From: Fusobacteriales bacterium | GTDB lineage: Bacteria; Fusobacteriota; Fusobacteriia; Fusobacteriales; Fusobacteriaceae | DNA: 64,000 bases | Direction of reading: 5' to 3' | Assembly (NCBI GenBank): GCA_020063625.1 | Contig: JAICDD010000002.1 | Coordinates: 23,345 to 87,344, forward strand | Part shown: piece after piece, positions 1 through 64,000 of the stretch | How positions within the stretch are numbered: the stretch's first letter is position 1 | How the letters are laid out: the number at the start of each line of letters is the position of its first letter | Made by a program: the position numbers and the translations under genes | Notes under the pieces: model-generated | What the model saw: only the letters and a program-made list of their open reading frames with translations | The model's database searches: none | Told to the model about the DNA's origin: nothing

Positions 1-582
1 GCTGTTTTCCCTAATAATTTTCATTTTAAAATAGCACTTACTGGATGTCCAAATGATTGTCAAAAAGTAAGAATGCATGATTTTGGTATAATAGGTATGA
101 CACTTCCAAAATTTAGAGCACATAGATGTGTATCTTGTGGAAGATGTGCAAAAAAATGTCAATCATTATCAACTGGAGCTATAAAAATGAATAATTATAA
201 GCCAGTAAGAGACCATGATAGATGTATTGGTTGTGGAGAATGTACTTTAAATTGTCCAACAGCTGCATGGGTAAGAGATGAAAAAAAATATTATAGACTA
301 GCTATAATGGGAAGAACAGGTAAAAAGAACCCAAGACTAGCTGAAGATTGGTTAATTTGGGTAGATGAAGAAAGTATAATAAAAATTATATTAAATACAT
401 ATGATTATGTAGATAAATATATTGATAGAAGCTTGCCAAAAGAACATATTGGATATATAGTAGATAGAACAGGATTTGAAGTATTTAAAGAATGGGCATT
501 AAAAGATGTAAAATTACCAAAAGAAACAGTAGTAAAACATCAAGTATATTGGAGTGGAATAAAATATCCAGGAATCTTATAA
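1..582 (+). CDS. asrC: Anaerobic sulfite reductase subunit C, 5' truncated by window edge
   Basis: Frame open from base 1: AVFPNNFHFKIALTGCPNDCQKVRMHDFG (siroheme/4Fe-4S GCPNDC motif) followed by two ferredoxin-type CxxCxxC...C motifs. Confidence 0.85.
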   Translation, partial: AVFPNNFHFKIALTGCPNDCQKVRMHDFGIIGMTLPKFRAHRCVSCGRCAKKCQSLSTGAIKMNNYKPVRDHDRCIGCGECTLNCPTAAWVRDEKKYYRLAIMGRTGKKNPRLAEDWLIWVDEESIIKIILNTYDYVDKYIDRSLPKEHIGYIVDRTGFEVFKEWALKDVKLPKETVVKHQVYWSGIKYPGIL

Positions 583-587
583 AATAG

Positions 588-956
588 GTGATGCTAATGA
601 AAGGAATATTAATTATTGGTCATGGAAGTAGAATAAAAGAAGGAAACTTGGCTTTTGAAGAACTAGTAAATGATTTTTCAAAAAATTCAGAATTAAAAGT
701 GTACGGAGCACATATGGCTCATGCAACTCCTTCTATTGAAGATAGTGTGTATGAAATGATAAAAGATGGAATAACAGATATTATTATACTTCCATATTTC
801 TTATATGGTGGTAAACATATAAAAGAAAATATTCCAAATAGATTGAAAGTAATTCAAGAAGAAAATCCAAATATTACTTTTACTATAGAATCTACATTAG
901 CAAATGACCCACTTATTATACAGGCATTGTTAAATAAAGCAAAAAAACATTTTTAA
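588..956 (+). CDS. Sirohydrochlorin cobalto/ferrochelatase-like protein (CbiX/SirB family); start may be 597
   Basis: GILIIGHGSRIKEGN...; chelatase motif; adjacent to a siroheme enzyme gene. Confidence 0.8.
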   Translation: MMLMKGILIIGHGSRIKEGNLAFEELVNDFSKNSELKVYGAHMAHATPSIEDSVYEMIKDGITDIIILPYFLYGGKHIKENIPNRLKVIQEENPNITFTIESTLANDPLIIQALLNKAKKHF

Positions 957-967
957 AATATTAAATA

Positions 968-1016
968 TAATCCTCTTAAAGTTAGATATTTCAATACTTT
1001 AAGAGGATTTTTTTAA
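968..1016 (+). terminator. Intrinsic terminator
   Basis: CCTCTTAAAG...CTTTAAGAGG followed by T-run. Confidence 0.8.
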
Positions 1017-1021
1017 TAAAG

Positions 1022-2002
1022 TTACACTAGATTATTTATTTCTTCCCACTTATGACAAGCTATTTTATGCTCACCTTTAATGGTTTCTAATTGTGGTCTT
1101 TTATTTTTACAAATATCATCAGCATATTTACATCTACCAGAAAATTTACATCCAATAGGTGAGTTTAGAGGGTTAGGCAATTCACCTTCAAGAATCTCTT
1201 TATCCCCTTTTTTTCTAGGGTCAGCTATAGGAATACTTGATAATAAAGATTTAGTATATGGATGAAAAGGTTCTTTATATAGATTTTCTGATGAATTTAT
1301 CTCCATTATATTACCTAAATACATTACTATTATTCTATCAGATATATACTTTACAACTGATAAATCATGAGCAATAAAAATATATGATAAGTTTAATTTT
1401 TTTTGTAAATTTTTCATTAGATTAATTATTTGTGCTTGAATAGACACATCAAGAGCTGATACAGGTTCATCAGCTATAATTAGTTTTGGTTCGAGAGCTA
1501 GAGCTCTAGCAATTCCAATTCTTTGTCTTTGTCCTCCAGAAAATTCATGAGGATATCTTTTTAAATACTCTTTTCGAAGACCTGTAAGCTCCATATATTT
1601 TAAAACTAATTCTTCAATATTTTCATTTTTTTTATGAAATTTGAGAGGTTCACCAATAATTTCACCTATTGTCATACGAGGATCAAGTGAAGAATATGGA
1701 TCTTGAAATATCATTTGAATATTTGGTCTTAATTTATCAAATTCATTATCATTTAAATTTGTAATATCTTGATTATTAAATAATATTTTACCATCGTAAA
1801 TTGGATTTAATCTCACAATAGCTTTACCTGTAGAGGTTTTTCCACAACCAGACTCTCCAACAAGTCCAATAATTTCACCTTTGTATACTTCAAATGAAAT
1901 ATCATCTACTGCTTTTAAATAATTTATATTCTTTTTTATCAAACCTTTTTTTATTGGAAAATATACCTTTAAATTATTAATTTCTAAAATTTTTTCTTTC
2001 AT
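1022..2002 (-). CDS. oppF: Oligopeptide/dipeptide ABC transporter ATP-binding protein (OppF/DppF)
   Basis: Walker A GESGCGKTSTGK, signature SGGQRQRIGIARAL, C-terminal CKFSGRC Opp motif; start trimmed to MKEKILEINNLKV. Confidence 0.9.
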   Translation of the reverse strand: MKEKILEINNLKVYFPIKKGLIKKNINYLKAVDDISFEVYKGEIIGLVGESGCGKTSTGKAIVRLNPIYDGKILFNNQDITNLNDNEFDKLRPNIQMIFQDPYSSLDPRMTIGEIIGEPLKFHKKNENIEELVLKYMELTGLRKEYLKRYPHEFSGGQRQRIGIARALALEPKLIIADEPVSALDVSIQAQIINLMKNLQKKLNLSYIFIAHDLSVVKYISDRIIVMYLGNIMEINSSENLYKEPFHPYTKSLLSSIPIADPRKKGDKEILEGELPNPLNSPIGCKFSGRCKYADDICKNKRPQLETIKGEHKIACHKWEEINNLV

Positions 2003-2018
2003 AATTTCACCTTTTATT

Positions 2019-3017
2019 TTATTTAAGTTTTGAGTAAAGGAAACATTTTGCATAATGTTCATTTCCAAAATTTACTATTTCAGGTTCTTGTTTTCTGCAA
2101 ATATCCATTGCATGTTCACATCTGTCTGCGAATTTACATCCAGTTGGTAAATTTAGAGGATTAGGAACCATTCCTTCTATTATATAAAGTTCTTCTTTAT
2201 TATCACTATCTAATTGTGGCATAGATTTTTTTAATCCAATTAAATATGGATGTTTTGAATTATAAAATATATCATCAACATTTCCATATTCAACTATTTC
2301 ACCACAATACATTACAGCTACTTTATCAGCTGTTTCAGCAACTACTCCAAGGTCATGAGTTATCATTAATATAGACATTCCTGTTTTATTTTGCATATCT
2401 TTCATAAGTTTAATTATTTGTGCTTGAATAGTTACATCAAGAGCAGTAGTTGGTTCATCTGCAATAAGTAATTTTGGATTACAAGCAATAGCAATAGCAA
2501 TCATAATTCTTTGTCTCATTCCACCACTCATTTGATGAGGATACTCTTTCATTCTTTTTTCAGCAGCAGGAATACCAACTAATTCTAACAATTCAACAGC
2601 TTTCTTTTTTGCTTCTTTTTTAGATAAATTTTGATGAAGTCTAAGAGGTTCGATTATTTGATATCCAATAGTAAGTACAGGGTTTAATGAAGTCATAGGT
2701 TCTTGAAATATCATAGCGATATCATTTCCTCTAATATTTTCAAGTTGTTTTTCATTAAAATCAAGGAGATTTTTACCATTAAATAAAATTTCTCCATCTA
2801 CAATTTTACCAGGAGGCATAGGAATAAGTTGTAGTATTGACATAGCACTAACTGATTTTCCACTACCAGATTCACCTACAAGGGCTAAAGTTTCCCCTTC
2901 ATAAACTTTATAACTTACACCATTACAACCTTTAATAATTCCTTCATCTGTATAAAAATATGTTTTTAAATTATTTACTTCTAATATTGGCTTATTATTT
3001 ATCATGAAGTATTTCAC
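2019..3017 (-). CDS. oppD: Oligopeptide/dipeptide ABC transporter ATP-binding protein (OppD/DppD)
   Basis: GESGSGKSVSAM, MSGGMRQRIMIA, CKFADRC; start probably internal (MINNKPILEV). Confidence 0.9.
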   Translation of the reverse strand: MKYFMINNKPILEVNNLKTYFYTDEGIIKGCNGVSYKVYEGETLALVGESGSGKSVSAMSILQLIPMPPGKIVDGEILFNGKNLLDFNEKQLENIRGNDIAMIFQEPMTSLNPVLTIGYQIIEPLRLHQNLSKKEAKKKAVELLELVGIPAAEKRMKEYPHQMSGGMRQRIMIAIAIACNPKLLIADEPTTALDVTIQAQIIKLMKDMQNKTGMSILMITHDLGVVAETADKVAVMYCGEIVEYGNVDDIFYNSKHPYLIGLKKSMPQLDSDNKEELYIIEGMVPNPLNLPTGCKFADRCEHAMDICRKQEPEIVNFGNEHYAKCFLYSKLK

Positions 3018-3020
3018 TCC

Positions 3021-4058
3021 TTAATCTTTTAATTTTGCATCAAAGGCATCTCGAAGCCCATCTCCAAAGAGGTTAAAACCAAAAACTACTAATAATATAC
3101 ATATTCCAGGTATAATAGACATCCAAATGTTAATACTTAGATATTGTTGACCTGAAGCAAGCATTTTTCCCCATGAAGGAGTAGGTGGTTGAATACCAAG
3201 TCCTAAAAATGATAATCCAGCTACAGTTAAGATAATATCTCCTATTCTAAGTGTAGAAAGAACAATAATAGGTCCTATACAATTTGGTAAAATATGTTTT
3301 GTTATTATATATCTAGTAGGAATTGCCATAACCTTTGCTGCTAAAATGTATTCTTTTTCTTTTATTTGCATTACAGTGCTTCTGATAATTCTTACAAATC
3401 CCATTATTCCAGTAAGACTAACAACGATTATCAAGTTTAATATTCCTGTTCCAAATGCAGCCATTAAAACAATAGCAAGTAAAATAAAAGGAATAGAGTT
3501 CCAAATTTCAACAACTCTCATAATTATATTATCTATAGTACCACCATAATATCCAGCTATTAAACCAAGAGTTGTACCTATAATACTATTGATAATAACA
3601 GCTAAAACACCAACACCCATTATAACTCTTGAGCCGAAAAGAATTCTAGTAAATAAATCTCTTCCAAATTCATCAGTACCAAAAAAATGATTTTTACTAG
3701 GGCCTTGAGAAAGAGCACTCCAATCTACATCAATAGGACTATGAGTAGCTAAAAATGGTGCTAATATTACAATATATATCATTAAAGTAATTATAAAAAG
3801 TCCAAACATTGCATTTTTATTTTTTTTAAGCTTTCTAAATATCATATCCCATTTAGATGGAATATTTTTTTCTGTTTTATTTAATTTTATTTTTTTTATA
3901 AAAAATATTAAATAAATTAAAGTAAATAATAAAAAAGAAAAATATGAAATTTTATTGTCTAATGATAAGAAAGCTTTTTTAAAAAACATAATAAGTAGTA
4001 TAAAATTTAATATTAATAAAAAAATATGTAAAAAATTTCTTTTTAAATTGTTTTTCAT
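3021..4058 (-). CDS. oppC: Peptide ABC transporter permease (OppC/DppC)
   Basis: HFFGTDEFGRDLFTRILFGSR and EAA-loop motifs; operon context. Confidence 0.9.
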   Translation of the reverse strand: MKNNLKRNFLHIFLLILNFILLIMFFKKAFLSLDNKISYFSFLLFTLIYLIFFIKKIKLNKTEKNIPSKWDMIFRKLKKNKNAMFGLFIITLMIYIVILAPFLATHSPIDVDWSALSQGPSKNHFFGTDEFGRDLFTRILFGSRVIMGVGVLAVIINSIIGTTLGLIAGYYGGTIDNIIMRVVEIWNSIPFILLAIVLMAAFGTGILNLIIVVSLTGIMGFVRIIRSTVMQIKEKEYILAAKVMAIPTRYIITKHILPNCIGPIIVLSTLRIGDIILTVAGLSFLGLGIQPPTPSWGKMLASGQQYLSINIWMSIIPGICILLVVFGFNLFGDGLRDAFDAKLKD

Positions 4059-4066
4059 AAAACCTC

Positions 4067-5005
4067 CTAATCATAGCTTATTTGTGGATCGATAAACACA
4101 TATATAATATCTACTAATAAATTCACAATTACATATATACCAGTAAGCATAATAACAGCTCCAAAAACTAAAGGTTCATCCCTTCTAAATACAGCATCTA
4201 CTGCTAGTCTACCTACTCCTGGCCAAGAAAATACAGTTTCTGTAAGGACAGCACCTGCAAAAATAGATGCAATTTGATTACCGATATTTGTTATAATAGG
4301 AATCATAGCATTTCTTAGACCGTGTATAAATATAATTTTAAATTTATTCACACCTTTTGCTTTTGCAGTTCTCATATAATCTTGATGAATTACATCGAGC
4401 ATAGCAGAACGAGTAAGTCTTGTAGTTGAAGACATAAGTACAAGTGATAAAGAAATTCCAGGTAAAATAAAATGTTTAAATCCTTGAACTGTCCATATAT
4501 GACCGTTATATCCAGAAGCTGGAAGTAAACCAAATTTTACAGAGAATAGATACATTAATAATATTCCAGTAAAAAATACAGGAATAGAAACTCCAAATAA
4601 AGCTACCCCCATTGAAAAATAATCAAAAATTGAGTTTCGTTTTACAGCAGAGATAATTCCTACTGGAACAGAAATTAAAACAGCTAAAAATATAGCAAAA
4701 ATACCTAATTCAATTGTAGCTGGCAGTCTTTTTAATACAATATTTATTACATTATCTTTATAATAAATAGATTTTAATTCACCATTAAAGAAGTTATACA
4801 TCATTTTAGTATATTGCACATACAAAGGTTTATCTAAACCATATTTTTCATTTACTTCAATTATTGATTGTTCTGTTGCATTTTCTCCTAATAATATTGT
4901 AGCTGGATCTCCTGGAGCAGCTTTCATTATTCCAAATATTATTAAAGAAGATGCAAATAATATAATTATCAACATTCCTAATCTTTTAATTATATAATTT
5001 AGCAT
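4067..5005 (-). CDS. oppB: Peptide ABC transporter permease (OppB/DppB)
   Basis: MLNYIIKRLGMLIIILFASSLIIF, RTAKAKGVNKFKIIFIHGLRNAMIPIIT. Confidence 0.9.
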   Translation of the reverse strand: MLNYIIKRLGMLIIILFASSLIIFGIMKAAPGDPATILLGENATEQSIIEVNEKYGLDKPLYVQYTKMMYNFFNGELKSIYYKDNVINIVLKRLPATIELGIFAIFLAVLISVPVGIISAVKRNSIFDYFSMGVALFGVSIPVFFTGILLMYLFSVKFGLLPASGYNGHIWTVQGFKHFILPGISLSLVLMSSTTRLTRSAMLDVIHQDYMRTAKAKGVNKFKIIFIHGLRNAMIPIITNIGNQIASIFAGAVLTETVFSWPGVGRLAVDAVFRRDEPLVFGAVIMLTGIYVIVNLLVDIIYVFIDPQISYD

Positions 5006-5027
5006 AACTTACTCCTTCTTAAAAATA

Positions 5028-5047
5028 GAGACTGCAAAAGCAGCCTC
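5028..5047 (-). other. Intercistronic stem-loop between oppA and oppB
   Basis: GAGACTGC-AAAA-GCAGCCTC, near-perfect inverted repeat. Confidence 0.6.
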
Positions 5048-5061
5048 TAAATTTTTATATA

Positions 5062-6654
5062 TTATTCTATATCTACATTATGTTCTGGTGTATATAAATA
5101 TATATATCCTTGAGGTGAAGCTTCAAAATTTTTGATTTTTTTATTATGAACAACAGTTATATTTTTAAATATTAAAGGTATATGTATGTAATCAACAGTT
5201 AATGCTTGTCTCATAGCTTTAACATAATGTTTTTCTCTTTCATATTGATTTGCTGTACTTCTTCCTGCATCAAGAGCTTTATCAACAATTTCATTAGAAT
5301 AAGTAGATCTATTTTGTTTACCACCATTAGTATGGAATAAAGCATATGTCCATCTATCAGGATCAGGTACAGACCCCCATCCAAGTAGATAAATTCCAGC
5401 TTTTCCTTTTTCTGTGGCAGGTAATAAAGTACCAAATTCTAGAGTTTGTACTTTTGGTTTAAATCCAAATTTAATTAAACTAGAAGCAATAGCAGTAGCT
5501 ATTTTTGATCTAAAAGCATCTTGAGGAGAAAGAATTTCAATTTCCATTCCATTTTTTAAAATACCTTCAGCTTTTAATTCATCAAATAATTCTTTTGCTT
5601 TTTCTTCATTATATGGTAATGCTTTTGATTTCATATATTCTTTATCATTTGCAAATATTACAGGTGGTATCCAAGAATAAGCTCTTTCTCCAGTGATACC
5701 ATATATTCCTTTAATTGCATTTTCAAAATCAGTAGCATAATATACTGCTTTTCTAAATCTTACATCAGAATAAGGTGATTTTACAGCAGAAAATCCTACA
5801 TATTGATATGATAATCCTGGTGTTTGTTTGATTATATAATTATCATCACTGACAAATTTTGCAATATCTTGAGGTAATAAACCAGAAGCTAAATCTACTC
5901 CTCCAGATTTCAATTCAACTGCAGCTACTTCAGCTTTTGGAATAGGTCTAAATATTGCTTTATCTATATTAGGTTCACCTTTAAAATAATCTTTATTTTT
6001 AACTAATGTAATATGGTCATCAGGAACCCATTCAGAAAATTTAAATGGTCCAGTACCAATAGGTGCTCTATCAAATGCATCCATTCCTACTTCTTTTACA
6101 TAATCAGCAGGAACTATACCAAATTGAGGAGAACCTACTAAAAGCATAAATGAAGCATATACATTTTTTAATTTAAATTTAATAGTATAATTATCTACTA
6201 TTTCAATACTATCTAATTCATTTAGGTATTGTTTTCCTGGAGAAGCATTCTCAGGATTTAATATTTGTTCATAAGTATATTTTACATCTTTAGCAGTTAA
6301 TTCAGTACCATTATGAAATTTAATACCTTTTTTCAAATAAAAAGTATATTCTTTACTATCATCAGATATCTCCCATTTTTCAGCTATTCCAGGAGCTGGT
6401 TTTGATACATCATCTTTATAGCTAACTAGTGAATCAAAAATGTTAGCAGCAAACATTTCACCTGTAAGGTCAGTTATTACTATTGGGTTTAAGCTTGTAG
6501 CATCTTTATCAATAGCTATTTTTATAATTTTTTCTGTTGTTTTTTCTTGTGATGGAGAAGTTTTAGTAGCTTCTTTACCACCACACCCTACAACAAAAAT
6601 TCCTAATATTGTTAGTACTAGTAAAATCTTTAGTTTTTGTTTCATAACTATCAC
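5062..6654 (-). CDS. oppA: Peptide ABC transporter substrate-binding lipoprotein (OppA/DppA, SBP_bac_5)
   Basis: Lipobox FVVGCGG; GIKFHNGTELTAKDVKYT; operon context. Confidence 0.9.
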   Translation of the reverse strand: MIVMKQKLKILLVLTILGIFVVGCGGKEATKTSPSQEKTTEKIIKIAIDKDATSLNPIVITDLTGEMFAANIFDSLVSYKDDVSKPAPGIAEKWEISDDSKEYTFYLKKGIKFHNGTELTAKDVKYTYEQILNPENASPGKQYLNELDSIEIVDNYTIKFKLKNVYASFMLLVGSPQFGIVPADYVKEVGMDAFDRAPIGTGPFKFSEWVPDDHITLVKNKDYFKGEPNIDKAIFRPIPKAEVAAVELKSGGVDLASGLLPQDIAKFVSDDNYIIKQTPGLSYQYVGFSAVKSPYSDVRFRKAVYYATDFENAIKGIYGITGERAYSWIPPVIFANDKEYMKSKALPYNEEKAKELFDELKAEGILKNGMEIEILSPQDAFRSKIATAIASSLIKFGFKPKVQTLEFGTLLPATEKGKAGIYLLGWGSVPDPDRWTYALFHTNGGKQNRSTYSNEIVDKALDAGRSTANQYEREKHYVKAMRQALTVDYIHIPLIFKNITVVHNKKIKNFEASPQGYIYLYTPEHNVDIE

Positions 6655-6711
6655 ATCCTTTTATTTTCTTGAAAAAATTGTTTATTTTTTTTGTAAATAA
6701 TACTATATTTA

Positions 6712-7437
6712 TCAAACTTTTGCAACAAATTTTTTAAATAGATTTATCATTTTATTATTATTACGAGGAGCCATCATTTCAGGATGCCACTGTATTCCTA
6801 GCATAAAATGATTGTCTAAATTTGATTCATAAGCTTCAATTACATTATCTTGAGATACTCCAATTACTTTAAATATAGGTGCTATATCTTTTATAGCTTG
6901 ATGATGAAAAGAGTTTACCCAAATTTCATTTTTAAAAATATCACTTAAAAAAGAGTTATTTTTAATGATTACTTTATGAGTAGCAAGGCTTTGATTTGTT
7001 TCTTGATTATGTTTTATAAAGACATTCTCTTTATAAGATAAGTCTTGATAAAGAGTTCCCCCAGCAACCACATTAAGAACTTGTGCACCTCTACAGATAG
7101 CAAGTATTGGAAGTTTCATTTCAAGAGCAATTTTAGTAAGCATTACATCAAATTCATCTCTTATTGGATTTATTTTCCCACATTTTAGCCTAAGTTCTTC
7201 ATTGTAAAATTTTGGAGATAAATCTTCACCACCAGTAATAATAATAGCATCTAAATTTTTTAATTGCTCTCTAATAATATTTTCATTATTAATACAAGGT
7301 AATAGAAAAGGAACTCCTCCACCAAGTATTACAGAATTAGCGTAATTATTTGCAACTAACGACATTTTATAATCTTTAAAATTTTTATTATTTTCCCAAA
7401 TTCCAGTTGAAATTCCAATTTTTTTCATAAGTATCAC
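6712..7437 (-). CDS. Gamma-glutamyl-gamma-aminobutyrate hydrolase family protein (class I GATase-like, peptidase C26)
   Basis: ILAICRGAQVLNVVAGGTLYQDL and HHQAIKD...GIQWHPE. Confidence 0.85.
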   Translation of the reverse strand: MILMKKIGISTGIWENNKNFKDYKMSLVANNYANSVILGGGVPFLLPCINNENIIREQLKNLDAIIITGGEDLSPKFYNEELRLKCGKINPIRDEFDVMLTKIALEMKLPILAICRGAQVLNVVAGGTLYQDLSYKENVFIKHNQETNQSLATHKVIIKNNSFLSDIFKNEIWVNSFHHQAIKDIAPIFKVIGVSQDNVIEAYESNLDNHFMLGIQWHPEMMAPRNNNKMINLFKKFVAKV

Positions 7438-7535
7438 TCCATAATATTTTTTCTTTGTATATATATTTTAACACAGAAATTAATAGAAGTACAATTTTTA
7501 ATCTGTATAAATAAAAAAATGAGAAATTTAATTTC

Positions 7536-8039
7536 TCATTTTATACTATCAATTATTGTTGATTTAAAATTATTATATAATTCATTATCTAATTCGACTA
7601 TCTCTATATCAGCACGTTCCATTATTTTTAACCCTTCTTGGTCTCTATCATATCTATTTAAAAATACAACTCTTTTTATACCAGAAGCTATTATCATTTT
7701 AGTACAATGTCTACAAGGCGAATATTTTACATATATTGTAGCATCTTTTATTGCAATTCCCTGTCTAGCAGCCCAACTTATAGCATTTTGCTCTGCATGA
7801 AGTTCATGAATATCACTCCAAATATGATGTTCTTTTGAAAAATCTTCTTTTAACTTATCATCATTTGTAAAAATATCATCACAATTATCAAGTCCTTTAG
7901 GAGTACCATTATATCCAATAGATAGAATTCTCCCCTCTTTTACAATCATAGCAGCAACTTGTAATCTTTGACAATGTGATTGTTTTGCTAAAATCTCAGT
8001 TTGTAACATAAACATTAAATCATCATTAAATTTTCCCAT
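7536..8039 (-). CDS. Deoxycytidylate deaminase family (ComEB-like)
   Basis: HAEQNAI...YSPCRHCTKMIIASGI zinc deaminase motifs. Confidence 0.85.
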   Translation of the reverse strand: MGKFNDDLMFMLQTEILAKQSHCQRLQVAAMIVKEGRILSIGYNGTPKGLDNCDDIFTNDDKLKEDFSKEHHIWSDIHELHAEQNAISWAARQGIAIKDATIYVKYSPCRHCTKMIIASGIKRVVFLNRYDRDQEGLKIMERADIEIVELDNELYNNFKSTIIDSIK

Positions 8040-8119
8040 AGTATTTATGTATTAATACATACTCCCTTCTATAGTTTTTTATATTATAAAACATATTTAT
8101 TTATTATTCAAATAAAAAT

Positions 8120-8200
8120 AGGGTGACTGAAAAAATATCACTATAAAAATAAATTAATCTAATTTATTCAATAGAGATTAACTTTTCAGTCTCCCATATT
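8120..8200 (-). terminator. Terminator-like inverted repeat downstream of pyc
   Basis: gggtGACTGAAAA...TTTTCAGTCtccc flanking an AT-rich loop; related copies at 43266-43345 and 52983-53048. Confidence 0.55.
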
Positions 8201-8210
8201 ATTTTAATTA

Positions 8211-11200
8211 TTATTTTAATTCAATTAATAATTCTCCACTTTTTACTTGTTTTCCTTCTTTTATTAGTATTCTATCTACTGTACCAGCTGATTTTGCTGT
8301 AATATTTGTTTCCATTTTCATAGCTTCTATTACAATAAGGCTTTGATTTTCCTCTACAGTATCTCCCTCTTTTACAAGTATTTTTGTAATAGTACCTGGT
8401 ATACTAGCTCCGATTTCAAGAGGATTATTAGGGTCAGCTATTTCTACTCCTTCTATTCTTTCAAGAGTTTCTACTTCAGTAATATCTTTTACTTTAATAT
8501 CTCTTCTGTTACCATTTATTTCAAAAGAAACAGTTCTAAATCCTTCATTATCAATTTTAGAAATAGAAACTAATTTTATAGATAAAGTTTTACCCTCTTT
8601 TATTTTGATTTCTGTAATTTCACCTTCAGCTAATCCGTGGAAATATACATCACTTCCTATAACTGAGAAGTCACCATTTTCTTTAATGTATTTTAAGTAT
8701 GCATCAAATACATCAGGATATAATGCATAACTAATAACATCTTCTTCTGTAGGTTCTATATCGTGAGTTTGTTTTAAATGCTCTTTGATTTTATCAAAAT
8801 CTTCTGGTTCTAATAATTCACCAGGTCTACAAGTAATAGGTTTTTCACCTTTTAATACAATTTTTTGTAAATCTTCAGGGAATCCAAATTCTGGCTGTCC
8901 CATCATTCCTTTAAAATATGCTACAACAGAATCAGGGAAAGCTAAATCTTTACCTTTTTCTAATATATTTTCAGGAGTTAATCCATTTTGAACCATAAAT
9001 ATAGCTAAATCTCCAACCATTTTTGATGAAGGCGTAACTTTTACTATATCTCCAAGCATATCATTTACATGCTTAAACATCTCTTTAACTTCATCAAATC
9101 TATCTCCTAGTCCAAAACTTTCTACTTGTGGTTTTAAGTTAGAATATTGTCCACCAGGAATTTCATATCTATATATTTCTGTTGTACCTGATTTTAAATC
9201 AGATTCAAATTTCTCATATACTGGTCTTACAGCTGACCAATAATCTGATATTTTTTGAATATTTTTTAGATTTATTCCAGTATCTCTATCTGTATTTTCA
9301 AGAGCTGCTACAACAGAATCAAGAGATGGTTGGCTTGTAAGTCCTGACATAGCACTAAATGCAGTATCTACTATATCTACTCCAGCTTCTGTAGCTATTA
9401 ATAATGTAGCTACCCCATTTCCTGTAGTATCATGTGTATGTAAATGAATAGGAATAGAGATATTTTCTTTTAATGCTTTAACTAATTTATAAGCTGCATA
9501 AGGTTTTAATAATGCTGACATATCTTTTATACCAAGGATATGAGCACCAGCAGCTTCTATCTCTTTTGCTTTTTTTACATAATATTCTAGTGTATACTTA
9601 GTTTTATTTGGATTTAAAATATCTCCAGTATAACAAATACATGCCTCAGCTATTTTTCCTTGATTTCTAACTTCATCAATAGCTACTTCCATACCTTTTA
9701 CCCAGTTTAATGAGTCAAATATTCTAAATACATCTATTCCATTTTCAGCAGCTTTTCTAATAAATTCTCTAATTACATTATCAGGATAATTTTTATACCC
9801 AACAGCATTTGAACCTCTTATAAGCATTTGAAGCATTATATTTGGCACTCTTTTTCTTATTTCTCTAAGTCTTTTCCAAGGATCTTCTTTTAAAAATCTA
9901 TATGAAACGTCAAATGTAGCTCCGCCCCATGCTTCTAATGAAAATAAATCTTTTGCAAGCATAGCAGTAGGAGTAGCTATTTTTAACATATCAATTGTTC
10001 TCATTCTAGTAGCTAAAAGAGATTGATGTCCATCTCTAAGGGTAGTGTCAGTTAAAAGTAATTTTTTTTGTGCTTTAACCCACTCAACTACTCCCTCTGG
10101 ACCTCTTTCATCAAGAATTTGCTTAGTTCCTTTAATATTTGGAGAAAGTTTTATATCAGGAACAATAGGTACATTAAACTCTTTTTTCACTCCATGAGTT
10201 TCATTTACAACTTTTTCTCCAATGTATTTTAATATATGATATTCATAATCTTTCTTCTCTTTAAATTCAAATAATTCAGGATGATTTCCAATAAAATTAG
10301 TATTGCATGTACCATTTTTAAATTCAGGGTGATTTAACACATTTATTAAGAAATCTATATTAGTTTTAACACCAACAATTTTTATTTCTTTTAAAGCACG
10401 AAGTGATTTTTTAACAACATCTTTAAAAGTACGTCCATGAGTGATTACTTTAACTAATAAGCTATCATAATATGGACTTATCTCTGCTCCAGCATATCCA
10501 TTTCCACCATCAAGTCTTACTCCAAAACCAGAACCAGTTCTGTATACTTCAATTCTTCCTGTATCAGGAGCAAAATTATTTTTTGGATCTTCAGTAGTTA
10601 CTCTACATTGAATAGAAAATCCTCTTGAAACAATATCATCTTGTGATTTTATACCAATTTCTTCAGAATCAAGTCTATGACCTTCAGCAATTAAAATTTG
10701 AGATTGTACAATATCAATTCCAGTAACCATTTCAGTAATAGTATGTTCTACCTGTATTCTTGGATTCATTTCGATAAAATAATGATCTCCATTTTGGTCT
10801 ACTAAAAATTCCATTGTTCCAGCATTTTGATATTTTACAACTCTAGCGATTTTTAATGCATCATTACAAATTGCTTCTCTTTTTTCTGGAGATAATGTTA
10901 ATGCAGGAGTAAATTCAATTACTTTTTGATGTCTTCTTTGTACAGAGCAATCTCTTTCATATAGATGTACAATATTTCCATATTTATCTCCTAATATTTG
11001 TACTTCTATATGTTTTGGATTTTCTAAAAATTTTTCTATAAAAATATCATCTATTCCAAATGCTTTTTTAGCTTCACTTTTAGCACTTTTAAATGCATAT
11101 ACAAATTCTTCTTCAGAACGAGCAATTCTCATTCCTCTACCACCACCACCGGCAGCAGCTTTTATCATTACAGGAAATTTTATACTTTTAGCATATTCAA

Positions 11201-11645
11201 GTCCCTCTTCCACACTTTTTATAGGTTTTTCTATACCTGGTATAGTAGGAACTTCAGCTTTATGAGCTACAAGTTTTGATTGGATTTTATCTCCCAAACT
11301 TTCCATCATTTCAGCTGTAGGACCAATAAATTCAATTCCTTCTTCTGCACAACGTCTAGCAAATTCTGAATTTTCTGATAAAAATCCATATCCAGGATGA
11401 ATAGCGTCAACAGCTTTATTTTTAGCTAATTTTATAATCCCCTCAATATCTAAATAAGCTTCAATAGGACCTTTATCTTTTCCTATTAAATAAGCTTCAT
11501 CAGCTTTAGTTCTAAAAAGTGCATTTTTATCTTCTTCTGTATAAATAGCAACACTTCGTATTCCTAATTCTTTACATGCTCTAATAACTCTAATAGCGAT
11601 TTCCCCTCTATTTGCTATAAGAATTCTTTTAAATTTCCTCACCAT
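8211..11645 (-). CDS. pyc: Pyruvate carboxylase
   Basis: Biotin carboxylase N-term (KFKRILIANRGEIAIRVIRACKELG), carboxyltransferase (TTLRDGHQSLLATRMRT), biotinyl EAMKMET near C-term; 1144 aa. Confidence 0.97.
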   Translation of the reverse strand: MVRKFKRILIANRGEIAIRVIRACKELGIRSVAIYTEEDKNALFRTKADEAYLIGKDKGPIEAYLDIEGIIKLAKNKAVDAIHPGYGFLSENSEFARRCAEEGIEFIGPTAEMMESLGDKIQSKLVAHKAEVPTIPGIEKPIKSVEEGLEYAKSIKFPVMIKAAAGGGGRGMRIARSEEEFVYAFKSAKSEAKKAFGIDDIFIEKFLENPKHIEVQILGDKYGNIVHLYERDCSVQRRHQKVIEFTPALTLSPEKREAICNDALKIARVVKYQNAGTMEFLVDQNGDHYFIEMNPRIQVEHTITEMVTGIDIVQSQILIAEGHRLDSEEIGIKSQDDIVSRGFSIQCRVTTEDPKNNFAPDTGRIEVYRTGSGFGVRLDGGNGYAGAEISPYYDSLLVKVITHGRTFKDVVKKSLRALKEIKIVGVKTNIDFLINVLNHPEFKNGTCNTNFIGNHPELFEFKEKKDYEYHILKYIGEKVVNETHGVKKEFNVPIVPDIKLSPNIKGTKQILDERGPEGVVEWVKAQKKLLLTDTTLRDGHQSLLATRMRTIDMLKIATPTAMLAKDLFSLEAWGGATFDVSYRFLKEDPWKRLREIRKRVPNIMLQMLIRGSNAVGYKNYPDNVIREFIRKAAENGIDVFRIFDSLNWVKGMEVAIDEVRNQGKIAEACICYTGDILNPNKTKYTLEYYVKKAKEIEAAGAHILGIKDMSALLKPYAAYKLVKALKENISIPIHLHTHDTTGNGVATLLIATEAGVDIVDTAFSAMSGLTSQPSLDSVVAALENTDRDTGINLKNIQKISDYWSAVRPVYEKFESDLKSGTTEIYRYEIPGGQYSNLKPQVESFGLGDRFDEVKEMFKHVNDMLGDIVKVTPSSKMVGDLAIFMVQNGLTPENILEKGKDLAFPDSVVAYFKGMMGQPEFGFPEDLQKIVLKGEKPITCRPGELLEPEDFDKIKEHLKQTHDIEPTEEDVISYALYPDVFDAYLKYIKENGDFSVIGSDVYFHGLAEGEITEIKIKEGKTLSIKLVSISKIDNEGFRTVSFEINGNRRDIKVKDITEVETLERIEGVEIADPNNPLEIGASIPGTITKILVKEGDTVEENQSLIVIEAMKMETNITAKSAGTVDRILIKEGKQVKSGELLIELK

Positions 11646-11767
11646 ATTTTACCACCTTTCTTCATGCTGTATCCCCAACATATATATTAATATTTATTAT
11701 AAATATAGTATATAAAAAACTAATAAAAATTTCAAGATATAAATACCTGTCCATTTTTTTTTACTTA

Positions 11768-12862
11768 TTATACCATTTTTTTGGAAAAGTGTCTAGTGTA
11801 AATTTTACTTGATAAAAAAGTAGCAATAGGCACAACTACAACAATACCAATACTTCCAGCAAGACCTCTAAGTAATTCGATTAAAATAAATTCAGTATTT
11901 AACACTCTAATTAATGGAAATTCAGTATTTTGAGCTACTATTAGTAATATTGTAAAAATAGAACTTCCAACATAAGCTAAAATAAGGGTATTAACCATTG
12001 TGCCAATAACATCTTTACCTATATTCATACCTGATTTAATTAATTCTTTTTCAGTTATTTTTGGATTTTGTTCTTTTAATTCCCAAAGTGCAGAAGATAT
12101 AGATACGCCGATATCCATTACAGCTCCAAGTGCTCCTATTATTATTCCAGCTGATACTATTTCTTTTAAATTGATATTTCCTAATATATACATATAGCTA
12201 TAACTTTCAGTATTGCTATATCCTGTAATATTAAAATATTTTACAAATATTAAAGATATTATTCCAGAAATAATAACTCCTAATAAAGTAGAAACAGTAG
12301 CTACTAATTTTTTAATATTATTATCATTATTTAAATAAATAGTAATAATTGTAGATAATGCACTAAAAATAATAGCTAAAATTATAGGAGAATATCCTTT
12401 TAATATTCCAGGAATTAATAATTTATATATAAATATTAATGATATAATTAATGCAAATATAGCTTTTATTCCATTTTTTTTGGAGATTAAAATTACTAGT
12501 GTTAAAAATAAACTTAGTAAAATAATAATTTCAATATTATTATTAAAACTAAAAATATAATACTCCTCATTATCTCCTTCGCTATATTTATAAAGAACTA
12601 TTTTAGAGCCTTTTTTAATATTTAAATTATAGATCTTATCTCTATACATAGGATATTTTAGATTTATTATTTGATTTTTATATTTTTTATCTAAAATTTT
12701 AATTTCCAAATTCAGATAATATTCTACATTTTCATCTTCTTCTGTTGCTTTTTCTTTTGACAACACATTTATAATTTTTGCAGATAAATATTCTTCTTTT
12801 GTATTATTTGCAAATGATAAACTAGTTATAAAAACAAATAGTAATAATATAAATTTTTTCAT
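11768..12862 (-). CDS. YibE/F family membrane protein
   Basis: Multi-TM protein with GALGAVMDIGVSISSALWELKEQNP; paralogous to the 41326-42489 ORF. Confidence 0.75.
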   Translation of the reverse strand: MKKFILLLFVFITSLSFANNTKEEYLSAKIINVLSKEKATEEDENVEYYLNLEIKILDKKYKNQIINLKYPMYRDKIYNLNIKKGSKIVLYKYSEGDNEEYYIFSFNNNIEIIILLSLFLTLVILISKKNGIKAIFALIISLIFIYKLLIPGILKGYSPIILAIIFSALSTIITIYLNNDNNIKKLVATVSTLLGVIISGIISLIFVKYFNITGYSNTESYSYMYILGNINLKEIVSAGIIIGALGAVMDIGVSISSALWELKEQNPKITEKELIKSGMNIGKDVIGTMVNTLILAYVGSSIFTILLIVAQNTEFPLIRVLNTEFILIELLRGLAGSIGIVVVVPIATFLSSKIYTRHFSKKMV

Positions 12863-12894
12863 TAATTCACTCCTTGTTTTAAATAATATTTTTA

Positions 12895-13765
12895 GTCATG
12901 AATTTTGAAACTACGTGATTCACGCGTAATTGTACACGAGATTTTCAGCACAGAGACATAGAGAACACTGAGCTACACAAAGTTTGAAGCCACTGGATTT
13001 ACACAAGATATACACAGGATTTTATCTTGAGTTCATCAGTGTATATCACGTGGTTCCTATTTTTTCCTTTGTGCTAAATTCAATCCGCGTTTTTCCGGGG
13101 CTAATTTTTTTATCTCTGCGATACCCTGATTCCTCTGTTCCTCTGCGTTGATTTTAAATCCTTCTCACTTCTCACTTCTTACTAATTTTCAATTGTCCAT
13201 TTTCCATTGTCAATTATTTTTTATCCTGTGTTTCTCTGTGTTTATCCCATGGTTTCCAATTTTTTCGCTTATCAGCGACTTACTTTTTTAAAGACAAAAA
13301 AGTAAGCAAAAAGTCTTTGCGCTAGTTTCTATGGATATTGAATAATGAAACCACATGATTTACATGGGCACAGCTTTCGATATTTTTCTGCGAAAAACAT
13401 CTTAAATGACACACAAGATTTTTTGTTACACAAAGTACACGAAGAAAAACACTAAGGACCACTAAGTTTTTATCTTTGTGTTCTTCGTGTAACGCATTTA
13501 TCAAGAAAATCTAATATCCTTCGAAAATGCGCTTTTTAATTCTTCTTACTTCTCACTGCTTACTTCTCACTATTTTTCTATCCTGTGTTTATCTGTGCTT
13601 ATCCCGTGGTTCCCAGTCTTTTCTCTTTGTGTTACTTTGTGTCCTCTTTTCTTTGTGCTAAATTCAATCCGTGTTTTTCCGTGGCTAAATTTCAATTATT
13701 AACTTTTTCTTATCTTGTGTACATCCCGTGGTTCCAAGTTTTAATTCTTCTCACTACTTTTCATG
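12895..13765. repeat. Non-coding modular dispersed-repeat region, copy 1
   Basis: Contains 'ctttgtgttcttcgtgtaac', 'cctctgttcctctgcgttgatttt', 'cttctcacttctcacttctta', 'atcccgtggttcc'; the same modules recur at 50124-50840 and 59085-59395. Confidence 0.85.
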
Positions 13766-13797
13766 ATAGAAAAAAAAGCTAAGAAAATCCTTAGCTC

Positions 13798-14679
13798 TTA
13801 TCTTTTGTATTTAATTTCTCCATCAAGTGATGTTAATACATCATATTTTTCAGGTCTTCTATCTCTAAATATTCCCCATGAGCTTCTTTTTAATTCTATT
13901 TCATCTAAATCAAACTCATGTACTAATACAGTTTCACTTACTCTATCAGCTTCATGCAACATTTCTCCTTCAGGTCCTGCAATAAATGATGAACCATAAA
14001 AAGTGATTTGAGAATCATCTACAACTTCAGTTCCTATTCTATTTGATGCTATTACAGGAGTAATATTTGATGCAGCATGACCTCTCATACACATTTGCCA
14101 ATGATTTTTAGAATCAATTGTACTATCTTGTGGTTCACTACCAATAGCTGTAGGATAAAATATAAGTTCTGCACCAAGAAGAGCTAATGCTCTAGCTGTT
14201 TCAGGAAACCATTGATCCCAACAAATTCCTATACCTATTTTAGCATATTTTGTATTAAATACTTTAAACCCAGTATCTCCTGGATTAAAATAAAATTTTT
14301 CTTCATATCCTGGACCATCAGGAATATGAGTTTTTCTATAAACTCCTAAAATCTCTCCTTCAGCATCTATTACAGCAATTGAATTATATTTAGCTCTATT
14401 TTTTCTTTCATAAAAACTAATAGGTAAAACTACATTTAATTCTTTTGCTATTTTTTGAAAATGTTTTACAGCTTTATTTTCTTCTAATTCTACTGCATAT
14501 TTAAAGAAATCTGGTTTTTCTTTTTGACAAAAATATACAGTTTCAAAAAGTTCTTGTAATAAAATTATTTGAGCTCCTTTACTATGAGCTTCTCTTACAA
14601 GTTTTTCAGCATTTTTAATATTTTCATCTATATCCCAGCTACAAGCCATTTGTGTAGCAGCTACTTTAACTTTTCTCAT
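13798..14679 (-). CDS. aguB: N-carbamoylputrescine amidase (nitrilase superfamily)
   Basis: MRKVKVAATQMACSWD, LLQELFETVYFCQ, GIGICWDQWFPE; start trimmed. Confidence 0.92.
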   Translation of the reverse strand: MRKVKVAATQMACSWDIDENIKNAEKLVREAHSKGAQIILLQELFETVYFCQKEKPDFFKYAVELEENKAVKHFQKIAKELNVVLPISFYERKNRAKYNSIAVIDAEGEILGVYRKTHIPDGPGYEEKFYFNPGDTGFKVFNTKYAKIGIGICWDQWFPETARALALLGAELIFYPTAIGSEPQDSTIDSKNHWQMCMRGHAASNITPVIASNRIGTEVVDDSQITFYGSSFIAGPEGEMLHEADRVSETVLVHEFDLDEIELKRSSWGIFRDRRPEKYDVLTSLDGEIKYKR

Positions 14680-15707
14680 TATTTTATCACTCCTTTTGGC
14701 ATTTGTTGTGTTATACAATGAACATTTCCGCCACCTTTAATAATAGGCATACCATCAATCATTACAACTTTTCTATCTGGATATACTTTTTCTAAAATTT
14801 CTTTAGCTTTTAAATCATACTCTTTCGCATCTCCACCAAATGTTGGTAAAATTATACCTCCGTTTACAGGATAATAATTTAAATAACTTAAAGTTAATCT
14901 TTCGCCATTCATATATCTTGCTGGCGGTTGTTCTATTTCAATAATTTCTAATTTTCTACCTTTTGCATCTACAAAATTTCTTAAAATTTCTAAATTTTCT
15001 TGAGTAATTTCATAGTTAGGATCATCTTTATCATAGCATACTTGAAGGACAACAACACCAGGCTTTGCAAAACAAGCTACATTGTCTACATGTCCGTCAG
15101 TTTCATCACCAAATAATCCTCTTTTTAACCAAATAAATTTTTCAATAGATAAATATTTATTTAAATAATCTTCAATATCTTTTTTTGTTAAATGAGGATT
15201 TCTATTTTTATTTAATAAACATTCTTCTGTAGTAAGTAAAGTTCCTTCTCCATCTACATGGATAGAACCACCTTCAAGTACAAATGGAGCGTCATATGAT
15301 TTTACACCATAATGATTTAATAACTTTTTAGCTACTTGGTCATCTTTATCATATGGTAGGTATTTTTCTCCCCATGAATTAAATTTCCAATTTATTCCTC
15401 GAAGTTCGCCATCTTTATTTTTTATAAAAGTAGGACCATTATCTCTTACCCATGAATCATCATGTTCAATAACTAATATTTCTACTTTTTCTCCACACAT
15501 TTTTCTAGCTTCATCTTCATCTTCTTTATTGACAATCATTACAATAGGTTCAAACTCTGCAATAGCCTTAGCAATATTTGCATATCCTTGTTTTGCTTCT
15601 AATATGCCATCAAACCATATTTCTTCTCTACATGGCCATTCCATAAATGTTCTTTCTCTTTCTTCCCATTCAGCAGGCATAAAAAAACCTTCATCTTTTG
15701 GATACAT
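14679..15707 (-). CDS. aguA: Agmatine deiminase
   Basis: MPAEWEERERTFMEWPC, WVRDNGPTF, GGGNVHCITQQMP. Confidence 0.93.
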   Translation of the reverse strand: MYPKDEGFFMPAEWEERERTFMEWPCREEIWFDGILEAKQGYANIAKAIAEFEPIVMIVNKEDEDEARKMCGEKVEILVIEHDDSWVRDNGPTFIKNKDGELRGINWKFNSWGEKYLPYDKDDQVAKKLLNHYGVKSYDAPFVLEGGSIHVDGEGTLLTTEECLLNKNRNPHLTKKDIEDYLNKYLSIEKFIWLKRGLFGDETDGHVDNVACFAKPGVVVLQVCYDKDDPNYEITQENLEILRNFVDAKGRKLEIIEIEQPPARYMNGERLTLSYLNYYPVNGGIILPTFGGDAKEYDLKAKEILEKVYPDRKVVMIDGMPIIKGGGNVHCITQQMPKGVIK

Positions 15708-15775
15708 TTGTCCTCCTTATATACTTAAATTTCTAAATTCTTAGCGGTTAATTATACCTTATAATATATTTATTT

Positions 15776-16567
15776 TCAAGAGTTTTTTATGAGTAAACTC
15801 CACATTCCAATTTCTTTAAATCCAATCTTTTTATAAATACTACCAGCTTTTGGATTATCATAAAAAAGAGCTATTTCTTTTTCTTCTTTTATTAAATCAT
15901 CACAAAGTTGTTTTACACATTTTGAGGCATAACCATTTTTTCTTTCTTCTTTTAAAGTAGCAACACCTACAATAAGAGCTAAATCTTTTGTTTCAGCAGT
16001 TGTACTAGCAGAGGCTATAATTTTTCCATTTTTTTCTATATAAGTAACTCTTTTTTTATTATTTTTTAATTCATTTTTTAATGAATCAGGATTTATAGGC
16101 ATCTCAAATTCAGTTATTTGATTTCTAAATTCTAAATATTTATCTATTTCATTTAAATTTAGATATTTAATTTCGAGATTAATATCTATATTAAAATTAT
16201 TTTCAAAGTATTTTGAAAAGTACATCTCTCTATAATTAAATTTAGTTAAATCAATATAATTTAATAATTGAGAGATAACTCTTTTTATTCCGCTTATTTG
16301 TATATTATTTGAAAAATTAATATGTTTTAAATAATTTTTTATTTCTTTTTCAGTTAAATTTTCTGAAATATCATAGATAATATAGCTATTGTAGTATCTA
16401 AGTAAAGCTCCATTAATAGTATCATTTTCTTTTCTTAAATAAATATCTAGATTTTCACTTGATATCCCTTCTAATTCAATATCACCTATAAAAAAAATAT
16501 TAAAAATCTTTTCTTTTGATAAAAATTGTAATAAATCATTTAAATCTTTTTCTATAGCTTTAACCAT
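15776..16567 (-). CDS. GNAT family N-acetyltransferase
   Basis: VGVATLKEERKNGYASKCVKQLC...YDNPKAGSIYKKIGFKEIGMW. Confidence 0.75.
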   Translation of the reverse strand: MVKAIEKDLNDLLQFLSKEKIFNIFFIGDIELEGISSENLDIYLRKENDTINGALLRYYNSYIIYDISENLTEKEIKNYLKHINFSNNIQISGIKRVISQLLNYIDLTKFNYREMYFSKYFENNFNIDINLEIKYLNLNEIDKYLEFRNQITEFEMPINPDSLKNELKNNKKRVTYIEKNGKIIASASTTAETKDLALIVGVATLKEERKNGYASKCVKQLCDDLIKEEKEIALFYDNPKAGSIYKKIGFKEIGMWSLLIKNS

Positions 16568-16698
16568 TAAAAATCAACCCCTTTTTTATAAATTTTTATT
16601 ATAATATCAAATTTTAATATTAAAGTCAAATTTAATTAAAATATTCTAAAAATTTGACGATAATTAATAATAAAATATACTTTGTTAAAGGTGGTCAT

Positions 16699-17268
16699 AT
16701 GAAAAGAAAAATAGTTATAATATCAATTTTTATACTGATTTTTTCAAATATTTATAGTTATAATTTTAAATTAAATACAGGTGTTAATCTAAAAGGAAGT
16801 TTTAAAATAGACGGTACTAAATATTCTACATCAAATTCTAGTTTTGGTATTGCAAACTATTTAATTGATTTAGGAAATAATTCTTTTATGGATACTGAAG
16901 TTGGAATGGGATTTTTACTTTATGATAATAGAGAATTTGTTGATTATGCAAATGTAGGAATAAATTTAAAATATTACAATGACTTTGATGAAATAAAAGC
17001 TTTTTATTATACAGGTGCTGGATATGCATATCCATATTTAATTACATATTATGATGGACAAACAATTGAAGAGATTTCAACAGGATTTTATTGGAAAGTA
17101 GGATTTGGAGCAGATTACAAGAAATTAACTTTTGATGTAGCGTATAAAATGATGGCATTAAAAATAAAATCAAATATAATTGATATAGATACAAGTGAAT
17201 TAGTAGAAACTACATATAACGTGATATCAAAAAATTTGACTTTATCAATAGGATATTACTTATTCTAA
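16699..17268 (+). CDS. Secreted/outer-membrane beta-barrel-like hypothetical protein
   Basis: Signal peptide MKRKIVIISIFILIFSNIYS; alternating aromatic beta-strand pattern ending ...SIGYYLF; start trimmed. Confidence 0.5.
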   Translation: MKRKIVIISIFILIFSNIYSYNFKLNTGVNLKGSFKIDGTKYSTSNSSFGIANYLIDLGNNSFMDTEVGMGFLLYDNREFVDYANVGINLKYYNDFDEIKAFYYTGAGYAYPYLITYYDGQTIEEISTGFYWKVGFGADYKKLTFDVAYKMMALKIKSNIIDIDTSELVETTYNVISKNLTLSIGYYLF

Positions 17269-17324
17269 ATAGTTAATAAAACATTGTAAAAAAAAGACTA
17301 AAAATTCTATAAAAAATAAATTTG

Positions 17325-17358
17325 ACGAGTTCTTTAAAAATTAAGAACTCGTTTTTTA
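17325..17358 (+). terminator. Intrinsic terminator (family copy 1)
   Basis: ACGAGTTCTTTAAAAATTAAGAACTCGT + T-run; the 28-nt core is identical at 27978-28005. Confidence 0.8.
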
Positions 17359-17400
17359 TTATTAAAATAGATTTTTTAGTCTTATAATTTTATTTAAAAT

Positions 17401-17486
17401 TAATTTAAGTTAATTAAATTAATGTTGACTTTTTGAAAATAGTATGGTAATAATATATTATAAATTTAAGTTAGTTAAATTAGTTA
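17401..17486 (+). promoter_or_regulatory. Putative promoter flanked by two TTTAAGTTARTTAAATTAR repeats (possible ROK operator)
   Basis: taatttaagttaattaaattaatg (17401) and aaatttaagttagttaaattagtta (17462) flank TTGACT (17425) and an AT-rich -10 region. Confidence 0.45.
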
Positions 17487-17598
17487 AAAAGAAATTTTAT
17501 TACTTGTATATAAAGGTTTTTGTAATAAATGCTAGATAAATTAATAACTGGTATAGTATAAAAATAAAATTTAATAAAGTTAAAATACGGAGGTAGAA

Positions 17599-18912
17599 AT
17601 GAATAAAAATTTAAAATTAGTTGTTATTGGTGGAGGTAGTAGTTATACTCCAGAATTAATAGAAGGAGTTATTAAAAAAAGAAAAGAACTTCCTATTACA
17701 GAATTAATATTAGTTGATGTAATAGATGGAGAAGAAAAAGTAAAAATTAACTATGAATTAGTAAAAAGAATGTTTAAAAAAGAAAATATAGATATTAATT
17801 TTTCTTATTCATTAGATAGAAAAAAAGCATTAGAAAATGCAGATTTTGTATTAACTCAATTTAGAGTAGGTGGATTTAAATCAAGAATATTAGATGAAGA
17901 GATTCCTTTAAAATATGGATTTGTAGGGCAAGAAACAACAGGAGCTGGAGGTTTTGCAAAAGCACTTAGAACAATTCCTGTAATTCTTGATATTTGTAAA
18001 GATATAGAAGAAGTAGCAAAAGATGCATGGCTTATAAATTTTACTAATCCAGCTGGAATTATAACAGAAGCTATACATAAATATAGTAATGTAAAAGCAA
18101 TAGGAGTATGTAATGTACCTATTAATATGAGATATGATGTGGCTAATCAATTAGATTTACCTATTGAAAAAATAAGAGCACAATTTGTTGGATTAAATCA
18201 TTTGAGTTTTATTTCAAAAGTTTTTGTAGATGGAAAAAATGTAATTGATAAAATTTTATATCAAAATAATGAAAATAGTGAAAATATAGTAAAAAATATA
18301 GAAAAAATAGATGATGTAGATAAAATAAATCAGTATTTAGGATTGATTTCATCTCCATATTTACAATATTTTTTCTTTCCTCAAAAAATGATAAACAAAG
18401 AGTTGGATAATATAAAATCAGGTAAAGGAACAAGAGGAACTCAAGTAGCAGCAATTGAAAAAAAATTATTTGAAAAATATAAAGATATAAATCTAGATGT
18501 AAAACCAAAAGAGTTAGAAGAACGTGGTGGTGCTAGATATTCTGAAATTGCAATAAATGTAATTGATAGTATCTATAATAATAAAAATAAAGAATTTGTA
18601 GTAAATACTATAAATAATGGTACTTTTGCAGAACTTCCAGATAATGTATCAATAGAAACAAATTGCATAATAAGTAATGAAGGTGCAAGACCAATAAATT
18701 CGGGGAAATTCCCTAAATCAGTAACTAGCTTAATTCAACAAGTAAAAACTTATGAAGAATATACAATAGAAGCAGCAGTAAATGGAGATAGAAAAAAAGC
18801 GTATTTAGCACTTTTTAATAATCCTTTAATTAATAATAAAGAAAAAATTGAGGAATTGTTAAATGAAATAATTGTAAAGAATAAAAAATATTTACAAAAT
18901 TTTTTAGACTAA
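17599..18912 (+). CDS. Glycoside hydrolase family 4, 6-phospho-beta-glucosidase-like
   Basis: KLVVIGGGSSYTPELIEG, VGQETTGAGGFAKALRTIP, FTNPAGIITEAI, GVCNVP, VGLNHLSF. Confidence 0.88.
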   Translation: MNKNLKLVVIGGGSSYTPELIEGVIKKRKELPITELILVDVIDGEEKVKINYELVKRMFKKENIDINFSYSLDRKKALENADFVLTQFRVGGFKSRILDEEIPLKYGFVGQETTGAGGFAKALRTIPVILDICKDIEEVAKDAWLINFTNPAGIITEAIHKYSNVKAIGVCNVPINMRYDVANQLDLPIEKIRAQFVGLNHLSFISKVFVDGKNVIDKILYQNNENSENIVKNIEKIDDVDKINQYLGLISSPYLQYFFFPQKMINKELDNIKSGKGTRGTQVAAIEKKLFEKYKDINLDVKPKELEERGGARYSEIAINVIDSIYNNKNKEFVVNTINNGTFAELPDNVSIETNCIISNEGARPINSGKFPKSVTSLIQQVKTYEEYTIEAAVNGDRKKAYLALFNNPLINNKEKIEELLNEIIVKNKKYLQNFLD

Positions 18913-18937
18913 TTTTATAAAAACAGGAGGTAAATAA

Positions 18938-19879
18938 GTGTATATTGCAGGAATAGATGGCGGAGGAACTAAAACACATTGCATAATTGGAGATGAAAAA
19001 GGAAATATTATTTCATTTGGAAATGGAGGCCCTGCTAATTATCATAGTGTTGGAATAGAAAGAAGTAGAAATTCGTTAAAAGATGCAATTAATGAAGCAT
19101 TACTTAATAGCAATCTCACAATAGATGATATAGATTTATTTGTATTTGGATTATCAGGAGCAGACCAAGAAGATGATTTTATAGTAATAAATAAATTTAT
19201 AAAAGAAATAATAGGAGAGAAAAAATATAAACTTTATCATGATTCATGGATAGGACTTCGTAGTGGAAGTGAAGATTATACAGGAATAGCTGCAATTTGT
19301 GGTACAGGGACTGGTTTTTCTGGTAGACGTAAAGATGGAAAAGAGGTAGTTCTTAGAAATTTAGATTATAGACTTGGAAATAAAGGTGGTGGAGATGAAT
19401 TAGCAATTGAAGCACTACATTTTGCTTTTAGGTCAGAAGAAGGAACATTTTATAAAACTGAATTAGAAAATGTGATACCAAAACTTTTTTCAGTAAAAAC
19501 AATGGAAGATGTTTCTAAAATTATTAAAAATAATGCTGTTCCAGAAGAGATATTAAAAAAAATACCTATTGAAGTATTTAGACTAGCAAATGAAGGAGAT
19601 ACAATATCTCAAGAATTATTAATTGACCTTGGAGAAACATTAGGAAGATTTTCAACATCAGTAATCAAAAAATTAGAAATGGAAAATGAAGATGTAAAAG
19701 TAATTCTTATTGGAAGTATTTATAAAGGGGATTCCCCACTATTATTAGATGCAATGAGACAAACAATACATAAAGTAGCTAAAAATGTAGAATTAATTTT
19801 ACCTGATAAACCACCAGTATATGGTGCATATTATTTAGGAATAGATTTATTATCAAAATCTGGAGGTGATATTAAATGA
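18938..19879 (+). CDS. BadF/BadG/BcrA-type amino-sugar kinase-like ATPase (N-acetylglucosamine/glucosamine kinase-like)
   Basis: GTG start after GGAGG RBS; YIAGIDGGGTKTHCIIGDEKGNI, AICGTGTGFSGR. Confidence 0.8.
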   Translation: MYIAGIDGGGTKTHCIIGDEKGNIISFGNGGPANYHSVGIERSRNSLKDAINEALLNSNLTIDDIDLFVFGLSGADQEDDFIVINKFIKEIIGEKKYKLYHDSWIGLRSGSEDYTGIAAICGTGTGFSGRRKDGKEVVLRNLDYRLGNKGGGDELAIEALHFAFRSEEGTFYKTELENVIPKLFSVKTMEDVSKIIKNNAVPEEILKKIPIEVFRLANEGDTISQELLIDLGETLGRFSTSVIKKLEMENEDVKVILIGSIYKGDSPLLLDAMRQTIHKVAKNVELILPDKPPVYGAYYLGIDLLSKSGGDIK

Positions 19880-19947
19880 CATAATACTTTTAGTATTAGG
19901 CATGTTTGATATTAATTTTATTTTAATTAAAAAAAGGAGGAGTTAAA

Positions 19948-21366
19948 TTGAAAATCAACACAAAATTTTTATTGGTTATTTCTATTTTGGTATTATTTAG
20001 CATCACATCTTTTGCAGGTCTTTTCTTTAAAAAAGATAAAGCAGAAGAACAAAAAACAGATGACAAAGTAACAATTAAATTATGGGTAACTCCAGATGCC
20101 GAACATGAAGAAGATTTACAAGCAATTTTAGACAAATTTGAAGAAAAAAGTGGAATAAAAGTAGAAAAAACAGTTCTTGGCTGGGATATTGTATGGGATA
20201 AACTAACTACAGCTGCAACAAGTGGAATAGGTCCTGATGTAGTAGAAATAGGTGGGACATGGGTATCTAGTATAGCTGCTATGGGTGTATTAGAAGATTT
20301 ATCAAAATATTATGATGCAGATGAAGTAAAAAGTCATTTCTTAGAACCAACACTTAAATATAGTAAAGTAAAAGGTGTAGAAGGAGACTTAATTAGTTTA
20401 CCTTGGATAACTGATGGATATTTATTTTACTATAGAAAAGATTTATATGAAAAAGCTGGTTTAGATCCAAATGAAGTATTTAAAGATTGGGATTCTTTTA
20501 AAGAAGGGATGAGAAGATTAGATGCTATGGGATTTACTAATGCAAAAGGTGAAAAAATAGCAGCATTTGCTCATGGAGGTAAAAACGACTGGAATATTAT
20601 ACATATGATGGGTGGATTTATATGGCAAGCAGGAGGAATTTATATAAATGAAGATGGAACAAAAGCTCTAATTGCAGAAGAAGCATCTATAAATGGTATA
20701 AAATATTTTACAAGTTTTGCACAAGAAGGAATAGTTCCAAAAGAATATTTAGAAAAAGACCCTTCTGAAATAGAAGCTTTATATGGAGCAGGAAATATAG
20801 CTACAATTCTTACTGGACCTTGGTTTGCTTCATATTTAGAAAAAACTTTAGCAGGAAAATATGATAGTGAAGCTGATGATATAGAAGCACTAAATGCTGA
20901 AAAAACTTCTTATAAAAATACTGATGTAGCACAACCATTAGCAGGACCTGCAGGAAGATATACTTTCTCAGGAACTAATAACTTAGCAGTATTTAATTTT
21001 TCTAAACATAAAAAAGAAGCAGCAGAATTAGTAAAATATTTAACAACAGATAAAGAAGCACAAATGGCTTATTGTGATGCAACTGGATTATTTACAGTAT
21101 CAAAAGATGTAGCAAATAGTCCTTATGTAGCTGAAAATCATTTTAGAAGTGCAGTAAAATATGCATTTGACCATGATTATATAAAAGTATATCCAGCTGT
21201 ACCTGCATGGGGACCAATTGAAACTGTATTAACTAAAAATTTAGGAATAATATGGGACGTAGTGTCTGGTGTAGAAGGAGAATATACAGAAGAAAAATTA
21301 ATTGAAAAAGTAAAACAAACAAATACTGAAATGGAAAGAATTATTAGTCAAACAGGAAATAGATAA
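19948..21366 (+). CDS. Sugar ABC transporter extracellular substrate-binding protein (SBP family 1)
   Basis: TTG start after AAAGGAGG; signal peptide ending SITSFAG; VTIKLWVTPDAEHEEDLQ...FEEKSGIKVE. Confidence 0.88.
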   Translation: MKINTKFLLVISILVLFSITSFAGLFFKKDKAEEQKTDDKVTIKLWVTPDAEHEEDLQAILDKFEEKSGIKVEKTVLGWDIVWDKLTTAATSGIGPDVVEIGGTWVSSIAAMGVLEDLSKYYDADEVKSHFLEPTLKYSKVKGVEGDLISLPWITDGYLFYYRKDLYEKAGLDPNEVFKDWDSFKEGMRRLDAMGFTNAKGEKIAAFAHGGKNDWNIIHMMGGFIWQAGGIYINEDGTKALIAEEASINGIKYFTSFAQEGIVPKEYLEKDPSEIEALYGAGNIATILTGPWFASYLEKTLAGKYDSEADDIEALNAEKTSYKNTDVAQPLAGPAGRYTFSGTNNLAVFNFSKHKKEAAELVKYLTTDKEAQMAYCDATGLFTVSKDVANSPYVAENHFRSAVKYAFDHDYIKVYPAVPAWGPIETVLTKNLGIIWDVVSGVEGEYTEEKLIEKVKQTNTEMERIISQTGNR

Positions 21367-21383
21367 TATATAAGTTTTAGAAA

Positions 21384-21460
21384 CCTTGCCAAAATTATAT
21401 AAATTATACTCCCTTTCCAACCAAATTATATATAATTTATTTTCTAATATTTTGGCAAGG
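21384..21460 (+). other. Intercistronic stem-loop between SBP and permease genes
   Basis: CCTTGCCAAAA (21384-21394) pairs with TTTTGGCAAGG (21450-21460). Confidence 0.65.
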
Positions 21461-21490
21461 CTTTCTTTTATAAAATGGAAGGAGCAACAA

Positions 21491-22407
21491 ATGAAAAAAG
21501 CAATAAAAAAATATAGTTTTGCATATCTTTTAATACTACCATCAATTATTTCTTTATTTATTGTCCAAGTTATTCCATCATTACAAGGGTTATATATATC
21601 ATTAATAAAATTAAATCAATTTACCTTTAAAGATTTTTTAAAGGCTCCTTTTGTAGGATTACAAAATTATTTCTTTATATTATTTGATAAAAATAGCATG
21701 GTACGTGTGGGATTGTTAGGAGCAATAAGAAATAGTGCTATTTTTACAACTTGTGTAATAACAGGAACACTTGCAATGGGATTAGGGTTAGCAATTTTGC
21801 TAAATCAAAATTTTAAAGGAAAGGGATTAGCTAGAACTTTACTTCTTCTTCCTTGGATAATACCTACATATATTGTTGGTTTATTAGCCTCTTTTATGTA
21901 TAGTTATGATGGAATAATAAATAGAGTTTTAGTTAATGTATTGCATATTTTGCCTGAACCATTATCATGGAAAGTTGGACCATTAACATTAGTAAGTATT
22001 ATATTAATAACAATATGGAGATTTTTTCCTATGACAATGCTTATGTATCTTGCAGCACTTCAAGGAATATCAAAAGATTATTATGAAGCAGCAGAAATTG
22101 ATGGGGCAAATGATTTACAAAAATTTTGGTATATAACATTACCATTTTTAAAACCAGTAACAGCTATGATGATACTTTATGGATTAATTCAACATATTTA
22201 TTCATTTAATATTGCAGCAATGATGTTTGGACTAGGTTCTGGCCAGGAAAGTGGGGAGACCTTATTATGACTAACTTAATGAGAAATTCACTTAGTTTGT
22301 GGCAATATGGTCCTGGAGGAGCTGCATCAATAGTATTAATGGTATTGGTATTGTTACTTGTTATGGTTTGGTTAAAAATATTCAAAGATTCAATTACTAT
22401 AGAATAA
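21491..22407 (+). pseudogene. Sugar ABC transporter permease, frameshifted near 22241 (true lesion or sequence error)
   Basis: MKKAIKKYSFAYLLILPS...FNIAAMMFGLGSG, then the frame breaks; continuation PGKWGDLIMTNLMRNSLSLWQYGPGGAASIVLMVLVLLLVMVWLKIFKDSITIE* in another frame. Confidence 0.8.
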
Positions 22408-22417
22408 AGGTGGGATT

Positions 22418-23278
22418 ATGGATTACAAAACTAAAAGAAAAATTAAAAGAATAGTTTCTCAAGTAATATTGTGGATAGCTGTAATAATAGTAATTTTTCC
22501 TATTATATATCTAGTAGCAATATCAGGTTCTACTAGTAATAGTATAAGAACAGGAACAGAATTTCAACATATATCACTTCATAGATATGTAAAAAACTTT
22601 ATAGAGATGCAAAAAAATGCAAATTTTTTCAATTATTTTAAAAACAGTTTAATTGTAATAACAATAACAACTTTTATAGCACTTACACTTTCAATATTTG
22701 CAGGATATGCATTAGCAAAATTTAAATTTCCAGGTTCAAATCTATTTGGTATAACAATGCTTAGTACACAGCTTATACCTTCTACACTAATTCTTATACC
22801 TATGTATTTGATTTTTATTACTATTCAAAGAACAATAGGATTACAAATTATTGATACATATTATGGATTGATTATTCCTTATGTAGCTATATTTACTCCT
22901 ATGAGTATATGGGTAATGAGAGGATTTTTTGCAAATCTACCTAGTGAACTAGAGGAAGCTGCAAGAATAGACGGATGTAGTAGATTTCAAGCGTTTAGAC
23001 TTATAATGTTACCTCTTGCAACACCAGGAGTTATAGCAACAGGTATATTTATATTTCTTACTGCATGGGATGAACTAATGTTAGCTAGTGTTCTTACTAC
23101 ATCAGCAAAAGTACAAACAATACCTATTGGTATAAGATTATTTATTGGAAGAATTCAAAATAGATTTGATTTGACAATGATGGCAGCTTTAGTAATAACT
23201 ATTCCAGTTGCTATAATATTCTTTGCACTTCAAAAATATTTTGTACAAGGAATGACAGCTGGAGCTGTAAAAGGATAA
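22418..23278 (+). CDS. Sugar ABC transporter permease (MalG-like)
   Basis: [29 protein letters not shown] motif; multi-TM. Confidence 0.9.
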
Positions 23279-23291
23279 AAAAGGAGCTTAT

Positions 23292-25295
23292 ATGGACCAT
23301 GTAATAAATAAAAAGAGTAATAAATTTAAAAAACAACTAATTATTAAATTATTTATATTATTATTAAGTTTTTTTATTCCAATATCTTTTATTACATTAA
23401 AGATTGTATCAAATAACATAGAAAAAAGTATATATAACTCTAATAGTAATAATATTCAAAATATTAATACTTTATTAAATACTACTATTGAAAATGTGTC
23501 TACGATTGCTAATTTAGTAGCTAGTAATCCAGTAACAGCATCATTTCAAACATTGGATATGGCAAAATTAATATTAAAATATACAGATAAATTTCCATAT
23601 ATTTCAAATATAGTAGTATATAAATATTCACTTGATAAATTAAAAGAAGTGAGTAGAGCAAGTGGTTCAGTAAAAGCAGATTTTTTAGAAAAAACAATAG
23701 ACAAAATATCTGATAAGAAAAAAAGTAAAATAGTTACTATAATTTCTAAAGATACAAATAAACCTTTATTATTAATAACAACTCCTATTTATAAAATGAA
23801 TTTTTTAGGAATGATTGGAAAAGAATTAGGAGGAATATTAGTTTTTGTACTAGATATAGACAAAATAGAGAAAACATTATTTTTAAAAAATAAAAATAAT
23901 GAATTTGTAGTTAATGAAAATGGAGAAGTTTTATTTTCAAATAATGAAATACCTGTATTAACAGATTATTCAAATAAAGAACCAGTAAAAAAAGTTTTAG
24001 AAAAAAAACATGGACACATTAGTTATACTTTTAATAAAGAAAAATTTTTAGCTTCATATAGTTATATAGAAAAATTAAATTGGGGAATAGTGATAGAAGA
24101 GGATTATAATAAAGCTTTTAAAGAATTAAATAGTTTAAAACTATTTTTCTTAATATTTAGTTTTATTATATTTCTTGTAGGAATTATATTTGCTACATTT
24201 CTTGCAAATGAAGTAACTACACCTATTGAGATATTAAATAAAAATTTTGAAAAAATAAAAAATGGAGATTTAGATATACATTTTGAAGATAAATATTTAA
24301 AAAGAAAAGATGAGTTTGGAGAATTATTAAAATCATTTTTAATAACTATTGATTCAATAAAAAATATTTTAAATAGTATAAGTGTAAGTTCAAATACTTT
24401 TCAAGAGAGTTCAGGAAAATTAAATAATATTACAATAAAAAACAATGAATCAATAAATGAAATAGAAAAAATAGTTTCTAATTTAATAATAAGTTCTAAA
24501 GAAAATGAGTCATTAACAACTGAAGGAATAAATATTTTAGAAAATATATTAAAAAATTCTAAATCTATATCTAATAGTTCTGAAGAAATAGAAAAATTAA
24601 TAAATGATGCTATTTATATATCAAAAGAAAGTAGTAAAAATATGGAAAATAATGTAGAATTAACATTAAAAACATATAGTTCTTTTGATAATATAAATAA
24701 TAAAATTAATCAATTAAATGATTTTTCAAATAATATAACAGGAATAATAGAATCAATAAAAAGTGTAGCAGAACAAACAAATTTACTTGCATTAAATGCA
24801 GCAATAGAAGCAGCAAGAGCTGGAGAAGCTGGTAAGGGATTTGCAGTTGTAGCAGAAGAGATAAGAAAATTAGCTACAAATTCAAATGATTCAGCAGAAG
24901 AAATAACAAAAATTATTTCAATGATACAAAATATGATAAAAGATATAAAAGAAATATTTGAAAATAATTACAATGAATTTAATTATTTAAAAGAAAATAG
25001 TTTAAATACAAAAGAAAAAATAAATACAATTTCAAATAATTCTATTTCTGTAATAGAGTCCCTCCAAAAAATGCTTGATTTATCAGAAAAACAATTTATA
25101 TATATTTCAGAGATTTCAAATAATTTTACAAATTTGAGTAAATCTACTAAAGAAACATTTAATTATTCTAATATTATAGAAAATAACATAAAAACTCAAA
25201 AAGATAATAATCTAGAACTTGATAAAACAAGTAGTTTAATGACTTCTCTTTCTAAAAATTTGAAAAAAACATTAAGTAAATTTAAAAATTTTTAG
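23292..25295 (+). CDS. Methyl-accepting chemotaxis protein
   Basis: N-terminal TM, extracellular sensor, HAMP, signalling core [42 protein letters not shown]. Confidence 0.95.
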
Positions 25296-25338
25296 TTATA
25301 TAATTGACTAGATTGGAAAATAACTATAAAATATATTT

Positions 25339-25373
25339 ATCCTCTAAAATAAAAACTTTTAGAGGATAAATTA
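25339..25373 (+). terminator. Stem-loop between MCP and ROK genes (terminator or operator)
   Basis: TTATCCTCTAAAA...TTTTAGAGGATAA. Confidence 0.55.
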
Positions 25374-25394
25374 TTTGAGATATTAGGGGGCAAA

Positions 25395-26579
25395 ATGCAA
25401 AAGGTAGGTAATCAAGCATATGCAAAACAAAGAAATAAAAAATTAATAGTAGATATTTTAAGAAAAGAGGGACCATTATCAAGAGCAGATATAAAAAAAT
25501 TTATTAATTTAAGTTCGCCATCTATTTCTACAAATGTTGAAAGATTGTTAAATGATAATATTCTTGTAACTTTTGGGAGAGCTAGTTCCATGGGAGGAAG
25601 AAAGACAACTTTTTATAATGTCAATTATAATTATGGATATATTATAGGTATAGACCTTTCTTTAGATTATATCTATATAGGAATATCAGATTTAAACGGA
25701 AAAATATTAATTAATAAAAGAATAGAAGTTATTTCAAAAAAATATAAGACAAATTTTGAAAATTTAATAAATAATATATACTCTTTATTAGATGAAAATG
25801 GTATTTCAAGTGAGAAAATATTGTATATTTGTATATCTTCACCAGGGGTATTAAAAGAAAATGGAGAATTAAAATATGTAGATTCAAAAGATTGGTTTTA
25901 TGAAAGTACTCTATTTAATGATTTGGAAAATCTTTTTGATAAAAAAGTATTTGTAGAAAATGATGTAAATTTAGCTGTTTTTGCAGAGTTTAAAAGAGGA
26001 GTAGGTAAATCTTTTTCATATTTAAGTTATATAAAAATTGATAAAGGATTAGGTGCAGGAATTATATTCGATGGTCAAATATTAAAAGGAAAAAATGGAG
26101 AAGTGGGAGAAGTAGGATTTTCACTACTTAGAAATAAGTCAGGAAATATAATTAGTTTAGAAGAGGAATTAAATTTAGAGAGAATTTATAATGAGATAAG
26201 AGAAGAAATTAAAAGTGGTCAAAATACAATAATAAAAGAATTAGTAAATGGTCATTTAGAAAATATAGATATTGATATAATAGCAAAAGCTATTACATTA
26301 AATGATGAATATACAAAAAATAAAGTAAAATATTTTGCTGAAGAGTTAGGGATATTTATATCAAATATTATGTCAATATTAAGTTTAGAATCAATAATTA
26401 TAGGTGGTAGTATAAAAAAATTAGGAAAATATTTTCTAGATGAAGTACGGAAATTTGTAAGTGAAAACTTACCATTTGAGGTAACTCTACTTTATTCAAA
26501 TTTTGATGATGAGACTGGATTAATAGGTGCCTTTGAAATGGGGATAGATTATTTTTTTTATAATCTCTTTAAAGAATAA
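25395..26579 (+). CDS. ROK family transcriptional regulator
   Basis: N-terminal wHTH (GPLSRADIKKFINLSSPSISTNVERLL) plus ROK domain (ENDVNLAVFAEFKRG, KGKNGEVGEVGF). Confidence 0.9.
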   Translation: MQKVGNQAYAKQRNKKLIVDILRKEGPLSRADIKKFINLSSPSISTNVERLLNDNILVTFGRASSMGGRKTTFYNVNYNYGYIIGIDLSLDYIYIGISDLNGKILINKRIEVISKKYKTNFENLINNIYSLLDENGISSEKILYICISSPGVLKENGELKYVDSKDWFYESTLFNDLENLFDKKVFVENDVNLAVFAEFKRGVGKSFSYLSYIKIDKGLGAGIIFDGQILKGKNGEVGEVGFSLLRNKSGNIISLEEELNLERIYNEIREEIKSGQNTIIKELVNGHLENIDIDIIAKAITLNDEYTKNKVKYFAEELGIFISNIMSILSLESIIIGGSIKKLGKYFLDEVRKFVSENLPFEVTLLYSNFDDETGLIGAFEMGIDYFFYNLFKE

Positions 26580-26598
26580 TTCCTAGAAAGGAGTTTTT

Positions 26599-27960
26599 TT
26601 GAAAAAGAATATAATTTTAATAATTTTAATAATTTTTAGTATAGTAGGATGTAGTAATTTAAATACTAATAAAGATAAAAATTTAGAGATAATAAAACCA
26701 AATTTTAAACCACAAAGTGAACTAGATAAAGATATAATCGAATTTTATAAAAATTGTGAAAAATTTTATATAAAAAAAGTTCCAAATACAAATGAAGAAG
26801 AATTGTATTTAGACTATGGAATAGAAGCTAGACAAAATAAAGAGGCGTTATTAGAGTGGTTTACTCCTTTTAATGCAGTAACTACATCAGAATCACATGG
26901 ATATGCAATGATAGTAGTAGCTTCTATGGCAAAAATTGATAAAGAAAACTCATTAAATTATAAAGAAAAATTTGATTCTTTATATAGATTTTTTAGAAAA
27001 CATCCTAGTAAATATAGTAAAGATTTAATGAGTTGGCAAGAAGTTGGGATAGGATTAAGAAAAGAAAATGGTATAGTTGTGGGAAAAGTAGAAAAAGTTG
27101 TAAATACTCCAACTGGTGCAGATTCGGCAATTGATGGTGATATGGATATTGCTTATTCTTTATTAATAGCAGATAAAATATGGGGAAGTAATGGAGAAAT
27201 TGATTATAAATCAGAAGCAATAAAAGTAATACATGCTATTATGGAGAATGAGATAAATAAAAAAGCATATATTCTTTTAGCTGGAGATTGGGTAAGAAAT
27301 GGTGGTAGTGGAAATAGAAAATATTTATGGATAACACGTTCGTCAGATTTTATGCTAGACCATATTAGAGCATTTTCAGTAGTAGATGATAAATATTCTA
27401 ATGAATGGAAAAAGTTATTAGAAAAAACACAAGAAATTATAAATTATAATGTAGAAAAATATAGTGAGAATACAGGACTTGTAGCAGATTTTTTACAAAG
27501 GGATAATCCAGAAGATAATAATTTTATTCCTGCTATTGGAAATGTATTAGAAGGTGAAAATGATGGAGATTATAACTGGAATGCTTGTAGAATTCCTTGG
27601 AGATTTTCAGTAGATGCGATTTACAATGGTTCAACTAAAATTAATTCATCAATAGCTACATTAAATAGATGGATTAGAAAGAAAACTAAAAATAATCCAG
27701 AAAATATTAGACCAGGATATTATATAAGAAATGGAAAAACAGGAGAAGTTATTGGTGATAGAGATAGTTGGGGAGAGGATATGTCATTTACAGCACCATT
27801 TTTAGTAAGTGCATGTATAGGAAAAGAAAATCAAAAATGGTTAAATAAATTATGGCAACATATAGTAGATACTCCACTAGAAGAAGCAGAATATTTTGGA
27901 AATGCTTTAAAAATGCAAGCATTAATAATAGCATCAGGTAATTGGATATCTATAAAATAA
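26599..27960 (+). CDS. Glycoside hydrolase family 8 lipoprotein (endo-glucanase/chitosanase-like)
   Basis: TTG start; lipobox SIVGCSN; GADSAIDGDMDIAYSLLIADKIWG matches the GH8 signature region. Confidence 0.8.
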   Translation: MKKNIILIILIIFSIVGCSNLNTNKDKNLEIIKPNFKPQSELDKDIIEFYKNCEKFYIKKVPNTNEEELYLDYGIEARQNKEALLEWFTPFNAVTTSESHGYAMIVVASMAKIDKENSLNYKEKFDSLYRFFRKHPSKYSKDLMSWQEVGIGLRKENGIVVGKVEKVVNTPTGADSAIDGDMDIAYSLLIADKIWGSNGEIDYKSEAIKVIHAIMENEINKKAYILLAGDWVRNGGSGNRKYLWITRSSDFMLDHIRAFSVVDDKYSNEWKKLLEKTQEIINYNVEKYSENTGLVADFLQRDNPEDNNFIPAIGNVLEGENDGDYNWNACRIPWRFSVDAIYNGSTKINSSIATLNRWIRKKTKNNPENIRPGYYIRNGKTGEVIGDRDSWGEDMSFTAPFLVSACIGKENQKWLNKLWQHIVDTPLEEAEYFGNALKMQALIIASGNWISIK

Positions 27961-27977
27961 AATTGTGAGAATAAAAA

Positions 27978-28010
27978 ACGAGTTCTTTAAAAATTAAGAA
28001 CTCGTTTTTC
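27978..28010. terminator. Intrinsic terminator between convergent genes (family copy 2)
   Basis: ACGAGTTCTTTAAAAATTAAGAACTCGTTTTT. Confidence 0.85.
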
Positions 28011-28017
28011 TATTTAA

Positions 28018-29076
28018 TTAATCACCAAAACTTATTCCAGTAGCTTTAGCAGATTTTATTGCTATATTATCAACAGGAACGCTTTGTACTTTTTCAGCTA
28101 CTTCTTCAAGAGGGATAGAAACTACATCAAGACCTTTAGCTGCTACCATTCTATTATATTTTCCTTTTGCTAAAAGTTCAGCACCTTTTACACCAAATTG
28201 TGTAGAGATAACTCTATCATATCCAGTAGGAGTACCACCTCTTTGAAGGTATCCAAGGACAGATACTCTTGATTCAAAATCTGATATTTCATTTAATTCT
28301 CTAGATACTCTATATCCAGCACTTATTCCCTCTTTTTTTCTTTTTTTCTTTAATTCTTTTTTACTTAATTTTGCTTCTTCAACTGATTTTGCACCTTCTG
28401 CTACAGCTATTACACAGAAAGGATTTTTTGAATTCATTCTTTCTTCTACATGTTTTTTTATTTTTTTGATATCATAAGGTATCTCAGGTATTACAATAAC
28501 ATCAGCACCACCAGCAAGTCCAGCATATAATGCAAGCCAACCTGCAGAATTACCCATAATTTCAGCTATTAAGACTCTTTTATGAGAACTAGCAGTAGTG
28601 TGTAGTCTATCAAGAGCATCAGTACAAAATTCTAATGCAGAATGAAATCCAAATGAAATATCATTCCCATATATGTCATTATCAATTGTTTTTGGTAATC
28701 CAATTACATTACATCCTTCTTTACTTAGCCAATATCCTCTTTTTTGAGTTCCATTTCCTCCAAGGACAACAAGACAATCTAATTCCCATTTTTTATATGT
28801 TTCTACCATTTTTTTAACTTTTTCTGGGTCTTTAAAAGGTCTTTCTCTTGAAGAACCTAAAATACTACCACCTTTGTGAAGAATACCAGAAAAATCAGCT
28901 GGAGTCATAAGCTTTGCATTATTATTTACAAGTCCTCTATAACCTTCATAAAATCCAACAATTTCCATATTGTATTTTCCCATAGCTGTTTTAGCAAGTC
29001 CTCTCATAGCCGCATTTAATCCAGGACAATCACCACCGGCTGTTAATATACCAAATCTTTTTGTAACAGGTTCCAT
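28018..29076 (-). CDS. pfkA: 6-phosphofructokinase
   Basis: FGILTAGGDCPGLNAAMRG, ILGSSRERPF, PKTIDNDIYGNDISFGFHSAL, LGYLQRGGTPTGYDRV. Confidence 0.93.
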   Translation of the reverse strand: MEPVTKRFGILTAGGDCPGLNAAMRGLAKTAMGKYNMEIVGFYEGYRGLVNNNAKLMTPADFSGILHKGGSILGSSRERPFKDPEKVKKMVETYKKWELDCLVVLGGNGTQKRGYWLSKEGCNVIGLPKTIDNDIYGNDISFGFHSALEFCTDALDRLHTTASSHKRVLIAEIMGNSAGWLALYAGLAGGADVIVIPEIPYDIKKIKKHVEERMNSKNPFCVIAVAEGAKSVEEAKLSKKELKKKRKKEGISAGYRVSRELNEISDFESRVSVLGYLQRGGTPTGYDRVISTQFGVKGAELLAKGKYNRMVAAKGLDVVSIPLEEVAEKVQSVPVDNIAIKSAKATGISFGD

Positions 29077-29211
29077 ACTATCCCTCCTTAAAAATAATCG
29101 CTATATAATTATACAATAAAAAATTTAAAATCCTTTTAATTTTTTAAAAGGAATTTTTTATTATTTTAGTATATTATATTGGCATTATTTTTTTAGAATA
29201 AGGAGGTATAT

Positions 29212-30099
29212 ATGCTAACAAAATTTTTTCAAAAACAACTTATGATGAGGAAAGTACTTTATTCTCTCATTCCAATCTTTATTTATTCAATTTATTTGCA
29301 TGGACTAAAGTTCATACTATCAACAATTTTTATTTTTTTATTTGGATCTATTACTGAATATTTTTTTACAAAATCACAAAATAAAAAAATATCAGAAGCT
29401 GTACTTGTAAGCTGTGCTTTATATGCATTATCAATTCCACCATATGCACCTATTTGGATAAGTAGTATAGGAATAATATTTGGTATTACTTTTGCTAAAA
29501 TGGTATTTGGAGGATTTGGTAGAAATGTATTTAATCCAGCTATTGCTGCAAGATTATTTGTCTATATATCGTTTCCAGTAGCATTTAATTCATATGCAGT
29601 AGATATAACAGCAGGAGCAACACCACTTACTATATTTAGAAATGGATATACATTTTCTAAAATTAGATTATTTTTAGGTAATTATTTAGGAGCATTTGGA
29701 GAAACATCTAGTTTGTTAATAATATTAGCAGCTATTTATTTAATTTATACAAAAACTGCCAATTGGAAACTTATGATTTCTACATTGTTATCTTTTTCAA
29801 TTTTAAATTCAATATTATATTTTGCTAATATTATAAATATAGACCCATTATCATCTATATTTACAGGAAGTTTTTTATTTGTAACTGTATTTATGGTTAC
29901 AGATCCAGTTACTGCACCTAAACAAAAATTAGCTATTTGGATGTATGGAATATTGATAGGACTGTCAATCTCACTTATAAGAAGTTTTTCACTATTTCCA
30001 GAAGGAACAAGTTTTGCAATACTTTTAGGTAATAGTTTTGCTCCTTTATTTGATGAATTAAGTAAAAAAATAAAAGAGAGAAAGGGGGCAAAAGCATGA
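29212..30099 (+). CDS. nqrB: NqrB/RnfD family subunit (short, 295 aa)
   Basis: VFGGFGRNVFNPAIAAR, AGATPLTIFRNG (flavinylation Thr context), TDPVTAPKQKLAIWMYGILIG. Confidence 0.88.
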   Translation: MLTKFFQKQLMMRKVLYSLIPIFIYSIYLHGLKFILSTIFIFLFGSITEYFFTKSQNKKISEAVLVSCALYALSIPPYAPIWISSIGIIFGITFAKMVFGGFGRNVFNPAIAARLFVYISFPVAFNSYAVDITAGATPLTIFRNGYTFSKIRLFLGNYLGAFGETSSLLIILAAIYLIYTKTANWKLMISTLLSFSILNSILYFANIINIDPLSSIFTGSFLFVTVFMVTDPVTAPKQKLAIWMYGILIGLSISLIRSFSLFPEGTSFAILLGNSFAPLFDELSKKIKERKGAKA

Positions 30100-30683
30100 A
30101 AAAAGATAATATAGTTTATACAGTGATATTTTCAACTATAATAACATTTATTTTTGTGTTTCTTTTATCTCTGACATATCATGCTACAAAAGGAACTGTA
30201 GAACGAAATGAAAAATTATTTGAAATAAAAGCATTTTTAAATTCGGCGGGTTATGATTTAAACACTATAAGCAATTATGAAGAATTTTTTAATAAAAACT
30301 TTAAAGAAGAAAAAAATAATATATGGTCAACAAATAAAAATGGAGAAAAAATAATTATTTATAAATTCTCTGGTAATGGATTATGGGGAACAATTTATGG
30401 AGTAGTGGCATTTAATGAAAATTTAGATAAAATAATAGGACTTGAGATAACATCTCATAGTGAAACTCCAGGACTTGGTGGAAGAATTGAAGAAGATTGG
30501 TTTAAAAATCAGTTTAAAAACCAAAAAATCAATGATGATTTTAAAATTGTAATGGGAGATGGAAAAGGTGATTTTGAACCAAATGATAATAGTGTTGATG
30601 GAATAACAGGAGCAACTCGTACTACAGAATCACTTCAAAAAATTATTCTAGATTCATATAAATTTGTAAAATCAAATCGTTAG
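30096..30683 (+). CDS. nqrC: NqrC/RnfG family FMN-binding subunit (195 aa)
   Basis: HSETPGLGGRIEEDWF...SVDGITGATRTTESL (covalent FMN motif). Confidence 0.88.
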   Translation: MKKDNIVYTVIFSTIITFIFVFLLSLTYHATKGTVERNEKLFEIKAFLNSAGYDLNTISNYEEFFNKNFKEEKNNIWSTNKNGEKIIIYKFSGNGLWGTIYGVVAFNENLDKIIGLEITSHSETPGLGGRIEEDWFKNQFKNQKINDDFKIVMGDGKGDFEPNDNSVDGITGATRTTESLQKIILDSYKFVKSNR

Positions 30684-30692
30684 GAGGTAACT

Positions 30693-31283
30693 ATGAGTAT
30701 ACTTAAAGAGAATTTATGGGAAAACAATCCAGTTTTTGTACAAATATTAGGGATATGTAGTACACTAGCTGTGACAAATAACCTTACAAATACATTTATA
30801 ATGACAGTAGCACTTATATTTGTTACATCATTTTCTAGTTTAACAGTATCATTATTAAAAGATTATATACCTAAAAAAGTAAGAATGATAATTCAAACTT
30901 TAATTATAGCATTTTATGTAATATTTGTAGATATATTATTACGTGCATATTTACCAAATATTAGTAAAGCTCTTGGGCCTTATGTAGGACTTATTATTAC
31001 AAATTGTATTATCATGGGAAGAGCAGAAGCATTTGCACAATCAAATCCACCAATTTTATCATTTTGGGATGGATTTACATCAGGACTTGGTTATATGTGG
31101 GTACTTATGATAATAGCATTTTTTAGAGAGTTTTTAGGATTTGGTACATTATTTGGTATAAGTGTAGCACCTAGTGGATTTACAACTTGGACTATTATGA
31201 TAATGGCTCCTAGTGCTTTCTTTTTATTAGGTACACTTATTTGGATTAGTAAAAGTATTATGCTTAAAAAGGAGGTTAAATAA
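30693..31283 (+). CDS. nqrD: NqrD family subunit
   Basis: ENNPVFVQILGICSTLAVTNNL, VGLIITNCIIMGRAEAFA. Confidence 0.9.
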   Translation: MSILKENLWENNPVFVQILGICSTLAVTNNLTNTFIMTVALIFVTSFSSLTVSLLKDYIPKKVRMIIQTLIIAFYVIFVDILLRAYLPNISKALGPYVGLIITNCIIMGRAEAFAQSNPPILSFWDGFTSGLGYMWVLMIIAFFREFLGFGTLFGISVAPSGFTTWTIMIMAPSAFFLLGTLIWISKSIMLKKEVK

Positions 31284-31876
31284 TGAGTCCAGATATTAGC
31301 CCTATTGTATTGTTTTTTGCATCAATATTTACAAGTAATATTTTATTAGCAAATTTTCTAGGGATGTGTTCATTTATATCTATATCAAAAGATATGAATT
31401 CATCAAATGGTCTTGGAATGGCAGTAACTGCTGTACTTACTATTACTGCAGCTATTAACTGGGTAGTTATTAATTATATACTTATTCCTTTTGACCTATT
31501 ATATCTGAGATATATTGTATTTATTGTAGTAATTGCAGCTACTGTACAAATATTAGAAATGTTAATTGATAGATTATCACCTAGTCTTTATATGGCACTT
31601 GGTATATTTTTACCTTTAATTACAGTGAATTGTGCTATATTGGGAGTATCTTTATTTATTGAAATTAGAAAATACACATTTATACAAACTCTTTTTTATG
31701 CATTTGGAGCAGGGCTTGGATGGTGGCTTGCTATAATGCTTCTTTCAGCTATACAAAAGAAAATAGCTAATGCACCAGTACCAGCAGGATTAAAAGGACC
31801 TGGAATTACATTAATTACAATAGGATTTATGGCAATGGCATTTATTGGTTTTTCTGGAATGCTGATTGTACAATAA
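31283..31876 (+). CDS. nqrE: NqrE family subunit
   Basis: NFLGMCSFISISKDM, VQILEMLIDRLSPSLYMALGIFLPLITVNCAILG. Confidence 0.9.
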   Translation: MSPDISPIVLFFASIFTSNILLANFLGMCSFISISKDMNSSNGLGMAVTAVLTITAAINWVVINYILIPFDLLYLRYIVFIVVIAATVQILEMLIDRLSPSLYMALGIFLPLITVNCAILGVSLFIEIRKYTFIQTLFYAFGAGLGWWLAIMLLSAIQKKIANAPVPAGLKGPGITLITIGFMAMAFIGFSGMLIVQ

Positions 31877-31893
31877 CATAAAGGAGGTAAATT

Positions 31894-33000
31894 ATGGAGT
31901 TTATTATAGCACCTCTAATTATATCAATACTTACTGGAATACTTGCTGCTATTATCTCAATTACAGATAAAATTGTAAATAATTATGGTGAAATCACTAT
32001 TTCTATAAATAATGGAAAAAAAGAAATAAAAATAGATGGTGGAGAAAATCTTTTGACAACATTATCTTCACAAGAGATTTATTTACCTTCAGCATGTGGT
32101 GGAAGAGGAAGTTGCGGTGCATGTAAATGTAAAGTAACAAGTGATGTAGGAGAATATCTACCTACTGAAATTCCATATCTTACAAAAGAAGAGATGAAGG
32201 AAAATATAAGACTAGGATGTCAAATAAAATTGAAAAAAGATATCTCTATTGAAATACCAGAAAGTTTATTTAATGTAAAAAAATATGAAGCTACTGTTGA
32301 AAAAATAGTAGATGTAACACATGATATAAAAGAGGTATTATTTAATCTAGGTGATGAAGAGGTAAACTTTACTGCTGGAATGTATATGCAACTATGTGTA
32401 CCACCATATGATAAAATTAAAAGTGAAACTCAAAGGGCATACTCTATATCATCAAAACCTAGTGATAAAAATCATATTGAATTATTAATAAGATTAGTTC
32501 CAGGTGGAATTGCTACAACATGGGTACATACATATCTAAAAGAGGGAGATAAAGTAAAATTAATAGGACCATTTGGAGAATTTCAGGCAACACCTACAAA
32601 TAGTACAATGATATGTGTAGCTGGTGGTTCTGGTATGGCACCATTTAAATCAATGCTTTATCATATGTATGAAAATAATGTTAATGATAGAGAGATATGG
32701 TATTTCTTTGGAGCTAGAACAAAAAAAGATTTATTTTATTTAGAAGAACTTGCCGAACTTCAGAAAAAGTGGCCTAATTTTCATTTTATTCCAGCATTAT
32801 CTGAGCCAGAAGGAGAAGATTGGGAAGGAGAAACAGGTCTTATTACAGATGTTTTAGATAAATATTTAAAAACAATAATCGAACCAGGATATAAAGAAGG
32901 ATATTTATGTGGAAGTCCAGGTATGATAAATGCATGTAATAATGTAATGACAGCAAATGGAATAAAACTTGAAAATATTTATTATGATAAATTTGCTTAA
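31894..33000 (+). CDS. nqrF: NqrF family NADH:acceptor reductase subunit (2Fe-2S + FAD/NAD domains)
   Basis: SACGGRGSCGACKCKV ferredoxin motif, RAYSISSKPSD FAD motif, YLCGSPGMINACNNVM C-term. Confidence 0.92.
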   Translation: MEFIIAPLIISILTGILAAIISITDKIVNNYGEITISINNGKKEIKIDGGENLLTTLSSQEIYLPSACGGRGSCGACKCKVTSDVGEYLPTEIPYLTKEEMKENIRLGCQIKLKKDISIEIPESLFNVKKYEATVEKIVDVTHDIKEVLFNLGDEEVNFTAGMYMQLCVPPYDKIKSETQRAYSISSKPSDKNHIELLIRLVPGGIATTWVHTYLKEGDKVKLIGPFGEFQATPTNSTMICVAGGSGMAPFKSMLYHMYENNVNDREIWYFFGARTKKDLFYLEELAELQKKWPNFHFIPALSEPEGEDWEGETGLITDVLDKYLKTIIEPGYKEGYLCGSPGMINACNNVMTANGIKLENIYYDKFA

Positions 33001-33013
33001 GGGGGTAAAATAG

Positions 33014-33463
33014 ATGAAACTTTCTCCAAAATATGAAAAAGCAATGGCAAATATGCAAATAGGAGTGATATCAGCACAAGGTTTTTTAGGTGATGAAGAA
33101 ATAAATTTAGTAGATATTATTACTAGAGATGAAAATGAATTTAATAAATTAGGATTGAAGTTTGATAATGTAGCAAAACAATTAAGACATTTATTAGAAA
33201 AAGGTCAAGAAGGATTAGGAGAACCTATTACCGTTGATAATAGATGGTTAGTACAAGTCTACGAAGCAAAAGGAAATATGCCATGTCCTTTTGAAGATTA
33301 TATGGCTCAAAAATGTGTAATAACCTTAATAGATAAAAATACAAATCATAAATTAATGTATACTGATTTATCAATACATTTATTAGAAAAACATCATTTT
33401 TTAGAAGGAAAAGGAAGTACATTTAGACTTGAACCTAAAATATTAAAAGAGATTTTATATTAA
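33014..33463 (+). CDS. Hypothetical protein, last gene of nqr operon
   Basis: 149 aa, RBS GGGGG 13 nt after nqrF stop, followed by terminator; no family recognised. Confidence 0.7.
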   Translation: MKLSPKYEKAMANMQIGVISAQGFLGDEEINLVDIITRDENEFNKLGLKFDNVAKQLRHLLEKGQEGLGEPITVDNRWLVQVYEAKGNMPCPFEDYMAQKCVITLIDKNTNHKLMYTDLSIHLLEKHHFLEGKGSTFRLEPKILKEILY

Positions 33464-33487
33464 AAAAAGAGCCATATGGCTCTTTTA
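33464..33487. terminator. Bidirectional intrinsic terminator
   Basis: AAAAAAGAGCCATATGGCTCTTTTA. Confidence 0.85.
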
Positions 33488-33613
33488 TTTACATGTTGAT
33501 GTGATTAAAGTAGCTTTTTTAGCAATACTTTTTTTATTCTTTTCTTGCTGTTTTTTTTGATACTTTTCCTTTAACTCTTTTAAATTTTCACGTTCTTTTC
33601 TTAAGATACCCAT
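33485..33613 (-). CDS. Small basic protein candidate, 42 aa
   Basis: MGILRKERENLKELKEKYQKKQQEKNKKSIAKKATLITSTCK; GGGGG RBS 8 nt upstream of ATG; follows aroB-ppx on the same strand; not in supplied ORF track. Confidence 0.5.
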   Translation of the reverse strand: MGILRKERENLKELKEKYQKKQQEKNKKSIAKKATLITSTCK

Positions 33614-33632
33614 TGATTAAGCCCCCTTTATT

Positions 33633-35603
33633 TTATGAAATCATTATACCCTCTAATATATCGTTTTCAGATACTAAAATAACCCTTTTATTAAAATATT
33701 TAAGCAATATTTTTAATATTAAAGTACCTGAAACTATAACTTCTGCTCTTTTTGGATGTAATCCAATAATCTCTTTTCTTTCATCTATAGATTTTGACAT
33801 AAATAAATTTAAATTTTTTTCAATCTCATCTATTGTTAATAAATAGTTATGAATCTCATTTGTATCATATTCTTTTAACCTTTTTAATACTGATACTTGA
33901 GTAGTTACTGTACCAGCTACTCCAATTAGTTCATATTCATCAAAATTAATATGTTTTAGTTCAGTTTCATTTAACATATTATAAACAAATTTTTCCATTT
34001 TTGCAATATTTTCTTTATAATTTTCATTTTTAAAAAATTTTTCTTTTAATCGAACAGAACCAAAGTTAAAACTTTTAATAAATTCAATGTTTTCTTTGTT
34101 TCCAATAATTATTTCAGTACTTCCTCCACCTATGTCAATAGCGATAAATTTTTTATTATTATCAATTTCAGATAAAATACCATTAAAACAATAAGTTCCT
34201 TCTTGTTCCCCACTAATACACTCAATATTTAAATCTGTTTCCTTTTTAACTTTGTTAATAAAAATATCTTTATTACTTGAATCCCTTGTAGCAGATGTTG
34301 CACATACTTTAATATCAGTGATTTTATAATTATCAATTATATTTTTATAATTTTTTAATACATTTACTGTTCTCTCAATAGCTTCATCTTTTAAAAATCC
34401 ATTTTTATCTACATCTTCACCAAGTCTAGTTATTTCCATAAGTTTTAAATATTTTTTATTAATATATCCATTATAAAGTTCAGCTATAAATAATCTTACA
34501 CTATTTGTTCCAATATCAATTATAGCACGAAGTTTTGTATCAGTGATTTTATCATATAATTCTTTTAATTTTTCTATTTCTAAATCAATAAATTTTACTT
34601 CACCAAGTTTTGGACACATTACAAGTCTTAATTTATCACTATTATTTTTTTTATCTTTTTTAAAGATATTTATCATTTTTTCAAAATCATATTTTGGTAT
34701 TAAATAGGACATTTTTAATTTTTTAAATAATTCTATTTGCTTATCAACTACTTCTTTTTCAACAATTCCTAGCTCATAACCAAGTTTATTAACAAAATTC
34801 ATACCAAGAATTACAGCTTCACCATGAGTATAAACTTTATAATCAGTTATTTTTTCAATTACATGCCCATAACTATGTCCATAATTAAGAGCAGCCCTTA
34901 TTCCATTTTCTTTTTCATCTTGAGAAACTACATTAGCTTTTGTTTGGCAACTATGAAGAATCATTTTTATAAAAATCTCTTTATCAAAATTATTTATTTT
35001 TTCATGATTTTCAAATATAAAATTATAAAAATCTTTGTTAAAAGTAGCAGCCATTTTAACTATTTCACCAAGACCACTTTTAATTTCTCTACTCTCTAAT
35101 GTTTTTAGTACATTAATATCCACTAAAACTAATTTTGGCTGATGAAAACTTCCAATTATATTTTTTGCTTTATAATTTATAGCTACTTTTCCACCAATAC
35201 TAGCATCTACTTGAGAAAGAAGAGTAGTAGGTACTTGAATAAAATCAATTCCTCTCATAAAAGTAGCAGCAACATAACCTGATAAATCACATACTACTCC
35301 TCCACCTAATGATATTATTAGACTTTTTCTATTAAAATTATTTTCAAGCATAAAATCATAGATTGGTAGTACTGTATCTAATTTTTTATATTCTTCTCCA
35401 TCTTCGATTGTAAATGTAAATACATTATCTTTTTTGTTTAAAGAATTTAAAAATTTCTCTAAATATAAAGGACCAACAGTAGTATTAGTTATTATTAGTA
35501 TTTTTTTATAATCTTTTATATAATTATTTATTTCATTAAAAATATTTTCTCCTATCAAAATATCATAACTTTTTTCTTTTAAATCCACCCTTAGTTTTTC
35601 CAT
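33633..35603 (-). CDS. aroB: 3-dehydroquinate synthase fused to Ppx/GppA phosphatase domain
   Basis: N-term AroB (ISLGGGVVCDLSGYVAATFMRGIDFIQVPTTLLSQVDASIGGKVAINYKAKNIIGSFHQP); C-term Ppx/GppA (LRAIIDIGTNSVRLFIAEL, AIDIGGGSTEIIIG, GVAGTVTTQ); one continuous 656-aa frame. Confidence 0.93.
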   Translation of the reverse strand: MEKLRVDLKEKSYDILIGENIFNEINNYIKDYKKILIITNTTVGPLYLEKFLNSLNKKDNVFTFTIEDGEEYKKLDTVLPIYDFMLENNFNRKSLIISLGGGVVCDLSGYVAATFMRGIDFIQVPTTLLSQVDASIGGKVAINYKAKNIIGSFHQPKLVLVDINVLKTLESREIKSGLGEIVKMAATFNKDFYNFIFENHEKINNFDKEIFIKMILHSCQTKANVVSQDEKENGIRAALNYGHSYGHVIEKITDYKVYTHGEAVILGMNFVNKLGYELGIVEKEVVDKQIELFKKLKMSYLIPKYDFEKMINIFKKDKKNNSDKLRLVMCPKLGEVKFIDLEIEKLKELYDKITDTKLRAIIDIGTNSVRLFIAELYNGYINKKYLKLMEITRLGEDVDKNGFLKDEAIERTVNVLKNYKNIIDNYKITDIKVCATSATRDSSNKDIFINKVKKETDLNIECISGEQEGTYCFNGILSEIDNNKKFIAIDIGGGSTEIIIGNKENIEFIKSFNFGSVRLKEKFFKNENYKENIAKMEKFVYNMLNETELKHINFDEYELIGVAGTVTTQVSVLKRLKEYDTNEIHNYLLTIDEIEKNLNLFMSKSIDERKEIIGLHPKRAEVIVSGTLILKILLKYFNKRVILVSENDILEGIMIS

Positions 35604-35611
35604 ATATCCTC

Positions 35612-36130
35612 CTACATTTCTTCTATATAAATTTTTTTTATAATGTCTGTAATTTCATCAAGGTCTTCATTTTTATTGTATACTTCAAAGTCACAGCTAT
35701 TTTTATATATTTCTTTTCTTTCATTTAGTAAATTATTTATTTTTTCATAAGTATTATCACAAATAAGTAGAGGTCTTTTATTTGGTCTTTTCATAACTCT
35801 TTTATAGATATTATCTACACTTGTTGAAATTAGACAAATATTAGCATGTTTTCTTAAAGAAAGTAAATTATTTTCATTTAAAATAGTGCCCCCACCAGTA
35901 GCAATAATAGTATTACTTAGTGCTTCACACTCTTTTATTATTTCTTCTTCAAGTTGTCTAAAATATTTTTCACCTTTTTCTTTAAAAATTTCATTTACTT
36001 TCATATTTTCTCGTTTCATTATTTCATAGTCTAAATCAAAAAAATTCATATCAATTTTTTTTGCTAAAACTTTACCTATTGTGGTTTTTCCTACCCCCAT
36101 AAAACCAATTAAAGCTAAATTTGTTTTCAT
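35612..36130 (-). CDS. aroK: Shikimate kinase
   Basis: ALIGFMGVGKTTIGKVLAKK, FFDLDYEI, ATGGGTILNE. Confidence 0.93.
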   Translation of the reverse strand: MKTNLALIGFMGVGKTTIGKVLAKKIDMNFFDLDYEIMKRENMKVNEIFKEKGEKYFRQLEEEIIKECEALSNTIIATGGGTILNENNLLSLRKHANICLISTSVDNIYKRVMKRPNKRPLLICDNTYEKINNLLNERKEIYKNSCDFEVYNKNEDLDEITDIIKKIYIEEM

Positions 36131-36249
36131 AGACTTTACCTCGTTATTTTAATTTACACTTAGTATATCATTTATTAGTTGTATTTTTCAAGTAAAAGGA
36201 TATAAATAAGGAAAATAAAAAAAGAATCCAAAGGATTCTTTTTTATGGT

Positions 36250-38526
36250 TTAGTAATTTATTTCAAAAGTATGAGTTATTAAATGAAGTGAATTATTTAT
36301 TTTTAATTCAATATTAGTTTTAATATTTTTTAATGGAGTTATAATTACTCTATTTTTTTCAATTTTTATTTTAAGATGGTTTTCTTTTAAATATAAATAA
36401 AATTCTACAGAATTCCATTTTTTTGGTAGATTAGGCTTTATTTGTAAAACATTATTTTCAAAAGAAACTCCAGCAAAACCAAATACCACCATTTGCCAAG
36501 CAGCGCCACAAGCAGCAGTATGAATTCCACCAATAAAAGTACCGCCACTTATTGCTTCATTTGTATTTAATAAATCAATATTAATAGATTTTTTGAATTT
36601 ACTATATGCTTCATCGATGATTCCTAAATTTGCAGCTACTATTGAGTATGAAGATGGACTTAAAGATGAAAAGTGTAAAGTTCTTGGTTCATAATATTCA
36701 TAGTTAGCTTTAATTATATTTTTTGAAAATAAATTTGGATATAAACAAAACAGTTGGATTAAATCAGCTTGTTTTATACATTGAGTAAACACAGTAATTC
36801 CATTTGGCCAACCATAATATTCTTCTTTATGTTTTAATCTTTCTGTTACTTTTGAAGCAGGGACAATATCTTCTAAATTAAAATATCCATCAAATTGCTC
36901 TATTAAATTATTTTTATTTGGTGTAGGAAGATATATTTTATTATAAATATCTTGCCATAATTCAATCTCTTCATTTTTTAGATTAATTTTTTCTTTTATT
37001 TTTTTAAGATTTTCTTTATCAATTATAGTTTGAAGATTTAACGCAAAATCTAATGCAAATTTTGTTTGATAATTTGTAAATGCATTATTATCAACATTTT
37101 CATGATATTCATCAGGACCTTGAACTCTAATTAATTCATATCTTTTTTTTACTGGTTTATAAACAACTCGAGATGCTAAAAATCTAGCTATTTCAAAAAT
37201 TATCTCGGCACCATATTTAATTAAAAAATCTAAATCATTTGTTACAGAGTAGTATCTATTAATTGCATAAGCGATATCAGGAGATATATGAATTTGCCAA
37301 TCGTTAAAATGATTTCTTATATCTCTGCCTGTTAAAACATCTTTAAAAAAGAAATCTGGGCAAAGCTCTTCACCAGTTTTTCCACTTATCCAAGCATAAT
37401 ATGCACCTTCAAATCCTAGTTTTTTTGCTTTTTTTCTAGCACCATCTAAAGTATTATATCTATATTTTAAAATATTTCTTGCAACCTTTGGATTTGAATA
37501 AAGATACATGGGCATATTGTATATTTCTTGATCCCAAAAAGCAGCTCCTTGATACGCTTGACAAGACAAACCTCTAGCACCTATTGGCAAACTTTTGTGA
37601 GTTGGAGTAGCAATAATAGCATGATATATATTAAATCTAAGTGCAACTTGGTCAGTTATTTCTCCATCAATTTTTATATCATATAAATTCCAAAGTTTTT
37701 CCCAATGGATTTTATGTTTTTCTAATTCATTATTATAACTTTTAACATTAATTAAATCATTTTTTGTATTAAGATAAAAATTTTCATTATCATTTGAGGT
37801 ATAAACACACATAAATTTTTCTAAAATTATCTCTTTATTAGCTTCTAAATTAAATTCAAATACACGAAAGTATTTTTCTTCTTTATTTAAAATAGTGTAA
37901 TTTTTTAAATTAGTTATTAATCTTTCACCTACGACAACATTATCATTGTTAACGACAGTATTTGCTCTAACAAATAGCATATCATCTATATTTTCATATG
38001 AATGATTTTTTAAATGTTGACCATTTAAACTCCAAATGTCAGAATCAATACCAGTAATTATTTTTACTTTTACATTTTGGTTAGATGAAAATTTATACTT
38101 CATTGGAATTAAGTGAAGATTATTTAAACTAGCAAATTTTTCTTCGTTTATAAAAAGTGAAACACCATTATCTAATGTAAGATTTGCTTTTCTTGAAGAT
38201 ATTCCATGTTTAATATCTAATTTTCTTTCAAAAGAGTTTATAGTTTTATCTAAAGAAATTTCTTCATCATTTATAAAAAGTTTTGTAAAAAGAGCATTTG
38301 GAACTGTAGATAATTCCTCCCATTTTCCATCAGCTTTATCCCAAGTATCAGTAACTACACAAGCTGCATATTCATTTTTCCCTTCTTCTGCAAATGTACC
38401 TCTATATCCAAGATAACCATTTCCAATCATAAAATTACTACCAGAATTAATAGACTGTTTTCTGTCATATTTATCTTCAATAATATCCCAACCATTAGAT
38501 GTAAATAAATTTTCTTTAATTTTCAT
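36250..38526 (-). CDS. Glycoside hydrolase family 65 disaccharide phosphorylase (maltose/kojibiose phosphorylase-like)
   Basis: YQGAAFWDQEIYNMPMYLYSNP, ARKKAKKLGFEGAYYAWISGKTGEE, RVQGPDEYHENVDNNAFTN. Confidence 0.9.
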   Translation of the reverse strand: MKIKENLFTSNGWDIIEDKYDRKQSINSGSNFMIGNGYLGYRGTFAEEGKNEYAACVVTDTWDKADGKWEELSTVPNALFTKLFINDEEISLDKTINSFERKLDIKHGISSRKANLTLDNGVSLFINEEKFASLNNLHLIPMKYKFSSNQNVKVKIITGIDSDIWSLNGQHLKNHSYENIDDMLFVRANTVVNNDNVVVGERLITNLKNYTILNKEEKYFRVFEFNLEANKEIILEKFMCVYTSNDNENFYLNTKNDLINVKSYNNELEKHKIHWEKLWNLYDIKIDGEITDQVALRFNIYHAIIATPTHKSLPIGARGLSCQAYQGAAFWDQEIYNMPMYLYSNPKVARNILKYRYNTLDGARKKAKKLGFEGAYYAWISGKTGEELCPDFFFKDVLTGRDIRNHFNDWQIHISPDIAYAINRYYSVTNDLDFLIKYGAEIIFEIARFLASRVVYKPVKKRYELIRVQGPDEYHENVDNNAFTNYQTKFALDFALNLQTIIDKENLKKIKEKINLKNEEIELWQDIYNKIYLPTPNKNNLIEQFDGYFNLEDIVPASKVTERLKHKEEYYGWPNGITVFTQCIKQADLIQLFCLYPNLFSKNIIKANYEYYEPRTLHFSSLSPSSYSIVAANLGIIDEAYSKFKKSINIDLLNTNEAISGGTFIGGIHTAACGAAWQMVVFGFAGVSFENNVLQIKPNLPKKWNSVEFYLYLKENHLKIKIEKNRVIITPLKNIKTNIELKINNSLHLITHTFEINY

Positions 38527-38557
38527 ATAAAAGCCCTCCTATTTATTTAATAATATT

Positions 38558-38579
38558 TTTTCGTACACGTGTACGAAAA
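38558..38579. promoter_or_regulatory. LacI-type operator upstream of GH65 gene
   Basis: 22-bp perfect palindrome TTTTCGTACACGTGTACGAAAA. Confidence 0.85.
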
Positions 38580-38617
38580 TTTTTAAAAATATATAATAAT
38601 ATTTTTGATTAACTTTT

Positions 38618-39625
38618 TCATGTAGAATCTCTAAGTATTAAAGTTGGTTTTATTAATATATTTGTTATTTTATTATTTGTTTTATTATTTATATTTTTAA
38701 ATAAAATTTCTATACCTTTAATAATGATTTTATTAATTGGTTGTTCTACAGTAGTTAATGTTGGAGCAAAAAATTCTCCTAATTCTATATTATCATATCC
38801 AATAACTCCAATATTTTTTGGTACTTTAATATTAAAATATTTCAAAGCTTTAATTACCCCTAGTGCCATTATATCAGTTTGAGCAAAAATAGCATCTATA
38901 TTATTATTTTTAATATAATCAATATTTTCGTTAATTAAATCAAATGTAGAATGAAAATTTAAATCATTATAAAAAATAAAAGATTTTAAATTATTTTCTT
39001 TTATAGCTTGTAAATATCCTTCAGTTCTTTCAGTATATTCGATACTTATTCCTTTATTTGCAGTGATAGTTAATATATTTTTATATCCATTTTCAATTAA
39101 ATGTTTAGTTGCAATATAGCCACCATAAAAATGGTCAGTTCTAACGTAATTTATTAAGTTAAAGTTATTAATTTTTTCAGGTAAATAGTGTAAAAAGATA
39201 AAAGGAAAATTATTTTTATTCATAAATTTTATTAAATTATTTGAAATCTCTTTTTCAACAAAAATTAGAGCATCTATTTGTCTACTTTTTATTAAAGTTA
39301 TTATCTCATTTTCATTTTCAAATATTTCAATATATGTTTTATAATCTTTAAGTTTTAAAGTTTCAATTGTTTTTCCAATAAGTGATGCAAAAAAAATCTC
39401 ACTTTTTATTTCACCAAAAAATTTTGGTGTAACTAAACCAATAGTATTTGTTTTATTTTGATTAAGTCTTTTAGCATTAACATTATAAACAAAACCAAGT
39501 TCATCAGCTATTTTTTTTATTTTTTCTTTAGTTTTCAGAGATATTTCATTACTGTCATTTAGAGCTCTAGAAACAGTAGCATGACTTACACCAGCAATTT
39601 TAGCAATATCTTTAATTGTAACCAT
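38618..39625 (-). CDS. LacI family transcriptional regulator
   Basis: MVTIKDIAKIAGVSHATVSRALNDSNEISLKTKEKI; periplasmic-binding-like effector domain. Confidence 0.95.
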   Translation of the reverse strand: MVTIKDIAKIAGVSHATVSRALNDSNEISLKTKEKIKKIADELGFVYNVNAKRLNQNKTNTIGLVTPKFFGEIKSEIFFASLIGKTIETLKLKDYKTYIEIFENENEIITLIKSRQIDALIFVEKEISNNLIKFMNKNNFPFIFLHYLPEKINNFNLINYVRTDHFYGGYIATKHLIENGYKNILTITANKGISIEYTERTEGYLQAIKENNLKSFIFYNDLNFHSTFDLINENIDYIKNNNIDAIFAQTDIMALGVIKALKYFNIKVPKNIGVIGYDNIELGEFFAPTLTTVEQPINKIIIKGIEILFKNINNKTNNKITNILIKPTLILRDST

Positions 39626-39698
39626 TTAACCACACCCTTTGCATATGAGACTCTATACTGTCTTAGAACTAAAATGACAGTAAAATAAAATTTAAAAT

Positions 39699-39716
39699 CA
39701 CGTACACGTGTACGTG
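39699..39716. promoter_or_regulatory. LacI-type operator upstream of lacI-family gene
   Basis: 18-bp perfect palindrome CACGTACACGTGTACGTG sharing the CGTACACGTGTACG core. Confidence 0.85.
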
Positions 39717-39877
39717 CGATATAAATATAATATATTTTTTATTTTTTGTCAATAAAAATTAAAAAAATTTTTATTGATAGGTTTATTAATATACACATAT
39801 TTTACATAAAATAAATAATCTATTAATAATATAATGATATTATTAAGTATCTAAAAAAATTCAAAGGGGGCAGTAAA

Positions 39878-41284
39878 ATGAAAAAAGTTATATTAGTATT
39901 AATGTTAGTTTTTACAACAATTATTTTTGCAGCAAAACCGAAATATGTATTTTTGTTTATTGGTGATGGAATGGCAGCACCACAAGTAATGTCAACTTCT
40001 ATTTATTTAGAAAATACGTCAAATGAAAAATTGGCTTTTACAGATTTTAAAGCACAAGGATTTGTTACTACTTATTCAGCTAATTCATTTATTACAGATT
40101 CTGCAGCAGCAGGTACAGCAATAGCTACAGGAAATAAAACTGATTCTGGAGTTATTTCAATGGATTCAACTAAAACAAAAAAATATACAAGTATAGCAAA
40201 ATATGCAAAAGAGGAATTAAATATGAAAGTAGGAATAGTTTCAAGTGTATCACTTGATCATGCAACTCCTGCAGTATTTTATGCTACAGAACCTTCAAGA
40301 AATAATTATTATAATATAGCAAAACAAATTGCTACAAGTAATTTTGATTATTTTGCAGGTGGAGGAATAAAAGGTAATACAGCTAGTAAAAGAAAAAATA
40401 ATCCTGATTTAATTCCTATATTTGAAAAAGCAGGTTATAAAGTAATAAATAATAAATATGATTTTAACAGATTAAAAGAAAAAAATAATAAAATTATAGC
40501 AATAAATCCAGTTCTTACTGGCGGAGAAGCTATGCCTTATGAAATAGATAGAAAAAATGATAAATACAATAATATTTCATTAGCTGAATTTACAAAAAAA
40601 GGTATAGAATTATTAGATAATGAAAATGGATTTTTTATGATGGTTGAAGGTGGAAAAATAGATTGGGCTGGACATGCAAATGATGCAGCATCTGTTATTA
40701 ATGATACATTAGCTTTTAATGATGCTGTAAAAGAAGCAGTTAATTTTTATAATGAACATCCAAATGAAACATTGATAATTGTTACAGGTGACCATGAAAC
40801 TGGAGGTATGTCTATTGGTTTTGCAGGAACAAAATACAGTACTTTCTTTGATAAAATAAAAAATCAAACAGTTTCATATGAAGCATTTAATAATGAATTT
40901 AATAAATATAAAGAAACATATAAAAATAATGCAAAATTTGATGATGTTATGCCTATGTTGAAAAAATATTTTGGTTTAGGAGAAGAAGATTTAACTCTTA
41001 CATCATTAGAGATTCAAAGATTAAAAAATGCATTTAATGCTTCTATTAATGGTTCTAAAAATAAAGATGAAGATTATTTATTATATGGTGGATATGAGCC
41101 ATTAGTTGTAACAGCAACACATATATTAAATAATAAAGCAGGAATAGGATGGACAAGTTATTCACATACAGGGGTACCAGTACCATTATATGCAAAAGGA
41201 AATGGAGAAGAAATATTTAAAGGTTTTTATGATAACACAGATATTTATAAAAAATTAAAATATGTTTTATCACTTGGAATATAG
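39878..41284 (+). CDS. Alkaline phosphatase
   Basis: Signal peptide; YVFLFIGDGMAAPQ, TDSAAAGTAIATG, VTGDHETGG. Confidence 0.93.
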   Translation: MKKVILVLMLVFTTIIFAAKPKYVFLFIGDGMAAPQVMSTSIYLENTSNEKLAFTDFKAQGFVTTYSANSFITDSAAAGTAIATGNKTDSGVISMDSTKTKKYTSIAKYAKEELNMKVGIVSSVSLDHATPAVFYATEPSRNNYYNIAKQIATSNFDYFAGGGIKGNTASKRKNNPDLIPIFEKAGYKVINNKYDFNRLKEKNNKIIAINPVLTGGEAMPYEIDRKNDKYNNISLAEFTKKGIELLDNENGFFMMVEGGKIDWAGHANDAASVINDTLAFNDAVKEAVNFYNEHPNETLIIVTGDHETGGMSIGFAGTKYSTFFDKIKNQTVSYEAFNNEFNKYKETYKNNAKFDDVMPMLKKYFGLGEEDLTLTSLEIQRLKNAFNASINGSKNKDEDYLLYGGYEPLVVTATHILNNKAGIGWTSYSHTGVPVPLYAKGNGEEIFKGFYDNTDIYKKLKYVLSLGI

Positions 41285-41325
41285 ATTAGGAATTTCCTAA
41301 TCTATATTTCTTAGAAAGGAACTTT

Positions 41326-42489
41326 ATGAATAAGTTGCTAAAAAATAAAGAGTTAATTTTTGTTGTAATAATAACAATGGCAATAATAGGATTATTTTTT
41401 ATTCCTACTGGTTTTGAAAATAAAGAAAATAGTTTAATAGTAAAGGGAAAAATTTTATCAGTTGATAATAGTGATGTTATTCAACATGGGATAATAAAAA
41501 CTGGAATACAAGATGTAGATATAAAAATTCTAAATAAAAGTTATAAAAATAAAGTGGTTAAAGGGAAGAATCAATTAGTAGGTAAATTGGAATTTGATAA
41601 ATTTTTAAAACCTAATGATATAATATTAGTAGGAATAGATTATAATGAGAATCAAAAAATAACGGGTGTTAATGTAATAGATTATTATAGAATAAATTAT
41701 GAATTAATTTTAGCGTTTATTATATGTCTATTTTTAATAAGTTTTGCAGGAATAACAGGAGTTAAAGCATTAATTTCATTTGTGTTTACAATACTTTCAA
41801 TATGGAAATTACTCATTCCACTACTATTAAAAGGATATAATCCTCTTTTAGTGACATTTATTATTGTATTAGCAATAACAAGTACGATTATTTTATTAGT
41901 ATGTGGAATAAATAAAAAAGCGTTAGCAGCTATATTTGGTAGTTTTTTAGGAGAGATATTTACAATTATATTATCACTGTATTTTGGTAAATTATTTCAT
42001 TTAAATGGTGCTACAAAACCATTTTCAGAAACCCTCCTTTATTTTGGTTTTTCATATTTAAATTTAAAAAATATATTTTTATCAGGAATAGTATTGTCTG
42101 CAAGTGGAGCAATGATGGATATATCAGTAGATATTGCAGTATCATTAGATGAAATAAAAAAACAAAATCCAACTATTTCAATAAAAGAGTTTTTAAATTC
42201 AGGATTTACAATAGGAAGAAATGTAATAGGAACTATGACGACAACTTTATTACTTGCATATTCTGGTAGTTATACTACTTTACTTATGATATTTATGGCT
42301 CAGTCAACAAAAGCAATTAATATATTTAATTTGAGCTATGTAAGTAGTGAGATTTTAACTACTTTAGTTGGAAGTTTTGGATTATTATTAGTAGCACCAT
42401 TTACTGCAATAACTTCTACATTATTATATTTTTCAAAAGAAATTTTTATAAAAAACACTATAAAAAAATTAAGGCTACTTAAAAACTAG
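41326..42489 (+). CDS. YibE/F family membrane protein
   Basis: ASGAMMDISVDIAVSLDEIKKQNPTISIKE; multi-TM; paralogue of 11768-12862. Confidence 0.8.
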   Translation: MNKLLKNKELIFVVIITMAIIGLFFIPTGFENKENSLIVKGKILSVDNSDVIQHGIIKTGIQDVDIKILNKSYKNKVVKGKNQLVGKLEFDKFLKPNDIILVGIDYNENQKITGVNVIDYYRINYELILAFIICLFLISFAGITGVKALISFVFTILSIWKLLIPLLLKGYNPLLVTFIIVLAITSTIILLVCGINKKALAAIFGSFLGEIFTIILSLYFGKLFHLNGATKPFSETLLYFGFSYLNLKNIFLSGIVLSASGAMMDISVDIAVSLDEIKKQNPTISIKEFLNSGFTIGRNVIGTMTTTLLLAYSGSYTTLLMIFMAQSTKAINIFNLSYVSSEILTTLVGSFGLLLVAPFTAITSTLLYFSKEIFIKNTIKKLRLLKN

Positions 42490-42500
42490 TAGCCTTAATT
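42469..42500. terminator. Intrinsic terminator between convergent genes
   Basis: TTAAGGCTACT...AGTAGCCTTAA, T-rich flank. Confidence 0.75.
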
Positions 42501-42752
42501 ATTTTTTTTTATTTCATTTTCATATTTCCCACGTGATAAAAATAATAAATCCATTACAAGTATTTTTTTTGCAAAATTTCTTATATATTGTCGAAGTTTA
42601 ATATTATTTTTAGTTTTCTCATTGTTGATAATAACTTTTGTTGAAAAAACCAAAAGTTTAAGTAGTTTATCTTCTATCATTTTTTGCCCGGAATTACTTT
42701 TAATATAAAAATATACCATTAACATGACACTTAATATGATAATTATATTCAT
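42495..42752 (-). CDS. Small membrane-anchored hypothetical protein
   Basis: MNIIIILSVMLMVYFYIKS N-terminal TM; AGGAGGTGG RBS. Confidence 0.5.
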   Translation of the reverse strand: MNIIIILSVMLMVYFYIKSNSGQKMIEDKLLKLLVFSTKVIINNEKTKNNIKLRQYIRNFAKKILVMDLLFLSRGKYENEIKKNN

Positions 42753-42815
42753 AATTACCACCTCCTTGTATTAGCTCTGCTAAGTAAAGATATCCCGTAA
42801 TATTATTATCGTCAA

Positions 42816-43187
42816 TTATTCACCCTCTATTAATCCAAAATCAAAATAATTATCATCTTTATCATTTACTTCATCTTCATCCCAAACAAAACTTATTTGA
42901 GATAGATTCATATCTAAAAATTCTATTGAAAATTCAGTAGCGCCTTCATTTGCACCAACTAAATTATATAATTTTCCTAATAATTTTGTTTTAAACTCAT
43001 TTGTTTCTTCTAAAAAATTATTAAAAAATTCATTTGATAAATAAACAGCTACTTTTTTATCATTATTACTTATATGTAAATGAACTTTTCCAATATCACG
43101 ACTTTCATTATTCATTTCAAGTAAAATAGAATATATCTCAGAATCAGATGTTCTGTATATTCTCAAAAACTCAATGAAGTATTCCAT
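42816..43187 (-). CDS. Hypothetical protein
   Basis: 123-aa ORF with RBS-like AAGGATG upstream; acidic C-term. Confidence 0.55.
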   Translation of the reverse strand: MEYFIEFLRIYRTSDSEIYSILLEMNNESRDIGKVHLHISNNDKKVAVYLSNEFFNNFLEETNEFKTKLLGKLYNLVGANEGATEFSIEFLDMNLSQISFVWDEDEVNDKDDNYFDFGLIEGE

Positions 43188-43265
43188 ATTATCACATCCT
43201 TATATCAGTATTATACTATATTTTACTTAAAAAATTTAATTATCCTTTTTTATTATTTATAAAAA

Positions 43266-43345
43266 TAGAAAGAGTGAAAAGACGTGTATAAATAAATTAA
43301 TTAAATTTTAATTTATTTAATAAAACTTAGCTTTTCACTCTCTTA
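43266..43345 (-). terminator. Terminator-like inverted repeat
   Basis: AGAGTGAAAAG...CTTTTCACTCT with AT-rich loop; related to the elements near 8120 and 52983. Confidence 0.55.
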
Positions 43346-43353
43346 CAAATAAA

Positions 43354-43860
43354 TTATTTATTAGCATTTAAAAAACTCAAGCATAAGTTAGTTAATTCAT
43401 CATCATTAAAAACGAATTTTAACATTTGCAAAAACATTTTTAGTTTTATTTCTTTTTTTAATGATTCATCAGTAGATTCTTCAAAATCTTTTAAAATATA
43501 ATCAAAATCTGGAGAATATTTATCCATAGAGTATGGAATATTAGTTATTAATGATTTTAATTCTAAATAACTATTATTATCAATTATAAAAAATATTATA
43601 TTATTATACTCTTTTTTTAGATTAATAAGTGCTTTAAAAAATTCAACTAATAAAATAGAGTTTTTTCTATTTTTAGAATTATTAAAAAAATAGATATAAC
43701 TAGAATTTTCTTTTATATAATATAATTCATCATCAAAAAAATCAGCCATATTGTCATCAATAAAACTTTTGTCTATTAAATTTTCTTTCACTAAATTTGA
43801 TTGTAATACTGATATATCAATATTACTCTTTTTTGAAATATACTCAAAATCAAAATACAT
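43354..43860 (-). CDS. Hypothetical protein
   Basis: Start trimmed to MYFDFEYISKKSN after GGGGGAG RBS; no family recognised. Confidence 0.55.
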   Translation of the reverse strand: MYFDFEYISKKSNIDISVLQSNLVKENLIDKSFIDDNMADFFDDELYYIKENSSYIYFFNNSKNRKNSILLVEFFKALINLKKEYNNIIFFIIDNNSYLELKSLITNIPYSMDKYSPDFDYILKDFEESTDESLKKEIKLKMFLQMLKFVFNDDELTNLCLSFLNANK

Positions 43861-43940
43861 TTTAACTCCCCCTAAGAAATTTATAAAAATATGAGTTATA
43901 CTATATAAATATAGCATAACTCATTATATAAAACAATAAA

Positions 43941-45764
43941 TTATTCAACAGTTACTGATTTTGCTAGATTTCTAGGTTTATCTACATCTATTCCTTTTAA
44001 TGCAGAAGTATAATATGCAAGTAGTTGTAATGGGATAATACTTAAAAATCCTGCAAATATATCATCTATATTTGGAATAGGAATAAATAAATCAGTAGAT
44101 TCAGCAAGTAAATCTTTATGTTTTTCAAATGAAATTGACAATGTTCTTGCACCTCTTGATTTTACCTCTTTTATATTTGATACTGATTTATGTATAAGAG
44201 CTTCTTGTGTTAATACTGATATTACAGGGACACCATCTTCAATTAATGCAATAGTACCATGTTTTAATTCACCAGATGGAAATGCTTCTGTATGTATATA
44301 TGCAACCTCTTTCATTTTAAGTGCTGCTTCTTGAGCTAAATAATAATCAAGAGTTCTTCCTAAGAAAAATACATGTTCATTGTCTAATAAAGTAGATGCA
44401 ATATCTTTTATTTCATCATTAAGCTCTAAAATAGATTGTACTTTTTTAGGAATTGCATAAAAATTCTCTATAAAATATTGATATTTTTCATTATCAATTA
44501 AATTTTTCTTTTCTGCAAAATATAGTGATAACATATAAAATATAGCTACTTGTGTAGTATATGCTTTTGTAGAAGCTACAGCTATTTCAGGGCCAGCATA
44601 AGTATAAACTACATCATCAGCTTCTCTAGCAATTGAAGAACCTACAACATTTGTAATAGCTAAAGTTTTAGAACCAAGTGATTTTGCAAGTCTAAGTGCT
44701 GCTAAAGTATCAAGAGTTTCTCCTGATTGACTTACTAAAATTACTAATGATTTTTCATCTAAAAATGGTTCAGAATATCTAAATTCTGATGCTATTCCAA
44801 CTTCTGTTTTTATTTTAGCTAATTTTTGGAAAATATATTTTCCTTGTAATGCTGCATTATATGCTGTACCACACGCTATAAAATATATAGAATCAATTTT
44901 ATTTAAATCAATATTTAAATAATCAAAATCAACTTTATTATTTTTTATATAATGTTTAAATGTATTTTTTATTGATTCTGGTTGTTCAAAAATTTCTTTA
45001 AGCATAAAATGAGGATAACCAGCTTTTGTAGCTTGTTCTATTGACCACTTTATCTCAGAAAGCTCTTTTGAAATTTCATTATTATTTATATCATAAATTT
45101 TTATACTGTCTTTTGTAAGAATTCCAATTTCATAATTATCTAAAAAATATACTTTATTTGTATATTTTAAAATTGCTGGAACATCAGAAGCAATAAAATT
45201 TTCATTTTCTCCTTTTCCAATAACTAAAGGACTATCTTTTCTAGCACAAAATATTGTATCAGGATATTTTGTATTAATAATACCTAAAGCATAAGAACCA
45301 TCAATTTTATTTAATGTCTTAGTGATAACTTCATAAAAATTATCATTTGATTTTGAATAATAATCTAAAAGTAAAGGTATAACTTCTGTATCAGTTTCAG
45401 ATGAAAAACTATATCCAAGTTCTAATAACTCATTTTTTATCTCAGCAAAATTTTCAATAATTCCATTATGAACGACAGCTATAGTTTTGTCATTATTAAA
45501 ATGAGGATGAGAATTTTCATCAGAAGGCACACCATGAGTTGCCCATCTAGTATGACCAATTGAGATATTAGAAGTTATTGGATTATTTTTCAAACTTTCT
45601 TCTAAATTAACTATTCTACCTTGTTTTTTTTGAAGAACAATATTAGAATCTACAATTGCAGCAATTCCAGCTGAATCATATCCTCTGTATTCCAACTTCT
45701 TTAAACCATCAATAATTATTTCACTTGAATTTTGTTCACCAATATAACCTACTATTCCGCACAT
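43941..45764 (-). CDS. glmS: Glutamine-fructose-6-phosphate aminotransferase (isomerizing)
   Basis: MCGIVGYIGEQ, HTRWATHGVPSDENSHPH, SQSGETLDTLAAL, C-term KPRNLAKSVTVE. Confidence 0.97.
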   Translation of the reverse strand: MCGIVGYIGEQNSSEIIIDGLKKLEYRGYDSAGIAAIVDSNIVLQKKQGRIVNLEESLKNNPITSNISIGHTRWATHGVPSDENSHPHFNNDKTIAVVHNGIIENFAEIKNELLELGYSFSSETDTEVIPLLLDYYSKSNDNFYEVITKTLNKIDGSYALGIINTKYPDTIFCARKDSPLVIGKGENENFIASDVPAILKYTNKVYFLDNYEIGILTKDSIKIYDINNNEISKELSEIKWSIEQATKAGYPHFMLKEIFEQPESIKNTFKHYIKNNKVDFDYLNIDLNKIDSIYFIACGTAYNAALQGKYIFQKLAKIKTEVGIASEFRYSEPFLDEKSLVILVSQSGETLDTLAALRLAKSLGSKTLAITNVVGSSIAREADDVVYTYAGPEIAVASTKAYTTQVAIFYMLSLYFAEKKNLIDNEKYQYFIENFYAIPKKVQSILELNDEIKDIASTLLDNEHVFFLGRTLDYYLAQEAALKMKEVAYIHTEAFPSGELKHGTIALIEDGVPVISVLTQEALIHKSVSNIKEVKSRGARTLSISFEKHKDLLAESTDLFIPIPNIDDIFAGFLSIIPLQLLAYYTSALKGIDVDKPRNLAKSVTVE

Positions 45765-45804
45765 ATAAATTCCTCCTAAATATTTTTTATTTTTGAAGGA
45801 ATGC

Positions 45805-45936
45805 TACTGAAATATTTTTGTCCTATACGTTACCATATAGTTTTGTATATTTCTTAGGCTGTAGCCACCTTAGAGGCATCCGCCGAAATTTCGATAACCT
45901 CTCTCCTCGTCACCTATAAATAGGTCTGGCGCTTTA
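45805..45936 (-). ncRNA. glmS ribozyme: glmS ribozyme (glucosamine-6-phosphate riboswitch)
   Basis: Minus strand: AAGCGCCAGACCT...GACGAGGAGAGAGGTTATCGAAATTTCGGCGGATGCCTCT...GGTAACG...GGACAAAA, immediately upstream of glmS. Confidence 0.95.
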
Positions 45937-46207
45937 TATATTTTTTTCCTTCAAATACTATATAATAGTAACAACTACTACACACTAATTCAAATATAAA
46001 AAATTTCAAAAAAAAATGAAATATATTATTTCTTGTTAAAATGAAATACAAAAATTTGTATTTTTTTAGCTTAAAATGTACAATTATAATATAAAAATAC
46101 ATTTTTTAGATTAAGAATACTGTTTTTATGAAAATAAAAAGGAAAATTTCAGAAATTATGAAAAGTATATTGTAATAAAAAATAAAAATTTGAAATAGAG
46201 GTAATTT

Positions 46208-48016
46208 ATGAAATATATAAAAATAAAAATACTAGAGATTATAAGTAAAGTAATAATGGAAAATGTACCTTTTTTTATATTATTAGGGACATTAAGTTTT
46301 TTTAATACAGAGGATTTTGTATTAACTTATGGTTCTTTATTAAAAAATATTTTAATTCCTTTAATATTATCATATAGTGCTGGTAATTTTATAGAAAAAA
46401 GATTAGGAGGAATAGCAGGAGTAATTGTTGTAGGAGGAATACTTAATTTATATCAATTTAAATCATTTTTAATGCCTATATTAGTAGGAATTTTAGTTGG
46501 AGAGGTTGTTAAATACAGTAAAAAGATATTAGATAAATATAAATATCCTGGATATGAAATGCTTATAAATAATATTTTAATAGTAGTATTAGGAACTATT
46601 TTAATTAAATTATTTTATTATATCTATCCATTATATGATTTTATTTATAAAATAATAGTTGAAAACATAAATGGATTTGCAATTAATATAAAATTTTATC
46701 CATTATATTCCTTTATTATTGAACCAGCAAAAGTATTTTTTCTAAATAATTTAATTAATCACGGTGTGTTATCAGTAATTGGATTACAAGAACTTAGTGA
46801 AAAAGGGAAATCAATATTCTTTTTAATGGAAACTAATCCAGGGCCTGGACTTGGTATTTTAACTGCATATTTATATATGAATAAAAAAAATAAGATTAAG
46901 AAAAAAAATATTATTTCAAATATTTTTATTCAATTTATTGGTGGGATACATGAAGTATATTTTCCATATGTTTTAAAAAATTTAAAATTAATAATTCCAT
47001 TAATAATTAGTGGAAGTGTAGGAGTATATATTTTTGATAAACTTAATCTAGGTCTTTTAGGAGTAGCATCACCAGGAAGTATAATAATGATACTTTTATT
47101 AGCACCTATTTATGATAAATTTGGAATTTTTTTAGGAATTTTAACATCATTTTTTATAAGTTTTATTATAGGGAGTATAATACTAAAAATGTCTAATAAA
47201 GAAGAAAAAAATATAACTAAAATAAATATACCAGAAGAAGTAAAAAACAAAAAAAATATAAAAATAGTAGTTGTATGTGATGCAGGAATGGGCTCTAGTA
47301 CAATGGGAGCAACTCTTTTAGATAGAAAAATAAAAAAAGAAAAATTAGAAGAAAAAATAAGTGTAGAAAATCGTTCTGTAGATGATGATTTAAATGAATT
47401 TGATATAATAGTAATTCATGAAAAATTAGTAAAAAGAATAGAGGAGAGAAGTAAAAATAAATATATTGTAATATTAAATGATTTTATGGATGGAAAAGTA
47501 TATGAAGAACTTTTGAAAAATATAAAAAATAAAATAGATTTAAATGAAAATAATAAAGAAATAGTAAATAAAAATATTACAAGAAAAATAATAGAAAAAG
47601 AAAATTTAGCAATAGGATTAAAGAAAGCTACTAAAAAAGAAGCTTTAGAAGATATTGGAAAACATCTATATGAGCTTGGATATGTGGAAAAAAATTATAT
47701 AAATGGAATACTTAATAGAGAAGAAATATCATCTACTTATTTAGCAAATGGAGTAGCTGTTCCTCACGGAACAAAAGAGTATAATAAATATATAAAAAAT
47801 AATGGAGTAGTAATACATCAATACCCATATGGAATTGATTATGGAGATGGGAAAACAGTTTATATATTAATAGGATTAGCAATAAAAGGAGAAACTCATA
47901 TTGAAATTTTAGAAAAATTATCTAAAATTATTGAAAATGAAGATGAAATAGAAAATTTATCAATTACAAATAAAGAGAAAGATTTTTATAAAATATTGTC
48001 TATATTGGAGGATTAA
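46208..48016 (+). CDS. PTS mannitol-type EIICBA, divergent paralogue
   Basis: EIIC GGIHEVYFPYVLK, EIIB VVVCDAGMGSSTMGATLL, EIIA VAVPHGTKEYNKYI. Confidence 0.88.
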   Translation: MKYIKIKILEIISKVIMENVPFFILLGTLSFFNTEDFVLTYGSLLKNILIPLILSYSAGNFIEKRLGGIAGVIVVGGILNLYQFKSFLMPILVGILVGEVVKYSKKILDKYKYPGYEMLINNILIVVLGTILIKLFYYIYPLYDFIYKIIVENINGFAINIKFYPLYSFIIEPAKVFFLNNLINHGVLSVIGLQELSEKGKSIFFLMETNPGPGLGILTAYLYMNKKNKIKKKNIISNIFIQFIGGIHEVYFPYVLKNLKLIIPLIISGSVGVYIFDKLNLGLLGVASPGSIIMILLLAPIYDKFGIFLGILTSFFISFIIGSIILKMSNKEEKNITKINIPEEVKNKKNIKIVVVCDAGMGSSTMGATLLDRKIKKEKLEEKISVENRSVDDDLNEFDIIVIHEKLVKRIEERSKNKYIVILNDFMDGKVYEELLKNIKNKIDLNENNKEIVNKNITRKIIEKENLAIGLKKATKKEALEDIGKHLYELGYVEKNYINGILNREEISSTYLANGVAVPHGTKEYNKYIKNNGVVIHQYPYGIDYGDGKTVYILIGLAIKGETHIEILEKLSKIIENEDEIENLSITNKEKDFYKILSILED

Positions 48017-48018
48017 AA

Positions 48019-50124
48019 TTGTTAAATCAGAGATGTATAAATATATTAATGACGTTAATAGAGGAAAAAAGCTCAACAGTAAAAGAACTAGCTAAAAAGT
48101 ATAATATAACAGAGAGAAGTATCAGATATGATATAGATAATATTAACTATTATCTATATAAAAATGGGCTAAAAGAGATAGAAAAAAAATCAAAAGGTAT
48201 TTTAGAATTTGATGAAGATAAAGATAAAACAAAAAGATTAATAGAGATATTAAATAGAAGATTTTACAATTTTTCTCAACATGAAAGAAAAGAGTATATA
48301 AAATCTTTTATATTATTTACAGATGATATAATTAATTTACATGAAATATCTGAAATTCTTTCTGTAAGCTTAAGCACTGTAAAACTTGATTTTAAAGAAG
48401 TTAAACTTTTTTTAAAAGAGAATGGAATGAGCTTGAAATATTTATCAAAATTGGGATTAAAACTAGAAGGTGATGAAGAAAGAATACGTAAAGCACAACT
48501 TAAAATGCTCGTAGAATATCTTGATATAAGTAAAGATAAATTTATAAGTAAAATAAAAAAAGATGAAGTATTAGGATATAAACTCATAAGAGATGAATTA
48601 AAACTTTACTTTGAAGATTATCCGCTTAGAAATATAAGAATATTTATAAAAAGAGTAGAAAATGAATTAGGAACTATAATTTCTGATGAAGCATATAAAG
48701 TACTTGAAATGTATCTACTTATAGCTATTAGAAGACTTGAAAATGAAAATGAAATAAAAAATAGAGAAAATAATGAAAAATTTTTAAAAAGTACAAAAGA
48801 GTATAAAATATTATCAAATGAATTAAATATGTTAAGTGAGTATTTTAATATAAAATTTAATGATTATGAAAAATTATTATTAACAGAATTATTTTTAGGA
48901 AGTCATTCATATAATTTTAATTCATCATTTTATGAAAATTGGATTGAAATAGAGATATCTGTAAATGAAATTATAAAAGAGGTATCAAGAAAACTTGAAA
49001 TTGATTTAACAAAAGACAAAATACTGTATGATGGTATTTTAAATCACTTAAAACCTGCAATTTATAGAATAAAAAATGATATAATTTTAGAAAATGAAGT
49101 CGTAAAAGAGATAAAAGAGATATATAATGAATTATTTGACATAATAAAAGAAGTTAGCAATGAAAATCTAAAACTTTATATAAATAAAGATTTGCCAGAT
49201 GAAGAGATATCATATTTGACTATGCACTTTAAAACAGCTCTTGATAGAAAAGAGAATAGTGAAAATCAGATAAAAAATATTTTGATAATATGTGGATTAG
49301 GATATGGAAGCTCAAAACTAATTGCACAAAAATTATTAGAAAATTATGATGTAAATATTATAGATACATTACCTTATCATAAATTTTTAGATATTAAAAA
49401 TTTTGATAATATTGATTTGATTATATCCACATTAGAAATAGATGAAAAACTAGATTATCCTTTTCCTATATTAAAAGTAAATCCTATATTTACAAATAAT
49501 GATAAAAAAAGATTAGAAGAGTATGGACTTAAAAAAAATAGTAATAAAATATCTTTGACAAAATTATTAGATATAATAAAAAGTGAAAGTAAAGTATTAG
49601 ATGAAGAAAATCTAATAGGAAAATTAAAAAACTTTTTTAAATCTAATATTTATGATGACAGATATAAGATAAAAGATAAAAAATTAATTGATTTATTACA
49701 AGTAGTAAAAGTAAAAGAGAGTGTAGAAAATTGGGAGGAAGCAATAAAAGAAGCAGGAAAAGAGCTATTAAAAATAGAAGCTATTGAAGAAGAATATATA
49801 GAAGAGATGATAAAAGCAGTAAAAATACATGGTAGCTATATGATAGTAGGAGGTAAAGTAGCTCTTCCACATGCAAGAATAAAAAATCAAGTTAAATATA
49901 CAGCAATGACAATGATAAAATTAAATAAAGAAGTAGAATTCCCAGAAGGGAAAAAAGTAAAAATAATTATAGCATTTTCTAGTAAAGACAGAAGTGAGCA
50001 TGTAGGAGCTTTGACAGAATTAGTAGAGTTGATAGAAAATTATGATTTTGTAAAAAAAATAGAAAATAGTCAAAGAGAAGAAGAGATAATAAAATATATA
50101 ACTGAAATAAATAGTGAAGAGTGA
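48019..50124 (+). CDS. mtlR: BglG-family/MtlR-like PTS-regulated transcriptional activator
   Basis: TTG start; N-term HTH, PRD domains, EIIB-like LIICGLGYGSSKLIA, EIIA-like VGGKVALPHARI. Confidence 0.82.
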   Translation: MLNQRCINILMTLIEEKSSTVKELAKKYNITERSIRYDIDNINYYLYKNGLKEIEKKSKGILEFDEDKDKTKRLIEILNRRFYNFSQHERKEYIKSFILFTDDIINLHEISEILSVSLSTVKLDFKEVKLFLKENGMSLKYLSKLGLKLEGDEERIRKAQLKMLVEYLDISKDKFISKIKKDEVLGYKLIRDELKLYFEDYPLRNIRIFIKRVENELGTIISDEAYKVLEMYLLIAIRRLENENEIKNRENNEKFLKSTKEYKILSNELNMLSEYFNIKFNDYEKLLLTELFLGSHSYNFNSSFYENWIEIEISVNEIIKEVSRKLEIDLTKDKILYDGILNHLKPAIYRIKNDIILENEVVKEIKEIYNELFDIIKEVSNENLKLYINKDLPDEEISYLTMHFKTALDRKENSENQIKNILIICGLGYGSSKLIAQKLLENYDVNIIDTLPYHKFLDIKNFDNIDLIISTLEIDEKLDYPFPILKVNPIFTNNDKKRLEEYGLKKNSNKISLTKLLDIIKSESKVLDEENLIGKLKNFFKSNIYDDRYKIKDKKLIDLLQVVKVKESVENWEEAIKEAGKELLKIEAIEEEYIEEMIKAVKIHGSYMIVGGKVALPHARIKNQVKYTAMTMIKLNKEVEFPEGKKVKIIIAFSSKDRSEHVGALTELVELIENYDFVKKIENSQREEEIIKYITEINSEE

Positions 50125-50840
50125 ATCGCCAAAGGCGAAATAGAAAAAATTACACGAAGAACACAAAGATAGAAAAGAGAACCACAAAGATATAAAAATT
50201 AGTAAAAAGTAAGAAGTTAAAAGTAAGAAATGAGAAAAATTTAAAAATCAACGCAGAGGAACAGAGTAATCAAAGTATCGCAGAGAAAAATAATAAATAA
50301 AATTAGCCACGGATTACGCGGATTAAAAAATTACACGAAGAACACAAAGGTAAAAAAACAGAACCACAAAGAAATAAAAATTAGTAAGAAGTAAGAAGTG
50401 AAAAGTAAGAAGTGAGCAGTGAGAATATTTAAAATCAACGCAGAGGAACAGAGTAATCAAAGTATCACAGAGGAAATAAAAAAATCTTAGTGGTCCTTAG
50501 TGCTTTTCTTCGTGCACTTTGTGTAACAAAAAATTTATGTGACATCCTGTGTAAATCTCGTGGTTTCAAAAAATTTAAAGAACCTAAAGGGTTCTTTTTT
50601 TTTGAAGAAAAATAAGTTACACGAAGAGCACAAAGATAGAAAAATCAGAACCACAAAGAAAAAACTTAGTGGTTCTTAGTGCTTTTCTCCGTGCTCTTTG
50701 TGTAACAAAAAATTCGAGTTCATTCGTGTAATACGTGACAAAAAAATCTAGTGTGATATCTTGTGTAAATCCCGTGGTTCCAAAATTCTATAAAAATCAA
50801 TACATCTCAGTGCCCTCTGAGTCTCTGTGCCGATTCTTAT
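50124..50840. repeat. Modular dispersed-repeat region, copy 2
   Basis: Two 'ttacacgaagaacacaaag' modules, two 'atcaacgcagaggaacagagtaatcaaagtatc' modules, 'agtaagaagtgagcagtgag', two 'cttagtgg..cttagtgcttttct.cgtgc.ctttgtgtaac' modules. Confidence 0.9.
50616..50706. repeat. Long nested hairpin inside repeat copy 2
   Basis: Outer arms GTTACACGAAGAGCACAAAG / CTCCGTGCTCTTTGTGTAAC; inner arms AGAACCAC / GTGGTTCT. Confidence 0.75.
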
Positions 50841-51064
50841 ATCCTAGTTCTGAAAAATAAAAAATTATATATTACTCATCTAAAAACCATTCAACAGTCA
50901 ATACATTTCCAAAAAAATTGAAAACATTAAATTCAATATAATTTGAAATTTTAATATTCGAAATAATATGAAGTGTTTAAACATTGTACATTTAGTAAGA
51001 AAAGAGTATATTTATATTAGAAAACATGTACTTGTAATATAAAATATTTTAAGGAGGAAAAGAG

Positions 51065-52963
51065 ATGAGTAATATGAGTATGTCTGCTAGTGCAGAAAAT
51101 CAAAGTTTAAAAGTTAAAGTGCAAGCTTTTGGAAGATTTCTTAGTGCAATGGTTATGCCAAATATAGGAGCATTTATAGCTTGGGGATTTATAACAGCGT
51201 TATTTATTCCAGTAGGATGGATGCCAAATGAAACTTTAGCAAAATTAGTTGGACCGATGATTACATATTTACTGCCTTTATTAATTGGATATAGTGGTGG
51301 TAAATTAGTAGGTGGAGAAAGAGGAGCAGTAGTTGGAGCAATTGCTACATCAGGAGTAATAATAGGAACATCTATTCCAATGTTTACAGGAGCAATGATT
51401 GCAGGACCACTTGGTGGATGGGCAATTAAAAAATTTGATGAAGCAGTAGATGGAAAAATTAAATCAGGATTTGAAATGTTAATAAATAACTTTTCAGCTG
51501 GAATAATAGGAATGATATTAGCATTATTTTTCTTTAAAGTAATAGGACCTGCAGTAGAAGTAGCAAGTCAAGGTCTAGGAAATGCTGTACAATTATTAGT
51601 AAAAATGAACTTATTACCATTAACATCAATTTTAGTAGAACCAGCAAAAATCTTATTTTTAAATAATGCAATTAATCATGGTGTATTTACTCCACTTGGA
51701 GTGCAACAAACAGCTGAACTTGGAAAATCATTATTCTTCTTTATAGAAGCTAACCCAGGACCAGGATTAGGAATCTTATTAGCTTACTGGATGTTTGGAA
51801 AAGGAACTGCAAAACAATCAGCACCAGGGGCAGTAATAATTCATTTCTTAGGTGGAATACATGAAATTTATTTCCCATATGTACTAATGAATCCATTATT
51901 AATAATAGCTGCAATACTTGGAGGAATGTCAGGAGTATTTACAAATGTAATATTAAAAGGTGGATTAATAGCTCCAGCAGCACCAGGAAGTATATTTGCA
52001 GCACTTGCAATGACTCCTAAAGGTGGGTTTGTAGCCACAATTGGTACAGTACTTGTATCTGCTACAGTTGCATTACTTGTATCAATGGTAATACTTAAAA
52101 AAGAAAAAGAAGTAGAAAATGATTTTGAAGCAGCAAATGCAAAAATGAAAGAATTAAAAAATAAAAAAGAAAACTCAACATTTGAAGCAAGAACATTAGA
52201 TTCATTAACAAATGTAAAAAGAATAGTTGTAGCTTGTGATGCTGGAATGGGCTCAAGTGCAATGGGAGCTAGTTTACTTAGAAAAAAAGTAAAAGCAGCT
52301 GGATTAGATATACATGTAACAAATTTAGCAATAAATAATTTAACAGAAGATATAGATATAGTTGTTACACATCAAGATTTAACAAGTAGAGCAAAAACAG
52401 TAGTAAAAACGCCAGTACATTTATCAATAAGTAATTTTATGGATGGAACTTTCTACGATAATTTAGTAGAAGAATTAAAAAAAAAACTAAATAAATCAGC
52501 AAATGTAGTAGAGGCAAATGAAGAGATAAAAACAGAAGATAATGGAATTTTAATAAAAGAGGGAATTACATTAGGACTAGCTTCAAAATCAAAAGAGGAA
52601 GCAATAAAAGAAGTAGGATTAAAAATGGCTAAATTAGGATATGTAGGAGAGGAATATTATAAGTACATGTTGGAAAGAGAAGAAAAATCAACTACTTATA
52701 TTGGAAATAATGTAGCAATACCACATGGGACATTAGAAGGAAAAGCACAAGTATTAAAAACAGGAATAGTTGTAAATCAATATCCTGAAGGAATAGATTT
52801 TGATGGTGAAAAAGCATATTTATTAATTGGTATAGCAGGTAAAAACAATGAACATGTGGACATCATTTCAAATATAGCAGATGTAATAGAAGATGAAGAT
52901 AAAGTTCTTGAATTAGCTAAAACAAAAAATATTGATGATATATACGATGTATTTTCAATTTAA
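51065..52963 (+). CDS. mtlA: PTS mannitol-specific EIICBA
   Basis: RFLSAMVMPNIGAFIAWGFITALFIPVGWMPNE, GGIHEIYFPYVLM, CDAGMGSSAMGAS, VAIPHGT. Confidence 0.95.
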   Translation: MSNMSMSASAENQSLKVKVQAFGRFLSAMVMPNIGAFIAWGFITALFIPVGWMPNETLAKLVGPMITYLLPLLIGYSGGKLVGGERGAVVGAIATSGVIIGTSIPMFTGAMIAGPLGGWAIKKFDEAVDGKIKSGFEMLINNFSAGIIGMILALFFFKVIGPAVEVASQGLGNAVQLLVKMNLLPLTSILVEPAKILFLNNAINHGVFTPLGVQQTAELGKSLFFFIEANPGPGLGILLAYWMFGKGTAKQSAPGAVIIHFLGGIHEIYFPYVLMNPLLIIAAILGGMSGVFTNVILKGGLIAPAAPGSIFAALAMTPKGGFVATIGTVLVSATVALLVSMVILKKEKEVENDFEAANAKMKELKNKKENSTFEARTLDSLTNVKRIVVACDAGMGSSAMGASLLRKKVKAAGLDIHVTNLAINNLTEDIDIVVTHQDLTSRAKTVVKTPVHLSISNFMDGTFYDNLVEELKKKLNKSANVVEANEEIKTEDNGILIKEGITLGLASKSKEEAIKEVGLKMAKLGYVGEEYYKYMLEREEKSTTYIGNNVAIPHGTLEGKAQVLKTGIVVNQYPEGIDFDGEKAYLLIGIAGKNNEHVDIISNIADVIEDEDKVLELAKTKNIDDIYDVFSI

Positions 52964-52982
52964 CACTTCTTATTAAAGGAAT

Positions 52983-53048
52983 TGGGAGACCGAAAAGCTA
53001 ATTTCTATTAATAAATTTTTTAGAAATACTTTTTGGTTACTCTTTTCC
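52983..53048 (+). terminator. Terminator-like element downstream of mtlA
   Basis: GGGAGACCGAAAAGCTAATTTCTATTAATAAATT...CTTTTTGGTTACTC; same family as 8120 and 43266. Confidence 0.5.
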
Positions 53049-53212
53049 AATAAAAATAGTATAAAAGGGAAAAATGATATTTCTGTTTTTTAAGTCGATA
53101 AGTCAGATAAAAATAGATTTTAATATATTTAATATAAAGAGCTATATATTAAATATATTAAAAAAATAAGGGAAAAAGATTAATAAATTTATATATAAAA
53201 GGAAAGGATATA

Positions 53213-53326
53213 ATGAAAATATATAAAAATAAAGAAATAAGTAGAGAAAGTAAAGAGAAAATAATAAAAAAAATTCGAAAATTTAAAAAAGTATTTAAGA
53301 GGGAAATTATAGAGATAAAAGGATAA
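53213..53326 (+). CDS. Small basic peptide candidate, 37 aa
   Basis: MKIYKNKEISRESKEKIIKKIRKFKKVFKREIIEIKG; AAAGGAAAGG RBS; between mtlA and mtlD. Confidence 0.4.
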   Translation: MKIYKNKEISRESKEKIIKKIRKFKKVFKREIIEIKG

Positions 53327-53376
53327 AAGAGAGAATAGGAATTTTAAAAATATTTATAGAAAGAAAGGTGGAAGAA

Positions 53377-54519
53377 ATGAAGGTAGCAATACAGTTTGGA
53401 GCAGGAAATATAGGAAGAGGATTTATAGGAAAATTACTTTCTAATTCAGGATATAAAGTATATTTTGTAGATATAAATAAAGAAATTATAAATGCATTAA
53501 AAGAAAAAAAAGAATATACAGTAGAAGTAGTAGGAGAGAAAAAAGAAGAAATATTAGTAAAAAATGTAGATGGAGTATTATCAACTGATGAAACTACTTT
53601 AATAGAATTAATAAAAGAAGCTGAAATAATAACTACAGCAGTAGGACCAAATGTACTTGCAATTATCGCAAAAATAATAGCAAAAGGACTAGATGAAAGA
53701 AAAAAAGTAAATAATACTAATCCACTAAATATAATTGCATGTGAGAATATGATAAAAGCATCAGCATTTTTAAAAGAGGAAATAGAAAAATATATAGAAG
53801 AGGGAACAGATAAATTTATAGAAGATAATGTAGGATTTCCAAATTCAGCTGTAGATAGAATAGTACCACCAATGGAAAAAACAGATGATGTACTTAGAGT
53901 AAGAGTAGAAGAATTTAAAGAATGGATAGTAGATGAGACATTATTTAAAGGAGAAATTCCTAAAATTGAAGGAATGCAACTTACAGATAATTTAATGGCA
54001 TTTGTTGAAAGAAAATTATTTACATTAAATACAGGACATGCAATATGTGCTTATTTAGGGGTCCAAAAAGGATACAATACAATAAAAGAAAGTATTGAAG
54101 ATGAAGAAATAGAAAAAATGGTAAGAAATGCAATGAAAGAAAGTGGAGAAGTGCTTATAAAAAGATATGGATTTGATAGAGAAGCTCACTATAAATATAT
54201 AGATAAAATAATAAATAGATTTAAAAATCCATATTTAGTAGATGAAGTAAAAAGAGTAGGAAGACAACCACTTAGAAAATTAGGATTTAATGATAGACTA
54301 ATAAAACCACTAAGAGGAACACTTGAATATAATACAGAAAATAATTATATAATAAATGGTATAGTAGCGGCATTAAAATATAAAAATGAAGAAGATGAAC
54401 AAGCTAAAGAACTTCAAGAAAAAATAGCAACTAAAGATATAAAAGAAGTATTAAAAGAGATAACTCAATTAGAAGAGAATGATATAATAGAAAAAATAGC
54501 AGAAAAATATAGTGCATAA
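53377..54519 (+). CDS. mtlD: Mannitol-1-phosphate 5-dehydrogenase
   Basis: MKVAIQFGAGNIGRGFIGKLLSNSGYKVYFVD, NTGHAICAYLG; start trimmed to ATG after AAAGGTGG. Confidence 0.95.
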   Translation: MKVAIQFGAGNIGRGFIGKLLSNSGYKVYFVDINKEIINALKEKKEYTVEVVGEKKEEILVKNVDGVLSTDETTLIELIKEAEIITTAVGPNVLAIIAKIIAKGLDERKKVNNTNPLNIIACENMIKASAFLKEEIEKYIEEGTDKFIEDNVGFPNSAVDRIVPPMEKTDDVLRVRVEEFKEWIVDETLFKGEIPKIEGMQLTDNLMAFVERKLFTLNTGHAICAYLGVQKGYNTIKESIEDEEIEKMVRNAMKESGEVLIKRYGFDREAHYKYIDKIINRFKNPYLVDEVKRVGRQPLRKLGFNDRLIKPLRGTLEYNTENNYIINGIVAALKYKNEEDEQAKELQEKIATKDIKEVLKEITQLEENDIIEKIAEKYSA

Positions 54520-54674
54520 ATATTAATTTAATAAAAGTTTTGAAGAAAGAGTAGAAAAAATTTAATAAAATATAAAAATTCATAATATGTAAAAATAAAC
54601 TTTAACAAACCCTAAAAACCCTTTATTTTTCAATTTAAAACTCTCTTTCTTCACTTTTATATATAAAGGTGGTA

Positions 54675-54983
54675 ATGAAAATGAATATAGAAAATACGGC
54701 AATGGATATAGTAAATGAAGCTATTGAAATAAAACAACTTGCTTTTAAAGCACTTCGAGCATTACATGAAAATAATATAGAAAATGCAAAGAAAAATATA
54801 AAAAAAGCAGAAGAAAAAGTACTGTCAGCACATAGAATGCAAACAGATATTATTTTTAAAGAAAGTGATGGAGAAAAAGTAGATGTAAATGTTTTTCTTA
54901 TTCATGCACAAGACCATTTAATGGCAGCAATTTTAGCAAAAGATTTAGTAAAAGAGTTTGTAGAAATTTTTGGAAATAAATAA
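54675..54983 (+). CDS. PTS lactose/cellobiose-type EIIA component
   Basis: AHRMQTDIIFKE...LIHAQDHLMAAILAKDLVKEFVEIF; phosphorylatable His context present. Confidence 0.9.
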   Translation: MKMNIENTAMDIVNEAIEIKQLAFKALRALHENNIENAKKNIKKAEEKVLSAHRMQTDIIFKESDGEKVDVNVFLIHAQDHLMAAILAKDLVKEFVEIFGNK

Positions 54984-54987
54984 TTAT

Positions 54988-55027
54988 AAAAAAGCGACTA
55001 AAAAATTAATTTCTAGTCGCTTTTTTA
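54988..55027. terminator. Intrinsic terminator between convergent genes
   Basis: AAAAAAGCGACTA...TAGTCGCTTTTTT. Confidence 0.88.
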
Positions 55028-55029
55028 TA

Positions 55030-55908
55030 TTAATTTTCAAATGGATTAAACCAATATTCTTTAATATCTAAAGGTGTATCAGGTGGTAAAAAAGGATTTG
55101 GAATTTCAATAATTTTTCTATTACTTAAATTAGATTTTTTTATATCATCTAAATAATATTTATTAAAAATTTCATCAAGTTTACCATTTTTAGAAATAAT
55201 CTTCATTCCTTCTTTAAGTCGATTAGCTAGTCGTGGTTCTTGTTTTGATACAAAAATATATACAGGAGTAACAATTTTAAGTAATAAAGTTTTTTCAATA
55301 ACAATATTATTTAATCTATTTTTTACAAGTAAATCATATTCTGAATAAATTTCATTTACTCCTCTAGGTAAACCAGAAAATCTATGTGAATTAAGCATTG
55401 AAAATAAGGCATCATAATCAGTACCTAATACAAGATTAAAATTATTTTTTCTTAAAATTTCTGTAGTTGACCATCCCAATCTGGTACCTATTTTTATTTT
55501 TTTTAAATCATCTAATGTTTCAACATTTTTAAAAAGTTCAATATCATCTTTATGAATTAATAAAATTCTATAATTTAATAATCCTTTTCGTATAGGAATG
55601 CGAATAGGTATTGTTTCCCTTTCCCATTCTAGATTAGTAACAGCAACAAAAGTATTTAAAAGTTCTCCACTTTTCATTAATTGTCTTGCTCTTATATTGT
55701 TAACTCTATCTGAAATAAGAGAAGTTATTATGTATTTCCCATATTTTTCTTTTGTAACCTCCATTGCTTTAGTCAATATTTCTAATTTTTGAGCCATTCG
55801 GACATCATTTGCCACCTGTCCACTTTCAAATTTTATTGTATCAAGAGCTTTTATATTTATATAAAAAAAGCTATAAATTAATATTAGATAAATCAATCTT
55901 TTTTTCAT
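55030..55908 (-). CDS. Periplasmic substrate-binding-domain protein (SBP_bac_3-like), solitary
   Basis: Signal peptide; VETLDDLKKIKIGTRLGWSTTEIL...KEGMKIISKNGKLDEIFNKYY. Confidence 0.7.
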   Translation of the reverse strand: MKKRLIYLILIYSFFYINIKALDTIKFESGQVANDVRMAQKLEILTKAMEVTKEKYGKYIITSLISDRVNNIRARQLMKSGELLNTFVAVTNLEWERETIPIRIPIRKGLLNYRILLIHKDDIELFKNVETLDDLKKIKIGTRLGWSTTEILRKNNFNLVLGTDYDALFSMLNSHRFSGLPRGVNEIYSEYDLLVKNRLNNIVIEKTLLLKIVTPVYIFVSKQEPRLANRLKEGMKIISKNGKLDEIFNKYYLDDIKKSNLSNRKIIEIPNPFLPPDTPLDIKEYWFNPFEN

Positions 55909-55998
55909 AATTAATCACCTTACTGTTCATATTAAAAAAATATATTTGTATTTATATTATACACTATTGTCTTGTCATAAACCATAATAAATTTTAAG

Positions 55999-56043
55999 TT
56001 GATTTTTTATTTGTTTTATAGTATTATAGTTATAGGGGGTATA
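55999..56043 (+). promoter_or_regulatory. Promoter with possible copper-repressor operator upstream of cop locus
   Basis: TTGATT-17 nt-TATTAT, then TATAGGGGGTATA. Confidence 0.45.
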
Positions 56044-56110
56044 TCTATAATGTTATAAAATAAGTTAATTATAAAAAACTTGATTGAATTTATAAAATTA
56101 AGGAGTGAGT

Positions 56111-56250
56111 ATGATGTTTAAACTTTTTAAAAAATAAAAAAAGGATTTAATAAATTTATTAATGAAATGGCAGAAAGTAATGAAAAAAATTTTGGTAGTG
56201 GAAAAATGGATTGTTGTGATTTGAATAAAGAAGAAAAAATAAAAAAATAA
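56111..56250 (+). pseudogene. Small Cys-pair ('DCC') protein upstream of copA, frameshifted in a poly-A tract
   Basis: MMFKLFKK* then KKGFNKFINEMAESNEKNFGSGKMDCCDLNKEEKIKK in another frame; one extra A in the 6-A run 56129-56134 restores the frame. Confidence 0.65.
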
Positions 56251-56320
56251 AAAAGGGAAAAAATAAAAAAAATATATAAAAAGAGTAGATTATTAATTAA
56301 AGAGTAATAAATTGGAGGAA

Positions 56321-58807
56321 ATGATGAGTGAAAAAAAAGAGTTTAATGTCATAGGGATGACATGTAGTGCCTGTGCAAATAATATTGAAAGACGTTTAAA
56401 AAAAATAGATGGAATAGAAAGTGCTAATGTAAATTTTGCTATTGAAAAGCTAAATATAGTTTTTGATGAAACTAAAGTAAAACAAGAGGATATAATAAAT
56501 GCAGTAAAAAAAGGTGGGTATGATTTAGAAGAAGAGAAAAAAACAAGAAATGTAACAATTCCTATTGATGGAATGACTTGTACAGCATGTGCTACTGCAA
56601 TAGAAAGAAGAGTAGGGAAATTAGAGGGAGTAGAAAATATAACAGTAAATTTTGCTACTGAAAAAGCAGTAATTAATTATAATAGTGATATTACTAGATT
56701 ATCTGATATAAAAAATACAATAAAAAAAGCAGGATATACACCACTTGAAATAGATAAATCTGACGAAATAGATGCCGATAAATTGAGAAAAGAAAAAGAA
56801 AGAAAAATATTATGGCAAAAATTTATAACTGCTACAACATTTGCAATACCACTATTATATATAGCAATGGGACATATGATAGGATTACCAATTCCTAAAA
56901 TAATAAATCCACATTATCATCCAGTATATTTTGCTTTAATTCAATTAATATTGACAATACCTATTGTAATTGCAGGAAATAAATTTTATATTAATGGATA
57001 TAGAAATTTAATAAAAAGAGAACCTAATATGGATACACTTGTAGCATTAGGTACGTCAGCAGCAATTCTTTATGGAGTATATGCAACATTTGAAATAATA
57101 AATGGAAAATTAGAATTTGCAAATGATTTATATTTTGAAAGTGCAGGAGTTATAATAGCTTTTATTTTATTAGGTAAATATCTAGAAACTGTAACAAAAG
57201 GAAAAACATCTGATGCAATAAAAAAATTAATGGGATTACAGCCTAAAACTGCACTTGTAATAAAAGATAATGAAGAAATAGAAATACCAATAGATGAAGT
57301 AGAAGTAGGAGATATAATTTTAGTAAAACCTGGTGAAAAAATACCAGTAGATGGTATAATAGTAGAGGGAAATACCTCAGTAGATGAAGCTATGTTAACT
57401 GGTGAAAGTATACCAGTAGAAAAAAATAAAGGTGATAAAGTAATAGGTGCATCAATAAATAAAAATGGTACTATAAAATTTAGGGCTGCAAAAGTAGGAA
57501 AAGATACAGCCCTTTCTCAAATAATAAAATTAGTAGAAGAAGCTCAAGGTTCAAAAGCACCAATAGCAAAAATGGCAGATATAATATCTGGATATTTTGT
57601 ACCAATAGTTATTTCAATAGCTATTATATCTGGATTAATATGGTATTTTAGTGGAGCATCACCAGTATTTTCACTTACTATATTTATTGCAGTACTTGTA
57701 ATAGCGTGTCCTTGTGCACTTGGATTAGCTACCCCTACAGCTATTATGGTAGGAACTGGAAAAGGCGCAGAAAATGGAGTATTATTTAAAAATGGTGGAG
57801 CTTTAGAATTGACTCATAAATTGAATACAATAGTATTTGATAAAACAGGAACTATTACAGAAGGAAAACCAGTAGTTACTGATATAATCGTAGCAGATAA
57901 TTATACAAAAAATGAGATATTATCAATAGCAGCATCAGCTGAAAAAGGTTCAGAACATCCTTTAGGAGAAGCGATAGTAAAAGAAGCAGAAAATAAAAAT
58001 ATCTCTTTAAAAAAAGTAGATAAATTTATAGCTATACCAGGTCATGGTATAGAAGTAATAATAGAAAATAAAGATATATACTTGGGAAATAAAAAATTAA
58101 TGATAGAAAAAAATATAGAAATTACTTTAGAAAATGAATCTGATAGATTAGCTGCAGAAGGTAAAACACCTATGTATATCTCTATTGATGGAAATTTAGC
58201 GGGAATAATCGCAGTAGCAGATACAGTAAAACCATCAAGTAAAGATGCAATAAGAAAATTACATGATTTAGGTATAAAAGTAGCTATGATAACAGGGGAT
58301 AATAGAAAAACAGCAGATGCAATAGCAAAACAAGTAGGGATAGATATAGTATTAGCTGAAGTATTACCACAAGATAAGGCAAATGAAGTAAAAAAATTAC
58401 AAGAAACAGGAGATAAAGTAGCAATGGTAGGAGATGGGATAAATGATGCTCCGGCACTAGCTCAAGCAGATGTAGGAATAGCAATAGGTAGTGGTACTGA
58501 TGTAGCAATGGAATCAGCAGATATTGTACTTATGAAAAGTGACCTTGAAGATGTTGTAACTGCAATTGAGCTTAGTAAAGCTACAATTAGAAATATAAAA
58601 CAAAATCTATTTTGGGCATTTGGATATAATACATTAGGAATTCCAATAGCAGCAGGGGTATTGTATGCTTTTGGAGGACCAAAATTAAATCCAATGATAG
58701 CAGGAGCAGCAATGGCGTTTAGTTCTGTATCAGTAGTAACAAATGCACTAAGATTAAAAGGTTTTAAACCTACAGGTTTTAAACCTTCACATAAAAAACT
58801 AATCTAA
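56321..58807 (+). CDS. copA: Copper-translocating P-type ATPase
   Basis: Two HMA domains ([28 protein letters not shown]), CPC ([14 protein letters not shown]), [17 protein letters not shown]. Confidence 0.97.
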
Positions 58808-58825
58808 AGATAAGGAGTGATATAA

Positions 58826-59029
58826 ATGAAAAAAGAAGTAAAAATTGAAGGAATGAGTTGTGGACATTGTGTAATGCATGTAAAAGAAGCACTTAGTGAA
58901 TTAGATGGTGTAAATAATTTTGATGTAGAAATAGGAAAAGCAGTTATAGATGGAGATGTAAGTGATGATGCAATAAAAGCTGCTATAGATGAAGCAGGGT
59001 ATGATGTAGTAGAAATTATTACAAAATAA
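58826..59029 (+). CDS. copZ: Heavy-metal-associated copper chaperone (CopZ-like)
   Basis: VKIEGMSCGHCVMHVKEAL...GYDVVEI; 67 aa, downstream of copA. Confidence 0.9.
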   Translation: MKKEVKIEGMSCGHCVMHVKEALSELDGVNNFDVEIGKAVIDGDVSDDAIKAAIDEAGYDVVEIITK

Positions 59030-59050
59030 ATAGTTAATAAAATATATAAA

Positions 59051-59082
59051 ACGAGTTCTTTATTAAAAAAGGACTCGTTTTA
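59051..59082 (+). terminator. Intrinsic terminator (family copy 3, diverged)
   Basis: ACGAGTtCTTTATTAAAAAAGgACTCGTTTT. Confidence 0.7.
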
Positions 59083-59084
59083 AA

Positions 59085-59395
59085 TTTAGCACAAAGGAAA
59101 ATATGGGAGCACTAGATGCACACAGGATAAAAAATTGACAATGGCAAATGGATAATTAGTGAAAAGTAAGAAGTAAGCAGTGAGAAGTGAAAAGAATAAA
59201 ATAGCACATTTTCAGAGGAGATTAGATTTTCTTGATAAATGCGTTACACGAAGAATACAAAGAATAGAAAAATCAGAACCACAAAGAAAAAACTTAGAGG
59301 TTCTTAGTATTTTTCTTCGTGTTCTTTGTATAACAAAAAATTCGAGTTCATTCGTGCAATTTGTGACTAAAAATCTAGTGGTTTTAAAATTTAAT
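59085..59395. repeat. Modular dispersed-repeat region, copy 3
   Basis: attgacaatggcaaatggataatta, agtaagaagtaagcagtgagaagtg, gttacacgaagaatacaaag...cttcgtgttctttgtataacaaaaaattcgagttcattcgtg. Confidence 0.9.
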
Positions 59396-59489
59396 TAAAA
59401 AAGAAAATTAAAACTATGAAATAGATGAGGATATAGAAATATAAAAAATAATATTAAAAAAACAAGAAATATCTAATTATTAGTATTGA

Positions 59490-59530
59490 AAATCTCTTTA
59501 TATATTTAATATAAAGAGATTTTTTTTATC
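59490..59530 (+). terminator. Intrinsic terminator-like hairpin
   Basis: AATCTCTTTATAT-ATTTA-ATATAAAGAGATTTTTTTTA. Confidence 0.75.
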
Positions 59531-60064
59531 TAAAAATTGAGACTTATAAAATTATTGACAATAGAAATAAAATGTATAAATGTTTGAAAAAAAATTAACA
59601 AAATAATATTTATAGTGATTAATATAACTTTATATTTAAAAGTGCTGTTTATTTAATGGAGAAAAATACAAAAAATGAATTTCTATTAAAAGCAATTCAA
59701 TTTATAAATGATTTATTGTAAATAAATATATAATATATATTATACAAGTTGAGATCATTAAAAAAATTAAGTTTTAAAAAGAACAAAATGTGTTTTTATT
59801 AAAATTTAAAATAAAAATCAAACAATTTAAAAATAATTATATTATAAATATAATACAAATTTCAGAAAAAAAACACTATGAAAACTAAAAAAAATAATTT
59901 ACTATTTTAAAACTTCATGATATAATTTTTTTACAAAATAAGAGTAAATTAAAAAGGTTACAAAAATACTATTATTATTTATTTTTTGTAAACGAGAAAT
60001 TAATGGTTACTTTAATTTTTTAAAAAGGTGTATTTCAAAAGGGAAAAAGATAGGGGAGAAAGAA

Positions 60065-61542
60065 ATGAAGAGACACAGGAAAAAATTTTTCAAAAAAAGC
60101 TTATTAATTCTAATCTTAATATTGTTAGACTATTCTATTATTAATTTTTCATATCTATTCAGTAAGACTCTTTTTCAAATATTTATAGATAAAAATAATA
60201 TATATCAAATTAATAATTTTGCAACAATAACTAGAAATACAATTTCATATCTTGTATTAATTATAGCATTTTGGGCTAGGGATTTATATAAATTAAAGCC
60301 ATGGAATATATGGGAAGAAGTTAGTAGGATTTTATATAGTTCTTTAATGGCAGGAATAGTAATTTCGTTTATTTATATTGATAATGGTGTTCCTAAAGAT
60401 ATTTTTATATGGTGGATAACCTTAATGTTATTTGTAGGAATAGATATAGTAGCAAGATTTTTATTAAGATGTTATTTAAATAAAAAAAATATATACAATA
60501 TAAAAGCAATAATTTTAGGAAGTGGATTTCAAGGAGAAGAATTTTGTGAATATGCTATTGAAAATCCTTTTTCATTATATAAAATAGATGGTTTTGTTTA
60601 TGAAAATAAAGAGATTGTTAATAATAAAAAAGAAGAAGTTTTAAATAAAGAAATTTTTAAAAAAGCAGATATAAAAATTTTAGGTGATATAGAGCATATT
60701 ATTAAATATATAGTAAAACATGCAATTGATGAAGTTGTTATTGCAGTACCAAAAGTTGATAGAAAAGGTCTTTCAGATATTATCCATAAATTAGAAGGGA
60801 AAGTACGTTATATAAAATTTATACCAGATATGTATGGATTAATGACTTTTTCAACTGAGATACATGATTATGAACAAGTACTTACAATTGCTGCATCACA
60901 GGGATTATTAAGTCCTATTAAAAAAATCCAAAAAAGAATATTTGACTTGATTTGCTCTATAATAGGAATAATATTTTTAATTCCAGTATTTATTATAGTA
61001 TATATTTTAATAAAATTAGAAGATGGTGGAAAAGTTATTTTTAAGCAAAAAAGAATTGGAGAAAATGGAAAAGAAATATATATATATATAAGTTTAGAAC
61101 TATGATTTCTAATGCAGAAGAAGTATTGGAAAAGTTAATGAAAGAAAATCCAGAAATAAAAAGAGAATATGAAGAGAATAAAAAATTAAAAAATGATCCA
61201 AGAATAACAAAAATAGGAAAAATTTTAAGAAAAACAAGTATAGATGAACTTCCGCAATTGATAAATGTATTAATAGGAAATATGAGTATAGTAGGACCAA
61301 GACCATATTTGTTTAGAGAAAAAAAAGATATGGGATCAAAATATAAAAGTATTATAAAAACAAAGCCTGGAATAACAGGATTATGGCAAGCAAGTGGAAG
61401 AAATGAAATAGGATTTTATGAAAGAACAGTATTAGACCAATATTATATAAGAAATTGGAGTATATGGTTAGATATTATTATTATTTTAAAAACAATAAAA
61501 GCAGTATTGATTAAAAAGGGAGCTAGCTATGATACAGACTAA
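60065..61542 (+). pseudogene. Polyprenyl-phosphate sugar-1-phosphate transferase (WbaP/WcaJ family), frameshifted in an AT-dinucleotide run
   Basis: N-part ends GENGKEIYIYI|SLEL*; downstream frame KFRTMISNAEEVLEKLM...GPRPYLFRE...KPGITGLWQASGRNEIGFYERTVLDQYYIRNWS; break at 61076-61090. Confidence 0.88.
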
Positions 61543-62560
61543 AGATACAAAAATAGATATTGTAATTATAGGGTTAAATTGTGAAAAAACATTAGAAAAA
61601 TGTATTTGTAGTGTACTAAAAATTGATTATAATATGGATTTTATAGATATTTATTATGTTGATGGTGGTTTTAATGATAATTCAAAAAAAATAGCTCAAA
61701 AATATTCAAAAGTAAATATCATAGAATTAAATTTAGAATATCCAACACCTGGAAAGCAACGAAATGAAGGATGGTTAAAAGGTAATAGTAAATATGTACA
61801 ATTTATTGATTCTGATACAATTCTTGATAAAAATTGGTTAAAAAAAGCAGTAAATGAAATAAAAAAAGATAAAAAAATAGGAGCAATTTGTGGAAATAGG
61901 AAAGAATTATATCCAGAAAAATCAATATTTAATTGGATAGGGAATTTAGAATGGAACTTAGCATATGGAGAGATATCAGAATTTGGTGGAGATGTCTTAA
62001 TTAAAAGAGAAGTTTTAGAAAAAACAAAAGGATATAATAGTAATTTAGTAGCAGGAGAAGACCCAGAATTATCACATAGAATAATAAAACTAGGATATAA
62101 AATTGTTAGAATAAATACTGATATGACAAAACATGATTTAGCAATGACAACAGTAAAACAATACTTAAAAAGAGCATATAGAACAGGATATGCCTTTGCA
62201 GAAGTAAATTTTTTACATAATGAAATGTGGAAAACAGAAGTAAAAAGAATATTAAAAAGAGGCGGAATTTCATTGGGATTAATTAGTATTGGACTACTAT
62301 TAATTTTAATTAATAGAATATTAGCGATATCAATAATTTTATTAGGAATATACATTTTATTTAGACCACGATTACAATTAGTAAAAAAATTTATGTATAA
62401 TCTTAAATTAACTAAAAAGGAATCAAAACTTTATTGTTGGCATTTATCAGTTATAGTTTTGCCACAATTAATAGGAGTACTAAGATATTATATAGGAAAA
62501 ATTTTAAATAAACCTTTAAGAAATAAAAAAAATAAGTTGAGTACTGGAGGAATTAATTAA
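61529..62560 (+). CDS. Glycosyltransferase family 2
   Basis: IDIVIIGLNCEKTLEKCICSVL, YVDGGFNDNSKKIAQKY, PGKQRNEGWLKGNSKYVQFIDSDT. Confidence 0.88.
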   Translation: MIQTKDTKIDIVIIGLNCEKTLEKCICSVLKIDYNMDFIDIYYVDGGFNDNSKKIAQKYSKVNIIELNLEYPTPGKQRNEGWLKGNSKYVQFIDSDTILDKNWLKKAVNEIKKDKKIGAICGNRKELYPEKSIFNWIGNLEWNLAYGEISEFGGDVLIKREVLEKTKGYNSNLVAGEDPELSHRIIKLGYKIVRINTDMTKHDLAMTTVKQYLKRAYRTGYAFAEVNFLHNEMWKTEVKRILKRGGISLGLISIGLLLILINRILAISIILLGIYILFRPRLQLVKKFMYNLKLTKKESKLYCWHLSVIVLPQLIGVLRYYIGKILNKPLRNKKNKLSTGGIN

Positions 62561-63594
62561 TGAAAAAAAATATTTTTTTTATAATATTTATTTTAACAAT
62601 GATTAGTTGTAGTAAATTAAATGAAAAAACAATAAAAAACATTGAATTTAAAAATGAGAATATAACTACTAAAGAAAAAGAAATAAATATTTCTTCAAAA
62701 GAAGAGATAAAAGAATTTAATAAAATAAGTAAAGAGTCCTATAAAATTGGAGCGGGAGATGTTTTAGTATTTATACCCTCTAAAAAAGATTTTGAAAATT
62801 TAACATTACAAGTAGGACCAGATGGAAATATAAATATTCCTGATATAGGAATTGTAAAAGTAAAAGATAAAACAATAGAAGATGTAGAAAAAGAAATAAA
62901 TGAAAAAATAACAAAAATATATAATTTTTTAAAATATACAGTAATAGTTACTCAATTTAATAATAATAAAGTCTATATATGGGGAAATGTAGAAAAAACA
63001 GGAGTTATTTATTTATCACAAGAAAATAATTTAATAGAAACTATTTCTTTAGCTGGAGGAATTAAATAAAGTCTAGAAGATTTAGAAAATAGTGATATTC
63101 TATGTAAAATTATAAGAAAAAATGGGAAAACTATTACATTAAATTTAAAAGATATAATATTTAAAGGTGAAATAGAAAAAAATATAAAAATTTTAAATGG
63201 AGATATAGTGTATGTATCAATGAAAAAATCAAATGAAAATAATGTATATATATATGGAGCAGTAAATAAAACAGGTATATTAAAATATGAAGATGGTTTA
63301 ACTTTAATAGATGCTATATTTAGAAGTGGAGGATTTAATAGATTTTCTGATTCTTCAAAAGTATATATATTATCAAAATCAGATAATAAAAAATATTCAA
63401 TAAAAGAAATAAATATGAAAAATTTAAACAATACTTCACTAGAAAATATAATATTAGAACCTAATGATATAGTTTATGTAGAAAAAAATAATATATCTAC
63501 ATTTAATGACTTTGTAAATAATATATTAGAGCCATTAAGAACATTAAATTTAATTACAGACACAGCAATAAATATAGATACATTAAGTAATTGA
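62560..63594 (+). pseudogene. Polysaccharide biosynthesis/export lipoprotein (Wza-like) interrupted by in-frame TAA at 63067-63069
   Basis: Lipobox MISCSK; YKIGAGDVLVF...VGPDGNINIPDIG; the same frame continues after TAA as SLEDLENSDILCKIIRKNG...NNVYIYGAVNKTGIL. Confidence 0.85.
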
Positions 63595-63642
63595 TTCTAT
63601 TAAGGGGAATAGTAAATAATAAAAAATATGAGGGAGAAAGAT

Positions 63643-63945
63643 ATGAGATTTAATAAAAGAAAAGATATTATACCAATAGAAATATTAAAAAAACATTATT
63701 TATTAATATTTATAGTTGGATCTATTTCATTTTTAGGTATGTGGTATTTTTTTAAAGATACAGTACAAGTTTATTTTGAATCAAAAGGATATTTAGAAAT
63801 AGAGCCAGTAGTTGTTCCGGCATATTCTAAAAATAGTTTTGAAGTATCACAAAATAGTATAACACAATATTATGACAATTATGTAGGTACTCAAATAGAA
63901 AAGTTCGTGTCAAGTATTTGTAGGAAAATTTTTTATACTCCCTAA
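63643..63945 (+). pseudogene. Chain-length determinant (Wzz-like) protein N-terminus, disrupted near 63905
   Basis: MRFNKRKDIIPIEILKKHYLLIFIVGSISFLGMWYFFKDTVQVYFESKGYLEIEP...; C-terminus SSICRKIFYTP* looks foreign. Confidence 0.65.
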
Positions 63946-64000
63946 TTTCTATAATTTTATGCAATACCTTTTATTTTTCTATATGTTCCATTTACTTGAC
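63906..64000. mobile_element. Possible terminus of an insertion sequence, truncated by window edge
   Basis: gtgtcaagtatttg (63906-) and catttacttgac (-64000) form an imperfect inverted repeat; abrupt loss of the Wzz frame. Confidence 0.35.

Follow-up and report, generated by a model that had tools for sequence, protein, structure and literature searches.

3-Dehydroquinate synthase (DHQS or AroB; TIGR01357; PF01761 plus PF24621) has several solved structures as a standalone enzyme (PDB 3okf, 5hvn, 5eks). It is also found within multi-enzyme chains, namely the bifunctional AroK-AroB proteins (NF010556, NF010627) and the fungal pentafunctional AROM protein, both of which join steps of one pathway. 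The short Ppx/GppA phosphatase of Aquifex aeolicus (PDB 1t6c, 2j4r) is a free protein of two domains without the C-terminal HD-like part. In the Fusobacteria, these two kinds of enzymes occur on one chain, where AroB is joined to an enzyme from outside its pathway, whereas aroK remains a separate neighbour. The AroB half is a whole domain with all catalytic and zinc residues and a fold matching the solved structures (TM about 0.9), although it bears a C-terminal phosphatase and belongs to a clade distinct from the phylum's standalone AroB. The Ppx half shares the two-domain form, the catalytic motifs and 31-32% identity over its whole length with the Aquifex protein, but it stands behind AroB. 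No description of an AroB-Ppx/GppA fusion was found in the searchable literature, with subscription journals and database architecture pages outside this scope, and a paper on the distribution of shikimate-pathway genes (PMC3018139) makes no mention of it. This agrees with the initial annotation, which knew of no standard architecture of this kind. To judge from the searchable literature, the fusion has not been described before; the families of its two parts are well known.

The window, i.e. the whole stretch of 64,000 nucleotides analysed here, carries the fusion gene together with the following features, all on the minus strand and numbered by window positions.

33465..33486, minus strand: intrinsic-terminator-like hairpin with a T run, after the unit (two found against 0.2 expected in shuffles)
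33485..33613, minus strand: 42-aa ORF between the fusion gene and the terminator-like hairpin
33633..35603, minus strand: aroB::ppx fusion gene of 656 aa, starting with ATG and free of internal stops
33633..34535, minus strand: Ppx/GppA half, residues 357-656
34533..34577, minus strand: junction, residues about 343-357, continuous, without an in-frame start codon
34554..35603, minus strand: AroB (3-dehydroquinate synthase) half, residues 1-350
35612..36130, minus strand: aroK, shikimate kinase, 172 aa, a separate ORF 8 bp upstream of the fusion gene
36162..36191, minus strand: promoter-like site before aroK, TTGAAA-18-TATACT with TG, consensus match only

The fusion ORF is read from 35603 to 33633; its coordinates had been given correctly in the initial annotation, where the strand was absent. 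The uninterrupted 656-aa frame was taken there for a complete AroB followed by a complete Ppx/GppA domain, and the profile searches bear this out. The Pfam domains DHQ_synthase (residues 64-175), DHQS_C (177-320) and Ppx-GppA (388-655) are all matched far over their cut-offs, and the protein passes the NCBIfam aroB equivalog (368.7 bits against 305) and the Ppx/GppA phosphatase family PF02541 (197.3 bits against a gathering cut-off of 27). It falls below the curated cut-off of the exopolyphosphatase subfamily TIGR03706 (246.9 against 307) and below those of GppA NF008260 (102 against 624) and E. coli PPX NF008108 (97 against 864), the match to the latter two being confined to the N-terminal 300 positions. 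The profiles of bifunctional AroK-AroB, NF010556 and NF010627, are likewise missed (180 and 188.5 against 560 and 565), and a PHROGs scan for phage families gave no match to the fusion protein. A sequencing or assembly artefact joining two ORFs, which an indel hiding a stop at the junction might have produced, has a negligible probability: a hidden stop is excluded, nothing favouring such an artefact was found, and it is refuted by relatives, since the same unbroken join exists in 39 other genomes and in Fusobacterium vincentii SB055. Relatives do not always carry separate genes; most of those in the family have the fused form.

By protein search, an uninterrupted full-length fusion is present in 40 of 98 Fusobacteriota genomes, which comprise that of the window, another 38 from its family and one from the sister family. 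It occurs in 12 of the 14 genus groups of the family, including that of the window, and identity to the window protein ranges from 89% to 33%. The F. vincentii SB055 fusion has 664 aa and is the sole match in its record, and hence the only AroB and the only Ppx seen there. This 2.1-Mb record (L172, NZ_CP084075.1) is labelled plasmid pSB055A in PLSDB, and by its size it is probably a chromosome. A scan of genome contigs gave, among the matches listed, one fusobacterial fusion from an uncultured Fusobacteriaceae bacterium (L072), and has little bearing on the presence of the fusion in other phyla. None of 79 non-fusobacterial AroB or Ppx loci is fused. The strongest matches in 300 genomes from the phylum of G099 were all AroB alone with no fusion, and 299 genomes from the phylum of G101 yielded nothing at the same strict threshold in a search without a positive control. 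The fusion is real and old, and it has been kept by most Fusobacteriaceae.

Both halves of the window protein have the residues of active enzymes. The zinc and substrate residues of the AroB half are complete (E180, H243, H260, K139, K183, R236, N240, H247 and K319), with roles as established for DHQS structures. The zinc ligands and the substrate and NAD residues are complete in 37 of the 40 fusions and are lost in the lineage g12. The Ppx half is of the short form, lacking the C-terminal domains that E. coli PPX/GppA possess, and has the catalytic Glu E468 and the DIGTNS, DIGGGSTE and AGT motifs; none of the 40 fusions departs from D363, R370, R440, E468 or the DIGGGS-E motif. Outside g12, nearly all fusion genomes have a single AroB, the exception being G038 (L061), in which a second, standalone AroB lies in a gene cluster of DAHP synthase and AroQ. 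The genes aroA and aroC score over the cut-off in the window genome and in nearly all other fusion genomes outside g12; the exceptions, G044 without aroA and G007 without aroC, are both incomplete genomes. The intact site, the single AroB and the presence of aroA and aroC mean that the fused AroB is very probably a working DHQS, judging from genome content. In the window genome, where it is the sole AroB found and aroA, aroC and aroK are present, the AroB half would be the only 3-dehydroquinate synthase of the cell.

Measured between two conserved anchor residues, the linker has 42-43 residues in 33 of the 40 fusions; four others have 46, and the three g12 members have 62. In the AlphaFold2 model of the window protein (mean pLDDT 93.1, pTM 0.86, about 94 in pLDDT through the join), the C-terminal AroB helix 343-353 leads straight into the Ppx strand 356-364, and Foldseek matches this model to AroB structures (TM by target about 0.9) and to Aquifex Ppx/GppA (0.8). 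The join is short, near-constant in length and predicted to be rigid; no extra regulatory domain or motif was seen at it. Independent translation of Ppx from a start within the gene was considered and rejected: only 1 of the 40 has an in-frame start with a Shine-Dalgarno (SD)-like site near the join. The phosphatase is therefore probably produced solely in fused form. A join of this kind would deliver both activities in a 1:1 ratio. DHQS is known as a dimer, and by extrapolation to the fusion such an AroB dimer would hold two Ppx modules.

The fused AroB halves form one clade in the tree (SH-aLRT 100), and multiple independent fusions are accordingly not favoured. The fused Ppx halves behave differently. 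Interspersed with them are standalone Ppx from g6, from part of g5, from G045 and probably from g14, and the AU test rejects monophyly of the fused Ppx (p 9e-12). Gene order gives the same picture at two places. G045 has aroK-ppx where G000, G039, G044 and G062 have aroK-aroB::ppx. In the genus group g5, HtpX and ppx-selD-selA-selB in G025-G029 correspond to HtpX and aroB::ppx-selD-selA-selB in other genomes of the group (HtpX was labelled on inspection by eye, whereas profiles identified selD, SelA and SelB), and the g5 genomes with standalone ppx have aroB in a separate aro operon. In the sister family, the fusion gene of G062 stands after aroK and a gene that groups with DAHP synthase (labelled by eye), and its three downstream neighbours recur behind the standalone ppx of the f4 genomes G088 and G090. 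Trees and synteny together indicate, as the simplest account, a single fusion of neighbouring genes followed by several deletions of the AroB half. The neighbouring aroB and ppx would have been joined once, before Fusobacteriaceae and the sister family diverged. The number of losses is uncertain, with six state changes on a quick tree, of which at least three are forced by well-supported branches. Lineages that lost the AroB half have Ppx alone and a second type of AroB elsewhere in the genome, except G035, from which AroB, aroA and aroC are all missing. The standalone Ppx of L045, L047, L070, L158 and L160 (G025, G027, G029, G026 and G024) have about 90 extra C-terminal residues, for which no Pfam match was found in the one examined (L045).

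The lineage g12, a single genus (G049, G050 and G051), has taken another course. It lacks aroC, of aroA only a weak, MurA-like match is left, and its AroB half has lost most of the zinc, lysine, arginine and histidine active-site residues, whereas its Ppx half remains intact. When G049 is compared with G050, the AroB half aligns without gaps over 343 codons with a dN/dS of about 0.17 (dN 0.253, dS 1.49), the same as that of the Ppx half (dN 0.221, dS 1.27), by Nei-Gojobori counts with dS near saturation. The model retains the DHQS fold, and the linker, about 20 residues longer than in the other fusions, is predicted to be disordered (pTM 0.56). From sequence and model, the g12 AroB half is best described as a pseudoenzyme that is fused, folded and under purifying selection. 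Since both the site and the pathway are lost and selection persists, it appears to be kept for a purpose other than DHQS activity, which points to a structural role. The selection could reflect support of the phosphatase, a new function, or just the need to fold. The longer linker, if disordered as predicted, weakens the idea of a strictly rigid platform.

As for the substrate of the Ppx half, PPK1 and PPK2 are both missing from 23 of the 40 fusion genomes, and RelA/SpoT is found in all 40, which makes pppGpp a likelier substrate than polyphosphate. An obligatory link to polyphosphate made by PPK is not favoured for the same reason, although polyphosphate from other sources would be compatible with the absence of PPK genes. 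Genomes with PPK1 often have a separate, different Ppx near it. This is not so in the window genome, where PPK1 is present and no second Ppx was found, so polyphosphate could be the substrate there. In g14 (L041, L043, L153, L154 and L165), the orthologous standalone ppx is near a convergent 355-aa RelA/SpoT-domain gene, with an acylphosphatase gene between the two in most loci. The Ppx half would be an active short phosphatase, and genome content suggests pppGpp or another nucleotide as a likelier main substrate than polyphosphate made by PPK.

The account that we consider probable is a true bifunctional protein, in which both halves are active and made 1:1 and AroB also serves as a structural platform. 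Coupling of aromatic biosynthesis to the stringent response or phosphate status, which the initial annotation had suggested, is a less likely reading. Several lineages that dropped the AroB half and kept Ppx at the same locus speak against obligate coupling. Together with the g12 pseudoenzyme, they show that neither half depends on the chemistry of the other. A partial link, to (p)ppGpp rather than to polyphosphate, receives some support from the PPK and RelA/SpoT counts and from the g14 neighbourhood. In its regulatory form, coupling would mean that the Ppx half senses or clears (p)ppGpp or polyphosphate and thereby tunes DHQS, or that NAD or DAHP bound to AroB tunes the phosphatase. The rigid conserved join, the universal RelA/SpoT, the standalone Ppx of g14 and the retention of the g12 pseudoenzyme would fit with this, but the halves have parted several times with both activities staying in the genome, and the join bears no further regulatory domain or motif; such tuning is considered unlikely. 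A related and somewhat less doubtful possibility, still a tentative one, is that the AroB fold has turned into a module, structural or regulatory, of a (p)ppGpp phosphatase; it would double as DHQS in most Fusobacteriaceae and be purely a pseudoenzyme partner in the one genus that lost the shikimate pathway.

The bifunctional enzyme with an AroB platform is better supported than coupling, and its main rival is a neutral fusion, that is, neighbouring genes that were joined and fixed by chance and were kept, with no advantage, since neither half could be lost while fused. The two halves serve unrelated functions, the deletions show that they are dispensable to each other, and the same fusion is unchanged across differing gene neighbourhoods, all of which favours this view. 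On the other hand, a linker near-constant in length over deep divergence, the near absence of internal starts and the strong purifying selection on the dead AroB half of g12 speak against it, and a neutral origin without benefit is accordingly held to be improbable.

If the bifunctional account is true, a phylum that includes human oral pathogens has an as yet undescribed enzyme of two functions, with central aromatic synthesis and an alarmone- or polyphosphate-type phosphatase on one chain. The family provides built-in controls in its fused, split and pseudoenzyme versions, which allow direct tests of the value of fusion and of the role of a dead AroB. An aroB knock-out in a fusion-bearing Fusobacterium would also remove the phosphatase, and the resulting phenotypes could be misread.

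The co-encoding with aroK proposed for the fusion gene fits with the 8-bp spacing on the same strand. Promoter-like sites are not commoner in the region than expected by chance, and no relatives were grouped with the 42-aa ORF in the clustering of locus genes. Genes resembling an Rnf electron-transport cluster (by eye) occupy 29212-33000 of the window, convergent to the fusion operon. In many Fusobacteriaceae (e.g. L066, L068, L065 and L036), the fusion gene or a standalone ppx lies directly before selD-selA-selB, often with an acylphosphatase gene or a small ORF in between.
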